From Sulfurimonas sp. (GTDB taxonomy: Bacteria > Campylobacterota > Campylobacteria > Campylobacterales > Sulfurimonadaceae), in assembly GCF_019429335.1 (NCBI RefSeq), contig NZ_JAHYJB010000001.1, positions 156,738-220,737 on the forward strand: a stretch of 64,000 nucleotides of DNA, read 5' to 3'. Within the stretch, counting starts at the first letter, position 1; the number at the start of each line of letters is the position of its first letter. Made by a program: the position numbers and the translations under genes. Positions 1-64,000 of this stretch are shown here, in pieces. Under the pieces are notes generated by a model. It saw nothing but the letters and a program-made list of their open reading frames with translations. It made no database searches and was not told where the DNA came from.

Positions 1-1
1 T

Positions 2-1657
2 ATTTTTATCGATTTAAGAGACAAGAGCGGTATAATTCAGCTTACATGTGACCCAGAAGACAACGCTGGAGCGCACAAAGCGGCTGACGGTGTTCGTGAT
101 GAGTATGTGCTTATAGCAAAGGGAACTGTTCGTCATCGCGGAGAGGGTCTTGTTAATCCGCGTCTTAAAACTGGTGCGATTGAGATTATCGTAAAAGAGC
201 TTATTATTGAAAACAAGTCGGCTCCGATTCCTTTTGTGATCGGAGATAAAAATGTCGGTGAAGAGACAAGACTTAAATATCGCTATTTAGAGCTTAGAGA
301 CCCATCAATGTATGAAGCGTTTCGCCTTCGCTCAAAAGCTGCTATAGCTGCAAGAAATATACTTGATGAAAACGGCTTTCTAGAGGTTGAAACTCCGATT
401 TTAACAAAATCTACTCCAGAGGGCGCAAGGGATTATCTGGTTCCTTCTCGCGTTCACAGCGGAGAATTTTACGCGCTTCCGCAATCACCGCAACTTTTCA
501 AACAGCTTTTAATGGTTGGCGGATTTGACAGATATTTTCAGATAGCAAAATGTTTCCGTGACGAGGATTTAAGAGCTGACCGTCAGCCTGAATTTACTCA
601 AATAGACGTTGAAATGAGCTTCTGCGACCAAGAAGACGTTATTGAGGTGGCTGAAAAACTGCTAACTGCTATGTTTAAAGCTTGCGGTGTAGATATTAAA
701 CCACCGTTTAACAGAATTACATACAGCAATGCCATGGAGTGGTACGGCTGCGACAAACCTGATTTGAGATATGACCTTAAGATGGTTGACGTTATCGATA
801 TATTTCTTAGATGTGACAACGAGATATTTACAAATATAGCTAAAAAACCTCACACTAACCGTATAAAAGCCCTAAAAGTTCCAGGTGCGGATTTGGTTTT
901 CTCAAAAAGAGAGATGAAGAGTTTTGAGGATTTTGTACGCCAGTTCGGTGCACACGGTCTTGGATATTTTCAGATGAAAGAGGATGGTCTTAAAGGTCCT
1001 CTTGCTAAATTCTTCAGCGATGCAGACATTGCACTTCTTGTTGAGAGACTAGATATGAAACTCGGCGATGTCGTTTTCTTTGGCGCAGGAGACAAAAAAA
1101 CTGTTTGGGATTATATGGGACGTCTTAGAATCTTCATCGCAGAGCATGAAAAGATGAACCTTGTTGACAAAGACGCTTACGAATTTGTATGGGTAGTTGA
1201 TTTCCCTATGTTTGAGATTGAAGATGGACGAGTTAAAGCACTTCACCATCCGTTTACGCAGCCAAAAGATACAGATAAGAATGATGTGGAAGAGATAGAG
1301 TCTATCGCTTATGATATCGTTTTAAACGGCACAGAACTAGGTGGTGGAAGTATCCGTATCCACAAACCTGAGGTTCAAGAAGAGGTTTTCAAACTTCTTG
1401 GAATTGAGGAAGAGGAAGCTAAAGAGAAGTTCGGCTTCTTACTGGACGCTCTTAAATTCGGTGCTCCTCCGCACGGCGGATTTGCAATCGGATTTGACAG
1501 ACTTATGATGCTTTTAACCAAAAAATCAAGCATCCGTGACGTTATAGCATTCCCTAAAACACAAAAAGCTTCTTGTATCCTTACAAAAGCACCGAGTTCG
1601 GTTGATAACAATCAACTTCGCGATTTACACATTAGACTACGTGAACAAGTAAAATAG
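2..1657 (+). CDS. aspS: Aspartyl-tRNA synthetase (5' end truncated by window start)
   Basis: The frame is open from base 2 ([41 protein letters not shown]...) into the listed ORF. Class II aaRS motifs: [46 protein letters not shown]. Confidence 0.97.
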
Positions 1658-1693
1658 TGATAAGAATTAAAATTCAATGCAGCGAGGCACTAA

Positions 1694-2272
1694 ATGCCGA
1701 GTCGTAAAAAACTTTTTTTAATTATCGGAGCGCCAGGCTCCGGTAAAACTACAGATGCAGAGTTAATCGCCAAACAAAACAGCAAGATAACACACTACTC
1801 CACAGGCGACATGCTTAGAGCGGAAGTTGCAAGCGGCAGCGAGCTTGGTTCTGAAATAAACAACTACATATCAAAAGGGCTTATTGTTCCTATCAAAATA
1901 GCCATAGAGACAATTGTAAATGCCATCAAAAATGCTCCAACGGATATAATCATCATCGACGGATATCCAAGAAGCATGGAACAGTTAAATGCTTTAGATG
2001 AATATCTACATGTAGATTCATCTCTCTATCTTGCAAGCGTTATAGAAGTGCATGTAAGTGAAGAAACCGCTCGTGACAGAGTTCTTGGTCGCGCTCGCGG
2101 AGCTGACGACAACACGGAAGTATTTGACAACCGTATGAAGGTTTACACAAAGCCTTTGGCTGATATTCAAGCGTTTTATAGGGCTAAAAATCTTTTACAT
2201 GTAATATCTGGCGAAGGAACTATTGAGACAATAGTTTTTGAGATGGAAAGTTTTATAAACTCTAAAATATAA
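1694..2272 (+). CDS. adk: Adenylate kinase-like nucleoside monophosphate kinase, short form
   Basis: P-loop [22 protein letters not shown] and DGYPRS motifs; 192 aa with a short LID region. Confidence 0.85.
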
Positions 2273-2293
2273 TTGAACCCGACAAGGGCTCAA

Positions 2294-2295
<2 letters not shown>
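2271..2295. terminator. Putative bidirectional terminator/hairpin between convergent adenylate kinase genes
   Basis: AATTGA-A-CCC gacaa GGG-C-TCAATT stem-loop spanning the two stop codons. Confidence 0.5.
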
Positions 2296-2995
<700 letters not shown>

Positions 2996-3061
2996 CTATA
3001 AACAAACCTACTCTGAAGCCTAAATTTCATAAAATACGTTTAATTAACTAGAGGAATACAA

Positions 3062-4306
3062 ATGCAATTTTCTAGACTTGGACTATCACCGCAGATTCAA
3101 AGCGCACTTAAAAAAAGCGGCTTTACAACGCCAACTCCTATTCAAGAAGAAGTTATCCCTCTTGTGTTAAAACATAACGACATTATGGCAATGGCGCAGA
3201 CCGGAAGCGGTAAAAGTGCAAGCTTTGTACTGCCGATTTTGGAGCTTTGGTCTAAGAGTGTGGGTGAGGGAAAAGCAAAGATTAAAGCTCTTGTTTTGAC
3301 TCCCACAAGGGAGCTTACGCTTCAAGTTGCAGATGCTTTTTGCACTTTTGGCGCAGGTTTGAGTAGAAAACCAAAAGTAGTAAGCATTATCGGCGGAGAG
3401 AGCATAGGCGAGCAGATTTACGCAATTCAGCAAGGGTGCGATATCTTGGTGGCGACCTCGGGAAGACTGCTTGATGTGCTTAGTAAAAAACAGACAAATC
3501 TTTCACACTTAGAGTTTTTTGTTCTGGATGAAGCGGACAAGATGCTAAATCTTGGCTTTTTTGAGGAGTTAAACGCCATCCTTGAAGTAATTCCGCAAAA
3601 ACGTCAAAGTCTCCTATTCTCGGCGACCTATCCTCAAAAGATTTTGGATATTGCTTCAAAAATCACACAAAATCCACTCCAAGTAACGCTAGAGCAAGAG
3701 GTGCCGACAGTCCAGAGTGTTCTCCAGCGCGCAATTTTAGTAAACCGAGAAAATCGCGGTCCGCTTCTAAGACACCTGCTCGATAGCGAAAAATTAGAGC
3801 AAGTTCTTGTATTTATGGTGAACAAAAGAGCCACGGACAACATAGCGGCTAAGTTTAAAAAGTACGGCTACAAGGCTGAGTCTTTTCACGGTGATTTGCT
3901 TCAGAGTGAGCGCACACTTACGCTAGATGAGTTTAAGGCTAAAAAGATACGCATACTCTTCGCAACGGATATAGCAGCAAGAGGATTGGATATCAGTAAT
4001 GTCTCATGCGTTATAAACTTTGACTTGCCACGCTCTCCGACTGACTATATCCACCGCATCGGACGAACTGCAAGAGCCGGAAAATCAGGAATGGCTATAT
4101 CGTTTATATCACATGAGGACAGAGCGCATTTTGATATCATTCAAAAGCGTTGTAAAACAAATCTGAGTATGGAGCAGATAGAGGGATTTGAAATAAGGGG
4201 AGAAGCTCCAATAAAACTAAAAGGACCTGAACCTGTCAAAGGCAAGGGAAAAAGTAAAAAAGACAAAGCAAGAGAAAAAGCTCTAAAAGAGGCTAGCGGA
4301 GGGTAA
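3062..4306 (+). CDS. DEAD-box RNA helicase (RhlE-like)
   Basis: AQTGSGKSASF, PTRELTLQV, DEADKML, SAT, IHRIGRTARAGK motifs. Confidence 0.95.
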   Translation: MQFSRLGLSPQIQSALKKSGFTTPTPIQEEVIPLVLKHNDIMAMAQTGSGKSASFVLPILELWSKSVGEGKAKIKALVLTPTRELTLQVADAFCTFGAGLSRKPKVVSIIGGESIGEQIYAIQQGCDILVATSGRLLDVLSKKQTNLSHLEFFVLDEADKMLNLGFFEELNAILEVIPQKRQSLLFSATYPQKILDIASKITQNPLQVTLEQEVPTVQSVLQRAILVNRENRGPLLRHLLDSEKLEQVLVFMVNKRATDNIAAKFKKYGYKAESFHGDLLQSERTLTLDEFKAKKIRILFATDIAARGLDISNVSCVINFDLPRSPTDYIHRIGRTARAGKSGMAISFISHEDRAHFDIIQKRCKTNLSMEQIEGFEIRGEAPIKLKGPEPVKGKGKSKKDKAREKALKEASGG

Positions 4307-4308
4307 TT

Positions 4309-4336
4309 TTACATGTCAAACTAAATTGACATGTAA
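4309..4336. terminator. Putative bidirectional terminator hairpin
   Basis: Perfect 11-bp inverted repeat TTACATGTCAA / TTGACATGTAA with a 6-nt loop between convergent genes. Confidence 0.6.
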
Positions 4337-4347
4337 GAATTTAAAGA

Positions 4348-4635
4348 TTAATCCTCTTCAAATCCGAAATCGTCTTCGTCGTCGCCCTTTTGAGCCTCTA
4401 AAATATCAGCTATCAACTCTTTGCACTCATCTTCATCGATATCGTTGTTTGCTATATCTTCTAAAACATCTTGAAGGTCTGCTTTAAACTCTCTAAGATC
4501 TTCAATCTCATCTTTTGCATCTATACTTGCCTCTTTGCTATCGGCAATCTCTTGAAAAATCTCATCCAATCTCTCATCAATATCTGGAATAACGCTCTTC
4601 GTTATCAACTCTTGTAATTGTTGTGCATAAGACAT
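4348..4635 (-). CDS. Small acidic hypothetical protein
   Basis: ORF of ~95 aa (start at MSYAQQLQ), strongly acidic C-terminus, intergenic on both sides. Confidence 0.75.
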   Translation of the reverse strand: MSYAQQLQELITKSVIPDIDERLDEIFQEIADSKEASIDAKDEIEDLREFKADLQDVLEDIANNDIDEDECKELIADILEAQKGDDEDDFGFEED

Positions 4636-4733
4636 AAAAAACACCTTTTATAATTTAGTTCTGAAATTATACTCTATATAAGAGTATTCTAACAATCCCT
4701 AAACTATAATTGAGTAAAAAACAGAGGAACTCC

Positions 4734-5465
4734 ATGAATTTTTATGCTTGCATTATTGGCAGTGAAATACTAAACGGACGCAGAGAAGACAAACACTTTG
4801 ACTTTTTAAAGAGTGAACTTCAAAAATATGGGCATGTGCTTTTTGCCTCATTTATCATCAAAGACGATGAAAATCTTATTAAAAAAATCTACAAGCTTAT
4901 AAAAGATGATAAGAGTGGTGTTATGTTCTCTTTTGGCGGCATAGGTGCGACTCCTGATGATTTGACAAGGGAAATTGCCGCGGAGGTATTTACCTCTAAA
5001 CCTCTCGAGAGACATAAAATTTTTGAGCAAAACATCATAGAGAGATTTGGCGAAGAGGCATTTCCGCACAGAATCTACATGGCTGATTTACCGCAGAACT
5101 CTAAACTTCTATTTAATCCCATAAACAACATGCCAGGTTTTTCTCTAGAGGATAGATACTTTTTTACTCCCGGATTTCCGCAAATGTCTCATCCGATGAT
5201 TAGCGACGTCATTAAGAAACTATTTAGCACGTCTGTACAAAAGTATAGATTCACCCTGCTCGCCCAGACAAGTGAAAATACGCTTATAAACATCATGAAA
5301 CAGGTTCCGAGCGACATTGAGTTATCATCGCTGCCGATACTAAAAGACACGAAAGCCTCTGTTGAAATATCACTGTTTGGAGAAGATAAGTTACATGTAG
5401 AAAAATATTTTAAGCTCTTTTTGGATTATCTTGAGGATAAAAATATTAAATACAATTTAATTTAA
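4734..5465 (+). CDS. Molybdopterin-binding / competence-damage inducible (CinA N-terminal-like) protein
   Basis: MNFYACIIGSEILNGRREDKH and FSFGGIGATPDDLT motifs. Start set at the ATG after the gagg RBS rather than the upstream TTG at 4710. Confidence 0.85.
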   Translation: MNFYACIIGSEILNGRREDKHFDFLKSELQKYGHVLFASFIIKDDENLIKKIYKLIKDDKSGVMFSFGGIGATPDDLTREIAAEVFTSKPLERHKIFEQNIIERFGEEAFPHRIYMADLPQNSKLLFNPINNMPGFSLEDRYFFTPGFPQMSHPMISDVIKKLFSTSVQKYRFTLLAQTSENTLINIMKQVPSDIELSSLPILKDTKASVEISLFGEDKLHVEKYFKLFLDYLEDKNIKYNLI

Positions 5466-5515
5466 TTATAATATTGCCGATTTCGCTAAATAAGTAAAAA
5501 TCAAGGAATTTTCTC

Positions 5516-5641
5516 ATGATGATTTGGTTAATAGCATTCTTACTGCTTAGCGTTGCCATATATGTTATTTATCGTTTCTCTGTATCAAACAAAAAAGATA
5601 AAATTAGCAAGATTGATTATCACTACACATTTAAAATCTAA
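5516..5641 (+). CDS. Small single-pass membrane protein, 41 aa
   Basis: Manual translation MMIWLIAFLLLSVAIYVIYRFSVSNKKDKISKIDYHYTFKI*; upstream AAGGAA; not in the ORF track because of its length. Confidence 0.65.
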   Translation: MMIWLIAFLLLSVAIYVIYRFSVSNKKDKISKIDYHYTFKI

Positions 5642-5649
5642 GGTAAAAA

Positions 5650-6309
5650 ATGGCTCTCATTAGGAATAATCATGCCTTCAAGGGGCATAGAACGCTGCTT
5701 GGAACAAGGTATGTAACATACGGGGAACTTGAACTCCCGCTTAGATATGAACTATTTGCTCTCTCAAAGAGCGGCTTTGACTGGGGACATACAGGTGCAG
5801 GAGCTCAGCAACTTGCATTCTCAATGCTTTTTCAGCTGACCAACGAAGAGTTTGCTAAAAACAACGCTTCTATTTTTACAACCGACATAGTTTCGAAATT
5901 CAATAACAGAGATTGGGTTATCACCGCCTCAGACGTTATGAAATGGGTCTCAAAAAACACCCAGTATAAAGTAGAAAAAGAGGAAGTAAAACAGCAAGAA
6001 AAGCCGGTAGAAACAGCGCTGGCAAAAGAGACAATAAATGATACATTGGTTTTAAAGTCTAATATAAGCCAAAAAAGAACCAAACCAAAAAGCAATGTAG
6101 TCAAAGATATATGTAACTCCCTTCAAATAACACAAAAAGAGCTTGCAAATATTTTAGAAGTTCCGGAGGGAACCGTTAGCAGCTGGGCTGTAAAAAATGA
6201 GATACCTAGACTTGGAAAAAAAGCTATCGAGTTTTATACGCAAAATCAAAAAAATCAACAAATAATAGACAGCTACAAAAGCTTTGTAAAACTTCTGGAT
6301 GTGCGTTAG
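5650..6309 (+). CDS. DUF6166-like domain protein with C-terminal helix-turn-helix
   Basis: N-terminal SGFDWGHTGAGAQQLAFSMLFQL and C-terminal XRE/CI-like ICNSLQITQKELANILEVPEGTVSSWAVKNEIPRLGKKAIEFY. Confidence 0.65.
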   Translation: MALIRNNHAFKGHRTLLGTRYVTYGELELPLRYELFALSKSGFDWGHTGAGAQQLAFSMLFQLTNEEFAKNNASIFTTDIVSKFNNRDWVITASDVMKWVSKNTQYKVEKEEVKQQEKPVETALAKETINDTLVLKSNISQKRTKPKSNVVKDICNSLQITQKELANILEVPEGTVSSWAVKNEIPRLGKKAIEFYTQNQKNQQIIDSYKSFVKLLDVR

Positions 6310-6313
6310 ACAA

Positions 6314-6817
6314 CTATCTTGCGTAGCTCCTGTTTTTAGGGGTGTTTTCATCGTATTCAAGTAGCGCCAAAATACTCTTCTTGTTTGTTTTTCTTGCAAA
6401 ATCCGTTACGCTGATTCCTTTTGAATCAACCGCATCTTTGTTAGCGCCATGCTCTAGAAGAAGTTTTACTATCTCGTTTCTTCCATAGCAAACAGCAGCC
6501 ATAAGCGGAGTAAATCTGCTTCTTCTTTTTGTGCTATCGACATCTATGCCATGAGCGATAAGATACTTTACAAAATCTATATTTCCATATGTGACAGCCA
6601 TATCAAAAATGGTAACGCCCTCTTCGTCAAAATCATTAATATCTACACCGCTATCGACTAAAAACATAATTAAATCAAAGTCGCATCTGTGCCTTAGAGC
6701 CGAAGCTAAAACAGACTCCCCCGTCTCATTTGCTTCGTTAATATCAGCACCCTCACTTAGGTATTTTTTGATGCCCGTAATGTCATTTTTTTTAAAAAGT
6801 TCAATCCATCTATTCAT
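6314..6817 (-). CDS. Ankyrin repeat protein
   Basis: Ankyrin units (GESVLASALRHRCDFDLIMFLVDSGVDIND, RFTPLMAAVCYGRNEIVKLLLEHGANKDAVDSKG). Start placed at MNRWIELF to avoid overlap with dapD. Confidence 0.88.
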   Translation of the reverse strand: MNRWIELFKKNDITGIKKYLSEGADINEANETGESVLASALRHRCDFDLIMFLVDSGVDINDFDEEGVTIFDMAVTYGNIDFVKYLIAHGIDVDSTKRRSRFTPLMAAVCYGRNEIVKLLLEHGANKDAVDSKGISVTDFARKTNKKSILALLEYDENTPKNRSYAR

Positions 6818-6893
6818 AACGACAGTATATACTAAATAGATATTAGTAATGTTTAAGTATAATACTTTCAATAAATTATTTAAGTGAGAATAT

Positions 6894-8090
6894 ATGGAAA
6901 TCATTCAGACTACAGATGCTTTTAAGGCACTTATAGAAAACATAAAATCATCTACAAAGGGATATAGAGATCCTTTGGCATTTGGCATATGTCGTGTAGA
7001 TATGGGACAGTTAAATCTTAGCAAAACTCTTCAGGCTACCTATCCGATAATCAACTGGAATGAAAACTTCGGCAGCGCGGCTATTTTTATAAAAGCACTT
7101 AGTGAACAGGGGATAGATGTAGACTTTAATGCCAGCGAAGCTGTTTATGATATTAATGCGGCTTTTTTGAAGAGCTGTTTAAATGCATTTACCCCTTATT
7201 CGGATGAGGCTTGTGGTGATGCACATAAAAATATTCAGGTAGTCTCTGCACTCTATAATCAAATCATAACCAACGGCTCAAAAGACGGAGAGTTCAAAGT
7301 TACATTTATTTTTGCAGATGAGCCGCTAAAGAGTGTTGAAGCAACTTACCTAAAACTATATGCAATGTCACAGGCAAAAGTTGCAATAAGAAGCATTAAT
7401 CTAAACGGCGCATTCGGCGCACTTCCAAACGTTGCTTGGTCAAACGGCAGACCAATCGAGCTTGACTACTTAAGAGAATTTGAGATTGAGCTAAAGCTCT
7501 CAAACGAATATCCGCATATTGATTTTGTAGATAAATTCCCAAGATTCCTACAGCACATTATTCCAGCAGACAACACACGCATACTTGATACTTCAAAAGT
7601 TAGATTCGGTGCGCAATTAGCAGCGGGAACAACCGTAATGCCAGGTGCGTCATATGTAAACTTTAATGCAGGAACTACGGGACCTGTTATGGTTGAGGGC
7701 AGAATTTCAAGCTCTGCGATAGTTGGAGCAGGCAGTGACGTCGGCGGCGGAGCTTCTATACTCGGTGTTTTAAGCGGAACTGACGGAAATCCTATAACTA
7801 TCGGTAAGAATACGCTGCTTGGCGCAAACTCAACATGCGGAATCCCACTTGGTGATGGATGTATTATTGATGGCGGGCTTGCAGTTCTTGCAGGCATAAA
7901 AGTACGCGTAAACGATGAAGAGATGGTTGAAATACAAGAAGTTAATCCAAATGTAAAACTTGAAAATATCATGAAAGCATCAGAGCTTGCAGGACTTAAC
8001 GGACTGCACTTCAGACAAAACTCTCAAACAGGTCAATATGTGGTTCAGAGAAGTACGAGAGAAGTTAAGCTAAACGCAGACCTTCACTAG
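6894..8090 (+). CDS. dapD: 2,3,4,5-tetrahydropyridine-2,6-dicarboxylate N-succinyltransferase
   Basis: Left-handed beta-helix hexapeptide region (RISSSAIVGAGSDVGGGASILGVLSG...); Campylobacterota-length DapD. Confidence 0.9.
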   Translation: MEIIQTTDAFKALIENIKSSTKGYRDPLAFGICRVDMGQLNLSKTLQATYPIINWNENFGSAAIFIKALSEQGIDVDFNASEAVYDINAAFLKSCLNAFTPYSDEACGDAHKNIQVVSALYNQIITNGSKDGEFKVTFIFADEPLKSVEATYLKLYAMSQAKVAIRSINLNGAFGALPNVAWSNGRPIELDYLREFEIELKLSNEYPHIDFVDKFPRFLQHIIPADNTRILDTSKVRFGAQLAAGTTVMPGASYVNFNAGTTGPVMVEGRISSSAIVGAGSDVGGGASILGVLSGTDGNPITIGKNTLLGANSTCGIPLGDGCIIDGGLAVLAGIKVRVNDEEMVEIQEVNPNVKLENIMKASELAGLNGLHFRQNSQTGQYVVQRSTREVKLNADLH

Positions 8091-8163
8091 TGAGTAAAAA
8101 TATTATATTTATTTTAGCTTAGTGGCATTATAATAGTTCCATTAAGCAGAAAAGGGGTCTACA

Positions 8164-8469
8164 ATGAACATATCAAACAATATCTCATCAATTCAAGCTC
8201 ATCAGAGTATGATGAATACAAACGCGAACAATGTTGCAAACGTAAACAGTGATGGTTTCATTCCAAGAGATACGAGAATGGCGGCTAATGAGGGCGGTGT
8301 AAAAGCCAATACAAGAATGGCTGATAACAACGGCTCAACTAGAAGCCAGACAGATTTGGCAAAAGAGATATCGGATCAGATAATATTGCAAAATGCTACG
8401 GCTGTAAATGTTACGGCCATCAGAACCCAAGATGAGATGCTAGGCTCGCTTCTAGACACAAAAGCTTAA
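8164..8469 (+). CDS. Short flagellar basal-body rod-like protein
   Basis: N-terminal rod motif SIQAHQSMMNTNANNVANVNSDGF and C-terminal QIILQNATAVNVTAIRTQDEMLGSLLD. Confidence 0.75.
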   Translation: MNISNNISSIQAHQSMMNTNANNVANVNSDGFIPRDTRMAANEGGVKANTRMADNNGSTRSQTDLAKEISDQIILQNATAVNVTAIRTQDEMLGSLLDTKA

Positions 8470-8478
8470 TGCAAAGCC

Positions 8479-9903
8479 TCACTGCTGTGTTAAAATATTC
8501 ATACTTATTAAATTTCTAAGCAGCTCTCCGCTCTCATCGTAGTCTTTATGATTTCTTCCGAGCTTTAGTGTACTAAAGATAGGCTTTCCTATAATAACCC
8601 TGCCCTCCACTCCGTCTTTTTTGGTTTTTATGCCCCATGTGTTGTGAAATACAATAATCTCATCATCGTATGTGCCGACATAAAGAACAATGTGTCCTTT
8701 TTTATAAAGGAGTGTTTCAAAAGGAACTGCTTTCTCTTTTATAACTTTTATCTTCTCGCTGTTGCTAAGTCTCTCAAGAGAGATAACCTTGCCGATTTTG
8801 CTCTGCTGATTTGAGTTTCTAGGCAGCCAGATACCAAAAGGAGCAAACATATCTCTAAGCATGGAGGAGCAGTCGCGCTGTTCGTACATTCCACCCCATC
8901 CGTAATTTGTTTTTGAAACCTCGTTTATAACTGCGGTTAAATTCACATCGTTTAGTTTCATAATCTCTTTTGTTGCTATATCTTTTGATATTTTAGACCT
9001 TAGAAAAAGCGGTTTGGAGTTTTTGTAAGATGAAATAGCTAGAACAGTATATGCCTCTTCATCCTCGGATATAAGAGCGAATATCATCCCTATTTTTGAT
9101 TTAAATAAAAATGTACCCTCTACATCATATATGGGCTCATTCTCCTTAACAATAGCTACCTGCCACGCCTTTTGCCAAGCTCTTACGTGTTCGTTTTCTA
9201 GCACTACAAATTCGCTTGTCTTAATCCATCCAGATGCAAAGTTGCTAAATATATATGCCCACTCTCTGTCTTTAGAGTAGTGAGAAATAAATATTGGACT
9301 ATTGGCGTGCAGAGCACTATTTTGAAGATAGTCAAACGGAAAACCCTCTCCTGCGACAGAAGGGTCTCTTAAGAGCGGTCTTATTGTCGGAAACGACCTT
9401 ACACTGCTCTCTTTTAGTGTCACTCCCCTTTCATTGACAGTAGCATACTCGTCAAAATTTGCATTAAAGAGCATCTTCTCAAAAAAAGGCTGCTCCAGCA
9501 GCTGTAGATTTTCACCGTAGCTTTTACCGACGGTGTAGACATCAAACGGCCACTTTACAGCTTTTAAATCCTCTCTTGGTTTCTCTATATTCCAGATGCT
9601 AAAATGGTGCTCCTCAAATCTCTTTTGAATATCGTAAAGCTGAGAATTATTGGAGATATTTTTCGTAAAATATGCAGCATCCTGAGGTATGTTTTGCAAG
9701 TCGTCAATCTCGAATGCTCTTACAAGCTCTTGCTTTGGCATCTCTTCACAGCTGAGATTTTCATCGATATTTATAAAAATATCTTTTTTCATCTTATGAA
9801 CTGCTGTCCCAACTCCGCTCGAAGAACAGCCAACAAATAAAATTACCGATAAAACTATATATATATATCTCAATTTAAAAAACCTTTTAATCAACGCTGC
9901 CAA
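8479..9903 (-). CDS. SH3 / NlpC-P60 (C40) family peptidase lipoprotein
   Basis: Lipobox-like LFVGCSSS; C40-like GWGGMYEQRDCSSMLRDMF (Cys) and KGHIVLYVG (His). Confidence 0.85.
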   Translation of the reverse strand: MAALIKRFFKLRYIYIVLSVILFVGCSSSGVGTAVHKMKKDIFINIDENLSCEEMPKQELVRAFEIDDLQNIPQDAAYFTKNISNNSQLYDIQKRFEEHHFSIWNIEKPREDLKAVKWPFDVYTVGKSYGENLQLLEQPFFEKMLFNANFDEYATVNERGVTLKESSVRSFPTIRPLLRDPSVAGEGFPFDYLQNSALHANSPIFISHYSKDREWAYIFSNFASGWIKTSEFVVLENEHVRAWQKAWQVAIVKENEPIYDVEGTFLFKSKIGMIFALISEDEEAYTVLAISSYKNSKPLFLRSKISKDIATKEIMKLNDVNLTAVINEVSKTNYGWGGMYEQRDCSSMLRDMFAPFGIWLPRNSNQQSKIGKVISLERLSNSEKIKVIKEKAVPFETLLYKKGHIVLYVGTYDDEIIVFHNTWGIKTKKDGVEGRVIIGKPIFSTLKLGRNHKDYDESGELLRNLISMNILTQQ

Positions 9904-10546
9904 ATCTGCTTACAACCCTTCCTATCACCTCTATTTCATTGGGATTTAAGGTTTGGGTTGCGTAGATTGGATTATCAGATATTACGTCTATTTTACCGTC
10001 TATTCTCTTTTGAACTCTTTTAATAAATAGCCCTGCCTCTGTTCTTATAGTAAAAACGCCTCCTCTTATAAGGTCTGTTTTTACCCTATTTATAAAAACT
10101 ATGTCATTGTAGCTAAAAGTAGGCTCCATGGAGTCGCCTGAGACATTTATCGCCTCTATGTTTTTTAACTCTCTCTCGCCGCCAAGCAGCATAGCAAACT
10201 CATGCGGAATCTCTATGCCCTGCACTTCTTCCTCATCAGAGTCAGCTCCGCCGCCTGCCGAAGCGTTGATTTTGCTGAAGTATTTGACCATAAAAAATCT
10301 ATTTGTAGCTTCTATAAGGCTCTCAGGCGATTGCCCATAAAGCAGCCAGTTAATAGATATAGATTTTGTTGCGCAAAAATCTAAAAGTTCTCCGAAAGGA
10401 ATTTTGTTTCTTTTTTTCATAGTGGCAAAATTCATCTGACTTACACCCAAAATATCAGCAACATCTTTGTCAAAAATCTTTCTACCGTTATACTCTGTAG
10501 AGACAATGTTTTTTATCTCTTCTACTATTTCAAGAAAATTTTTCAT
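9887..10546 (-). CDS. CI/LexA-like transcriptional repressor (CI-type HTH plus S24 peptidase)
   Basis: HTH KDVADILGVSQMNFATMKKRNKIPFGELLDFC; S24 motifs VSGDSMEPTF (Ser) and TEAGLFIKRVQ (Lys). Confidence 0.88.
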   Translation of the reverse strand: MKNFLEIVEEIKNIVSTEYNGRKIFDKDVADILGVSQMNFATMKKRNKIPFGELLDFCATKSISINWLLYGQSPESLIEATNRFFMVKYFSKINASAGGGADSDEEEVQGIEIPHEFAMLLGGERELKNIEAINVSGDSMEPTFSYNDIVFINRVKTDLIRGGVFTIRTEAGLFIKRVQKRIDGKIDVISDNPIYATQTLNPNEIEVIGRVVSRFGSVD

Positions 10547-10578
10547 ACTTTCCCCTAAATATCTCTCATATTTGAAAG

Positions 10579-10607
10579 ATTATAATATATTTTTGCAATT
10601 TAGTCAA
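10579..10607 (-). promoter_or_regulatory. Sigma70-type promoter for the CI/LexA-like repressor
   Basis: On the minus strand TTGACT-N17-TATAAT (-35 at 10602-10607, -10 at 10579-10584). Confidence 0.7.
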
Positions 10608-10628
10608 AGTTTATATGACAAAATGCAA
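10593..10628. promoter_or_regulatory. Candidate autoregulatory operator (imperfect palindrome)
   Basis: TTGCAATTTAGTCA ... TGACAAAATGCAA half-sites around aagtttata, overlapping the -35 of the repressor promoter. Confidence 0.4.
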
Positions 10629-10769
10629 TATTTTCTATCTTTGATTGAAAAAATTTGTACTATTTGAAAATTAACGAAAAGGATTTGGAGTGAAAATTAT
10701 TGTAAAAAACGTAGAAACTTTGCTTGAAAAATTTGAAAATTCTCTAGAGAAGCTGGCTGATATTCTCTT

Positions 10770-10907
10770 TTAGAAACTATCATCCATATTTTTGGCTTTT
10801 TTCTCATCGGCTTCTCTATGTGCCGACTTTGTTTTGTGGTATCCGCCAAATATAAAGACCATAAAAATCAGAAATAAAATCATCATTGCTATATCTAAAA
10901 GAGTCAC
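10770..10907 (-). CDS. Small single-pass membrane protein, 45 aa
   Basis: GTG start, translation MTLLDIAMMILFLIFMVFIFGGYHKTKSAHREADEKKAKNMDDSF*; AAGGAG RBS; GTGA overlap with the trmL stop. Not in the ORF track. Confidence 0.65.
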   Translation of the reverse strand: MTLLDIAMMILFLIFMVFIFGGYHKTKSAHREADEKKAKNMDDSF

Positions 10908-11374
10908 ATCCGCTCCTTGAAAGTGGTGTAGTTTTGTTTTATCGCCTCATAGAGGACAATTCCTGTACTAATTGCCAAGTTTAGGCTTCTGCCCTCTTTT
11001 GTCATCGGTATAGTAATGTTTTTCTCTTTGTATCTATCTAATATATCCTCAGGAATTCCAGCTGTTTCGCTGCCGAAAAATATATAGTCGCCATCTTTAA
11101 ACTCAGCCTCAAAATAGGGTCTGTCTGTTTTTGTAGTGGCAAAGTGGGAATTATTGCCGATGTTATTATTTGCAAAAAAATCATCCAAACTCTCCCAAAC
11201 ATGGAGATCAAGTTTGTGCCAATAATCAAGTCCTGCACGTCTTACGGCTTTTTCATCAATATCAAATGCAATAGGCTTTATAAGATGAAGAGATGCACCG
11301 GCATTAACGCATAGACGTCCTATTGCACCGGTATTGTTTGGGATTTGCGGATTTACTAAAACTAGGTTAAACAA
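10904..11374 (-). CDS. trmL: tRNA (cytidine(34)-2'-O)-methyltransferase
   Basis: SpoU fold motifs: NPQIPNNTGAIGRLC, FGSETAGIP, RSLNLAISTGIVLYEA. Confidence 0.93.
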   Translation of the reverse strand: MFNLVLVNPQIPNNTGAIGRLCVNAGASLHLIKPIAFDIDEKAVRRAGLDYWHKLDLHVWESLDDFFANNNIGNNSHFATTKTDRPYFEAEFKDGDYIFFGSETAGIPEDILDRYKEKNITIPMTKEGRSLNLAISTGIVLYEAIKQNYTTFKERM

Positions 11375-11382
11375 CTGCTTGC

Positions 11383-12219
11383 CTAAAAAATTACTGTTTT
11401 GTTTGCATATACAAAAATTCTATCTTCAAGAGCCAGCTTTAGAGCGCGCGATAGAACAACTTTTTCCACATCTTTACCTGAGCGCTGCATATCTCTCCAG
11501 CCGTAAGCGTGATCTACATGTATAACCTCTTGAGCTATAATCGGACCCTCATCAAGATTGTTGTTTACAAAATGAGATGTAGCACCGATAATCTTAACAC
11601 CTCTCTCATAAGCCTGCTTATAAGGGTTTGCACCAATAAATGCAGGCAAGAAAGAGTGGTGGATATTTATAAGTCTATTCTCATAAACCTCTATAAACTT
11701 AGGGGTTAAAATTCTCATATATTTTGCCAGTACTATATAATCAATGTCGTTAAACTCAGCCATACACTCAAGTATTTTGTTCTCATGCTCGTCTCTGTCA
11801 AGTCCAACATGCGAAATTGCGATAAATGGGATATTAAATTTGCCGACAAGAGATTCCAAGTCGCTGTAGTTTGATATTACAGCCAAAATATTTGCCTCTA
11901 ATTCGCCTGCCTCATGGCGTATCAAGATATCGCCAAGCGCATGCATCTCTTTTGTTGCCATGATGACTATATTTTTATTTTTAGGTGCGATAACCTCTAT
12001 GTTTGCATTTTGAGGCATCACTTCATTAATAAGCTGATACAGTTTGTCAAGAGCTATATCTCCCTCGACAACGCTTCTCATAAAAAATTTATTATTTTCT
12101 CTATCAACAAACTCGCTGTTTGATAGTATATTTAGATTATTTTGATAAAAAACAGTAGATACTTTATGAACAAGCCCCTTCTCGTCGTTTGCATCTATAA
12201 GCACTCGGTATTGGCTCAT
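11383..12219 (-). CDS. purU: Formyltetrahydrofolate deformylase
   Basis: N-terminal ACT-like region, then NIHHSFLPAFIGANPYKQAYERGVKIIGATSHFVNNNLDEGPIIAQ. Confidence 0.95.
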   Translation of the reverse strand: MSQYRVLIDANDEKGLVHKVSTVFYQNNLNILSNSEFVDRENNKFFMRSVVEGDIALDKLYQLINEVMPQNANIEVIAPKNKNIVIMATKEMHALGDILIRHEAGELEANILAVISNYSDLESLVGKFNIPFIAISHVGLDRDEHENKILECMAEFNDIDYIVLAKYMRILTPKFIEVYENRLINIHHSFLPAFIGANPYKQAYERGVKIIGATSHFVNNNLDEGPIIAQEVIHVDHAYGWRDMQRSGKDVEKVVLSRALKLALEDRIFVYANKTVIF

Positions 12220-12581
12220 TTTCTGTTTCCTCTCTCAAGCTCTTCAACTCTAGAATCGATACTTACCAAAATATACTCTAAAAAATTCAGTGTCATATCC
12301 ACTTTTGCTTCTATATTTGTGTTGTTTGGCGCTTGAAAGCCCTCAAAAAGCACTAGTAATCTCTCTCGCATTGATGTCAAAAACATCATTTCGTTACTCA
12401 TTACCGGCTCTTCTTGAGCTTCTATATCTATTTTTTGCTCTATTTTTGTGTTAGATTCCATCTTTGCTTTTGGTGCAAAATCAATTATTGTTTTTTGGTC
12501 ATCAACATTTGGCTTTATATCCTCCAGCTCTGCTAGAGTGGAGAGGATTACATCTTTTAATTCCATAGCTTTAATAACCAC
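12216..12581 (-). CDS. CiaD-like domain hypothetical protein
   Basis: Small ORF with C-terminal FLTSMRERLLVLFEGFQAPNN...TLNFLEYILVSIDSRVEEL, resembling the Campylobacter CiaD-like domain from memory. Confidence 0.55.
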   Translation of the reverse strand: MVIKAMELKDVILSTLAELEDIKPNVDDQKTIIDFAPKAKMESNTKIEQKIDIEAQEEPVMSNEMMFLTSMRERLLVLFEGFQAPNNTNIEAKVDMTLNFLEYILVSIDSRVEELERGNRK

Positions 12582-12805
12582 CTTTCAAATTCGTTAAATT
12601 CAATCTCTTCTTCCATTTTTACAAAATAATCCTTCATTTGACTGTTTACATGTAAAAACTTTTTTCTCATGCCTGAGAGCCTTCTTATTGCAATTTTAGC
12701 ATCACTATTGGAGGAATCTTTTTTCAAAATCTCTTTATATATCTCAAGAGCCTCTTCTTTTAACCCCTGAAGTTCATAGATATTTGCTAGTGTTAACGTT
12801 TTCAT
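12557..12805 (-). CDS. TPR-like small hypothetical protein
   Basis: [38 protein letters not shown] resembles one TPR unit; tightly coupled to leuB. Confidence 0.6.
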
Positions 12806-13869
12806 TTTGCTGCATAGTTAGCGATTATTGAACCCATCTCACTTGTAGAGCAGACCTCTTTGGCATCATACTGAGCCAAATCTTTTGTTCTGTATCCCTC
12901 TTTAAGCGCTCTTTTTACAGCCGAATCTATCTTATCAGCAGCCTCGTTTTCACCAAGAGCATATCTTAACATCATTGAAGCGGATAGTATCGTTGCAATC
13001 GGATTAGCAATTCCTTGTCCTGCAATATCTGGAGCAGAGCCGTGAATAGGCTCATAAACGCCTATCCTTGCACCTACCGAAGCTGATGGCAGAAGACCGA
13101 TTGAACCTGATAGCATACTTGCCTCATCGCTTAATATATCTCCAAAAATATTTCCTGTAAGCATGACATCAAACTGTCTAGGATCACGGATGAGCTGCAT
13201 TGCGGCATTGTCAACATACATGTGAGAGAGTTCTACTTCAGGGTACTCTTTTGCCACTTCAATTACAACCTCTCTCCAGAGCTGAGAAACATCCAAAACG
13301 TTAGCCTTATCGATAGAGCAAACTCTTTTACTTCTCGTCATGGCAATCTTAAACGCCTGATGAGCGATTCTTACAATCTCTTCACGAGTGTAGACCATAG
13401 TGTTCCACCCTCTGTTCTCATCACGCCCTTTTGGCTCGCCGAAGTATATTCCTCCGATTAGCTCTCTCACAACCATTAAGTCAACGCCTTTAATAACTTC
13501 AGGCTTAAGCGATGAAGCATTTATAAGTTCGTCAAAAACTGTTGCAGGGCGAAGATTTGCATAGACTCCAAGCTCTTTACGAAATCTTAAAAGTCCACTC
13601 TCAGGTCTTTTTTCACGAGGCAGATTGTCCCATTTTTGACCACCGATTGCACCAAAAAGTACCGCATCGCTGTTTAGTGAGATATTGATTGTCTCTTGGG
13701 GAAGTGGATCACCTGTCATATCATAAGCGCAGCCACCCATTAAAGCCTCTTCGTAAGAGAACTCTATATCGCAGCACGAAGCCACAGCGTCTAAAACCTT
13801 TACAGCTTCATCTATAATTTCAGGACCGATTCCGTCGCCTTTTATCAGTGCAATTTTATAAGTTTTCAT
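12802..13869 (-). CDS. leuB: 3-isopropylmalate dehydrogenase
   Basis: [48 protein letters not shown]. Confidence 0.96.
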
Positions 13870-14372
13870 TATTTACCCTTAATTTCATTTTGTGCAAAGT
13901 TCATAAGTCCGCCTGCGTCTATAAGCTCTTGCATAAACTGTGGGATAGGAATAAATTTATAAACTTTTTTTGATGTTTTATTTGTAATTGTTCCGTTATT
14001 CATGTCAACGCTTATCTCGTCTCCTTCAGCAATTTCGGCACTCTCTTGAAGTTCAAAAATTGGCAGACCCATATTAAATGCATTTCTATAAAATATTCTT
14101 GCAAACGTAGGCGCGATAACAGCAGCCACACCGGCGGCCTTAAGAGCTATTGGAGCGTGTTCGCGTGAACTTCCGCACCCAAAATTATCTCCGGCAACTA
14201 TAACGTCGCCTCTGCTCATTTTTTTAACAAACTCCGGATCTGCATCTTCCATAACGTGTTTTGCAAGCTCCTCGGCAACAGAGGTGTTTAAATAGCGAGC
14301 CGCTATAATTAAGTCTGTATCAATATCTTTTCCAAATCTCCAAACTTTACCATCAATATTCGCTTTTTGCAT
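13869..14372 (-). CDS. leuD: 3-isopropylmalate dehydratase small subunit
   Basis: [44 protein letters not shown]. Confidence 0.93.
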
Positions 14373-14470
14373 ATAAATTCCTAACTTTATTTAAAATTAT
14401 TTTTGTGATTATAGCCAAAATGAGATTGTAGTTTTATAAAAGGTGGCGGCAAAGAAATAAAAAACCTATG

Positions 14471-14506
14471 AAACCAACTTAATATTAATTCGTATCAAGT
14501 TGGTTT
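14471..14506. terminator. Hairpin downstream of flgG (putative terminator)
   Basis: AAACCAACTT ... AAGTTGGTTT 10-bp perfect arms; the loop includes palindrome TTAATATTAA. Confidence 0.45.
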
Positions 14507-14515
14507 AAGGAGTTG

Positions 14516-15304
14516 CTATCGCTTTAGATTATTTGTTGTTTGAAGCATTTCATCACTTGTTGTGATTACTTTTGAGTTTGAATCATAAGCTCTTTGACCC
14601 GTAATTAGGTCTGTTAATTCAACGACAAGTTCAACATTGCTAAGCTCAACAAAACCTTGTCTTAACACTCCAAGACCATCCAGTCCTGGAGTTCCCTCAA
14701 CGGGCTGACCTGAGCTGTCAGTCTCGATATAAAGATTGTCTCCCATAGAGTGAAGACCTGCAGGGTTTATGAAGTTTGTTAATGTAACCTGCCCTATCTG
14801 TGTTGCCTGTATCTGGCCAGCTTGAACAACCGTCACCGTTCCATCAGTACCTACACTGATATTTGTAGCATCAGGCGGAATAACAACTTCAGGAACAAGT
14901 CTATATCCGTCGCTGTTGACTATTGTTCCGTTTTCATCAATCTTAAATGCGCCGTTTCTTGAGTAAACTTCTGTTCCATCAGGCAGTTCAAGCTTAAAAA
15001 AACCTCTGCCGGTTACCGCTAAGTCAAGCTGATTGTCCGTCTGCTTCAAACTTCCCTCTGAAAATATCTTATTGATAGCAGTAGGACGAGAACCTAGACC
15101 GACTTCTATGCCCGTTGGACTTTTAGTAACATCACTTGTTGATGTTCCTGCATACTCCATAACCTTATACATAAGGTCGGCGAACTCGGCGCGAGATTTT
15201 TTAAAACCAATTGTATTTACGTTGGCAATATTGTTCGCCGTAGTATCTATCTGTGTCTGCATAGCCAACATTCCTGTTGAAGCAGTATAAAGTGATTGCA
15301 TCAT
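14516..15304 (-). CDS. flgG: Flagellar basal-body distal rod protein
   Basis: MMQSLYTASTGMLAMQTQIDTTANNIANVNTIGFKKSRAEF and FVELSNVELVVELTDLITGQRAYDSNSKVI; 262 aa. Confidence 0.95.
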   Translation of the reverse strand: MMQSLYTASTGMLAMQTQIDTTANNIANVNTIGFKKSRAEFADLMYKVMEYAGTSTSDVTKSPTGIEVGLGSRPTAINKIFSEGSLKQTDNQLDLAVTGRGFFKLELPDGTEVYSRNGAFKIDENGTIVNSDGYRLVPEVVIPPDATNISVGTDGTVTVVQAGQIQATQIGQVTLTNFINPAGLHSMGDNLYIETDSSGQPVEGTPGLDGLGVLRQGFVELSNVELVVELTDLITGQRAYDSNSKVITTSDEMLQTTNNLKR

Positions 15305-15316
15305 TGTCTAAACTCC

Positions 15317-16138
15317 TTAAGCTTTTTTAGCTAATTTTTCAATTGCATCGCGGTTCATATCGTTCATTTGCGTATCCATTGCTTTTTGATACATTCCGAC
15401 AAGACGGTTTGTCTCTATCATTTGTGTCATCATCTTTACGGCATTTACGTTGCTCTTCTCCACAAAACCCTGCATAACAGCTCCACTTTGGTCAAAATTC
15501 TCAAACTCCCCCATGTCATCATATCTATAAAGACCATTGCCCTCTTTTTTTAATAGTGCAACATTGTCAGGTTGTACTATAAAAAGTTTTGAGCCCGGAG
15601 TAAGGTTTACGCTATTTGGAATATCCGTAAAAATCTGTCCGTTTTTGTCTATCTCAATGATGCTATCCTCTTGATTAAACATAATTGGCTGATTTGTTAT
15701 AAAGTAGTCACTTGGAAGAACCTCATATCCGCTCTTAGTTATCAGTTTTCCTTCGTCATTTTTTGTAAATGTTCCGTCTCTGGTTAATCTAAGACCCTCA
15801 GGTGTTTTTACCAAAAAGAAGAGTCCCTCTTTTGAAAGAGCCACATCGAGAGGATTTGAGCTTTTTTGCATGTTGCCGACAGAGTGGTCGGTATACGCAT
15901 CTACAATTTGCGGGGCTTTGTTCATAGCTCTGTTTAAAAATTGTGCCGCTTCTTTTGTTTGATTTTGATTTGGCAACTCATCTCTCGACTCTTTGTAGAG
16001 GCGCATAAAATCGCCAACTACAAGATTATCCTCTTTAAAGCCTACCGTATTAACATTGGCAAGATTGTTTGCAATAGTATCAAGACGATTGAACTGAGTA
16101 ACCATTCCAGCCGCCGAAGAGTAATATCCGCTTTGCAT
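15317..16138 (-). CDS. Flagellar hook-basal body protein (FlgF/FlgG-like)
   Basis: MQSGYYSSAAGMVTQFNRLDTIANNLANVNTVGFKED; C-terminal VEKSNVNAVKMMTQMIETNRLVGMYQKAMD. Confidence 0.88.
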   Translation of the reverse strand: MQSGYYSSAAGMVTQFNRLDTIANNLANVNTVGFKEDNLVVGDFMRLYKESRDELPNQNQTKEAAQFLNRAMNKAPQIVDAYTDHSVGNMQKSSNPLDVALSKEGLFFLVKTPEGLRLTRDGTFTKNDEGKLITKSGYEVLPSDYFITNQPIMFNQEDSIIEIDKNGQIFTDIPNSVNLTPGSKLFIVQPDNVALLKKEGNGLYRYDDMGEFENFDQSGAVMQGFVEKSNVNAVKMMTQMIETNRLVGMYQKAMDTQMNDMNRDAIEKLAKKA

Positions 16139-16273
16139 TTAATACCTTTAGTTCTCATTTTTTTCAAGTTAAGCAAACTATGTTCCAATATTTAAGGAAG
16201 AAATTGTTAAGACTTTTTGGGTATAATCCACTTTTGAAAAATCTTAATTCAACCAAACAAGGCGCACTCATCC

Positions 16274-18145
16274 ATGACAGCTAAAGAACTCAACAAAGCT
16301 ATCGAATTATTCTTCACAAATCAAAAACCGAAAGAGTGCTCTACCTATGAGTCACTAATAGAACTTTTTGATAAACAGCCGACTTTAGCCCAAGCAACAA
16401 ATATTCATAAACTTATACAAAAACACAAAGCTTGCATATATACATCATCAGAGCATGCAAAACTGCTAAACGACAAAGAAGCAGAGGCTAGAAGAAGTGC
16501 CCAAAGAAAGATGATTGAAAATAACGAAACGGACAGTTTTGACATACTAAAAGAGCATGAGCTTCTTGAGTGGTCTCGCTCTGACTCCCCAGTTCGCATG
16601 TACCTTCGTGAAATGGGACAGATTCCGCTTCTAACAAAAGAAGAGGAGATTGAGATATCAAAAAAAATCGAAGGCGGCGAAAGCATTATTATTGATGCTA
16701 TATGCTCGGTTCCATATCTCATAGACTTTATTTTAGACTACAGAGAGCCTCTTATCAATAGAGAGAGAAGAGTAAAAGAGCTCTTCAAAAGCTTTGAGGA
16801 TGAAAAAGATGATACGGACGATTCAGAAATAAATGATGAAGAAGATATTGAAGATAACGAGTATGAAGAGGTCAAGAAGACACTGACCGTAAAAGACAAA
16901 AGCAGAGTTGAAAAAGTTACCACAAGCTTTAAAGCTCTTGAAAAAGCTAAAAAAGAGTGGGTTAAATTAGCGGAAAAAACAGCTGAAAACGGTGATGGAG
17001 AAGTTACCCCTGAAACTGTTCTGCACTTCTTGAGCGTTACCTATAAAAAAGGCGTTTTAAAAGAGAAATTATTAGATCTCGGACCTACGTCAAAGCTTAT
17101 AAATGAACTTGTTAAAGCAATGGAGACGGCACTTAAGAGCGATGAGGGGTATGACAAAGAGTTAAAAAGACTTGAGTATAAACTTCCTCTTTTCAACTCA
17201 ACTCTAAAAGCAAACCATAAAATTTTAGTTGAAAAAATTTGCGACTTAAACAAAGAAGATATTGCAGCTATGGTGCCTGAGGCTACTATGGTAAGCACAT
17301 ATATGGAGATAAAAAAACTTGTCCAAACTAAAGAGGCTTCAAAAAACAGCTTCAGTATGGAGCCTGAAAAACTCGCAGATATTTTAGAACAGATTAAACG
17401 CGGTAAAAATATCTCCGAAATATCAAAAACAAAGATGGCAAAATCAAACCTCAGGCTAGTTGTATCTATTGCAAAAAGATATACAAACAGAGGATTGCCT
17501 TTCCTTGACCTTATTCAAGAGGGAAATATCGGACTTATGAAAGCGGTTGATAAATTTGAGTACCAAAAAGGGTATAAATTCTCAACATATGCCACATGGT
17601 GGATTCGCCAAGCTATTTCTCGCGCAATTGCGGATCAGGCAAGAACTATTCGTATTCCTATCCACATGATAGAGACCATTAACCGCATCAATAAAATTAT
17701 GCGCAAGCATCTTCAAGAGCATGGAAGAGAGCCTGATGTTGAGATAATCGCACAAGAGGTCGGACTGTCTGTTGAAAAAGTTAAAAATGTAATTAAAATC
17801 ACAAAAGAGCCGATAAGCCTTGAAGCTCCTATAGGAAGTGAAGATGACGGACGTTTTGGTGACTTCATTGAAGATAAGATGTCACTCTCACCTTCAGATG
17901 CGATACTAAAAGATGATCTGAGAGTTCAGATAGAGAGCGTTTTAGAGCAGCTAAACGAAAGAGAGAAAGCAGTTATAAAACTCCGCTTTGGAATCATGGA
18001 CGATGAGTCTGACAGAACGCTAGAAGAGATAGGCAAAGAGCTTAACGTAACACGTGAAAGAGTTCGCCAAATTGAATCAAGCGCAATTAAAAAGCTCAAA
18101 CACCCTAAAGTTGGAAGAAAACTTAAAAATTACATAGAAGAGTAG
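16274..18145 (+). CDS. rpoD: RNA polymerase primary sigma factor
   Basis: Sigma-70 regions 2-4: [79 protein letters not shown]. Confidence 0.98.
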
Positions 18146-18155
18146 TAGATTTAGC

Positions 18156-18839
18156 ATGACATTTGAGCAGCAATGGATAGAGTACGATTACAACCCGTTC
18201 GTACTCTTTAGTTCGAGCGGAAAGGTTTTATCGTTAAATGCAGAAGCTCAGTTTCTGCTTGGCGCAATCACCACAGAAGAGCTCTTTGGTATCGCAAGTA
18301 CCTATGCAAATCACTCTTACGGATTTAAAACAACATTTTTAGAGCTTGATTTAGGACGTTACAAATTTTTTGCAATAACCGTCGGGTATGAGAATGATGA
18401 AGCTATTGGAATCAAGCTATATCAGGTGCCCTCTTTCAAACTAAACAAACCTAAGCTTGGCGGCGAATCGGCAAATATATATGCGCTTGTTGACTTATGC
18501 ATTCTCACATACTCCATAAACTCAAAAATTGTTTTTAAAAAAGATTTTGACCCTACAATTCCTGAAGTCATTATAGACTCCAACAACTTTATAAAAATTC
18601 TCAATAAAATCTACTCTTGCTTTGATAAAAATGAGAAGATATCGACAAAGATATTCTACAGAGTCGGCGAACATGTAAAGTTTGAGGATAAAAAATATAG
18701 TATTTTTTCAGTTGAGATAAGTTCACAGAGTATAGATGAAGAGAGAGTTAATGAACTGAAAGTTTTAGCTGCAAATACAAACTTCTACATAGATATCAAA
18801 AAGAAGATAACGATAAACATACCTATGATTACATCCTAG
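18156..18839 (+). CDS. Hypothetical protein, PAS/degenerate sensor kinase-like
   Basis: 227-aa ORF just after rpoD; N-terminus resembles a PAS segment, C-terminus lacks recognisable kinase motifs. Confidence 0.6.
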   Translation: MTFEQQWIEYDYNPFVLFSSSGKVLSLNAEAQFLLGAITTEELFGIASTYANHSYGFKTTFLELDLGRYKFFAITVGYENDEAIGIKLYQVPSFKLNKPKLGGESANIYALVDLCILTYSINSKIVFKKDFDPTIPEVIIDSNNFIKILNKIYSCFDKNEKISTKIFYRVGEHVKFEDKKYSIFSVEISSQSIDEERVNELKVLAANTNFYIDIKKKITINIPMITS

Positions 18840-18848
18840 GCGCGCCTG

Positions 18849-19352
18849 CTATAACTCTTTTGAGATAAAATAGCCCGCCAATATGCCAGTGAGCAGGGAT
18901 GGAAGATAGATAGATATGTCCAAAAGGGCATTATTTTTAAGCGCAATAAATCCAATAATTAAAAACAGATATGGAACTAGTCTATATAGAGAAATTCCGG
19001 CTTTAGCGCCTTTTTTAATCTCTCTTAAATCTAGAATCTTTATCTTTTTCTTCTCCTCTTTAACGATTGCTTTTAGGTCCAGCTCCGCATCTGCAGCGCT
19101 GTTTGTCTCCGCTTCTTCGTAGAGTTCATACGGATCTTCAATCTCGTCTAAAATATCTCTTTTTTCATCTACATTTTCAAGCGCGACCTGATTTTTTATC
19201 ATTCTTTTATAGGCGTACGCAGAGCCTGCAATGATAAAAAAACTGCTTAAAAATGCGACTTGAAGATTGATGAAAAATTCAAATTTGATTAATGCCGACA
19301 AGAGAATTAAAAATTCAATTACGACAAAAACCTTAATATTTTTTTTCACCAT
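18849..19352 (-). CDS. Hypothetical membrane protein
   Basis: Start at [22 protein letters not shown]; four hydrophobic segments around a charged middle. Confidence 0.65.
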   Translation of the reverse strand: MVKKNIKVFVVIEFLILLSALIKFEFFINLQVAFLSSFFIIAGSAYAYKRMIKNQVALENVDEKRDILDEIEDPYELYEEAETNSAADAELDLKAIVKEEKKKIKILDLREIKKGAKAGISLYRLVPYLFLIIGFIALKNNALLDISIYLPSLLTGILAGYFISKEL

Positions 19353-19662
19353 AATCCTCATCATCTTCGTCGTCTTGAAGCTGCTTTTTAATGGCGTAAC
19401 GTGGCTTTTTTGCCAGTTCTTCATACTCTTTGTACTGTTTAGAGTATGCCTTGTAAACATTAAGCACGGCAGCAGCTACACCTATAAAAACGCCTATCCA
19501 TAGCGTCCAGCCAATTCCTGTAAATTTTTTAAGCAAAATACCTATTCCGACACCCATAACGACTGCTACGACAATTGAGATTCCAAGAGAGAGGGAATCT
19601 GCCGCCTCAATAATCGGTTTTATTTTTGGAGTCTCTTGTTCGCTTTTATTTTTATTATCCAT
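19333..19662 (-). CDS. AtpZ/AtpI family protein
   Basis: [48 protein letters not shown]. Confidence 0.75.
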
Positions 19663-20950
19663 TGTTTTTTATCTCTTTAAATACTTCCGCACTGGCTTTA
19701 ATCGTATCTTCAATCATCTCATCCGTTGTAGCAGTTGAAATAAAACCTGTTTCGTAGAGTGAACATGCAAAGTAGAACCCTTTTGAGAGCATCATAGAGT
19801 GAAATTTTGCAAAAAGTTTTGCATCAGAGCTGCACGCATCTGCAAAGTTTTTAACAGGCTTTTCGTTAAAAAAGAAGCCAAACATACTCCCTCTTGTATC
19901 TATCTGCATAGTTATACCGCATGCGGATGCCTCTTGTTGCATTCCCTCAACCAATCTTTTTGCACGCTCATTTAACACAGATATAACCTCGGCATTCTTT
20001 TTTAGTTTTGTGATTGCTGCAAGTCCTGCAGCCATTGCAACAGGATTTCCACTTAGTGTACCTGCCTGATAAACAGGTCCTTCAGGCGAGAGTTTAGCCA
20101 TGATTTCCGCTCTTGCGCCAAAAGCGCCGACCGGCATACCGCCCCCAATTACTTTTCCAAGTGTAACAATATCAGGCTTTACGCCTGTAATTGATTCTGC
20201 ACCATGCAGCGTCGCACGAAAACCGCTCATAACTTCATCAAAAATAAGAAGAGTGCCATTTGCATCACACAACTCTCTTAATTCATGCAAAAACTCTTTA
20301 TCAGCAGGAACAAGCCCCATATTTCCTGCTATTGGTTCTATAATTACACATGCAATATTTTTAGAATCATTAAAACACTTCTTTACGCTCTCGATATCAT
20401 TATATGTAGCCAAAAGAGTATGCTTTGTAAAGTCGGCAGGCACGCCCGGTGAGCTTGGATTTCCAAAAGTTGCCGCTCCGCTTCCTGCTTGAACCAAAAG
20501 TGAATCACTGTGTCCGTGGTAACAGCCAACAAACTTTACAATATCATCACGGTTTGTAAATCCGCGAGCAAGACGAATAGCGCTCATGACCGCCTCTGTT
20601 CCGCTGCTTACAAATCTTATCTTCTCTATTGAATCAAACATAGAGATGACAAGCTGCGCCAAATCACTCTCTGCCTGCGTAGGTGCGCCAAAACTAAGAC
20701 CGTGTTTAACAGCCTCTATTACCGCATTTTCAATTGACTCGTCTCTGTGTCCAAAAATCAGAGGACCCCAACTCTGAACATAATCTACATACCTGTTTCC
20801 ATCAATATCTGTTAAATATGCGCCTTTGCCCTCTGCAATAAAGATAGGTGTTCCCCCGACACTTCCAAATGCTCTAACAGGAGAGTTCACTCCCCCTGGA
20901 ATTAAACTTTGTGCTTGCTCAAAAGCTTTTACCGAACCGCTTATACTCAT
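19655..20950 (-). CDS. hemL: Glutamate-1-semialdehyde 2,1-aminomutase
   Basis: [56 protein letters not shown]. Confidence 0.97.
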
Positions 20951-21045
20951 AGAAATTACCTTAATATTTTTTTGTCATTATAGCAAAGTTGTATTAATCT
21001 ATATTAGTTATAATTGTCCAAAATTTTATAAGTAAACGGAATAGC

Positions 21046-21906
21046 TTGAATCGTTCACATTTTGCACTCTTTGTCGCCATTTTAATCCATCTTCTGCTAC
21101 TTCTATTTTTTTGGTTTTTAGGAACAATTACCCCTGAAATAGAAAAAGGACAAAAACCCAAAGAGAACAAAATTAAAGTCTCACTAAAAGAGGTAACAAA
21201 AAAAATTGACAAAGTCGGGGAGACAAAAGAGACTGTAAAAAAAGAGCCGCTAATGGCTCCGCCTATGCCAAAAGGCTCTCAGCTAAAAGAGATAGTCAAT
21301 CCGGCAAAAAAGCCGCCTATAAAATATGAGGCAAAAGATGAGGCACCCACTCATCTAAACAGAGTGCAAAAAGAGGAGCCAAAGAGAGAGAGAGCTCCAA
21401 AAACAGAGCCTCTTCCTCTTACTAAGCCATATATACCTCTTATTTCTGAAGAAGAAGAAAAGAAAAAAGATCCAATGGGCTTTCTTTATGAGGATAAATC
21501 AGCAGAAGAGGCTAAAGAAAAAAGTGTTAAACAAACTGCCGGCAGCAGTATTGGCAATACAGACCTCAAAGAGCTCTATGGAGATGAGTTTGGCAAACTG
21601 ACATCTGGGCAGCAAAAATATCTCATTGACAATCAAGAGATTATGAGAAGAATTACGCAAGAGATTTTAAACAGAATCGCAAGAGTAAACCTGCGCCACG
21701 ATATGAACGTAAACAGGGTAAACATAGTTGAATTTTATCTCCATCCAAACGGAGATATGACGAACTTTAAATTTCTGCAATCAAGCGGATACCAGATACT
21801 CGACCAAACTACACAAGAGACTATAGAGTTTGCCTATAGCCGTTACCCAAGGCCTAATGAGAAGATTTTAATAAGATATAACGTATTTTACAATCTTGCA
21901 AGATAG
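21046..21906 (+). CDS. TonB-like energy transducer (TTG start)
   Basis: Single N-terminal TM, Pro/Lys/Glu-rich periplasmic linker, C-terminal TonB-like domain (VNIVEFYLHPNGDMTNFKFLQSSGYQILDQTTQETIEFAYSRYPRP). Confidence 0.8.
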   Translation: MNRSHFALFVAILIHLLLLLFFWFLGTITPEIEKGQKPKENKIKVSLKEVTKKIDKVGETKETVKKEPLMAPPMPKGSQLKEIVNPAKKPPIKYEAKDEAPTHLNRVQKEEPKRERAPKTEPLPLTKPYIPLISEEEEKKKDPMGFLYEDKSAEEAKEKSVKQTAGSSIGNTDLKELYGDEFGKLTSGQQKYLIDNQEIMRRITQEILNRIARVNLRHDMNVNRVNIVEFYLHPNGDMTNFKFLQSSGYQILDQTTQETIEFAYSRYPRPNEKILIRYNVFYNLAR

Positions 21907-21935
21907 CTAAAACGGGTATGTTTAGCTGTTTTTAT
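21905..21935 (+). terminator. Rho-independent-like terminator
   Basis: AGCTAAA acgggtatg? TTTAGCT arms followed by a T-rich tract after the TonB-like gene. Confidence 0.5.
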
Positions 21936-22860
21936 TAAAAAGTGCTAAAGCCCCTTTATAGATAGGTTCATCGATAAATCCGAACTGCTCGTCTTCAAAA
22001 CCGGTAATGCCCTCTTCTCTTTTTAGCTCAAATAGTCTGATAATAGTTTTTGCTCTTATCATCTCTCTCTCATCATCTGCAAACATCTTATTTACAAGCT
22101 TTGCCTGCTCTGGAGAGATACACCCTTTGGCATCGTAACCCATGCTCTTCTCCAAAGCTATCCATTTTTCAAACTCTTCTAGATTTTTAAAATCCTGAAA
22201 CACAAAAGAGACAGGCCTTGCTCCGAGAATTCTACATGTTACTAAAAATTGCGACAAAATATGAAGCACTATTGGGTTCTCTCTTCTTATCAGACTCTGA
22301 GGCAGATTCATATCAGCAAAGAGGTCTAAAATTCCAAGATAAAAGGTAGTAACTTTTTTGTCAATTTTCAACTGATACAAATTAGCCCACGCACCACTTG
22401 TCTCTATAGATAAGTGAAGTTCTGTTTTTTCATCTAAGAGCTCATAAACAGACTCTACCTCTTTTACGTTTCTTATTTTTGGAACTCTGATGGCATCTGG
22501 CATAAACTGGTTTAGATATGTAATCTCCTCATATCCGCCTTCAATCAGAGGATTTACACGAACAATCAGCTTCTTATCGCATCTCTTATGGTGGGAGAGA
22601 AAAATAGCGCATAAAACAAGTCCAAACGGCTTATCTTCCTTGCTTACGCCATCTTCAAGATTTAAAATTATGCAGTCCGCCTCAACAGAGTCTATCTTCA
22701 TTAAATGGTCTAGATTGTTGCACGAGAGCATCAATGCGGAGCGAAAATCTTTTCTTTTATTTACCATTCTGTAGGTAGGGCTCGCCAACGCATCTAATGC
22801 AGCCAAATCTCTTCTCTCGTACGCTGCTTTTACTTCTTCATAATTATTTAACATTCGCAC
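21922..22860 (-). CDS. HpcH/HpaI aldolase / citrate lyase beta-like protein
   Basis: RSALMLSCNNLDHLMKIDSVEADCIILNLEDGVSKEDK, LIVRVNPL, LHLSIETSGAWANL, YLGILDLFADMNLP. Confidence 0.85.
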   Translation of the reverse strand: MRMLNNYEEVKAAYERRDLAALDALASPTYRMVNKRKDFRSALMLSCNNLDHLMKIDSVEADCIILNLEDGVSKEDKPFGLVLCAIFLSHHKRCDKKLIVRVNPLIEGGYEEITYLNQFMPDAIRVPKIRNVKEVESVYELLDEKTELHLSIETSGAWANLYQLKIDKKVTTFYLGILDLFADMNLPQSLIRRENPIVLHILSQFLVTCRILGARPVSFVFQDFKNLEEFEKWIALEKSMGYDAKGCISPEQAKLVNKMFADDEREMIRAKTIIRLFELKREEGITGFEDEQFGFIDEPIYKGALALFNKNS

Positions 22861-23194
22861 CGCTCCCTTTTTTCTTCTCTTGCAGATAAAAATACAGCGC
22901 CTTTATCTCTCCCTCTGTCAAGAAGTATCTTGGCATCCCGTTTTTTCTTACGTTTAAAGCTCTGTAAAATTGATTAAAATCAATACTGTTTATAGGCGGA
23001 CCTATAAAAAATTTTTGCTCTTTCTTATGCTCATATTTTGCGACCAGCTTGCCCTCTCCGGCTTCACCATGACACTTATAGCATCCTATGCCTCTTGGAT
23101 TTTTGTAAAGCGAGGAAGAGTACTCCATAGGCGTAATGAAACTGCTCTTTGCCAGCAGAGAAATCGGCAGCAATATAAACAAAACACTCCACAT
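22844..23194 (-). CDS. Periplasmic c-type cytochrome
   Basis: Signal peptide MWSVLFILLPISLLAKS; heme motif CYKCH; distal Met in KNGMPRYFLTEGEIKALYFYL. Confidence 0.85.
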   Translation of the reverse strand: MWSVLFILLPISLLAKSSFITPMEYSSSLYKNPRGIGCYKCHGEAGEGKLVAKYEHKKEQKFFIGPPINSIDFNQFYRALNVRKNGMPRYFLTEGEIKALYFYLQEKKKGSGANVK

Positions 23195-23253
23195 AAAGCC
23201 ATCCTTTAATATATAAAGGTATAATAACAAAAAAATAATATTATGAGGTTTAA

Positions 23254-24111
23254 ATGCAACTTCTTGATGGAAAAGCACTCTCAACAAAAATTGAAGCAGA
23301 AATAGTTAACGAAGCAAAGAATTTAAAAAACAAAACGGGTTTGGTTCCTGGGCTTGCCGTTATTTTAGTAGGTCAAGACCCAGCAAGCGCGGCTTATGTA
23401 AAAATGAAGAAAAAAGCGTGTGACAGAGCAGGTTTTTACTCAGTTACACACGAGATGCCAAACGACATCTCACAATCAGCGATCGAGAACACGATTAAGA
23501 TGATGAATAACAACCCAAATATCGACGGTATTCTTATTCAGCTTCCTCTCCCAAAACAGATAGATACAACAAAAATACTAGAGCTTGTAGAGCCAAGTAA
23601 AGACGTAGACGGCTTCCATCCGTACAATGTCGGCAGACTGACAACGGGACTTGACGGCTTTGTTCCATGTACTCCGCTTGGTGTCATGAAACTTTTAGAT
23701 GAGTACAACATAGATGTAAAGGGAAAAAACTGTGTAGTTGTCGGCGCATCAAATATTGTAGGAAAGCCGATGGCTTCACTGCTTCTAAATGCCAATGCAA
23801 CGGTTGAGATTTGCCATATTTTTACGGATGATTTGAAAAAACACACACTTAATGCGGATATCCTTTTTGTAGGAGTCGGCGTCATAAATCTAATAAAAGA
23901 AGATATGGTAAAAGATGGCGCTATCATTGTAGATATCGGTATCAACCGCACAGATGACGGCAAGCTTGTAGGTGACGTGGATTTTGAAAAAGTAAGCAAA
24001 AAATGCTCATATATCACTCCTGTTCCAGGCGGAGTTGGACCCATGACAATCGCTATGCTTCTTAGCAATACGTTAAAAGCCGCAAAAGCGCACGCAAACG
24101 AAAGAGAGTAA
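23254..24111 (+). CDS. folD: Bifunctional methylenetetrahydrofolate dehydrogenase/cyclohydrolase
   Basis: ILVGQDPASAAYVKMKKKACDRAG, GILIQLPLPKQ, KDVDGFHPYNVGRL, PGGVGPMTIAMLL. Confidence 0.97.
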   Translation: MQLLDGKALSTKIEAEIVNEAKNLKNKTGLVPGLAVILVGQDPASAAYVKMKKKACDRAGFYSVTHEMPNDISQSAIENTIKMMNNNPNIDGILIQLPLPKQIDTTKILELVEPSKDVDGFHPYNVGRLTTGLDGFVPCTPLGVMKLLDEYNIDVKGKNCVVVGASNIVGKPMASLLLNANATVEICHIFTDDLKKHTLNADILFVGVGVINLIKEDMVKDGAIIVDIGINRTDDGKLVGDVDFEKVSKKCSYITPVPGGVGPMTIAMLLSNTLKAAKAHANERE

Positions 24112-24921
24112 ATGAAAGAGATTTTACACAAAACATACAAATTTTCAAACTCATGGACGGGAACAATTATAATTGTTCTTTTTGTTATATTTTTTATCGC
24201 TCAGGCTTTTAAAATACCAAGCGGCTCAATGAAAGACTCTCTGCTAATAGGAGATCACCTTTTTGCCAAAAAATTTGCATACGGCATACCTATGCCGCAC
24301 CTTCCGTTTTTGGAAGTATCTGTCATGCCATGGAGCGATAGACTTCGTTTGATGGACGGCGATACACCTAAACGCGGTGACATTGTAATATTCAGACCGC
24401 CGCACAACACAAAACAGCACTTCGTAAAGAGATGCGTGGCTATACCTGATGATGAACTCTTTGTTCTTCACAAAGACCTATACATCCACTTCAGCGAGGG
24501 AAATGAGTGGATTGAGAAGCATTTTGCAGGCTATGATATTCTTCCATATGCAGGAAAACTATGGGTTAGAAATCCTTATATGAAAGAGCATCCGGGGATT
24601 CATCATGACGATAAAATTGTAGAGGGTGGAGAATCTCATGAACCTATCTTTAACTTTGCACCAATAAAAGTAGAAAAAGAGTACTACTTTATGATGGGAG
24701 ACAACCGTGACCACTCAAGCGACAGCCGTTTTTGGGGTCAAGTGCCTTATGAAAATATTGAGGGAACGCCATGGTTTGTATATTTCAGCATTGATGAAAA
24801 TTGGGAAATTAGATGGGACCGCATAGGAAAAACTCCTACCGACTTGGAGTCTCCTGTGCTGCTTGACAAAGCAGTGGCAGAGAGAATAAAACACGATAAA
24901 GATGATTATGGAATCTATTGA
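24112..24921 (+). CDS. lepB: Signal peptidase I
   Basis: IPSGSMKDSLLIGD (catalytic Ser), KRCVAIPDD (Lys), MMGDNRDHSSDSR. Confidence 0.96.
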   Translation: MKEILHKTYKFSNSWTGTIIIVLFVIFFIAQAFKIPSGSMKDSLLIGDHLFAKKFAYGIPMPHLPFLEVSVMPWSDRLRLMDGDTPKRGDIVIFRPPHNTKQHFVKRCVAIPDDELFVLHKDLYIHFSEGNEWIEKHFAGYDILPYAGKLWVRNPYMKEHPGIHHDDKIVEGGESHEPIFNFAPIKVEKEYYFMMGDNRDHSSDSRFWGQVPYENIEGTPWFVYFSIDENWEIRWDRIGKTPTDLESPVLLDKAVAERIKHDKDDYGIY

Positions 24922-25585
24922 TTTAATAAAAATTTTAGCAGCTGTAGTTGCACTTGCAGTAGCTATTATCGGGCATGAGATAATGCACGGATGGATAGCT
25001 AACATGTACGGTGATACAACCGCTAAAAACGCGGGCAGACTCTCTATAAATCCATTAGTACATGTAGATTTGGTCGGCACAATTCTTGTACCAGCTGCTA
25101 CCTATTTTCTGCCGATGCTTATGGGAGCGGATAGCGGCTTTTTATTCGGTTGGGCAAAACCCGTACCGATTAATATGGCAACAGTAGTAGCAAGAGCAGG
25201 ATACAACGGAGCGATGCAAGTAGATTTGGCAGGAATAGTTTATAACTTTACACTTGCTCTTGTCGCATCAATCTTTATTGTCTCTATGAGCCAGCCGACA
25301 AATACAGATGGGCTACTCTATATTTTTGCTTATCTATTTATATTTCAGCTGCTGATAATTAATGTAGTCTTAGGGGTCTTCAACCTTCTTCCTATACCGC
25401 AATTTGACGGTGCTCATTTTATTATGCACTTGGCGATGAAGTATAAGATAGATTCCGTAGCGGAATTCTTCTATAAAAATGAAAGATATGGAATAATTAT
25501 AGTCTTAATTATTCTTATGACACCGTTAAAGAATTACGTATTAATAATGCCTGTACAGACAATTTTAAGTCTGCTGTTATCATAA
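24902..25585 (+). CDS. Site-2 protease family (M50) membrane metalloprotease
   Basis: IGHEIMHGWIA (HExxH) and NLLPIPQFDGAHF motifs. Confidence 0.9.
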   Translation: MIMESIDLIKILAAVVALAVAIIGHEIMHGWIANMYGDTTAKNAGRLSINPLVHVDLVGTILVPAATYFLPMLMGADSGFLFGWAKPVPINMATVVARAGYNGAMQVDLAGIVYNFTLALVASIFIVSMSQPTNTDGLLYIFAYLFIFQLLIINVVLGVFNLLPIPQFDGAHFIMHLAMKYKIDSVAEFFYKNERYGIIIVLIILMTPLKNYVLIMPVQTILSLLLS

Positions 25586-25598
25586 AAAAAGGGAGAAA

Positions 25599-26036
25599 AT
25601 GAAGTTTTACATTGCAACTGACCACGCAGGGGTGGATCTTAAAGATTATACGGTTGAGCTATTAAAAGAGAAAGGTCACGAAGTTATAGATTTGGGACCA
25701 TTTTCTAAAGATAGAGTTGACTACCCTGATTATGCCATAAAGGTTTGCGAAGCTGTTTTGGCTGATAAAAATTCACACGGCATACTTATTTGCGGTTCAG
25801 GCATAGGAATGAGCATGACAGCAAACAGACACAGCGGCATCCGCGCAGCACTCTGTCATGACGCCTATACCGCAACTGTTGCCCGCGGACACAACGATGC
25901 AAATGTGCTATGTTTTGGAGAGAGAATAATAGGCAAAGGCGTTGCAGAGTCTATCATAGATGCTTGGATATGCGGCAGTTTTGAGGGCGGGCGTCATAGC
26001 GGACGTGTAGAAAAAATCGAAGCCATTAATCCTTAA
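25599..26036 (+). CDS. rpiB: Ribose-5-phosphate isomerase B
   Basis: YIATDHAGVDLKDY, GILICGSGIGMSMTANRHSGIRAALCHD. Confidence 0.96.
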   Translation: MKFYIATDHAGVDLKDYTVELLKEKGHEVIDLGPFSKDRVDYPDYAIKVCEAVLADKNSHGILICGSGIGMSMTANRHSGIRAALCHDAYTATVARGHNDANVLCFGERIIGKGVAESIIDAWICGSFEGGRHSGRVEKIEAINP

Positions 26037-26055
26037 TGGTATAAAAGGAAAAAAC

Positions 26056-26388
26056 ATGTTTGTTGAATGGTCACTTTTAACCGTGCTCTCTATCGTCTCT
26101 GTTTACCTCTTTGTAAAGATGTTTTACTTCAAAAGTATCACAAGTAAAGAACAAAGAAGCAACGACTTGATGAAACTTACTCTCCAAGAAGCGGAGATAC
26201 TTATAAGAAAGTATCAGATACAGCTTCAGCGCGCGCTTGGGAATGTTGATATTTTGAGTGATGAGTTGACAAAACTAAGAAATGAGCTTAAAGTTTTAAA
26301 ACAGAGAAATACCAAGCATAGACAAGAGACAGATCGCCTAAACAACAAAATAAAAGCACTAGAGAGTCGTATAGACGCTCTGCTATAA
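26056..26388 (+). CDS. Membrane-anchored coiled-coil hypothetical protein
   Basis: N-terminal TM and heptad-rich C-terminus; tight spacing between rpiB and apt. Confidence 0.7.
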   Translation: MFVEWSLLTVLSIVSVYLFVKMFYFKSITSKEQRSNDLMKLTLQEAEILIRKYQIQLQRALGNVDILSDELTKLRNELKVLKQRNTKHRQETDRLNNKIKALESRIDALL

Positions 26389-26402
26389 CATAAGGACAGG
26401 AT

Positions 26403-26951
26403 ATGACACTTAGCAGCACTGAAAGAAAAATCATAGAAAACTCCATAAGAGATATAAAAGACTTTCCAAAGCAGGGCATTGTATTTAAAGATATCACCAC
26501 ACTTCTGGGCGACAAAGAGGCGTTTGGCGTAACCATGAACCACTTCTATCAGAGATATAAAGAGTATAACCTAGACTATATTGCAGGCATCGACGCAAGA
26601 GGCTTTATTTTCGGTGCTGCGCTTGCACAGATGCTAGGCATAGGTTTTGTTCCTATTCGCAAAAAAGGGAAGCTTCCATACACTACAATCAGCGAAAAAT
26701 ATTCTCTCGAATACGGTATGGACGAGATAGAGGTTCATATTGATGCTTTTAGCGCAATTCCAAATGCAAAAGTTCTTCTTATGGACGATTTGATTGCAAC
26801 GGGAGGGACTGCAAGAGCTGCCGCAAAGCTTATAAATCAAGCAGGTGCCTCATGTCTGGAAGCTTGTTTTATTATCGGTCTAAACTTTTTAGACGGACAA
26901 AAAAATTTAAAAGAGATTACAAACGTATACTCTTTGATTGAGGTAAACTGA
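26403..26951 (+). CDS. apt: Adenine phosphoribosyltransferase
   Basis: [47 protein letters not shown]. Confidence 0.96.
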
Positions 26952-28153
26952 TGTATATTCCTTCCCCTTCAAAATTTGATCCAGATTTAAACGGACATTT
27001 TGGGATTTTTGGCGGCAGATACGCTCCAGAGACCTTAATGCCGGCACTTCTAAAACTTGAAGAAGAGTACAAAAACATCCGCTTTGACAAAGATTTCTGG
27101 AGCGAGGTCGACTACTATCTCAAAGATTATGTAGGACGCCCTTCTCCGCTCTATTTTGCTAAAAATCTCTCAGATGAAATTGGCGCAAAAATATATCTCA
27201 AAAGAGAAGATTTAAACCATACAGGCGCGCACAAAGTAAACAACGTAATCGCGCAAGGGCTTATGGCAAAGAGATTAGGATATAAAAAAATCATAGCTGA
27301 GACAGGTGCGGGTCAGCACGGCGTTGCAACTGCTACGATTTGCGCACTTTTAGGTTTAGAGTGCGAGATATTTATGGGTGCAAAGGATGTTGCACGTCAG
27401 GAGCTCAACGTTTTTCGTATGAAACTTCTAGGTGCGAAAGTAAACTCCGTTGAGAGCGGAAGCAAAACTCTAAAAGATGCAATGAATGACGCAATTCGCC
27501 ACTGGGTTACAAATGCAAGAGACACTTTTTATATAATCGGAACGGTTGCAGGTCCGCACCCATATCCTATGATGGTTAGGGATTTTCAGGCTATCATCGG
27601 CTATGAAGCAAGAGCTCAGATACTTGAAAAGGAGAAGCGTCTTCCCGATTACGTAATTGCATGTATCGGCGGCGGAAGCAACGCCATTGGGACTTTTCAG
27701 CACTTTTTAGAAGACAAAGAGGTTAGATGTATCGGCATAGAAGCCGGCGGTCACGGCATAGACTCAGGCGAGCATGGATGTTCTCTAAATCAGGGACGTC
27801 CGGGAGTATTGCATGGGCAGATGAGTTATCTGCTTCAAGATGATGACGGACAGATACTTGAAGCCCACTCAATTTCAGCTGGACTTGACTACCCTGGAAT
27901 CGGACCTGAGCATGCGTTTCACCACGACAACAAATCTGTAAGCTACGACTATATTACAGACAAAGAGGCGCTTGACGCGTTTGTATGGCTCTCACAAAAA
28001 GAGGGGATTATTCCCGCATTTGAGACTGCTCATGCAGTGGCATATCTTAAAAAAATGCCAAACATTAAAGACAAACTTGTTATCGTAAATCTATCAGGAC
28101 GTGGCGATAAAGATATGATGCAGGCAAAACAGTTGCTAAACTTTGACAAATAG
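26951..28153 (+). CDS. trpB: Tryptophan synthase beta chain
   Basis: [52 protein letters not shown]. Confidence 0.98.
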
Positions 28154-28161
28154 GAAAAAAA

Positions 28162-29577
28162 ATGAATATCAAACTAGTAGATAAAAAAATATCAGATATA
28201 GATTCAGAGATATTAGTAGAATTTTTAACAAAAGATGAGCTTCCAAATCACAAAAAAGCCAAAATACTCCAAAATGCAGGCTTTAAAGCTGAACAGGACA
28301 CAACATGCTTTTTGTATGAGAAAGCGACTCTTTTCTGCGGGATAGAGAGCAAAAAAAGCGATGACGTTAGAAGTGCGGCGTCTTGCATGATAAAAATGCT
28401 TAAATCTTCAAACTACAAATCAGCAAAGATGAGCGTTATAGGTAAATCTACATTAAGCGCTTTGGTAGAAGGTATTGTTTTAGGCGGATATGAGTTTAAT
28501 GAATATAAATCTGAGCCAAAAAAAGCAGCATTAGAGGAGATATCTTTTGCTATAGACGATTTTGAGCTTGGCGAACTTGAGACTATTTTCAACGAAGCGC
28601 TTATTATTGCAAATGCTACATGTTACACACGCGATATCGTAAACAGAGCTCCGCAAGAGATAAATCCTCAGACATTGGCACATGCGGCTCAAACTTTAGC
28701 TTATGATAACTCACTTTTGTGCAATATTCTTCAAGAAGATGATTTGGCAAAAGAGAATATGAACGCAATGCTGGCAGTCGGACGTGCCTCTGTTCATGGA
28801 AGCGCACTTGTTCATCTTGCATACAAACCTGCAAATCCTAAAAAAGTTGTTACGCTTGTAGGAAAAGGTTTAACTTATGACAGCGGCGGACTAAGCCTTA
28901 AAGCTCCTACTTCAATGGTAACGATGAAGATGGACAAAGCAGGCGCATGTGCAGTTCTTGGAATTATAAAAGCAGTAAGCGAACTGAAGTTAGATATCGA
29001 AGTTCATGCATTTATAGGTGCAGTTGAAAATATGGTCGGCGGAAATGCCTACAAGCCTGACGATATTCTTGTATCAAGAAGCAAAACAACCATAGAGGTT
29101 AGAAATACAGATGCAGAGGGTCGTTTGGTTCTGGCCGACATGCTTGACTATGCACAGGAGAAAGTAGATGCTGATTATATCTTCGACTTTGCAACACTCA
29201 CCGGTGCATGTATGATTGCTCTTGGGCAATATACTACAGGCTTAATGGGGCACTCTCATAAGCTCAAACATGATATTTCACGCGCAGGAGGCGACTCTGG
29301 AGAGATGATAAGCTCGCTGCCGTTTAACAGACATCTTAAAAAACTTCTAAAGAGCGAGATTGCAGACATTAGCAACACCGCTTCAAAGCCTTACGGTGGA
29401 GCGATAACTGCCGGCTTGTTTTTGGATAAGTTCATTAAAGATGAAAACAAAAACAAGTGGATGCACTTTGACATAGCAGGAACCGCCTATACCGAAAGCC
29501 CGTGGGACTGCAATGTTTACGGAGCAACAGGTGCAGGTGTGCGTTTAATGTGCGCGTTTTTAAGAGAGGCAAAGTAG
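28162..29577 (+). CDS. pepA: Leucyl aminopeptidase
   Basis: VGKGLTYDSGGLSLK, NTDAEGRLVLADMLDYA, metallopeptidase M17 C-terminal region. Confidence 0.95.
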   Translation: MNIKLVDKKISDIDSEILVEFLTKDELPNHKKAKILQNAGFKAEQDTTCFLYEKATLFCGIESKKSDDVRSAASCMIKMLKSSNYKSAKMSVIGKSTLSALVEGIVLGGYEFNEYKSEPKKAALEEISFAIDDFELGELETIFNEALIIANATCYTRDIVNRAPQEINPQTLAHAAQTLAYDNSLLCNILQEDDLAKENMNAMLAVGRASVHGSALVHLAYKPANPKKVVTLVGKGLTYDSGGLSLKAPTSMVTMKMDKAGACAVLGIIKAVSELKLDIEVHAFIGAVENMVGGNAYKPDDILVSRSKTTIEVRNTDAEGRLVLADMLDYAQEKVDADYIFDFATLTGACMIALGQYTTGLMGHSHKLKHDISRAGGDSGEMISSLPFNRHLKKLLKSEIADISNTASKPYGGAITAGLFLDKFIKDENKNKWMHFDIAGTAYTESPWDCNVYGATGAGVRLMCAFLREAK

Positions 29578-29653
29578 AGAACCAAGCGTCGCATTAATGA
29601 TTTATATGATTTAAATAAAGGCATAATTTATTTTTAAAATCATATAATCTTCC

Positions 29654-30499
29654 ATGCATGATTTATCACTTGAGACTGTTTTATTTGCATTTATCCTTAC
29701 GCTCTTTGCAGGGTTTTCCACATCCATAGGTGCCCTTCTTGCATTTTTTTCAAAAAGCAAAAACTACACTATTTTATCTGTCGGAATGGGTTTTTCGGCA
29801 GGCGTAATGATTTATATCTCTTTTATGGAGATTTTGCCAAAATCAAGAGACTCTTTCACGGAGCTCTACTCAAGTGAAATAACGGGAGAGATATTAACTT
29901 TTCTATCTTTTTTTGCAGGTATTGCCATAATCGCCGTTATTGACTATCTGATTCCAGAAGATGTGAATCCGCATGAGACAAAAAGCAATAGCGAGATTCT
30001 TGAACTTAAGCCGCAAACAAAAAGCTCCATTATCGGCAACTCTGCACTAAAGAGAACAGGAGTCTTTACGGCGCTTGCCATCGGAATTCATAATTTTCCA
30101 GAAGGGTTTGCAACATTTGCAGCAGCACTTGAGAATCCAACCCTAGGTATAGCCATAGCAGTTGCAATTGCAATCCACAATATACCAGAGGGGATAGCTG
30201 TCTCACTGCCGATATACCACGCTACAGGAAACAAAAAGAGTGCATTTTGGTATGCTACACTCTCGGGACTTGCCGAGCCGCTTGGTGCATTGGTGGGCTT
30301 TTTTATACTTCTTCCTTTTATGGGCGAAACTACACTTGGCATAACGTTTGGAATAGTCGCAGGAATAATGATTTACATCTCTTTTGACGAGCTTCTGCCG
30401 GCTGCGAGAGTTTACGGAAATGCACATACAACATTAGCAGGAATAACTTTTGGAATGTTTATTATGGCGATTAGCCTGATTGGCTTTAAATTGGTATAG
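29654..30499 (+). CDS. zupT: ZIP family zinc transporter
   Basis: IGIHNFPEGFATFAAAL and AIAIHNIPEGIAVSLPIY motifs. Confidence 0.93.
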   Translation: MHDLSLETVLFAFILTLFAGFSTSIGALLAFFSKSKNYTILSVGMGFSAGVMIYISFMEILPKSRDSFTELYSSEITGEILTFLSFFAGIAIIAVIDYLIPEDVNPHETKSNSEILELKPQTKSSIIGNSALKRTGVFTALAIGIHNFPEGFATFAAALENPTLGIAIAVAIAIHNIPEGIAVSLPIYHATGNKKSAFWYATLSGLAEPLGALVGFFILLPFMGETTLGITFGIVAGIMIYISFDELLPAARVYGNAHTTLAGITFGMFIMAISLIGFKLV

Positions 30500-30538
30500 T
30501 GTCAAAACACAAAATATGGCTGATGGGAAAAAAGTAAC

Positions 30539-31042
30539 ATGTATGTTGACATAAAAAAGCCTACACTTTTTTTATTTACGGATGCAAGCGTAGATCCGCA
30601 AACTAAAATCGGCTACGGCGCATACCTTCTAATGCCAGAATTCAGCCTAGAAGCGCCCATCTCAAAACACAAAATCAAAACAAGAAAATTTAAAAATACC
30701 ACTTCATCAAAACTGGAACTTGAGACACTGCTTTGGGCTCTTGGAGAAATAGAGACAAGAGAATGCAAAATTATCGTCTATACGGACTGTCAAAACATAA
30801 TCAGCCTAAAAGCAAGAGAAGAGCGCATTGTAAAAAATAACTATATGTCAAGAAAAAATACCCTTATAAGAAATCATGAGCTTTATAAAAAATTTTATAA
30901 AATCACGGACCGCTATGATTGTGACTTTATAAAAGTAAAAGGTCATAAAAAAACTGAGGACAAAGATTTGATAGATATCTTCTTTACACTTGTCGACAAA
31001 GCTTCAAGAGAAGCTCTTAGAGAAAAAGAGTCCCCATTTTAA
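30539..31042 (+). CDS. RNase H-like domain protein
   Basis: LFTDASVDPQTKIGYGAYLL, SKLELETLLWAL, IVYTDCQNI, KVKGHKK (RNase H-type acidic residues). Confidence 0.8.
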   Translation: MYVDIKKPTLFLFTDASVDPQTKIGYGAYLLMPEFSLEAPISKHKIKTRKFKNTTSSKLELETLLWALGEIETRECKIIVYTDCQNIISLKAREERIVKNNYMSRKNTLIRNHELYKKFYKITDRYDCDFIKVKGHKKTEDKDLIDIFFTLVDKASREALREKESPF

Positions 31043-31108
31043 TCACTATCTACACATATTTTAGCTATTATTACAAAAAATATTTCACAGCACAATAAAA
31101 GGTAAATT

Positions 31109-32209
31109 ATGGGTTTAAGTATCGGTCTTGTAGGACTACCAAACGTAGGAAAATCAACAACTTTTAATGCACTTACAAAAGCGCAAAACGCAGAGGCAGC
31201 GAACTATCCGTTTTGTACGATAGAGCCCAACAAGGCTATTGTTCCCGTTCCGGATAAAAGGTTGTCAGAACTAGCGAAAATTGTTAATCCTGAGAGAATT
31301 CAATACTCAACACTTGATTTCGTTGATATCGCGGGTCTTGTAAAAGGTGCCAGCAAAGGCGAAGGATTGGGAAACAAGTTTTTGTCAAACATTCGTGAGA
31401 CTGAAGTTATTCTACACATCGTAAGATGTTTTGAGGATGACAATATCGTCCATACTGAGGCGAGCATTGACCCTATAAGAGACGTTGAAATCATTGAGGG
31501 CGAGCTAATCCTAGCAGATATCGAAGTTTTGCAAAACAGAATGGATAGACTAAAAAAGCAGGCAAAAACAGATAAAACTGCGGCTGCAATGCTTATACTT
31601 GCAGAGGAGCTTGCTGAATTTTTAGCAGATGGCAACTTGGCTAGAAATTTTGCAAAAGTAGAGACAGATGAGTACAAACAGCTTAACCATGAAGTAAGAC
31701 TTTTAACAGGCAAAGAGATTATGTACGGTGCAAACGTTGATGAAGACGGCTTGTTAGAAGACAGCGACTTTGTTATCAAACTAAAAGATCATGCGGCTAA
31801 AAATAACTGCGAACTTATAAAACTTTGTGCAAAAATCGAAGAGGAACTTGTAGGTTTAGAAGACGAGGAAGCGGCTGAATTCTTAAGCTCTCTTGGCGTT
31901 CTTGAGTCGGGACTTGAGCAGATTATCCAAAAAGGTTTTGATAAACTCGGACTTATGAGCTACTTTACGGCAGGAGTTAAAGAGGTTCGCGCTTGGACAA
32001 TCAGAAAAAACACAACAGCACCAAAAGCTGCAGCTGTAATTCACAACGATTTTGAAAAAGGATTTATCCGCGCCGAGGTTATCGCATATAACGACTTTAT
32101 AGCATGCGGCGGTGAAAACAAAGCCAAAGAAGCTGGAAAGATGCGTCTTGAGGGAAAAGAGTATATCGTGCAAGACGGCGACATTATGCACTTTAGATTT
32201 AACGTATAA
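31109..32209 (+). CDS. ychF: Redox-regulated ATPase / OBG-family GTPase
   Basis: LVGLPNVGKSTTFNALT, DFVDIAGLVKGASKGEGLGNKFL, TGS-like C-terminus. Confidence 0.97.
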   Translation: MGLSIGLVGLPNVGKSTTFNALTKAQNAEAANYPFCTIEPNKAIVPVPDKRLSELAKIVNPERIQYSTLDFVDIAGLVKGASKGEGLGNKFLSNIRETEVILHIVRCFEDDNIVHTEASIDPIRDVEIIEGELILADIEVLQNRMDRLKKQAKTDKTAAAMLILAEELAEFLADGNLARNFAKVETDEYKQLNHEVRLLTGKEIMYGANVDEDGLLEDSDFVIKLKDHAAKNNCELIKLCAKIEEELVGLEDEEAAEFLSSLGVLESGLEQIIQKGFDKLGLMSYFTAGVKEVRAWTIRKNTTAPKAAAVIHNDFEKGFIRAEVIAYNDFIACGGENKAKEAGKMRLEGKEYIVQDGDIMHFRFNV

Positions 32210-32212
32210 TTT

Positions 32213-33331
32213 TTAACTGCGTGACTCAACGCTTCTTTTAAAACTAAGAAGCGCAAAAGCAAAGAAAAAGAGTCCTATAAAAAATATAGCAACCAAATGT
32301 TTCCACACAGTCTCAAGCCCTGCCCCTCTAAAAAGTATCGCCTGAGCTGCCTCCATAAAATGGGTAGTAGGCGAGAGATACATAACATACTGCAAAACAG
32401 TTGGCATACTCTCATATGGGGTTATTCCGCCTGAGAGCATCAAAAGCGGCAAAACAACCAAAATAAGCATCATTCCAAACTGCGGCATAGAGTTCGTTAT
32501 GGTTCCCATAAATATGCCCATGGATGTCGTGGAGAACAGAACTAAGAACGTAGTGAACAAAAAGAGCGCTACAGAGCCTGAAATAGGAACTTCCAAAAAT
32601 ATCTCCACAACCACAAAAAGCGCGAACACAACTCCCAGCATAATAACTAATGCAGTTGATAAAATCTTCGCTACCATTATCTCCATGGAATTAAGAGGCA
32701 TAACCAAAAGGTGCTCTATTGTGCCGTGCTCTTTTTCTCTCATCAAAGAGGCACCCGCAATCAAAATAGAGAACATCAAAATATTGCTTATAACCTCATT
32801 TATACTTCCAAACCAGCTGCTTACAAGATTGGGATTGTATTTATAGTTTGTAACCAGATTTATTGGCGTTGGAGGGACTGTTTTTGCAAAAAATGTATTT
32901 ACCTCCTGCATGATTATTGCAGAGATATAGCCCGAGCCTATTCCTGCTTGAAGCATTCTTGTCGCATCAACGTTGACCTGCACCTCTGTGCTCTCGCCCT
33001 TTAAAATTGTTTTTTCAAAACCGCTTGGTATGATGACTACAAACGTGTAAATTCCGCTATCCATCCCCTTGTCAATCTCATCATAAGAGATATGTTTTGG
33101 CGCCATAAATCTGGGCTCATAAAATGAGTCTATAACTCTTTGCGAAAGAGCAGATCTGTCCTCATCAACAAATGCTATGGGTGCGTTATTCAGCTCCGTT
33201 GAGGACTCAGCCGCTGCAATATAGATAGCCACACTAAATGAGTAGATAATAAAGAGGAGCATTACCTTGTCTCTAAAAAGAATCAATAGCTCTTTTAAAA
33301 AAAGACGATAGATGGTCAATAGATATCTCAT
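32213..33331 (-). CDS. yhhJ: ABC-2 type permease (YhhJ-like)
   Basis: N-terminal TM, periplasmic loop, MREKEHGTIEHLLVMPL, C-terminal five-TM core; third gene after HlyD-like and RbbA-like genes. Confidence 0.85.
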   Translation of the reverse strand: MRYLLTIYRLFLKELLILFRDKVMLLFIIYSFSVAIYIAAAESSTELNNAPIAFVDEDRSALSQRVIDSFYEPRFMAPKHISYDEIDKGMDSGIYTFVVIIPSGFEKTILKGESTEVQVNVDATRMLQAGIGSGYISAIIMQEVNTFFAKTVPPTPINLVTNYKYNPNLVSSWFGSINEVISNILMFSILIAGASLMREKEHGTIEHLLVMPLNSMEIMVAKILSTALVIMLGVVFALFVVVEIFLEVPISGSVALFLFTTFLVLFSTTSMGIFMGTITNSMPQFGMMLILVVLPLLMLSGGITPYESMPTVLQYVMYLSPTTHFMEAAQAILFRGAGLETVWKHLVAIFFIGLFFFAFALLSFKRSVESRS

Positions 33332-33333
33332 AA

Positions 33334-36036
33334 CTATCTCTCCTGCTTTCTCAAAAGCATTAGGCTTAGTGCGCTGATGACCACAATAGAGAGGGCGATA
33401 GCTATAAAATCAAAATGGTGCCCCTCAAAACCGATGTTTTTGCTAAATATGCCCCTGCTGATGTTTATAAAATATGTAGCGGGGAAGATATTGCCAATAA
33501 ATGCGCCTACACCCTCCAGTGAGCTAACGGGGTCACGCAGTCCTGAAAAAGCAATAGTGGGAAGCAGCGTCGCTATTGCTGTGCCTCCGAGTGCGGATAT
33601 TTGAGTTTTTGTAAAGGCAGACATTAAAAATCCCATGCCGGTAGTTGCGATAACAAAAAGCAGTGCAGCAAAAAAAAGTGTGATAAAACTTCCCGCAACC
33701 GGAACCTTAAATACATATACGGCAAGAAGAATAAGCCCTAAAAAACTAATCATGCTAATCACCACATAAGGTATCTGTTTGCCTAGTAAAAACTCCAGTT
33801 TAGTAACGGGCGTTGCATAAAAATTGGCAATCGTACCAAGCTCTTTTTCCCTAACAACACTAAGCGCCATTAAGATGGAGGGGATAAAGACAAGAAGCAT
33901 GGGAATAACGGCAGGAACCATCGAGTAGATGCTTTTAAAATCCTGATTGTAGCGGTACCTCGTCTCTATCTCAACCAGCGGCGAGGCTTTTGTATTTAAG
34001 AGCGATTCTAAGTAGCTGTAATGAAGCCCTTCAACATACCCTTTTATGGTCTCTGCCCTAAAGGCAAGCGTTCCGTCTATCCAAACACCAATCTCTGCTC
34101 CATCTCCTTTTGCAAAATCTCTTCCAAAATTTGGAGGTATCTCTATTGCAAGCGCAATCTTGCCTCTTTTCATCTTCTCATCCAAATCAGCATATGATAT
34201 CAAACTCTCCTGCTCCAGAAAGTATATTGAGCCTGAGATATGCTCTACATACTCCCTGCTACGTGGGCTCTGGTCATAATCAAGAACAGAATATTTCAAG
34301 TCCTCAACATCCATGCTTACTCCATATCCCATTACAAACATTAGTATGACAGTTCCAAGAAGCGCAAAAACAAGACGCAGAGGATCTCTTATAAGCTCCA
34401 GCGATTCACGGTAAATATAGCCGAAAAATCTAAGCGGCGAAAAAAAAGTTGCCAATTTTTTATGGGAGCTTCTATCCATGGAAATTGTTATGTCGTCACT
34501 CTCATCTTTGCCCATATCCTCATACAGATACTCCACAAAAGCCTCTTCCAGATTCTCTTTATCTTTTGAGCGAGCGATTGCTTCTGGGGAGTCACTTGCT
34601 AAAACCCTGCCTTGATGCATCAAAGAGACTCTGTCACAGCGCTCTCCCTCATTCATAAAATGGGTAGAAATAAAGATTGTAACTCCGTCATTTTGAGATA
34701 AATCAGTCAAAAACTTCCAAAACATATCTCTGGATATCGGGTCAACGCCTGATGTCGGCTCATCAAGTATAAGCATTTTGGGCTTATGAATAACGGCAAC
34801 AGCCAAAGAGAGCCTCTGCTTTATTCCAAGAGGCAAATCAAGCGCCAAAGAGTCTTCATATTGCTTTATGAAAAATCGCTCAAGCATCTTCTCTACAACC
34901 TCTTTTATCACGCTCTTTTTTATCCTGTATAAATGTGCATGCAGTATCAGATTTTGCTTTACGCTCAGTTCATTGTAGAGAGAGAAGGACTGCGTCATGT
35001 ATCCGACATCATTTCTCATCTCAAGACTATGCTTTTTTATGGATTGTCCAAAGAGTTTAATTGTTCCATGGGTCGGGCTTAAAAGTCCGGTAAGCATCTT
35101 CATGGTTGTTGTTTTGCCGCATCCGTTTGAACCTAAAAAACCGAAAATCTCACCTTGGGCAATTTGAAAACTTACGTTCTCTACAGCCGTAAAGTCGCCG
35201 AACTTCTTCGTAAGCTCCACAGCTTCTATCGCCAGTGCGCTGTTTTGAAACTCTTTTTTTTTGGGAAGCAAGAAATCTATATACTCTCTACTCTCCTCTT
35301 TTGGCAAAAGCTGAGTAAATGCAGAATCTATATTGTCCGTGTTTGTAATATTCAAAAGCTCTTGTGGCGTTCCTTGAGAGAGTATTTTGCCATCATTTAC
35401 AGCGATTATATGGTCAAAAAACTCTGCTTCTTGCATGTAGGCTGTAGCAATAAGCACACTAACACCTTTTTGACTCTCTCGTATATGCGCAATTAGTTTC
35501 CAAAACTCTCTTCTTGAGAGCGGATCAACACCGGTTGTAGGCTCATCGAGTATAAGCAGGTCTGGGTCATGTATAAGAGCACAGCAAAGACCCAGTTTCT
35601 GCTTCATGCCTCCAGAGAGCTTTCCCACCGCCCTATCCTTAAATTCATAGAGCCCGATACTCTTTAGAAGAGCATCTATTCTTCTTTTTCTCTCACTTTT
35701 ATCAAGTCCGAACACTCTTGCAAAAAACTCCATATTTTCATATACGGAAAGTAACATGTATAGATTTTTTCCGAGCCCTTGGGGCATGTAGGCAATACGC
35801 GGAGATACTTTTTTTCTAAATAATGCGCTTTTTATGTCACCGCCTAGAACTTCAACGCTTCCGCTTTGGATTTTTTTGACTCCCGCTATTATTGAGAGGA
35901 GTGTTGATTTTCCAACCCCGTCAGGTCCGATAAAGCCGACCATGCTTCCTGATGGAATATTCAATGTTACAGAGTCTAGCGCCTTTGTTTTTTTATAAAA
36001 GTGCGAAACATCTTCTATTTTGACAACAAAGTTCAT
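33334..36036 (-). CDS. rbbA: RbbA-like ABC protein: two ATPase domains fused to an ABC-2 permease
   Basis: Two Walker A sites (GPDGVGKSTLL, GSNGCGKTTTM), LSGGMKQKLGL and LPLGIKQRLSL signatures, two LILDEPT motifs, C-terminal permease with VVREKELGTI. Confidence 0.88.
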   Translation of the reverse strand: MNFVVKIEDVSHFYKKTKALDSVTLNIPSGSMVGFIGPDGVGKSTLLSIIAGVKKIQSGSVEVLGGDIKSALFRKKVSPRIAYMPQGLGKNLYMLLSVYENMEFFARVFGLDKSERKRRIDALLKSIGLYEFKDRAVGKLSGGMKQKLGLCCALIHDPDLLILDEPTTGVDPLSRREFWKLIAHIRESQKGVSVLIATAYMQEAEFFDHIIAVNDGKILSQGTPQELLNITNTDNIDSAFTQLLPKEESREYIDFLLPKKKEFQNSALAIEAVELTKKFGDFTAVENVSFQIAQGEIFGFLGSNGCGKTTTMKMLTGLLSPTHGTIKLFGQSIKKHSLEMRNDVGYMTQSFSLYNELSVKQNLILHAHLYRIKKSVIKEVVEKMLERFFIKQYEDSLALDLPLGIKQRLSLAVAVIHKPKMLILDEPTSGVDPISRDMFWKFLTDLSQNDGVTIFISTHFMNEGERCDRVSLMHQGRVLASDSPEAIARSKDKENLEEAFVEYLYEDMGKDESDDITISMDRSSHKKLATFFSPLRFFGYIYRESLELIRDPLRLVFALLGTVILMFVMGYGVSMDVEDLKYSVLDYDQSPRSREYVEHISGSIYFLEQESLISYADLDEKMKRGKIALAIEIPPNFGRDFAKGDGAEIGVWIDGTLAFRAETIKGYVEGLHYSYLESLLNTKASPLVEIETRYRYNQDFKSIYSMVPAVIPMLLVFIPSILMALSVVREKELGTIANFYATPVTKLEFLLGKQIPYVVISMISFLGLILLAVYVFKVPVAGSFITLFFAALLFVIATTGMGFLMSAFTKTQISALGGTAIATLLPTIAFSGLRDPVSSLEGVGAFIGNIFPATYFINISRGIFSKNIGFEGHHFDFIAIALSIVVISALSLMLLRKQER

Positions 36037-36037
36037 T

Positions 36038-37054
36038 TTATTTTTGTGTTTCTATGTAGCTTTTTGGCAGATTGGTTAAATGTTGCGGCCAGACTGCATG
36101 TTGTCCAAGGGGAATGTAAGCAACCCCCGGCAGTCCTGTCTTGACTTTTTCCATATGCTCTTTTAAAAGGTTGTAGTCTATGGTAACTTTTACCCTAAAC
36201 ATAAGCTTCTCCCTCTCTTCCTTAGTCTCTATCTGTTTTGGCGTAAACTGCGCTTTTGGCGATATAAAGGTAACTTTTGCCGGTATTGCGATATCTGGTA
36301 GCGCATCTAGGACTATTCTTGCCTCAGTGCCGTAATCTATCTCCCCGATTTGAGAAGTGGGAAGAAATATAGTCATGTAAGTATCCAGCAAATCAAGAAG
36401 TACAAGAACGTTTTGACCGCTTCCGACTACCTCTCCGTTTTGTGCAAGCTTGTAGAGGATACGCCCCTCTGCGGGAGCATAAAGGGAGCTGTCATCTATA
36501 TTTACTTTAATAGCATCAGCCTGAGCCGCCGCAGAAGCTATGGAAGCCTCCATTCGAGCGATATCGGCTTCAGCAGCCTTGAGGAGCGCTTTTGCAGACT
36601 TGTACAAGGACTCTTCCTGCTGAAAACTAAGAAGAGAGATGGCATTTTTTTTATATAGAGTCTCTGCTCTTAAAAAGTTCTCTTTTGCAAGGGAGAGGAG
36701 GCTTTTTGTTTGCTCCAGCAGTGCCAAAGCGTGATTTTTACCCTCTTTTGCCTCTCTTATCTGCGCCTGCGCCAAGCGCAGTTTTGCCTCTAGCTCATCT
36801 GTGTCAAGCTTTGCGAGAAGTTGCCCTTTTTTAACTATATTGCCCTCATTTACATAGACTTCGATTAGTCGTCCCGAAATCTTTGTAGCTATATGTATCT
36901 GAGTAGACTCTATTCTGCCGTTTCCAAAAGCAAAATCTTTAAGTACTGTATCTTTACTCTTCTGTTCATCTAAATATTTGTACATGTAAAGAGTTGCAAT
37001 AACTGCAACTAAAATAAAAAGAGTAATTTTTAAAATTTTTCCAAACATATCCAA
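36038..37054 (-). CDS. yhiI: HlyD/membrane fusion protein (YhiI-like)
   Basis: N-terminal TM, biotinyl-lipoyl-like IATKISGRLIEVYVNEGNIVKKGQLLAKLD, coiled coil, barrel-sandwich return SLYAPAEGRILYKLAQNGEVV. Confidence 0.88.
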   Translation of the reverse strand: MDMFGKILKITLFILVAVIATLYMYKYLDEQKSKDTVLKDFAFGNGRIESTQIHIATKISGRLIEVYVNEGNIVKKGQLLAKLDTDELEAKLRLAQAQIREAKEGKNHALALLEQTKSLLSLAKENFLRAETLYKKNAISLLSFQQEESLYKSAKALLKAAEADIARMEASIASAAAQADAIKVNIDDSSLYAPAEGRILYKLAQNGEVVGSGQNVLVLLDLLDTYMTIFLPTSQIGEIDYGTEARIVLDALPDIAIPAKVTFISPKAQFTPKQIETKEEREKLMFRVKVTIDYNLLKEHMEKVKTGLPGVAYIPLGQHAVWPQHLTNLPKSYIETQK

Positions 37055-37103
37055 CTCTTATATAAAAATATCTAACCAATACTATCATATTAAAATTTAA
37101 ATG

Positions 37104-37922
37104 CTATTTCAGCTCCGCAATCGTATCACCGTATTTGACATGCTGACCTGCGCACACATGAACATCAAGCATATCTTTCTCAGCCAAGATAACTATAGTA
37201 GAGCCCATCTCAAAACAGCCAAAATCATCTCCCTTGTTTAAATAGACGTTATCGTAACTGTATGCGCTGCTGTTTATCGCATCTGCGTTTGTTTTTATCT
37301 TCGGTTCAAAAGAGACCTGCATAACTCCAACATTCAGAGCACTCACCAGCACCATGCAGAATCTTTTTTTAGCCGTTGTTTCACAAAGCAGAACTACTCT
37401 CTCATTTTCAACAAAAAGATTTACTCTTTTTTGCAGCGATGGAATATTTACGGGGTAAAACTTTCCTGGAATATGTACGGCTTTTAGCACCTTTAAATTT
37501 GTAGGCATATGGTATCTGTGATAATCTTTTGGAGAGAGATAGAAGTTTATAAAAGCGCCATTTTCAACTATCTCTTTCTCTTCCTTGCTAAAGTTCTCTC
37601 CCAAAAGCTCATCAGAGCTATACTTCATCCCTTTTATCTGAAAGGCATAACGGCTTTCTATTGCTCCGCACTCCGTAATAAATGAGTCACACGGCGATAT
37701 AAAATCTTTGCTATCCAGCGAATACGCCCTATCCTCTTTTAGTTTTCTAGTAAAGAGCGCGTTTAGCGTATGGTATGTTTGCGGTGCATGAAACTCGCTC
37801 ATATCCAGTCCCATGATTTTTATATAGGCGCTGTTTATGAAATTTTGAACCGGTTTAGCAAACTCTCTGCTTGCAAATTTTCCAAAAACTTGCGAAATTG
37901 CTGATGTTATGTGTCTACCCAT
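37104..37922 (-). CDS. psd: Phosphatidylserine decarboxylase proenzyme
   Basis: FISPCDSFITECG, NFYLSPKDYHRYHMP, FEMGSTIVIL (GS[TS] processing site). Confidence 0.95.
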   Translation of the reverse strand: MGRHITSAISQVFGKFASREFAKPVQNFINSAYIKIMGLDMSEFHAPQTYHTLNALFTRKLKEDRAYSLDSKDFISPCDSFITECGAIESRYAFQIKGMKYSSDELLGENFSKEEKEIVENGAFINFYLSPKDYHRYHMPTNLKVLKAVHIPGKFYPVNIPSLQKRVNLFVENERVVLLCETTAKKRFCMVLVSALNVGVMQVSFEPKIKTNADAINSSAYSYDNVYLNKGDDFGCFEMGSTIVILAEKDMLDVHVCAGQHVKYGDTIAELK

Positions 37923-38991
37923 TTATTTTCCTCTTTGCTATCTCTTCGATTAAAACGGTTGCGTATGAACCCTTTGGAAGGTAGAAATTAAGCTCATACT
38001 GAGCCTCTTCGTCTTTGTATCTTCCGTCGATATCTTTTGGAAAAACCCAAGCATATCTTCTTGCGCCGTCTTCGTTTATCTCATCGTCAAAATCTTTTTC
38101 AATCTCTCTTGCTATTCCCGTTGCCAGCTTTACCTTTTTGCCACATAATAAGCCAGTTGCTGAGATATCTCTTTCATTAAATCTTGCAAAATCATTCTCC
38201 TCGCCGCAAAACTCAAAAAGTCTTCCGTGAGGATAGTGCTCCATTATGTCACCGCTTATAAGTTTAAAAGGATGCTTCTGTGCTTTCATTTTAAGAAGCT
38301 CCTCTTGGGGCATATTTAAAAGAGGTTCAAGCTCTTCTGCTCCAAAATTTTGCACCAGAGTGTTTATCTCAAGCCTTCTGCTGAGCCATAAATTAAAAAG
38401 ATGGCTCTGATATGCGTTTATTAGGAGCTGTTTAACCTTTGGATTGCGCTCTTTTTTCTCGCCTTTTGCGATTTTCTCACCGTCAATATGGTTATTGCCG
38501 TCAGTTCCAAAACGCTGATATCCGAAATAGTTTGGCATACCATATGCAGATATGCTCTTAAGAGCTTCATCAATCTTTCTTCCTGAAGTAGGATTTACTT
38601 TTTTGAGTTTTATATAGAACTTGTTGCCGCTTAAGTGCCCTATTCTAATCTTGTTATTGTGGTATGTCTTGGATAAGATTTTAACATCCTCTTGTTCAAA
38701 CGCATCCATTTGCGCTTCATACTTTTTATGCAAAGAGATATACTGCTTTGTCATGGCATGCTTGTCTTTTAGCCCTGCATAGCCTATCTCTTTGTTCTTG
38801 ATTCCAAGATATTTAGCTATCATCGAAACAAGCTCAAGAGTGGAGATGCCCTTTTTTCTCACAAAAAGTATAAGATGCTCACCCTCACCGCAAAACTCAT
38901 AAAGAGGTACCTCTTCTACAACGAAATCTCGTGGTGTCTGCCTAAAATGAAAATCTATACTTGAGTGGCTTAGCGAATAAAATCTATCCAT
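37915..38991 (-). CDS. truD: tRNA pseudouridine(13) synthase
   Basis: GYAGLKDKHAMTKQYISL, GMPNYFGYQRFGTDGNNH, NAYQSHLFNLWLSRRL. Start at MDRFY after an AGGA RBS. Confidence 0.95.
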   Translation of the reverse strand: MDRFYSLSHSSIDFHFRQTPRDFVVEEVPLYEFCGEGEHLILFVRKKGISTLELVSMIAKYLGIKNKEIGYAGLKDKHAMTKQYISLHKKYEAQMDAFEQEDVKILSKTYHNNKIRIGHLSGNKFYIKLKKVNPTSGRKIDEALKSISAYGMPNYFGYQRFGTDGNNHIDGEKIAKGEKKERNPKVKQLLINAYQSHLFNLWLSRRLEINTLVQNFGAEELEPLLNMPQEELLKMKAQKHPFKLISGDIMEHYPHGRLFEFCGEENDFARFNERDISATGLLCGKKVKLATGIAREIEKDFDDEINEDGARRYAWVFPKDIDGRYKDEEAQYELNFYLPKGSYATVLIEEIAKRKING

Positions 38992-39005
38992 GTGAATCCT
39001 GTTTG

Positions 39006-39824
39006 TTAAAAGTGGTGCGATTTGCACCCGTTTTTATAATTTTTTCTTACGCATTTTCCAATAATGGTTATCGGCGTTCTGCTCTTTGCCGCATGTCTTA
39101 GAAGAGCCTTTTTGTCTCTTGGGTCAAAACCAAAGAGCATCTCATACTCCTCTCCGCTGCAACCTACTCTTTTTGGGATACGGCTTTTAAACTTAAATCC
39201 AAGCCTATTTGTGGATGAGAGCTTCTCTAAGTCACTAAATAGACCGTCGGATATGTCCATACCGCAACTGAGATAACGCGAACTTGTAGAAACAAATTTG
39301 TCTCTTAGCTCTATATTTACGAACTTTGATTTTTTATGTATCTTGCCCAAATTCATCAGCTTCTTAAGCTCTTTTGAGCTTCTGCCGAGCTTGCCGCTAT
39401 ATGCTACCAGATGACCAATTCTAAGCCCTTTTCTCATCAGCGGCTTGGTAGTTTCAGAGATAACAGTAACGGTAATATCGAGCTTGATATTGCTGATTGT
39501 ATCTCCGCCGATTATTTTAATGCCGTATTTAGCGGCAGTCTCCTGAAATCCGCACGCCAACTCTCTCATTTGGGCTTTTGTAATATTTTTTGGCATTGCA
39601 ACGCTAAGAAGCGCATATTTCGGAACTGCATTCATAGCAAACGCATCCGATATATTTACAATCATCGCTTTTGATGCTATCTGGTAATGACTCATCCACT
39701 CTTTCTTAAAATGGACATTCTCAAAAAAAGCATCTTTTGAGTAGACAGTATTATCTACTAAAGCTCCGTCATCACCGACGTGAGCATCTTTAAATTGCGA
39801 TATAAAATAATTTTCTAAATTCAA
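39006..39824 (-). CDS. thiL: Thiamine-monophosphate kinase
   Basis: HVGDDGALV, GGDTISNIKLDITVTVI, CGMDISDGLFSDLEKLS, GEEYEMLFGF. Confidence 0.92.
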   Translation of the reverse strand: MNLENYFISQFKDAHVGDDGALVDNTVYSKDAFFENVHFKKEWMSHYQIASKAMIVNISDAFAMNAVPKYALLSVAMPKNITKAQMRELACGFQETAAKYGIKIIGGDTISNIKLDITVTVISETTKPLMRKGLRIGHLVAYSGKLGRSSKELKKLMNLGKIHKKSKFVNIELRDKFVSTSSRYLSCGMDISDGLFSDLEKLSSTNRLGFKFKSRIPKRVGCSGEEYEMLFGFDPRDKKALLRHAAKSRTPITIIGKCVRKNYKNGCKSHHF

Positions 39825-39912
39825 TAAAACTTCTCAAAATGCCTTAAGTTACTATTAAAGCCAATATATATAAAATGATGGGCTATTATACCATCTATAT
39901 CAGGAAACTATT

Positions 39913-41112
39913 ATGAAAAACTCCATTAAAGCTATCTTTAAAAATCTATCTATGTTTCTTATTGCCGCTGCAGTTTTTACAGCATTTGGAGTGTTGGCTG
40001 CCCTTGATCACAGCAGCTCGTATACAAAAATAGACAATCTAGAGAGCCAAAAAAAAATTGTTTCAGAAATCATAAATCTGCCGACTGACAATCTTGAGCT
40101 CTCTCTTATAAAACTAAACGGAAAAACAACACAGCTTCAATATGACACAGACAAACTAAGAAGCCTCTATGAATACAGCTTTACAGAGAGGTTTATACTT
40201 TTAAACTCAAAAGAGTATCTTGATGACCTAAGCATACTCTACTCTCTGATTAGAAAATTCAATCTCAGTGCTAATGAGTACTATAATGATAAAAGAGGAG
40301 ATATAGAGTTAAAACAGAGCGAACTGAAACAAAATGCGGAGGTTATCAAGGAACATCTAAACTATATTATATTTAAAGCAATAAGCTACGATAAAGCCAA
40401 GTTCAATATTCATAAAAATGTGACCTATTTTGCTTTCATCACTATACTGCTGGCGGCTCTTTGGTACAGAAAACAGCTTGATCTGATCTATAAAGATTTG
40501 GAATTTTTAAACAATCCAAATCTAACCCAGTATGATACATTTTCGCATGAGGCAGACTCAATCTCGCTAAGAATGAAAAGAAAGCCGGTTGTTTTTGAAA
40601 ACCCTGCCATGCTTGATGCCGTAACCGGAATCAATAACTTAAAAGGCATGATGAACTCATACGCCGAAAAAAAAGGGATGAAAGAGAACAACTTCACATC
40701 CGTAACGGTCTTTGAGGTTGATAACTTCTCAAAAACCAACAAGGTCTACTCTCAAGAGCTGGCTCAAAGCATACTAAAGAAGATTGCATTCTCAATGTCT
40801 CTCTATCAGCAGACTGCTGACGTTATAGCTAGAACGGACTATAATCAATTTACAATTATTCTCTCAAGACCTAGCAAAGAGCAATCATTCAAAGATGCAG
40901 AGGAGATTCGCAAAAGTATCTCTGAACTAAAAATAAACTCACCCGAACTTGGTGATATAGAGATAACACTCAGCGGCGGACATATAATAAAACCAAAGAA
41001 CATTACTCTTGAAGAGGCTATCAGACAGGCAAAAAAAGTTCTTCTTCATTCTCAAAAAACAGGTAAAAATAAAATCTCTCAAGTAAAAGATTTAGCTCAG
41101 AGCGAATTATAA
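39913..41112 (+). CDS. Membrane protein with degenerate GGDEF domain
   Basis: N-terminal TM, periplasmic sensor-like region, second TM, GGDEF-fold C-terminus with ARTDYNQFTIIL at the GGDEF position. Confidence 0.75.
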   Translation: MKNSIKAIFKNLSMFLIAAAVFTAFGVLAALDHSSSYTKIDNLESQKKIVSEIINLPTDNLELSLIKLNGKTTQLQYDTDKLRSLYEYSFTERFILLNSKEYLDDLSILYSLIRKFNLSANEYYNDKRGDIELKQSELKQNAEVIKEHLNYIIFKAISYDKAKFNIHKNVTYFAFITILLAALWYRKQLDLIYKDLEFLNNPNLTQYDTFSHEADSISLRMKRKPVVFENPAMLDAVTGINNLKGMMNSYAEKKGMKENNFTSVTVFEVDNFSKTNKVYSQELAQSILKKIAFSMSLYQQTADVIARTDYNQFTIILSRPSKEQSFKDAEEIRKSISELKINSPELGDIEITLSGGHIIKPKNITLEEAIRQAKKVLLHSQKTGKNKISQVKDLAQSEL

Positions 41113-41237
41113 GAAAAAGATATCATTAGAGATGAGACATAACGTAACAATTCGTCTATATTAAACTCTTTTTTATCATTCACAAAGGCTAGAAATAGTA
41201 CAATCCGCCTTATTTTATTATTAACAAAGGAAAGCTA

Positions 41238-42950
41238 ATGGGTATTCCTATTTATACTTACGATGCAATTATTGTCGGTGCAGGCCTAGCAGGCTGTGCT
41301 GCTGCAAGAGAGCTGCAGGTTGCAGGGAAAAGAGTCGCAGTAATCACCAAACTTCATCCTCTAAGAAGCCATTCAGGGGCTGCACAAGGCGGTGTTAATG
41401 CTGCGTTTAGCGACAAAGACAGTGTTGAGCTTCATGAGTTCGATACAGTAAAAGGAAGTGACTATTTGGCTGACCAAGATGCAGTTGAATTTATGTGTAA
41501 AAATGCGCCCGAGACTATTCGTTGGGCTGAGAGAATGGGCGCTGCGTTCAGCAGAACCGCGGACGGCAAAATCGCTCAAAGACCCTTTGGCGGTCAGTCA
41601 TCACCTCGTGCATGTTATGCAAAAGATAGAACAGGCTTAACGCTTCTGCAAACCATGTATGAGCAGGCTTTCCGCGCAGGCGTAAAGTTTTGGGACGAGT
41701 GGTATGTATCTGATTTAATCTATAAAGACGGCAAAGTATCAGGCGTTGTTGCATTTAACATTAGAGATATGCAGATGGCGATCTTCAACTCGAAATCTGT
41801 TATGTTCGCAACGGGCGGATATGCAAGAAGTTATAAGATAAACTCAAACGCACATGCAAACACAGGCGATGGTCTATCAATAGTGGCTCGTCACGGTCTT
41901 CCTTTGGAGGATATGGAGTTTGTTCAGTTCCATCCATCAGGTCTTTCAGGAAACGGTGTTTTAATCTCTGAAGCAGCAAGGGGTGAAGGTGGTCGTCTAT
42001 TTAACTCTCTTGGCGAGAGATTTATGGAAAAATATGCTCCAAATGCGATGGAACTAGCTTCTAGAGATGTTGTAAGCCGCGCTATATTAAATGAAATCAG
42101 AGAGGGACGCGGTGTTGGACCCAGAAAAGATGCTGTTTACTTAGATGTAACCCACCTAGGAAAAGATTTGATTATGGAGAGATTGCCTGAACTTCGTGAT
42201 TTGGCTATCACATTCTTGGGTCTTGACATGATTAAAGAGCCTATTCTTATCTCTGCAACTGCTCACTACTCAATGGGCGGAATTCCTGTTAATATCGCAG
42301 GAAATGTTCGTAAAAACAACAATGAGTTTGTTGAGGGCTTTTATGCGGCCGGCGAGTGCTCATGCGTATCTGTTCACGGTGCAAACCGCCTCGGCGCAAA
42401 CTCTGTTCTTGAAGCGCTTCTATTTGGCCGTTTCGTAGGTAAAACAATGGTTGATGAGATAGATGGTATTACTCTTCGTCCTGCTACTGAAGCTGACGCA
42501 CAAAGAGCTATCAAAGAGATTGATTTCGTACTAAACAACAATGGAAGTGAAACTATTCCAAATCTAAGAGAAGAGCTCCAACAGTGTATGACTGCAAATG
42601 CAGGCGCTTTTAGAACAAAAGAGACTCTAGAGATTGCTGTTGCTAAAGTCAAAGAGCTTAGAGAGAGATTTAAAAATATCCGCATCAAAGACAAATCAAA
42701 AATATTCAACACAGATATGCAAGAAGCTATTGAATTCTCTCACATGGTTGACTACTCTGCATTTATAGTAGAGAGCGCTATTGCTAGATGCGAGAGTCGC
42801 GGTGCACACTACAGAGAAGATTTTGCAACTCGCGATGATGAGAACTTCCTAAAGCACACTATGGCATATATGGATAAAGACGGAAACATATCGCTTGACT
42901 ACATGCCTGTCGCACTTGGCAAGCATGAACTTAAAGCAAGAAATTACTAA
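41238..42950 (+). CDS. sdhA: Succinate dehydrogenase/fumarate reductase flavoprotein subunit (non-classical SdhABE type)
   Basis: IIVGAGLAGCAAAREL, LRSHSGAAQGGVNAAF, GAAFSRTADGKIAQRPFGGQSSPRACYAKDRTG; no Tat signal. Confidence 0.93.
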   Translation: MGIPIYTYDAIIVGAGLAGCAAARELQVAGKRVAVITKLHPLRSHSGAAQGGVNAAFSDKDSVELHEFDTVKGSDYLADQDAVEFMCKNAPETIRWAERMGAAFSRTADGKIAQRPFGGQSSPRACYAKDRTGLTLLQTMYEQAFRAGVKFWDEWYVSDLIYKDGKVSGVVAFNIRDMQMAIFNSKSVMFATGGYARSYKINSNAHANTGDGLSIVARHGLPLEDMEFVQFHPSGLSGNGVLISEAARGEGGRLFNSLGERFMEKYAPNAMELASRDVVSRAILNEIREGRGVGPRKDAVYLDVTHLGKDLIMERLPELRDLAITFLGLDMIKEPILISATAHYSMGGIPVNIAGNVRKNNNEFVEGFYAAGECSCVSVHGANRLGANSVLEALLFGRFVGKTMVDEIDGITLRPATEADAQRAIKEIDFVLNNNGSETIPNLREELQQCMTANAGAFRTKETLEIAVAKVKELRERFKNIRIKDKSKIFNTDMQEAIEFSHMVDYSAFIVESAIARCESRGAHYREDFATRDDENFLKHTMAYMDKDGNISLDYMPVALGKHELKARNY

Positions 42951-42959
42951 GGAGCACTT

Positions 42960-43937
42960 ATGAGTAAAAATGCAATCAGTACACAAAAAGTAAACTTCAA
43001 AGTATTTCGCTTCAATTCCAATGAAGACTATCTGCCATACTATGAAAACTACACTATGGATGTCACAAGCGAAGAGGTTGTTTTAGATATTTTAAACAGA
43101 ATCAAATGGGATTACGACGGTAGTTTTTCATACCGCAGAAGCTGCCGCCACGGTATCTGTGGAGCATGTGCCATAAAAGTAAACGGACGCTCAACTCTTG
43201 CATGTAAAGAGAGTATGACGACTATGATAGAGTATTTTGGAAACGATATCACTCTTGAGCCGCTAAGCACAAAAAGAGCTGTCAAAGATATGATTATCGA
43301 CAAGGCTGACTTCTGGGAGAAACATGCTGCGGTTACTCCGTATCTTGTTGCTGATATAGATGAGTGCCCGTCTAGCGAAAATCTTGTATCTCCTCATGAT
43401 GCAGAAGAGCTAAACGAAGCAGATTTATGTATCCAGTGCGGTGCGTGTCACTACGCTTGTCCTGTGGTTGAGGTAAACAGCGACTTCTTCGGTCCTGCGG
43501 CTTTTGCTGCGGCTTACCGTTTTGAAGCAGATGTTCGTGACAGTGACACAGAGAGACTTGCAAATGTAAACGAAGAGAAACAGGGCGTTTGGGACTGTGC
43601 TAAATGTTTTGAGTGTGCAGAAGTTTGTCCAAAAGAGATTAACCCGATTGAGAAGATTACAAAACTTCACCAGATGACATTTAAAAAAGGTGTTGCAAAG
43701 AACAATGTTGCAACTCGCCATGCAGTTGGTTTCTTTCACTCAATCAAAAGACACGGTCTGCTCGATGAGGGCGGTTTGGTGCTCTACTCTGAGGGTCCAT
43801 CTATTGTAAAACATATTCCTGTTGCACTTCAAATGTTTAGAAAAGGCAAAATAATCATGCCTTGGAATATGCCAAAATCGGATAAGCTTGATGAAATTAA
43901 AAAGCTTATAAAATCATCATCAACTGTTAAGTTCTAG
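42960..43937 (+). CDS. sdhB: Succinate dehydrogenase/fumarate reductase iron-sulfur subunit
   Basis: CRHGICGACAIKVNGRSTLAC, CIQCGACHYACPVV, CAKCFECAEVCPKEI. Confidence 0.95.
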   Translation: MSKNAISTQKVNFKVFRFNSNEDYLPYYENYTMDVTSEEVVLDILNRIKWDYDGSFSYRRSCRHGICGACAIKVNGRSTLACKESMTTMIEYFGNDITLEPLSTKRAVKDMIIDKADFWEKHAAVTPYLVADIDECPSSENLVSPHDAEELNEADLCIQCGACHYACPVVEVNSDFFGPAAFAAAYRFEADVRDSDTERLANVNEEKQGVWDCAKCFECAEVCPKEINPIEKITKLHQMTFKKGVAKNNVATRHAVGFFHSIKRHGLLDEGGLVLYSEGPSIVKHIPVALQMFRKGKIIMPWNMPKSDKLDEIKKLIKSSSTVKF

Positions 43938-43947
43938 GAGTAGTTAT

Positions 43948-44829
43948 ATGAAAAAATTAAAATACGCACTTTTTACAGGATGTACAGCAAAACAGAGTAC
44001 TCCTGAGCAGATGATGTCAACTCTGGCTGTTGCTAAAAAACTAAATATTGAGCTGGTAGAACTAACTGAAGCTTCTTGCTGCGGAGCTTCTCACTTGCAA
44101 GATTATGATGATTTTTTATCGCTTGTATTAAACGCTAGAAATATAGCTTATGCTGAAAAACACGGTCTTACAATGGTTACAATCTGTAATACATGTCAAT
44201 TAAATACGGCTATGACAAAACATAGACTGGATAAAAATCCAGAGCTAAAAGCAAGAGTAAACGAGAAGCTTGCAGAGGTTGGTTTAGAGTACAAAGGTAC
44301 ATCAAACATTATCCACTTCTTGTATGCTATCATCGATGATTTTGGACTAGACAAAATCAAAGAGATGGTTGTAAGACCTCTAAGAGAGTTCAACATCGCT
44401 CCGTTTTACGGCTGTCACAACATCCGCCCTTCTGAGCTTCATGATGAGTCTCATAAACAAAAAGAGAATCCTTACAACCCTACTTCGCTAGATGACCTTA
44501 TCATCGCATGCGGCGGTATGAATGTTGATTATGAAGAGAAGAACAAGTGCTGCGGTTTCCACGTTGAACTTCAGGCTCCACATACTGCAGCTGTTCTTAC
44601 GGGAAATGCGATTGCAGGTGCAACCGACCAAAATGCAGATATGATGGTAACACCTTGCCCTCTTTGTCACCTAAAACTAGACACACAGACAAAACATGCT
44701 TCTGAAGCGATAGGCAGAGAAGTTTCACTTCCTGTTCTTCATATGCAGCAGATGGTAGGTCTGGCACTTGGATGCAGCCCTGCAGAACTTGGCCTAAAAC
44801 ACCACATTACAGATGTAAACTTCATCTAA
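43948..44829 (+). CDS. sdhE: SdhE-type (heterodisulfide reductase B-like, CCG-domain) subunit
   Basis: Two CCG motifs (EASCCGASH, NKCCGFHVEL) with upstream Cys (FTGCTAKQ, FYGCHNIRP). Confidence 0.92.
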   Translation: MKKLKYALFTGCTAKQSTPEQMMSTLAVAKKLNIELVELTEASCCGASHLQDYDDFLSLVLNARNIAYAEKHGLTMVTICNTCQLNTAMTKHRLDKNPELKARVNEKLAEVGLEYKGTSNIIHFLYAIIDDFGLDKIKEMVVRPLREFNIAPFYGCHNIRPSELHDESHKQKENPYNPTSLDDLIIACGGMNVDYEEKNKCCGFHVELQAPHTAAVLTGNAIAGATDQNADMMVTPCPLCHLKLDTQTKHASEAIGREVSLPVLHMQQMVGLALGCSPAELGLKHHITDVNFI

Positions 44830-44863
44830 AACAAAAGACAGAGAGATCTCCTCTTTGTTTTTT
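44830..44863 (+). terminator. Rho-independent terminator after sdhABE
   Basis: AACAAAAGAcagagagatctccTCTTTGTT followed by TTTT. Confidence 0.65.
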
Positions 44864-45025
44864 AAACTTTTTAACTCTTACCCGCCAATTCCCAGACCGC
44901 AACAAAACGAGCAGAATCCATCAAGGTTATCAATAAGCAAGATTTTAAAAATGGAAATATTACTGTACAATAAGTTTATCTGCAATGCTACAACATTTCA
45001 GCTATTTCAAATTCAGGAGTCCAAT

Positions 45026-45241
45026 ATGGAAAAAAGTTTAGGAACTGTAATAAAAATTATTGGTCTTATCCTTGCAGTTGCAGGAATTGGTTTTGCAGTA
45101 TGGGGCTATTAGTTGTCAGGCTCTGTCGGTTCACAAGTAACACAAGCTGTTACGGGTGCAGATACAGATAAAGTAATGACTTATTATATTCTTGGTGCTG
45201 TCAGTTTTGTTGTTGGCATGTATCTTTTTCGTAAAAATTAA
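45026..45241 (+). pseudogene. DUF3185-like small membrane protein gene with in-frame TAG (nonsense-interrupted or recoded)
   Basis: MEKSLGTVIKIIGLILAVAGIGFAVWGY*LSGSVGSQVTQAVTGADTDKVMTYYILGAVSFVVGMYLFRKN*. Same 71-codon length as the intact paralog at 49443-49658; TAG at 45110-45112. Confidence 0.8.
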
Positions 45242-45328
45242 GAAAAAAGTATATTAAGGCTTTACAAAATGAGGTTTTTATGGACACTGTTTCAAGAAAA
45301 ATCTTACTAAACAACATGGAGAAATAGT

Positions 45329-45475
45329 ATGCTTGAAACTATTGCAATAATTTTAGTCATCCTTTGGCTATTAGGATTTACCACTTCATATACTATGGGA
45401 GGATTTATCCATATTCTCTTAGTTATTGCACTTGTGGTTATTCTAGTTCGTGTTATTCAAGGAAGACGGCTCTAA
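45329..45475 (+). CDS. lmo0937-family small membrane protein, 48 aa
   Basis: Manual translation MLETIAIILVILWLLGFTTSYTMGGFIHILLVIALVVILVRVIQGRRL*. Not in the ORF track. Confidence 0.8.
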   Translation: MLETIAIILVILWLLGFTTSYTMGGFIHILLVIALVVILVRVIQGRRL

Positions 45476-45558
45476 AGAGTCGTAGGGAGCTCTCCCTAAA
45501 ACAAAGCAAAACAGGGCGAGCCAGGTCAGGTAAGTTATGGTGCTTGAGATCATCTCAA
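45466..45558. repeat. Serial hairpins downstream of the lmo0937-like gene
   Basis: ACGGCTCT-AA-AGAGTCGT (45466-45483), TAGGGA-GCTC-TCCCTA (45483-45498), TTGAGATCATCTCAA (45544-45558). Confidence 0.5.
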
Positions 45559-45643
45559 AAAGATATTGAAAGTAGTTGGGATTCACTTCGTGCGTACGTG
45601 AAAAGGCTCTTGATGAGATCAATGAAATTAAAAAGGATATCAA

Positions 45644-45808
45644 ATGAAAAAAAGTCTAATGTTTATAATAGTTCTGTTTGTAACACTCATGGCTAGTGGT
45701 TGTAGTGAGACATGGCAAGGTGCAAAAAAAGATACGTCTGACAATGCTGAGTGGAGCAAGGACAAGGTCAATGAAGGGGCCGAATATATAGAGAAAAAAA
45801 CCGATTGA
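45644..45808 (+). CDS. Entericidin-like small lipoprotein, 54 aa
   Basis: Manual translation MKKSLMFIIVLFVTLMASGCSETWQGAKKDTSDNAEWSKDKVNEGAEYIEKKTD*; lipobox LMASGC; upstream aaGGAtatca. Not in the ORF track. Confidence 0.75.
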   Translation: MKKSLMFIIVLFVTLMASGCSETWQGAKKDTSDNAEWSKDKVNEGAEYIEKKTD

Positions 45809-45839
45809 TTCTAGGTTACAGCGGTTTAATTTTAGCTTT

Positions 45840-46658
45840 TTAGGCGTTTGTTGTTATATGCGGGATATGTTCAGAAAAATAGACTCTATTGCGTCCATTT
45901 TCTTTTGCTTGGTACATCGCAATATCGGCGTATTTAAAAATCTCTTCGGAGCTGTTTTCGTGCTTAACGAACAGCACTACGCCGATACTTACCGTACAAT
46001 GGTGTTCTATCGTACCTTCTTTGCCCTCTTTTTGTGTGCATGTCAGTAAAAAAGGCTCCGCCAATGAGGCTCGAATTTTTTCGGCTACAATGCCGGCTTG
46101 AGTAATAGAGCGTTCTTTATCCACATCCAGCTCACTGAGCATCACTACGAATTCATCACCGCCAAAACGTGCGACTGTATCCATTTCGCGGACACACATA
46201 GTGATACGACGACCAACTTCTATGAGAAGCAAATCTCCCATATCGTGTCCGTGAGTATCGTTGAGCAGTTTAAAGTTGTCCAAATCCATAAACATAACTG
46301 CACCGTAACGCCCGCTCCGCTTACTCCCACTCATCGCTTGTCCCAAACGGTCATTTAGCAGGCGGCGATTGGGGAGTTGCGTCAAGGTGTCATAGTAGGC
46401 AAAGTTGCGAATACTGTTTTCACTTTCACGCAAGGCACGGGTTATTTTCTCATTTTCAGCCAGTGCAGCTTCTAGCTCTTCGGTACGACGACGTATCTGA
46501 TCTTCAAGGGTAATCGCGGTTTGGAACAGATTAAAGTCAGATTCCTCCATGCTTATATTTAGTTCGGCACGGTTCATCAGTGCCCTAATAATTTTATTTA
46601 GACGTGTGATTTCAAGCTGCATACTCTCTTCGTTTGTACCGGAACCCTTTTTAGACAT
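45840..46658 (-). CDS. Diguanylate cyclase (coiled coil plus GGDEF)
   Basis: YYDTLTQLPNRRLLNDRL, VMFMDLDNFKLLNDTHGHDMGD, intact VARFGGDEFVVML, RxxD (REMD) five residues upstream of GGDEF. Confidence 0.94.
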   Translation of the reverse strand: MSKKGSGTNEESMQLEITRLNKIIRALMNRAELNISMEESDFNLFQTAITLEDQIRRRTEELEAALAENEKITRALRESENSIRNFAYYDTLTQLPNRRLLNDRLGQAMSGSKRSGRYGAVMFMDLDNFKLLNDTHGHDMGDLLLIEVGRRITMCVREMDTVARFGGDEFVVMLSELDVDKERSITQAGIVAEKIRASLAEPFLLTCTQKEGKEGTIEHHCTVSIGVVLFVKHENSSEEIFKYADIAMYQAKENGRNRVYFSEHIPHITTNA

Positions 46659-47826
46659 CGTCTGTCACCGTAGCTGACTTGGGTGAAGTACCGATGGCAA
46701 TCCCAGTGAGAGTCTGGTTGACATGTACCCCATGAAACTGTTCGCCGTAGCTTCTAAACCCTATAGTACTGTTGCTTTTGAAAATTTCTCCGACTTGATC
46801 TTTTAATCCGCTCTGCGAGATTTCCAAATTGCGCAGAATACAGTCACAGCCGATGACGAGTTTAGGCTCCCCCACATCTTCGTGAATTTTCTCAAAAGTC
46901 TGCTCCAGATTATTGACCAGACCAACACCGTATGCTACCCTAAGCACTACTCCCTCTTCAATAGCACAATAAAAAGTCAGACTGCCGTCGGGATTGACTT
47001 TCTGGATAGAGCGCACATAGTCGGTACCGTCTATCATCACCACAACAGGCGAAGCGGCAAAACGCATGGGACTGAGTTCATGGATATCAACACCAACCAA
47101 CCTTGCATACTCTTGTGCAGCAGGCAGTCCGTTAATCTCCTTGACGATACGTCTTGCACTGTCTGCCTCTGTAACTACCAGACGTTCATCAGTGGAAATA
47201 AAGTGTTGGGTCTTAAATATCGTGAAGGGTAAAGAGGTGGTGATTAACATCAACACCACACTGTCGGAGTGGAAATGGCCGTTGCTGTATACATGTGTCT
47301 TTTCAAATTTCATATCATCACCTGCAGAACCGCCAAATAGCGCTATCTTCCCCAACGCATACTGCAAGGCATGTGCCACCAGCTCCTCCCGCAAAGACAA
47401 TCCGTCAATCAACATAAATGCGAAGCTGTTATTCTCATTTGCTCTCGGACTTTTGCTTTCAAGCTGCTGTAACAGAGTTTGGGCAAAGTTGTGCCCATGG
47501 GTAATATCAAACTGGTTTAAATGATTCAGCAGCCCGCTGACGGCTGTAAAACTGCTGGATGGAAAACTTGCTCCTGTTAGGCTATGGGTAAGATAACCTG
47601 CCGGTCCTGTTTCTCCTGCCGTGGTGCAGCCCACTACTTGGATTCCGGCAAAAAGGCGGTTCATTTCCGCTGCAATTATATCTAGGTCATATTCACTGGA
47701 ACAAAAAAAAAGTACAAGTTCAATGCTTGGCTGTATCACCCCTTTATGAAACTCCTCTACAGCTTTTTTAGCTTCTGTTGCCTGCGATTGTGCTATACGG
47801 ATATCTTGGATGCTCATCGTAATCAC
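46651..47826 (-). CDS. FIST domain-containing sensory protein
   Basis: FIST_N-like VVGCTTAGETGPAGYLTHSLTGASF, LFGGSAGDDMKFEKTHVYSNG; FIST_C-like IGCDCILRNLE and SNSTIGFRSYGEQFHGVHVNQTLTGIAIG. Confidence 0.9.
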   Translation of the reverse strand: MITMSIQDIRIAQSQATEAKKAVEEFHKGVIQPSIELVLFFCSSEYDLDIIAAEMNRLFAGIQVVGCTTAGETGPAGYLTHSLTGASFPSSSFTAVSGLLNHLNQFDITHGHNFAQTLLQQLESKSPRANENNSFAFMLIDGLSLREELVAHALQYALGKIALFGGSAGDDMKFEKTHVYSNGHFHSDSVVLMLITTSLPFTIFKTQHFISTDERLVVTEADSARRIVKEINGLPAAQEYARLVGVDIHELSPMRFAASPVVVMIDGTDYVRSIQKVNPDGSLTFYCAIEEGVVLRVAYGVGLVNNLEQTFEKIHEDVGEPKLVIGCDCILRNLEISQSGLKDQVGEIFKSNSTIGFRSYGEQFHGVHVNQTLTGIAIGTSPKSATVTDDV

Positions 47827-47977
47827 CTCGTATATTATTATTAAATATCAACTTACAATCATTGTACTCTATTTTTCACCAATATACAAAATCAAGAAAA
47901 TATTTCGATTGATAAAAATGATAAAATGGCACAACTTTGTAACTTTAAAATTACGCCCATATGAAATTACACATTAG

Positions 47978-48009
47978 TATTCTTTTTGAGTAAATTCAGA
48001 TAGAATATT
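47978..48009 (+). promoter_or_regulatory. Repeated promoter-like element upstream of the HD-GYP gene
   Basis: TATTCTTTTTGAGTAAATTcaGATAgAATATT; 19 bp identical plus a similarly spaced GATAnAATATT at 49345-49376. Confidence 0.5.
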
Positions 48010-48086
48010 AAATGAATGATATAGTTATCCCACTTATATGTGAAGTCACTAGTTGAAAATAAGTGAAACTTGGAGGAATGCCCACT

Positions 48087-49340
48087 ATGCCAAAGCACAC
48101 AAATTCTCTGCACAATCAAAATCAAGAGAAAGAGAAACGAGCAGACGAACTAATCATTGCAAACAAAGAACTTGCTTTTCAAAATGAAGAGAAAGAGAAA
48201 CGAGCAGACGAACTAGCCATTGCCAACGAAAATATTGTCAGTCAGCTACAAAATATTCAAGCACTGCAAAAAATTGACAGAGCCATCTTAGGCAGTCAAG
48301 ACTTGGATTTGACTTTACATGTTGTACTTGAGCAAGCCAAATCCGAGTTAAAGGTAGATGCTGCCGCGATACTATTGCTTAGTCCATACTCTCAAATATT
48401 AGAATTTGCTGCCGGCATTGGTTTTCGCAGTAAATCCATTGAGCATTCACGCCTGCGACTAGGTGAGGGAATCGGCGGGCATACCGAGTTGGAAGAAGCT
48501 ATAGTGAGCGTAACTAATTTAGCTGAGAACAGTACGGAATTTGCTCACACCTCACTTCTGGCTAATGAAGGATTTGTCACATACTTCAGGGCCCCAATCA
48601 TTTTTAAAGGTGAAGTTCGGGGTGTACTGGAAGTATTTCATCGATTACCGTTCACACCAGACCAAGATTGGCTGAATTTTTTGGAGATATTAGCCGGTCA
48701 AGCTGCCATTGCCGTAGATAGTGCCACTAACCTTACTAAATTACAAAACGCCAACAGAGAGTTATTCAATGCGTATGATTCTACTCTTGAGGGCTGGTCA
48801 CGCGCGCTGGATTTGCGCGATAATGAAACAGAGGGTCACAGCCAGCGCGTGACCGAGATGACTATAAAACTTGCAAAAATGGCGGGAGTAAATGAAGCGG
48901 AATTAGTACACGTGCGGCGTGGTGCCCTTTTACATGACATTGGTAAGATGGGCATACCTGACAATATCCTCCTCAAACCTGATAAGTTGAGTGAGGAAGA
49001 GTGGATTATTATGAGAAAACATCCCTTTTTTGCCTTTAAATTACTCTCACCAATTGCCTATTTACGCCCCGCGCTAGACATACCGTATTGCCACCATGAA
49101 AAATGGGACGGAAGCGGTTATCCACGCGGACTAAAAGGCGAGCAAATTCCACTAGCTGCCCGCCTTTTCGCTGTTGTAGATATATGGGACGCCCTACGCT
49201 CTGACCGCCCGTATCGTAAAAGCTGGACGGCAGAGAAAGTGATTGGATATATCAAATCGCTCTCAGGAACTCATCTTGAGCCAAGTTCGGTGGAGTTATT
49301 TATGAAAATGATTAGCGAAGATGAGATAGACGTAAACTAG
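48087..49340 (+). CDS. GAF/HD-GYP cyclic di-GMP phosphodiesterase
   Basis: GAF region; HDIGKMGIPDNILLKPDKLSEEEW, HHEKWDGSGYPRGLKGEQIPLAARLFAVVDIWDALRSDRPYR. Start chosen after GGAGG; alternative GTG at 48063. Confidence 0.92.
   Translation: MPKHTNSLHNQNQEKEKRADELIIANKELAFQNEEKEKRADELAIANENIVSQLQNIQALQKIDRAILGSQDLDLTLHVVLEQAKSELKVDAAAILLLSPYSQILEFAAGIGFRSKSIEHSRLRLGEGIGGHTELEEAIVSVTNLAENSTEFAHTSLLANEGFVTYFRAPIIFKGEVRGVLEVFHRLPFTPDQDWLNFLEILAGQAAIAVDSATNLTKLQNANRELFNAYDSTLEGWSRALDLRDNETEGHSQRVTEMTIKLAKMAGVNEAELVHVRRGALLHDIGKMGIPDNILLKPDKLSEEEWIIMRKHPFFAFKLLSPIAYLRPALDIPYCHHEKWDGSGYPRGLKGEQIPLAARLFAVVDIWDALRSDRPYRKSWTAEKVIGYIKSLSGTHLEPSSVELFMKMISEDEIDVN
48126..48251 (+). repeat. Two 63-nt (21-aa) coiled-coil repeats within the HD-GYP gene
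   Basis: EKEKRADELIIANKELAFQNE / EKEKRADELAIANENIVSQLQ; gagaaagagaaacgagcagacgaacta occurs at 48126 and 48189. Confidence 0.8.
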
Positions 49341-49344
49341 CAAT

Positions 49345-49376
49345 TATTCTTTTTGAGTAAATTGGGATACAATATT
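49345..49376 (+). promoter_or_regulatory. Repeated promoter-like element upstream of the intact DUF3185-like gene
   Basis: TATTCTTTTTGAGTAAATTggGATAcAATATT; second copy of the element at 47978-48009. Confidence 0.5.
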
Positions 49377-49442
49377 TGTAAAATAAATAGTTAGCTCTTA
49401 AGAGTGCAAACATTTTGTTTTATTAAACTATAGGAGTTTATT

Positions 49443-49658
49443 ATGGCAGCAGGTTCAGGAAGTACAATTAGGGTTGCAGGAATTATTCTCGTGGTTATAG
49501 GTATTGGAGTTGCAGTGTGGGGATATCAACTATCTACCTCTGTCGGTTCACAGGTAACACAGGCTGTTACAGGCTCAGATACAGACAAAGTGATGACTTA
49601 TTACATTGCCGGCGCTGCGAGTTTTTTTGTCGGTCTACTCCTTTTGGCTAAAAGATAG
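49443..49658 (+). CDS. DUF3185-like small membrane protein (intact paralog)
   Basis: MAAGSGSTIRVAGIILVVIGIGVAVWGYQLSTSVGSQVTQAVTGSDTDKVMTYYIAGAASFFVGLLLLAKR; SVGSQV...TGSDTDK motif. Confidence 0.8.
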   Translation: MAAGSGSTIRVAGIILVVIGIGVAVWGYQLSTSVGSQVTQAVTGSDTDKVMTYYIAGAASFFVGLLLLAKR

Positions 49659-49695
49659 AAAAAAAGGCACCAAAGTTGGCTGGGTAGCCAAGACT

Positions 49696-50229
49696 CTACT
49701 TAGCCTTCGGTCTAAAAGCCTTTATAATATCCTCATTTGTCTCGATATAAGGACCTTCTATAAGGTCTATACAGTACGGCACGGCAGGAAATACCGCATC
49801 AAGACACTCTCTTATAGACTTCGGTTTTCCAGGCAGATTTATGATAAGGCTTTTGCCTCTGATACCAGCACTCTGGCGAGATAAAATAGCAGTCGGCACA
49901 TACTGCAGGCTTACCTGACGCATAAGCTCGCCAAATCCAGGCATCATCTTTTGACATACATTCTCAGTTGCTTCAGGAGTTACGTCACGAAGTGCAGGAC
50001 CTGTTCCGCCCGTAGTAACTACCAAACAGCACTCCTCGCTATCGCAAAGCTCTATCATGGTGTGTTCTATCATATCCTGCTCGTCTGGGATACATCTGTA
50101 TACTATCTCAAACTCGCTTTTTAAATAATCTTTCATAGTATCTTGGATAGCCACTCCAGAGATATCTTCATATATCCCTTTGCTTGCTCTGTCACTTGCT
50201 GTTATAACGCCTATTTTTATCTTGCTCAT
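49696..50229 (-). CDS. mog: Molybdopterin adenylyltransferase
   Basis: KIGVITASDRASKGIYEDISG, LVVTTGGTGPALRDVTPEAT, LINLPGKPKSIRECLDAVFPAVPYCIDLI. Confidence 0.93.
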   Translation of the reverse strand: MSKIKIGVITASDRASKGIYEDISGVAIQDTMKDYLKSEFEIVYRCIPDEQDMIEHTMIELCDSEECCLVVTTGGTGPALRDVTPEATENVCQKMMPGFGELMRQVSLQYVPTAILSRQSAGIRGKSLIINLPGKPKSIRECLDAVFPAVPYCIDLIEGPYIETNEDIIKAFRPKAK

Positions 50230-50299
50230 ATACATTCTCCTAGTTAGTTATTTACCTTACGTACTTTTCATAAAAGTATCTAAAACACATTGTAATTCT

Positions 50300-50381
50300 C
50301 GAAAAACAAAGTTTTTCGTAGCTTTAGGGGGTTGTAGGGACATCTGTCCCTGCCACTAAAACGGACGTGTTCGTTTTAGTG
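50300..50381. repeat. Array of three consecutive inverted repeats (hairpins)
   Basis: CGAAAAAC-aaa-GTTTTTCG (50300-50318); AGGGACA-tc-TGTCCCT (50336-50351); CACTAAAACGGAC-gt-GTTCGTTTTAGTG (50354-50381). Confidence 0.75.
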
Positions 50382-50388
50382 TGTAACA

Positions 50389-50910
50389 TCAGTTAGTGAA
50401 TAAAAAATGGTTTGCTTCTCTCATGTATGTCACCGTAGCAACTTCCAAGAAAAACTCTTTTGCACTCTTGACATCTATAATTCTGTCTTTACCGCCCAGA
50501 TAAACCTCTATCTTTACGCCTCTGTTTGCGACAGTTTTGAGTTCATCTATGTTCCACTTATAGTTCAGCAGCTCTTCAAGCTCTTCTACTCTCTCTTGGC
50601 TATGTTCAACTATCTTTTTCTCATGCGGCAAAAAACATGACACTATAAACTCTTTTAAGTAAGTATCTCTGTTTTTTCTATATCCAAGCAGTTGAAGCTT
50701 CTTAAACTTCTCATCTTTGGTCTGAAAAAAGGCAGGAGAGAAAAGCTGCAATGTGTCCACTCTTTTTTTAAGCTCCAGCTGCTCTTTTACATCTTCAAAT
50801 GCTTTTATAGCTCCGTAGCTAAATCCACATACAGAGTAATCACTTCTGTTTATGTAATCACTAAAATAGTGATCTTCGCCATTAAGAGAAAAACCGCTAT
50901 AAAACTTCAT
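50389..50910 (-). CDS. bioV: Pimelyl-ACP methyl ester esterase (BioV-like alpha/beta hydrolase)
   Basis: Short alpha/beta-hydrolase with nucleophile elbow CGFSYGA, GGKDRIIDV and terminal EANHFLF; next to an ftsH2-like gene as in Helicobacter. Confidence 0.65.
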   Translation of the reverse strand: MKFYSGFSLNGEDHYFSDYINRSDYSVCGFSYGAIKAFEDVKEQLELKKRVDTLQLFSPAFFQTKDEKFKKLQLLGYRKNRDTYLKEFIVSCFLPHEKKIVEHSQERVEELEELLNYKWNIDELKTVANRGVKIEVYLGGKDRIIDVKSAKEFFLEVATVTYMREANHFLFTN

Positions 50911-52540
50911 CTAGTTTCTTTTTAACATCCGCCTTAGTAATGCTCTCTCTTTCGTTTAAGACCTCTTCTACATATTTCGTAACGCTCTGCAGAGACTCTA
51001 AAAGATTTCTAGTCTCATCATAAAGCTTCTTCATCAAAATCTCTTTTTCATGCTCTGTAGGGATGAGAGACGAACCCATTCCGTACTCTCCAATCATCTT
51101 CACGACTATCTCTTTTGCCTCGTCCAAATCGCTCTTAGCGCTGCTTGCATGTTCGTTATACTTGATATTACATGCAACTATTCCTGCCAAGAGCATTTTA
51201 ACTCTTGATTCAAGCTCATGTTTAATAAGAGGCTCGTCAGTTGATGGGGTAAGTTTCTCGTTTGAGAGCAACAATTTCTCAAAGGGGAGGTCAAAATATG
51301 TTGCGCAGATTACCTTTGCCGCCTGATACGTAACGCGATAGCGTTTTTGAAGCTCACTCAGCATCTGTAGCTTTTTCTTTCCAAACATTACCTTGTCTTT
51401 TACATTGTGAAAATGCTCTATGGTAACTTGAAAATCGTGCCCTCTTATAGCAAGAAGGGACGCCTCGTTTACAAGAGCCGCGAGTGATGCTCCGTTAAAT
51501 CCTACGGTCATGTTTGCTATTGCATTTACATCCACGTCATTTGGAACTTTGCCCAAGTATTTCAAGAGGATGGAAGCTCTCTCTTTTTTGGTAGGAAGTT
51601 CGACAAATACTCTTCTGTCAAACCTTCCTGCACGAAGAAGTGCCGAGTCTAAGACGTCTATTTTGTTTGTAGCCGCTATGACGATAACGCCGCTTGAGTT
51701 CTCAAAACCGTCCATTTCAGTGAGGAGCTGATTTAGTGTCGCTTCTCTCTCATCACTTCTCTGTCCGTCCCTTTTTTTACCGACTGCATCAATCTCGTCG
51801 ATAAAGATTATAGACGGAGAGTTGTTTTTGGCAGCTATAAAAAGCTCATGAACCCTTTTAGCACCCATACCAACGTATATCTGCACAAAAGATGCACCGC
51901 TCTGATAGTAAAACGGCACACCTGCAGCATTTGCAACCGCTTTAGCTATCATGGTTTTTCCAACTCCAGGAGGTCCCACTAAAAGAACGCCGCGTGGCAT
52001 TCTCGCACCGAAACTCTTGTAGCGTTTTGGCTTTTTCATAAAGTCGATAATCTCTTCGAGCTCTATTTTTACGTCACTTATCCCGCCGATATCGCTAAAT
52101 GTAACGTCGCTTTTTATAGACTCTATGGGCTGTGAGTGTTCAAGAGATGATTTAAATCTACCCTCACTTGTCCTCTCTATATTAAAAACTCTGTTTTTTT
52201 GGAGCCATCTAAACGCAAGCGTGCCAAGCCCTATAAAGAGAATAAAAAAGAGGATATAGATAACTGCGTTTGAGCTATTTTTTACCTTTACCTCATACTC
52301 TGCAAGCATATTTGGGGAAAGCTGTGAGGATGCGATTTTATAAACCTCTTTGTCTGTTTTGAGATATATAAAATATTTTGAAGCAACCACACTCTTAACT
52401 GTGCGGTTCTCCAAAATAGCAGTTGCGTCTTTAAGCGATATCGCCTCAGAGTTGTCTCTTAAAATAGCAAAGAGAACAAGTATAACAATTAAAAAGGCCG
52501 ATGCGTAAAGGGCAACTCTGTTTGTCTTAGACTCTACCAT
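50897..52540 (-). CDS. FtsH-like AAA+ ATPase lacking the HExxH protease motif
   Basis: GVLLVGPPGVGKTMIAKAVANAAGVPF, IIFIDEIDAVGKKR, SRH-like AATNKIDVLDSALLRAGRFDRRV; FtsH HEAGHA position reads TYQAAKVICATYF. Start MVESKTNRV after GAGGAG. Confidence 0.85.
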   Translation of the reverse strand: MVESKTNRVALYASAFLIVILVLFAILRDNSEAISLKDATAILENRTVKSVVASKYFIYLKTDKEVYKIASSQLSPNMLAEYEVKVKNSSNAVIYILFFILFIGLGTLAFRWLQKNRVFNIERTSEGRFKSSLEHSQPIESIKSDVTFSDIGGISDVKIELEEIIDFMKKPKRYKSFGARMPRGVLLVGPPGVGKTMIAKAVANAAGVPFYYQSGASFVQIYVGMGAKRVHELFIAAKNNSPSIIFIDEIDAVGKKRDGQRSDEREATLNQLLTEMDGFENSSGVIVIAATNKIDVLDSALLRAGRFDRRVFVELPTKKERASILLKYLGKVPNDVDVNAIANMTVGFNGASLAALVNEASLLAIRGHDFQVTIEHFHNVKDKVMFGKKKLQMLSELQKRYRVTYQAAKVICATYFDLPFEKLLLSNEKLTPSTDEPLIKHELESRVKMLLAGIVACNIKYNEHASSAKSDLDEAKEIVVKMIGEYGMGSSLIPTEHEKEILMKKLYDETRNLLESLQSVTKYVEEVLNERESITKADVKKKLDEVL

Positions 52541-53774
52541 GGTTGAACTCCTCTTTTGCTTCATAATCACTTATTTTAACCCAGTTTCCTACCAAATCTT
52601 CATCTGATTCAATCATAATTTTATTAAAATGCTGATCATATCCGACATAGTAGTTATCTTTTTGGCTCTCAATCAGAACATCAAGCTCGCCGCCAAACGC
52701 TTTTCTAAACTCATAGTTCTTAGCTTTTACAACATCTTCAAGTTCATGGAGTCTCTCTTTTGCCACTTTGCCGCCGACTTCCGGTTTCATTGTGGCTGAT
52801 GGTGTACCGTCGCGCTTAGAGTATGTAAAGGCGTGCAGATGTGTAAGCGGAAGCTCTTTTACGTTTCTCATGGCCTCGTCCCAAATCTCACGGCTCTCTC
52901 CAGGATGTCCTGTGATAAAATCCGTTCCTATCGCAAAACCCTTGCTTGCAAGAAGCTCAAAAAGCTCTCTGTCTTGTTTGTAGACATTTCTTCTATTCAT
53001 AAATTTAAGCATCTTAGGCGAAGTGTGCTGAAGTGCAATATGAAGATGACGCTCCAACCACGGTTCATCTAAAATCTCTTTAAACTCATCCGTTATCTGT
53101 ATTGGCTCTACGCTTCCGAGTCTTATACGTCTGACACCGCGGATTTGCGAAATCTTTTTCATCAAAGAGGCAATAGAACTGCCGCTCTTTTGTCCATAGC
53201 TTCCGACGTTTGTTCCGGTTAATATAAACTCTCCGAAACCGTTTGCACCGAGTCTGCTTATCTGCTCAAGAATCTTCTCTTCATCCATGCTTCTTGCATC
53301 GCCGCGAACATAAGGGATAATGCAGTAGGAGCAGCGAAAGTTGCACCCCTCTTGAATCTTTATAAACGCCCTGCTCTTACCAATAAAATCATCTACAACG
53401 CTCTCGTCTATGTGGTTTAAATCACCCGGTTCGTAAAAAGGCTCCTCTTTGCTTAACATCTCATCAATCTTAAGCTTCTCACTCTGACCAAATACGCCTG
53501 AAACACGTCCCTGTTCAAGAAGTTTCTCGCCTTTTGTATGCGCGCCGCAGCCTGTTAAAAATATTTTTGCTCCGCCACTGTTTTCTACATGTGAGATATA
53601 TGAGCGGACATGCGAATCTGCCCCGTTTGTCACTGTGCATGAGTTTACGACTATAACGTCAGCCTCGCTCTCATCTTCGGTAACAATATACTCTTTTGTG
53701 GCGCTCATCATGACTTGAGAGTCATAAAGATTTGTTCTGCACCCGAAAGTTTTAAAAAATATTTTTTTCTTCAT
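52527..53774 (-). CDS. mtaB: tRNA t6A37 methylthiotransferase (MtaB-like radical SAM)
   Basis: FKTFGCRTNLYDSQ, VVNSCTVTNGAD, IQEGCNFRCSYCIIPYVRG, TDFITGHPGE. Confidence 0.93.
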   Translation of the reverse strand: MKKKIFFKTFGCRTNLYDSQVMMSATKEYIVTEDESEADVIVVNSCTVTNGADSHVRSYISHVENSGGAKIFLTGCGAHTKGEKLLEQGRVSGVFGQSEKLKIDEMLSKEEPFYEPGDLNHIDESVVDDFIGKSRAFIKIQEGCNFRCSYCIIPYVRGDARSMDEEKILEQISRLGANGFGEFILTGTNVGSYGQKSGSSIASLMKKISQIRGVRRIRLGSVEPIQITDEFKEILDEPWLERHLHIALQHTSPKMLKFMNRRNVYKQDRELFELLASKGFAIGTDFITGHPGESREIWDEAMRNVKELPLTHLHAFTYSKRDGTPSATMKPEVGGKVAKERLHELEDVVKAKNYEFRKAFGGELDVLIESQKDNYYVGYDQHFNKIMIESDEDLVGNWVKISDYEAKEEFNHGRV

Positions 53775-55421
53775 CTACACCACTTCCTCGGTTGCAAATG
53801 GCGGAGTTTTTTTAGCACTCTGTTCTAGGTGCAGCATCTGCGTAGGGTATGCTATGGTTATATCATCCTCTGCTAAAAATGCATCAACAATCTCGGTAGA
53901 AATCACGCTTCTTAGGGTTAGTGTCGCATAGGCATTCGTAAGATACCAAGAGCTTATCTTAATGCCGTTTGTTTCAATAAAAGAGAAAATCCTAGGCTCC
54001 ACGTTGCTGTTTTTAAGACTGTAGTTGCTCCTTAATTTATTGAGCTGTTTTCTGGTTATATCGGTGTAGCCCTTTGAGAACTTTTTTGTTATCTCTTTGG
54101 CAAGATGGATTGCTTTTTTATGGTTTGAGTCGTATGTGATTGTTATGTCAACACCGTCCCACACAGTTTTTAGTGAACTGTGTGTGTAATTTGCTATCAT
54201 CCTCGTAAAGACATAGTTGTTTGGTATAAAAATAATTCTTCCGGCTCTTCTGTTCTCCAAAACAGTAGTTAGAGTAATATCCTCTAATATTGTCATTCTA
54301 AGAAGAGATATATCCATAACATCTCCCACATAAGTCATGCCGTCCATATCTACTCGTATTCTGTCTCCCACATGTATGCTTCCGCCAAAAACTATTACAA
54401 GCCAGCCGAGTATGCTCATAAACCAGTCTTTCATGGCAATCGCTATACCGGCAGAGGCAAACCCCAGTATTGTAACAAGATAGCTTACGTTTTCTATGTA
54501 GCTGAAAAACAGAATCAATATAATCAGCGTGAAATTTGCAAAAGTAATAACCTTGTTTGCCATATAGAAGCGCTCATTGTCGGTTATATATTTTTTAACA
54601 AAAAGCTTCACCAAAAAGAAAAAGACAAATACAACCAAAACTATAACGGTAATTTTTACCAATTTAACTATCTGAGACTCAATATCTTTGTCGATATTTA
54701 TCTCTATGATATCAAGTCTTTTTTCATACACGTCAGCCGTAACCTTCATGGTATCCAGTGCTGATTCAAATCTCTCGAGTTGCTTTGTTTTAGTCTCTAG
54801 CTTCTCTTTATATTTGTGCTCAATATCTATAGCCTCTATATGGCTATAGATATTTATCTCGCTCTTTAGCAGTGAGATAATCTCAGCCAACTCATTTTTT
54901 TTCAAAATATAGTCGCTAAAGCCTTTATCAAGAGTTTTGATATGTGAAATTCCGACAAATATATCAAATGGGTTCGTAACAGACGGTATTTCGTCTATAT
55001 TTGGAGGCGTTAAGAGCGTTGAAAACGGAGAGCTGTCTTTTTTCTTCAACTTCTCAATCTGTGATTCAAGTATCTTCTCTCTTGCAACCAGAGCGCTTAA
55101 CTCATCCATCTCGCTAAGATTTTTATCCCTCTTTTTCTGCAGATGCTCAATTCTTTTTATTATCTCTTCAAGGCTCTCTCTAACCTCCAGGGATGTAAGA
55201 TACGAAGCGTAACTCTTAATCCAGACACTGTCTTTTTTTGCTATTTTTTCTTCTATGCTTTTAAGCTCAGAGAGATATAGCGCAATCTTCTCTATATTTA
55301 TATTTTCTTGAGTAACTCTAGCGAGCTCAAGCTCTTCTGCGCTTACTTTTTGTGCAGCTTTTAGGCTCTCTGCAAAAATAAGCGATGAAGTAAGCAAGAG
55401 ATAGAAAAATATTTTTTTCAT
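53775..55421 (-). CDS. MscS-family mechanosensitive ion channel
   Basis: Signal peptide, long coiled coil, then LGFASAGIAIAMKDWFMSILGWLVIVFGGSIHVGDRIRVD...VMDISLLRMTILED...FIPNNYVF. Confidence 0.92.
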   Translation of the reverse strand: MKKIFFYLLLTSSLIFAESLKAAQKVSAEELELARVTQENINIEKIALYLSELKSIEEKIAKKDSVWIKSYASYLTSLEVRESLEEIIKRIEHLQKKRDKNLSEMDELSALVAREKILESQIEKLKKKDSSPFSTLLTPPNIDEIPSVTNPFDIFVGISHIKTLDKGFSDYILKKNELAEIISLLKSEINIYSHIEAIDIEHKYKEKLETKTKQLERFESALDTMKVTADVYEKRLDIIEINIDKDIESQIVKLVKITVIVLVVFVFFFLVKLFVKKYITDNERFYMANKVITFANFTLIILILFFSYIENVSYLVTILGFASAGIAIAMKDWFMSILGWLVIVFGGSIHVGDRIRVDMDGMTYVGDVMDISLLRMTILEDITLTTVLENRRAGRIIFIPNNYVFTRMIANYTHSSLKTVWDGVDITITYDSNHKKAIHLAKEITKKFSKGYTDITRKQLNKLRSNYSLKNSNVEPRIFSFIETNGIKISSWYLTNAYATLTLRSVISTEIVDAFLAEDDITIAYPTQMLHLEQSAKKTPPFATEEVV

Positions 55422-56470
55422 TGCGCTTTTCCAAATTTATTTAAAACGCACATTACTGTCGCCGTATCGACACTATCGGTAATAACGACTTCGCCTATGC
55501 CCAGAGGAAGAATAAAAGTTATTGCGGAGTCGGAACTCTTTTTGTCCAAAAAGAAAGCTTCGTAAAACTTCTTTACATCCTCTATCTCATAATTTACAGG
55601 TAAATTGTATTTTTGTAAAAGTGCCTTAACTTTAAGCGCCTCTTTCTCGCTCATAAGATTCATCTTGATTGCCATCTCATTTGCCATAACAATTCCGATT
55701 GCAACAGCTTCTCCGTGTAGATACTTTTTGTACCCTGTTTCGTTCTCTATCACATGTCCAAATGTATGCCCGTAATTAAGAGCGGCTCTTAAACCCTGCT
55801 CTTTCTCATCCTGAGAGACAACATTTGCCTTGGTTTGAACAGCCTGTTTTATTGTGTCTTGAAGAACTTGCGGATTGTTCAAATCAGCAACTTCCAAAAA
55901 CTCAAAAAACTCTCTATTAAATGTCACGGCCATTTTTACTATCTCTGCAACTCCCGCGCCAAACTCTCTGTTAGGAAGCGTTGTTAAAAAGTATGGGTCG
56001 ATATATACGGCCTTGGGCTGATGAAATGCGCCGATGAGATTTTTTCCGTACTTGTTGTTAAACCCAGTTTTTCCCCCGACACTCGCATCAACCTGAGAAA
56101 GCAGAGTTGTCGGTATCTGCACAAAATTAATCCCTCTTTGGTATATACTCGCCGCATATCCGGTCATGTCGCCAATAACGCCTCCGCCAAAGGCTATAAG
56201 CATCGATTTACGGTTAAAACGGTGTTCAAAAAGAGAGTTAAGGATAGTATCGATACTCTCCTGATTTTTGTACTCTTCACCATCTTTTAAAGTTATTACA
56301 TGTAACTCTTTTGCGCTGATTTTATCCAAGAGATAATCAAGATGAAGTTTTGAAACAGTAGAGTTCGTAACAACCGCAACTTTCGTATCAAAATGTATCT
56401 TAGGAAGAGTGCCTATCGTTATATCGTATGAGTCGTCTACAACTTTTTTAAGCTCTATGTGTACTTGCAT
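55418..56470 (-). CDS. aroB: 3-dehydroquinate synthase
   Basis: AFGGGVIGDMTGYAASIYQRGINFVQIPTTLLSQVDASVGGKTGFN, LNYGHTFGHVIEN. Confidence 0.97.
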   Translation of the reverse strand: MQVHIELKKVVDDSYDITIGTLPKIHFDTKVAVVTNSTVSKLHLDYLLDKISAKELHVITLKDGEEYKNQESIDTILNSLFEHRFNRKSMLIAFGGGVIGDMTGYAASIYQRGINFVQIPTTLLSQVDASVGGKTGFNNKYGKNLIGAFHQPKAVYIDPYFLTTLPNREFGAGVAEIVKMAVTFNREFFEFLEVADLNNPQVLQDTIKQAVQTKANVVSQDEKEQGLRAALNYGHTFGHVIENETGYKKYLHGEAVAIGIVMANEMAIKMNLMSEKEALKVKALLQKYNLPVNYEIEDVKKFYEAFFLDKKSSDSAITFILPLGIGEVVITDSVDTATVMCVLNKFGKAQ

Positions 56471-56548
56471 TATTTGTCCAAAAAATTTAATTAAATAAGT
56501 GGATATATAATACTTTAAAAATGGTAAAAAGCGGCTAAATTGGCTGCC

Positions 56549-57955
56549 CTAAATCTGCACCGGAATAAAAATCTGATGTTTATCGTCAAGTTTATGGTAA
56601 AGGCGCTCACTGTCCGTTGAAAAAAACGAATAAATTTTTCTTTTTGTCAATTTTTTTGTAAAAGGCAGAATTTGAAGAAAATCTTCTTTCTTTTTGAGTT
56701 TTTTAATTGGATTTTCACTCTCTTTTATTACCTTGATACTCTTTGAAAAAATGGTGGATAGATTATAATAGTGCTCAATAACCTGCTCTTTTGCGTCTTG
56801 ATGTTCGTTGAGATAGTTGTAAAGCTCAATGTTTAGGCTCATTTGTTCAGATATGTCAAAAATAGTAGACGAGATTTTTTCCAAATCACGGTTTTCGCTT
56901 AGTATTATTGAGGCATCTTTTACGGATGAGAATTTATTCTCGGAGAGTTTTAAAACAGGAACATGTGCCTGATAGAGCGTCTCTCTGGTTTTACAATCGT
57001 CAAACATCTCATTTGGAACTACTACTAAACCTGCATAAAAAGTTTTTATATCGTTAAAAAATCTCTCTTTTTGTCTGAGGATATCATAATCAATATCTAC
57101 GATAATATTTTCGGACCTATACTCTTTAATCTTCCAGATAATATCTATGTCGCTTGGATTTACTATTTTTATAATTAAAGTGTGTCCAAATTTTTCATGC
57201 GCATAGATTGCCCTGTCAATAAAACTAACAACACTCTTATGTTTTACCAAATCCATATCAAGATAGATGTAGATATTTGAGCCAAATGGTTCGGGAAACT
57301 GTCCTAGCTCTCTTTTGATTGCCCTGTAAACAGATTTTAAAACAGCTGGTTCCCCGACTAAAAGCAGAAGGTCGTTTGGCTGAATCATCCTGCGGCGATT
57401 AGGCATAATAAGTTTTCTGTTTCTGTATATCGCAACAATTCGCCACTCTTTTTGCTCAATAACTCCAATATGTTTATAGACAAACGAGCTTCCAAACGGA
57501 ACCAAAACCTCCATTATTTCGCCCTCGCCTATGCCGACGTTTTGAGCTATTACGGGAACGTTTGGCAGATAATCTAGCATTCTTGAGGATAGAATCTCTT
57601 TTGAGTTTATAAGAACAATATTTGAGTCCTCATTTTTGAGATTCCATTTGTTTAAAACTATAATGCGGAGTTGTTTTTTTATACTTCTGATATTTTTTAT
57701 CGTATGTTCGACATCAGCAGGGTTGTCCATGATGATTATTGCCTGAGTAAACTCCATCTTCAGCAGGTTTGCAAGTTTATATAGACTTGTCGGGTCAAAC
57801 TCATAAAACTTCATACGCGATTGATTTACATTTTTATTTTTTTTAGATTTTGCTTGAACGACATAGTACATGTTCTCACTGGTATAGGTGTCCATAACCC
57901 TTTTTATAAAGTGTTCTGCAACCTCACCGTCACTAATAATTAATATTTTTTTCAT
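56549..57955 (-). CDS. COG3400-family protein with TrkA-N-like and RCK_C-like regions
   Basis: Rossmann-like N-terminus KKILIISDGEVAEHFIKRV, RCK_C-like GSSFVYKHIGVIEQKEWRIVAIYRNRKLIMPNRRRMIQPNDLLLLVGEPAVL; no obvious TM. Confidence 0.75.
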   Translation of the reverse strand: MKKILIISDGEVAEHFIKRVMDTYTSENMYYVVQAKSKKNKNVNQSRMKFYEFDPTSLYKLANLLKMEFTQAIIIMDNPADVEHTIKNIRSIKKQLRIIVLNKWNLKNEDSNIVLINSKEILSSRMLDYLPNVPVIAQNVGIGEGEIMEVLVPFGSSFVYKHIGVIEQKEWRIVAIYRNRKLIMPNRRRMIQPNDLLLLVGEPAVLKSVYRAIKRELGQFPEPFGSNIYIYLDMDLVKHKSVVSFIDRAIYAHEKFGHTLIIKIVNPSDIDIIWKIKEYRSENIIVDIDYDILRQKERFFNDIKTFYAGLVVVPNEMFDDCKTRETLYQAHVPVLKLSENKFSSVKDASIILSENRDLEKISSTIFDISEQMSLNIELYNYLNEHQDAKEQVIEHYYNLSTIFSKSIKVIKESENPIKKLKKKEDFLQILPFTKKLTKRKIYSFFSTDSERLYHKLDDKHQIFIPVQI

Positions 57956-58004
57956 ATGTCATCTTCTGATTTTTTTTGTATTATATCATTAAAAAAATTT
58001 ACGG

Positions 58005-58496
58005 CTATCTTTTAACAACCTGAGCCCTCTTGACCCACATCTCGCCGTCGGCTTTTTTCCACTTTCTTTTTACAAAATAGCCCGATATCTTAATCCAGCT
58101 GTTTGTCATTACGCTTGAGGTAAAAGATCTCCTCCTCTCCCACTTGTCAATCTTGTTTCCGTCAATCGCATCATAAATAATGCTGTCTGTTTTTAGGCGA
58201 AACGGGCTTGGTTTAAACTCTACAATCTCATCAGCAACAGGAAGTTTTTTTTGATACTCTTCTTTCATCATAAGTTTTGGAAACGAGTATCTGTTTAGAT
58301 TGTCTGTAGAGTCAATAAATTGATTTTTATCTATATTTTCTTTGGATTTCAATAGTATTCTTTGCTCAAATACTATTTTTTCTAGTATTTTAATTTTTTC
58401 TGCCAGTTCCTCATTTTCTACTGCCAACTCTTTTTTTTGAATATTTTGTGAGTATAAAAAAGAAGATATTATTAAAATCAAAAGTGCTATCTTCAC
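58005..58496 (-). CDS. Secreted hypothetical protein with coiled coil
   Basis: N-terminal signal MKIALLILIISSFLYSQ, heptad-rich segment, C-terminal NSWIKISGYFVKRKWKKADGEMWVKRAQVVKR. Confidence 0.7.
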   Translation of the reverse strand: MKIALLILIISSFLYSQNIQKKELAVENEELAEKIKILEKIVFEQRILLKSKENIDKNQFIDSTDNLNRYSFPKLMMKEEYQKKLPVADEIVEFKPSPFRLKTDSIIYDAIDGNKIDKWERRRSFTSSVMTNSWIKISGYFVKRKWKKADGEMWVKRAQVVKR

Positions 58497-59611
58497 AAGG
58501 CTATCCTTTTTTTACTGAGTTTAACACCCATCTCTACATGGTGGGTATAAGCAAACTGATCAAAAAGCGCCATATCATAAACATCGTGTGTCTTAGACAA
58601 AATAGCCAAATCTCTAACAAGTGTCTCCGGATTGCATGATATATATATTATATTTTCATATCTTGCCACAAAGCTACATGTAGCTTCATCCATTCCGCTT
58701 CTTGGAGGATCGACAAAGATAGTATTTATCTTATATGCGTCGATATCTATATCTTTCATTCTATTAAAAGCTCTTACGCCATCAAGCGCCTGAACAAAAT
58801 CTTCGACGCTCATTCGTACAAATTCTATGTTATCAACACCGTTTAAAGTCATGTTAGTTTTAGCAGCGTTAATTGAGGATTTTGATATCTCTGTTGCCAA
58901 AATTTTTCTAAACTCCTTGGCAAATGGTATAGTAAAGTTACCTGCACCGCAATATAGTTCAAGCAAATCACCCTGTGTATCAGACAAATTTTTCAACACC
59001 CATCCAATCATCTGCTCATTAACCTTGGAATTTGGCTGCGTAAAGCTGTTTTCTATATAGTTGAATCTAAATTCCGTGCCACCAACATTTAAAATCTCTG
59101 TGACATAGTCCTGTTTTATTACTACTTTTTGCCCTCTGCTGCGTCCGATAATATATATCTCAAGCTCATCTGCAATTTTTGCCGCAACATCTCTCCAAGC
59201 GGAGTCCAAAGCTCTGTGATAAAGAAGTGAAACAACTATCTCACCGCTCTGTGAACTTAAAAAATCAACTCCAAAGAGTTTAAAACCTATACAGTTGTCT
59301 TCTATAGCTTTTAAAAGTTTTGGCATAAGAGCAAATATCGGCTCGCTTACCTGAGGGCACTCATCTATGAAAACTACACCGCTTTTATCTATGCTATTCA
59401 TCGCATAGTAAAGCTTTTCATCAATGTGCCATATCTTAAACTCGCTTCTTGAGCGGTAGTGGCTAAGCGGTGATCTAAAGATTGATATATCGCCACTATA
59501 AAATGGGCTAAACCTCTCTTTGTTTAACTCTGATTTTAAAAAGAGCTGTTTCTCATACCCACCCTCATAGACTACGCACGCACCGCACTTTCCAAAATAT
59601 TTACAATTCAC
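58493..59611 (-). CDS. trmA: tRNA (uracil(54)-C5)-methyltransferase
   Basis: SFTQPNSKVNEQMI, LLELYCGAGNFTIPFA, FVDPPRSGMDEAT, YISCNPETLVRDL. Confidence 0.95.
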   Translation of the reverse strand: MNCKYFGKCGACVVYEGGYEKQLFLKSELNKERFSPFYSGDISIFRSPLSHYRSRSEFKIWHIDEKLYYAMNSIDKSGVVFIDECPQVSEPIFALMPKLLKAIEDNCIGFKLFGVDFLSSQSGEIVVSLLYHRALDSAWRDVAAKIADELEIYIIGRSRGQKVVIKQDYVTEILNVGGTEFRFNYIENSFTQPNSKVNEQMIGWVLKNLSDTQGDLLELYCGAGNFTIPFAKEFRKILATEISKSSINAAKTNMTLNGVDNIEFVRMSVEDFVQALDGVRAFNRMKDIDIDAYKINTIFVDPPRSGMDEATCSFVARYENIIYISCNPETLVRDLAILSKTHDVYDMALFDQFAYTHHVEMGVKLSKKRIAL

Positions 59612-59628
59612 ATTATCTACTTTATTAT

Positions 59629-60369
59629 CTATTTAATTGAAGCTATAAGATTGCCGATTAGCAAATTCCATCCGTCTATAAGAATAAAAATAAGTATCTT
59701 GAAGGGCAGCGCTATCATAATAGGCGGCAACATCATCATACCCATAGACATAAGGATTGAGGCAACAACCATATCTATTACCAAAAACGGCAAAAATAGC
59801 AAAAATCCAATCTCAAAAGCCGTCTTTAACTCACTAATTACAAATGCTGGAATAATTATAGAGAGAGGAACATCTGCAACAGTTGTGGGATTTTCCATCT
59901 TTCTGATTCTAAAAAAGAGGGCCAAATCCTTCTCTCTTGTGTTTCTTATCATAAAATTTTTAAACGGCATGGCAGTTTTGTCAAACGCCTCTTCATACCC
60001 GATTTTCTCTTCAATATATGGCTTAATACCCTCTTCGTAGGCTTTTGTGCCGACCGGTTCCATAACAAAAAATGTCAAAATCATCGCAAGCATAACAAGA
60101 AGCTGCGTCGGTGGAACCTGCTGTGTACCCAAAGCTTGGCGTAAAAAGCCAAAGACTATTACAAATCTAGTAAATGTAGTCATGACAAGAACCATGCTTG
60201 GCGCCAAGAAAAGCAGTGTTAAAAGAACAAGTACATTCAGGGAACTAACCAGCTGCTGAGGGGTGTTCGGAGCCGATAGCTCAAAATTCATAGTCGGTAT
60301 AGTAACGCTCTCGGCACCAAAGAGAGAAGCCATGCCAAGAGTGGCAACCAACAAAAAAAGTCTAAACAT
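59629..60369 (-). CDS. fliP: Flagellar type III secretion protein FliP
   Basis: LTLLFLAPSMVLVMTTFTRFVIVFGFLRQALGTQQVPPTQLL, FVISELKTAFEIGFLLFLPFLVIDMVVASILMSMGMMMLPP. Confidence 0.98.
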   Translation of the reverse strand: MFRLFLLVATLGMASLFGAESVTIPTMNFELSAPNTPQQLVSSLNVLVLLTLLFLAPSMVLVMTTFTRFVIVFGFLRQALGTQQVPPTQLLVMLAMILTFFVMEPVGTKAYEEGIKPYIEEKIGYEEAFDKTAMPFKNFMIRNTREKDLALFFRIRKMENPTTVADVPLSIIIPAFVISELKTAFEIGFLLFLPFLVIDMVVASILMSMGMMMLPPIMIALPFKILIFILIDGWNLLIGNLIASIK

Positions 60370-61148
60370 TACTTGTCTGCTGCCTTATCTAAAACTGTTT
60401 GTTGGACTTTATCTTTATCATCAGGATTTGCACCAAAGAAGTGCAGTTCAACCCTTCTATTTTTCTCTCTGCCGCTCTCGGTAACGTTTGTAGCTTTTGG
60501 AGAAAACTCTCCATACCCTGCAGCGCTTATGCGTTTTGGATCAACTCCATCAAGAAGAAGCTCTTGCAAAACCGATATTGCTCTGGCCGAAGAGAGTTCC
60601 CAATTGTCTTTGTATGGGCTTTTTGAACTCGGTCCTTCATTGTCTGTATGTCCGCGTACACTTACTAATGTCTCATTTGGAAGTTCACCGATAATAAGTG
60701 CTATTCTTTTTAGAAAAAGCAATGCGTCATCGTTTTGAATGGTTGCGCTTCCTGATTTAAAGAGCAAAGATGCCGGAAGCTCTATAACAAAACCATCCTG
60801 TGCCTCCTCCAGAGATACTGAGGGACCTTGCCCTTCTGCCGTCATCTCATTTATCTCTTTCATAGCCGCCGTAATTCTATTTACCTGCTCCGACGTCTCA
60901 TCAGTAGACTCAATTGGGGTAGACTCCTGTATACGTCTCTTAGAGACCTCTGTTTTTATGCCGCCCTCTAAAACACTCATAGCGCCAGATAGCGAACCAA
61001 TGGCTTCGGATACTTTTTTCGCGTCCATACTCGACATCGAGAGAAGCAGAACGAAAAAGCATAAAAGAAGGGACATCAAATCCCCAAATGCCGCTAGCCA
61101 ATTTGGAAGGCATCTCTCACATGGTGGACATTTAGTTTTCTTAGCCAT
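60369..61148 (-). CDS. motB: Flagellar motor stator protein MotB
   Basis: WLAAFGDLMSLLLCFFVLLLSMSS (TM with plug) and OmpA-like VSVRGHTDNEGPSSKSPYKDNWELSSARA. Confidence 0.97.
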   Translation of the reverse strand: MAKKTKCPPCERCLPNWLAAFGDLMSLLLCFFVLLLSMSSMDAKKVSEAIGSLSGAMSVLEGGIKTEVSKRRIQESTPIESTDETSEQVNRITAAMKEINEMTAEGQGPSVSLEEAQDGFVIELPASLLFKSGSATIQNDDALLFLKRIALIIGELPNETLVSVRGHTDNEGPSSKSPYKDNWELSSARAISVLQELLLDGVDPKRISAAGYGEFSPKATNVTESGREKNRRVELHFFGANPDDKDKVQQTVLDKAADK

Positions 61149-61912
61149 TAGTGAAACTGACTCACACGCTCAGCAGGAGCAAGGTAGCTTAGAAGTTTTG
61201 CCTCCAAAGCTCTTGGAGCATCTCCAGACTGGATTGACATTATTCCGGTAAGAATCATCTGCTTGACCAAAACTTCATCATCGCTTCTTATACCCAGAAT
61301 AATAGATATCGGTGTTCCCAGAATGTTTCCGATAATCGCACCGTACATCGTTGTTAGCAAGGCGACCGCCATAGACGGGCCAATTGCAGAAGGGTCGGCC
61401 ATATTTAAAAGCATCGCAACAAGACCTATAAGTGTCCCGACCATACCCATGGCTCCGGCAAGTGCGGCCCACTGTGAAAATATAGAGCCGTTCACCTTGT
61501 GTCGAGTACTTGTTTGGTCCATCTCTATCTCTAAAAGCTCTCTTATGTTATCAGGCTCGTTGCCGTCAATCGCCATGGAGAGACCTTTTTTTAAAAATGC
61601 GTTTTGCTCATCGTTAACTTCGCCCTCTAGCGCCAAGATACCGTCTTTTCTAGCCTTTGTCGCAAAATGTACAAGTTTTTTTATCAGTTCTGGTTTGTTC
61701 TCTTCAGGAGGCTTGATGGCAATCATAAAAATTTTAACAAAAGATTTCATCTGTGCAGGTTTAAATGAAATCAGCAGAGCGCCAATACTGCCGCCTACAA
61801 CAATAAGAACAGACGGAATATCAATATATGGACCTACTCCAACACCCATCGCCATAGCACCCATCAGAAGTGCGAAGACTAAAACAATACCTATGACCGT
61901 ACCTAAATCCAT
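61148..61912 (-). CDS. motA: Flagellar motor stator protein MotA
   Basis: GVGPYIDIPSVLIVVGGSIGALLISF, GAMGMVGTLIGLVAMLLNMADPSAIGPSMAVALLTTMYGAIIGN. Confidence 0.97.
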   Translation of the reverse strand: MDLGTVIGIVLVFALLMGAMAMGVGVGPYIDIPSVLIVVGGSIGALLISFKPAQMKSFVKIFMIAIKPPEENKPELIKKLVHFATKARKDGILALEGEVNDEQNAFLKKGLSMAIDGNEPDNIRELLEIEMDQTSTRHKVNGSIFSQWAALAGAMGMVGTLIGLVAMLLNMADPSAIGPSMAVALLTTMYGAIIGNILGTPISIILGIRSDDEVLVKQMILTGIMSIQSGDAPRALEAKLLSYLAPAERVSQFH

Positions 61913-62042
61913 TCAAATACCTTATAACAAAATATTGGGCTTATAATACCACAAAAAATATTAGCCTCTACATTAAAAGGGGGATTTTTCTCAATTTAAT
62001 TTCAAATATAAGCGGCAGAGTGTATAATTTTGACAATTAACC

Positions 62043-62156
62043 AAAAGAGTCAAATAACTCTTTTTTTGCCGCAAGGCAAAGCTTTTATTTTGTGCTTAAA
62101 AATGGCACAAAACAGACGAGTGACTGAATATAATTTGGACCTTGTTCAAATTATAT
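62043..62156. repeat. Array of four consecutive inverted repeats (hairpins) between motA and glmU
   Basis: AAAAGAGT-caaata-ACTCTTTT (62043-62064); TTTGCC-gcaa-GGCAAA (62065-62080); TTTTGTGC-ttaaaaatg-GCACAAAA (62088-62112); ATATAATTTGGAC-ctt-GTTCAAATTATAT (62128-62156). Confidence 0.8.
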
Positions 62157-62179
62157 GAGATTTGATAGTAGGAGCGAAA

Positions 62180-63481
62180 ATGAATAAAAACAAAATAAGT
62201 ATCGTAATTTTAGCCGCAGGAAAAGGGAGCCGCATGAAGTCTCCTAAAGCGAAGGTTTTGCACACCGTCTGTGGCAAGGAGATGCTCTACTATATTATCA
62301 AAACTTCACGTAAGATTAGCGATGATATTACAGTGGTTGTCGCACATCAAAAAGAGAGTGTCACAAAACTTATGAGCTCATACTTTGATGATATAAACTT
62401 TGTGACTCAAGACACGGACAACTTCCCGGGAACAGGCGGAGCTATGAAAAACATCTCTGTAAAAAATGAAAAAGTGCTGGTTCTAAACGGAGACATGCCT
62501 CTTGTTACGGCAGTTTCTCTGGAGGGATTTCTAGAGAGCAAAAGCGATATAGTCATGTCGATTTTTGATTTGCAAAATCCAGACGGATATGGACGAGTTA
62601 TCATCAAAGAGGGACATGTTGAAAAAATCGTCGAGCAAAAAGACGCTTCGGCAGCTGAGCTCAATGTCACAACCGTAAATGCGGGAATATACGCCTTTTC
62701 AAAGCAGATACTGGAGAGATACATCCCACAGCTTAGCAACAACAACGCGCAAAAAGAGTACTACCTTACGGACGTTATCTCTATGGCAAGGTTCGATGGT
62801 CTAAACATCACTCCGCTTCTGGTTGACGAGGAGCGTTTCAAGGGTATAAACTCCAAAAAAGACCTCTCAGATGCAGAGGTGATTATGCAGGATAGAATCA
62901 AAACATCTCTTATGGAGTCAGGCGTAATTATGCAGCTTCCATCAACCATCTACATAGAAGAGGGAGTGACATTTGAGGGCGAGTGCATCGTTGAAAACGG
63001 ATGCCGTATAACGGGAAACTCTAAGATAATAAACTCTCATATCAAAGCGCACAGCATTATTGAGGAGAGCATAGTTAAAAACTCCGACATTGGTCCTTTG
63101 GCGCACATTCGCCCTGCTTCGCTGCTTGAAGATACGCATGTCGGAAATTTTGTCGAGGTTAAAAAGTCCACACTAAAAGGCGTAAAAGCTGGGCATCTAA
63201 GCTACATCGGCGATGCTACTGTTGATGAGGGAACAAACATCGGTGCGGGAGTTATTACATGCAACTACGACGGAATTAAAAAGTATGAAACAATCATCGG
63301 AAAAAATGTTTTCATTGGAAGCGACAGCCAGCTTGTAGCACCCGTAACAATAGAAGATAACGTTATGATAGCTGCAGGAACAACTGTTACAAGCAGCAGA
63401 GTCGAGAGCGGAACTTTGGCGATAAGCAGAACAAAACTAAGAACGATAGAAAATTTTTACCATAAGTTTTTCAAAAAATAG
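62180..63481 (+). CDS. glmU: Bifunctional GlcNAc-1-P uridyltransferase / glucosamine-1-P acetyltransferase
   Basis: [27 protein letters not shown], left-handed beta helix [49 protein letters not shown] after AGGAGCG. Confidence 0.97.
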
Positions 63482-63529
63482 CTAAAATTATTTAATATCA
63501 AACTATCTTTGGCTCAATTTTAGGCGCAG

Positions 63530-63548
63530 TTGCTCTTTGACAGAGCAA
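63530..63548. terminator. Hairpin downstream of glmU (possible terminator)
   Basis: TTGCTCT-ttgac-AGAGCAA, 7-bp perfect stem. Confidence 0.35.
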
Positions 63549-63588
63549 GCCCTAATAACTGTTGAATAAATCCTCTATTTTTGAGACA

Positions 63589-63780
63589 TTATGTGTCATT
63601 ATGAAGCGGTTTTACATCTTTGCCTCTTATATTTCTCTTACGAATATCCCTACTGCTCTTATCTTGGTAAATAATATCTAGAGGCATCGGAGAAAATTCA
63701 AAAGCTTTTTTAAGCGCTCCATGAAAGTCAGAACTCTCCTGTATCTTAGAACTTAAAATTCCGCTCCTTGAAACCTACGG
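63589..63780 (-). pseudogene. Possible C-terminal gene remnant
   Basis: Minus-strand frame ...SGILSSKIQESSDFHGALKKAFEFSPMPLDIIYQDKSSRDIRKRNIRGKDVKPLHNDT* has coding-like composition but no start of its own. Family unknown. Confidence 0.3.
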
Positions 63781-64000
63781 CAAAGATGAAGATGCTTTAG
63801 AATTTATCACTGAACTTCTTGATGAGATTATGGGTTTGTTCTCTTTTAGAGTGAACAGCCGTAGCAGGTACACTGCATATAACGGTTTATCCGGACACCT
63901 CTGTCGGTTTCATTCGGACAGTTGAAGAAGAGATATTTTCTGTGGCGATATTTTAGCATAAGTGTCCGAATGATTTTTTATTTCTCTTGGATTTTTTCTA

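Follow-up and report, generated by a model that had tools for sequence, protein, structure and literature searches.

The window analysed here is a stretch of 64,000 nucleotides from a Sulfurimonas genome, and the interval upstream of its glmU gene raises the question of why four different hairpins should stand side by side there. A sequence-only reading had noted four inverted repeats with unrelated arms and had offered a structured RNA or glmU leader, a protein-binding array or a hairpin-type repeat element as explanations. All four inverted repeats were recovered (Table 1). The stem of hairpin C consists of 12 Watson-Crick pairs and one G.U pair. The interval is far more stable than its shuffled counterparts, with the 136-nt plus strand folding at -40.4 kcal/mol against -22.9 +/- 3.3 kcal/mol for dinucleotide shuffles (z -5.28; 0/200 as good). 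The minus strand folds more weakly (-31.8 kcal/mol, z -4.24).

Table 1. Features of the interval upstream of glmU (window coordinates; SD, Shine-Dalgarno sequence)
Feature	Positions	Strand	Basis
TATAAT, -10-like box conserved at glmU, upstream of the insertion	62023..62028	+	orthologue comparison
Hairpin A, arms AAAAGAGT / ACTCTTTT	62043-62050 / 62057-62064	+	inverted repeat located in sequence
Native (ancestral) glmU SD AAAAGAGT, now the left arm of hairpin A	62043..62050	+	relatives without the element
Right arm of hairpin A, ACTCTTTT, the element-borne anti-SD arm	62057..62064	+	complements native SD
Hairpin B (stem P2), TTTGCC-GCAA-GGCAAA	62065..62080	+	97% of cells paired; 4/5 pairs with two-sided changes
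GCTTT, conserved core, first part of the P2-P3 junction	62081..62085	+	alignment of copies
Hairpin D, optional arm between GCTTT and AGTGA; arms TTTTGTGC / GCACAAAA	62086..62118; arms 62088-62095 / 62105-62112	+	present or absent among copies
AGTGACTGA, conserved core, second part of the P2-P3 junction	62119..62127	+	alignment of copies
Hairpin C (stem P3), 13 bp, loop CTT; arms ATATAATTTGGAC / GTTCAAATTATAT	62128..62156; arms 62128-62140 / 62144-62156	+	12/13 pairs with two-sided changes, 90 distinct copies
GAGA after P3, conserved; can pair with UCU just before P2 (short stem P1, three-way junction)	62157..62160	+	inferred
AGGAG, new SD in the element's 3' end, separated from the glmU ATG by 5 nt	62170..62174	+	sequence, orthologue comparison
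glmU, downstream gene, ATG at 62180	62180..63481	+	NF010939 GlmU, 706 bits against a cut-off of 592

One account would be one or more intrinsic terminators together with unrelated hairpins between motA and glmU, and hairpin B does score as terminator-like on its own. The objection that a single terminator would account for one hairpin and not for four is sound. The upstream gene motA, encoding a MotA/PomA-type stator protein, is divergent from glmU, so no gene ends inside the interval. The same ordered modules also occur at many other loci, including positions inside operons, and the recurrence of hairpin B within operons such as secD-secF argues against a plain terminator. We regard this explanation as highly improbable.

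Hairpin C occurs once within the window, its second match there being this very site read from the opposite strand, and its segment is repeated elsewhere in the host genome (G000). A blastn search of this genome with positions 62000-62200 returned seven further places, giving eight copies, all of which span the hairpin C segment. Most of these, in one orientation, share an ordered series of modules consisting of hairpin A (AAGGAGTCAAAATGACTCCT), hairpin B (CTTGCC-n-GGCAA), AGCTTTAGTGACTGA, hairpin C, GAGATTT and AGGAG, the last standing a few nucleotides 5' of a start codon in the aligned copies. Hairpins A, B and C, together with the optional arm D, belong to a single modular repeat family, rather than being four unrelated features. 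A covariance model built on hairpins B and C (R1) detected 14 copies in the host genome (E < 0.001) and further copies in 12/24 other genomes of the genus. The remade model (R2) raised the host count to 15 and identified 36 carriers among 60 Sulfurimonas genomes, with 1-19 copies each. Across the order Campylobacterales, R2 found carriers in 73 of 299 genomes, spread over 24 of the 81 genera; copy numbers here are lower bounds because only 16 candidates were scored per genome. Most of the genomes compared are metagenome assemblies. In a scan for the exact core the named carriers were Sulfurimonas, including the isolate S. indica NW8N, which has a copy at dapF (L101), and the carrier MAGs were labelled Sulfurimonadaceae, Helicobacteraceae, Sulfurospirillum, Sulfurovum, Campylobacterales and Campylobacterota.

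The copies are roughly 75-135 bases long and fall into two classes, class I (GTGACTGA-stem-GAGA) and class II (GTGAGAGGAATT-stem-AAGGAGA). Class II is common outside Sulfurimonas, often as tandem arrays of 75-80 nt units. A tandem array of four copies about 77 nt apart was also observed in G053 (C74). The nearest neighbour of a copy lies in the same genome in 24/70 cases, against 3.9 expected, and MAG S010_53 holds seven copies with 95-99% identity at several different genes, which on sequence comparison shows recent amplification and spread within one genome. The proposal of a hairpin-type repeat element is strongly supported by these genome-specific subfamilies, by the dispersed copies and by the empty sites described below.

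The family is apparently unnamed. Across 21 loci, no Rfam 15 covariance model matched the element with E up to 1, with the one exception of L164, where a 23-bit match lies far below the gathering score of 86. We found no blastn match for either class in plasmid collections, nor for class I, the class compared, in phage collections, and searches of the open-access literature for the element, for SD-targeted repeats and for the core sequence returned nothing relevant.

Is the structure itself conserved? Covariation had been proposed as a check, and we applied it to the dispersed copies. Among 90 distinct copies, 97% of the cells in the two core stems form standard pairs, and 16 of the 18 core base pairs have two-sided changes. 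We counted 231 two-sided cells, compared with 52.7 after shuffling and 27-52 in controls with slid partners, in an alignment that was fitted to the tested structure and hence favours it. A structure-free MAFFT alignment of the starting eight copies already contained 12 two-sided cells against 3.4. Stem sequences that are plainly unrelated between copies still pair. The mismatches also carry information on the strand, with 149 G.U pairs against 8 A.C mismatches, or 75 against 8 once a single pair that is nearly always G.U is removed. Such a large excess of G.U identifies the gene-sense strand as the one that folds, since folding of the opposite strand should give an excess of A.C instead. Judged from these substitutions, the stem structure is under selection on the gene-sense strand.

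The RNAalifold consensus of 81 extended copies is closed by UCU/AGA, which are complementary in 74/81; this would form an outer stem, P1, free of two-sided covariation. The family core consists of P2, the junction GCUUU-(optional arm D)-AGUGACUGA, P3 and GAGA, and is likely to be a three-way junction closed by UCU/AGA. At the 5' end the anti-SD arm pairs with the native SD left upstream to make hairpin A, and at the 3' end the element supplies an AGGAG of its own, some 5-8 nt from the start codon of the host gene.

Arm D is missing from the glmU-associated copy in MAG E10_70 (L056/L085). Within the G000 copies at aat and ffh, a near-identical arm is found at the corresponding position, as it is in copies from G063, G015 and G068, one of these last being class II. 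Its presence at one position in several copies and its absence from others mark it as an optional module. At aat, G000 and G063 each have a copy with arm D, and stem C of one copy differs from that of the other by two two-sided changes (ATGCAACTTGAAC/GTTCAAGTTGCAT compared with ATATAACTTGGAC/GTTCAAGTTATAT). Pairing therefore appears to have been kept at a resident site, with independent insertion as the alternative. Two incomplete forms were also seen. Of two copies at the same HAD-type gene in two genomes (L094 and L148), L094 lacks hairpin C and retains hairpins A and B intact, on its sequence a clean loss of one arm. At L268 (G002 C21) a D-type hairpin stands without the other modules and may be a lone remnant or a small hairpin repeat in its own right.

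The same alignments bear on whether the conservation could be that of a short protein-coding gene (MTPLxKGEALVTEYNLDLFKLYEI*) that merely resembles hairpins. Many copies do carry an SD and ATG within hairpin A and also a frame that stays open across stem C. Only 34/85 copies, however, have a frame that begins with ATG and runs through stem C, in 22 copies a stop interrupts the frame, and the frame shifts between loops of 2 nt and 3 nt. What is preserved is the pairing and not the codons; at L028 the two-sided change in a stem produces a stop in frame. A coding origin of the pattern is hardly credible. We also rejected a promoter or operator palindrome at a TATAAT in stem C, as the stems of other copies are unrelated and lack TATAAT.

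Orthologous loci with and without the element provide evidence for insertion. At glmU the filled site reads AAAAGAGT-[CAAATAACTCTTTT...GTAGGAG]-CGAAAATG and empty sites read AAAAGAGTTAAATATG, AAAGAGTTAAAAATG, AAAAGAGTAAAAATG and others. In relatives without the element (for example L119-L123) AAAGAGT/AAAAGAGT is followed by ATG within a few bases. Thirty glmU loci comprise the window, one locus with another hairpin-rich insert (L124) and 28 without a copy or comparable insert. At the gene for an SPFH protein G000 has AAGGAG-[element]-AGGAGTAAGCAATG (in full, AAGGAG-[TCTAAATGACTCC...TTAATAGGAG]-TAAGCAATG), compared with AAGGAGTAGACAATG and similar junctions in eight relatives. Among 28 secD-secF junctions read, one is filled, one holds a remnant of hairpin A only (L241) and 26 are empty. 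Empty orthologues thus place insertions at or beside the SD of glmU, the SPFH gene and secF; for a CBS-domain gene the empty-site comparison comprises a single orthologue. In the rpmJ leader the element lies near the SD in about ten genomes and is absent in others, and in four genomes it occupies a second place, within an upstream hairpin. Absence from nearly all relatives would make insertion far more economical than repeated loss.

Two of these loci deserve separate mention. In L124 (G055) a hairpin-rich insert of another kind, more than 100 nt long, separates the glmU TATAAT from the SD, and the same leader seems to have been invaded there by another element. At L241 (G053) only hairpin A (AGGGAGTCAAAATGACTCT) and AGTTAGGAAG precede secF, an apparent deletion remnant of the element.

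The flanks of the copies are less uniform. Direct repeats of 57 bp and 26 bp flank L020 and L018 (G000 C39 and C65) and duplicate part of the upstream gene; in a chance control of 600 mismatched flank pairs the longest match was 16. Elsewhere the flanking repeat is about 6 bp (AGGAGT, at the SPFH gene), and none is clear at glmU. Because the lengths vary, these repeats do not amount to a fixed target-site duplication.

We conclude that the interval is probably a copy of a mobile hairpin element of the Campylobacterales, small and non-coding and similar to MITE and BOX elements, inserted in the 5' leader between the native SD and the ATG of glmU. At the level of sequence comparison, dispersed copies, empty sites, sense-strand covariation, a position before start codons and recent amplification in one genome are demonstrated, and with them mobility over evolutionary time, structure and placement. 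Like MITEs the family is non-autonomous, AT-rich, base-paired and multi-copy (review PMC10969869; defining features PMC3049150), with small dispersed copies and empty orthologous sites. Its ends show only the 3-bp pairing UCU/AGA, and unlike MITEs neither a terminal inverted repeat spanning the element nor a target-site duplication of constant length was demonstrated. BOX elements of Streptococcus pneumoniae (boxA-boxB-boxC) are modular, interspersed and proposed to be parasitic and non-autonomous (PMC3049150). They share with our family small size, modularity, predicted RNA stem-loops, an optional middle module and copies near genes (PMC3049150), a likeness that is architectural and was drawn from the description of boxA/B/C. 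In contrast to BOX, the present family has a P2/P3 junction core with extensive two-sided covariation, sites at SDs and start codons and a replacement SD. No terminal inverted repeats have so far been matched to an IS.

To which genes, then, does the element attach itself? An ORF of at least 50 aa starts between -22 and +15 nt from the element end in 80 of 88 testable copies (median +5), under a permissive rule that 22% of random positions in the same loci also pass. Eight copies are exceptions. Four stand directly before rpmJ and fail because the 37-codon rpmJ ORF is too short, and two are inner members of tandem arrays. Placement also differs at L018, which is within the 3' part of a gene, and at L155 (G278) and L158 (G096), class I-like copies beside tRNA genes, antisense to the flanking tRNAs; as these three lie away from start codons, SD-proximal placement is not universal. 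The downstream genes, named from their translations except for glmU, which was assigned by family search, are functionally mixed, many of them with housekeeping roles. They include secF, aat, recR, ffh, pgk, pyrG, dapF, murC, lpxC, thrB, purM, purD, mnmG, nhaA, hisB, aroC, argF, YbaB and rpmJ, among others, and we found no regulon or pathway common to them.

In the inspected orthologues without the element TATAAT stands mostly 30-35 nt (once 22) before the ATG, and in the window it stands 157 nt before the glmU ATG. With the box upstream, the element very probably lies within the glmU transcript and is probably transcribed as its leader; more generally, copies would be transcribed within the mRNA of the downstream gene. 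At glmU the native SD is now enclosed in hairpin A, with the element providing the pairing arm and a new AGGAG before the ATG. In a single run with one folding model, the new SD of 49 copies was unpaired with a mean probability of 0.49, compared with 0.375 with shuffled upstream sequence (Wilcoxon p = 0.0007), which fits a self-folding element that leaves the SD of the gene free. The window copy is an exception, with a predicted unpaired probability of 0.01. We suggest that the element may be tolerated because it supplies its own SD and because its self-folding would usually keep that SD more open than expected. A switch acting by SD sequestration was rejected, as mean accessibility lies above and not below that of the shuffled sequences.

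These observations also allow us to weigh whether the family is instead a class of cis-regulatory RNA, riboswitch-like or a protein-bound leader, that serves a regulon and whose anti-SD arm chooses between native and new SD. Conserved sense-strand structure is indeed present in 5' leaders, with covariation, a conserved unpaired core and a fixed place before the SD; the anti-SD arm could in principle pair with either SD, and the new glmU SD is closed in the predicted fold of the window copy, which contains arm D. The two-sided changes between the aat copies of two genomes add to this, and stems conserved at one locus across species would also fit a function for the host. Against it stand the lack of a pathway common to glmU, secF, aat, recR, ffh, rpmJ, pgk, pyrG, purM, murC, lpxC and the others, the absence of the element from most glmU, secF and SPFH orthologues, and a new SD that is on average more open rather than sequestered. 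We consider this reading quite unlikely. For glmU itself the earlier suggestion of a structured RNA leader holds for structure and position, given the covariation on the gene-sense strand downstream of TATAAT. A dedicated regulatory function is unsupported, since almost all glmU orthologues lack the element and the same element precedes dozens of unrelated genes, and no evidence emerged for a protein-binding array. From the comparisons made here, the element is not a glmU-specific regulator but a mobile, structured, SD-proximal repeat family.

Hairpin A may bear on how the mobile element finds its sites. The SD-like left arm varies in form from one host gene to another, and the anti-SD arm matches it each time (AAAAGAGT/ACTCTTTT, AAAGAAGTCA/TGACTTCTTT, AGGAATT/AATTCCT and AGAAAAAAT/ATTTTTTCT). 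One tentative and still doubtful idea is that the element guides itself, its anti-SD arm (consensus TGACTCCT) picking insertion sites by pairing with SDs, possibly via an RNA intermediate, as the sense RNA is the strand that covaries. What is recognised would be the sense RNA or the sense single strand. The covariation of arm and SD is compatible with guided insertion, with adjustment after insertion, which may hide the orphan SD together with the ATG of hairpin A, or with both.

A different route of movement would be that of a REP/REPIN-type palindrome carried as single-stranded DNA by a Y1 tyrosine transposase (RAYT). Hairpins, small size and strand polarity would fit, and G000 encodes a Y1/RAYT-like protein (G000:C70:27130-27462, L262). 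REP/REPIN sequences are likewise short palindromic repeats, probably mobile and found in arrays (PMC3116915, PMC3733652). The present copies differ in having about 75-135 nt, several arms and nearly always one orientation relative to the downstream gene. Neither a GTAG nor a CGTC tag was seen at the stem base in the inspected copies, in which CTGA and GAGA flank stem C and stem B is followed by AGCTTT. A Y1_Tnp hit above the cut-off was present in 15 of 36 carriers compared with 7 of 24 genomes lacking the element (Fisher p = 0.42), showing no association, with no Y1 match in the closed genome G048 (16 copies) or in G071 (10 copies). The G.U bias also points to RNA more than to DNA, and we judge mobilisation by RAYT to be improbable. 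The TAACTGA direct repeats of marine Beggiatoaceae lie a few nucleotides 5' of the start codons of unrelated genes and have been suggested to act in translation (PMC4679880). They share with our family the position before start codons and the string ACTGA, but are tandem heptamers and not covarying stem-loops, and insertion at SDs was not shown for them.

The mobile hairpin element occupies an unusual niche, between a native SD and a start codon, and carries a replacement SD along. If the insertion preference is real, it shows that a mobile element can precede essential genes without silencing them, and the orthologues with and without copies form a natural series for how 5' leaders tolerate structure. 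Copies can also be miscalled as riboswitches, terminators or small ORFs during annotation. On the other side of the intergenic region, many relatives share a conserved block beside motA (AAAATATTGGGCTTATAATACCACAAAAAATATTAG, window 61929-61967), which may act as the promoter of that divergent gene or as a site for a regulator.
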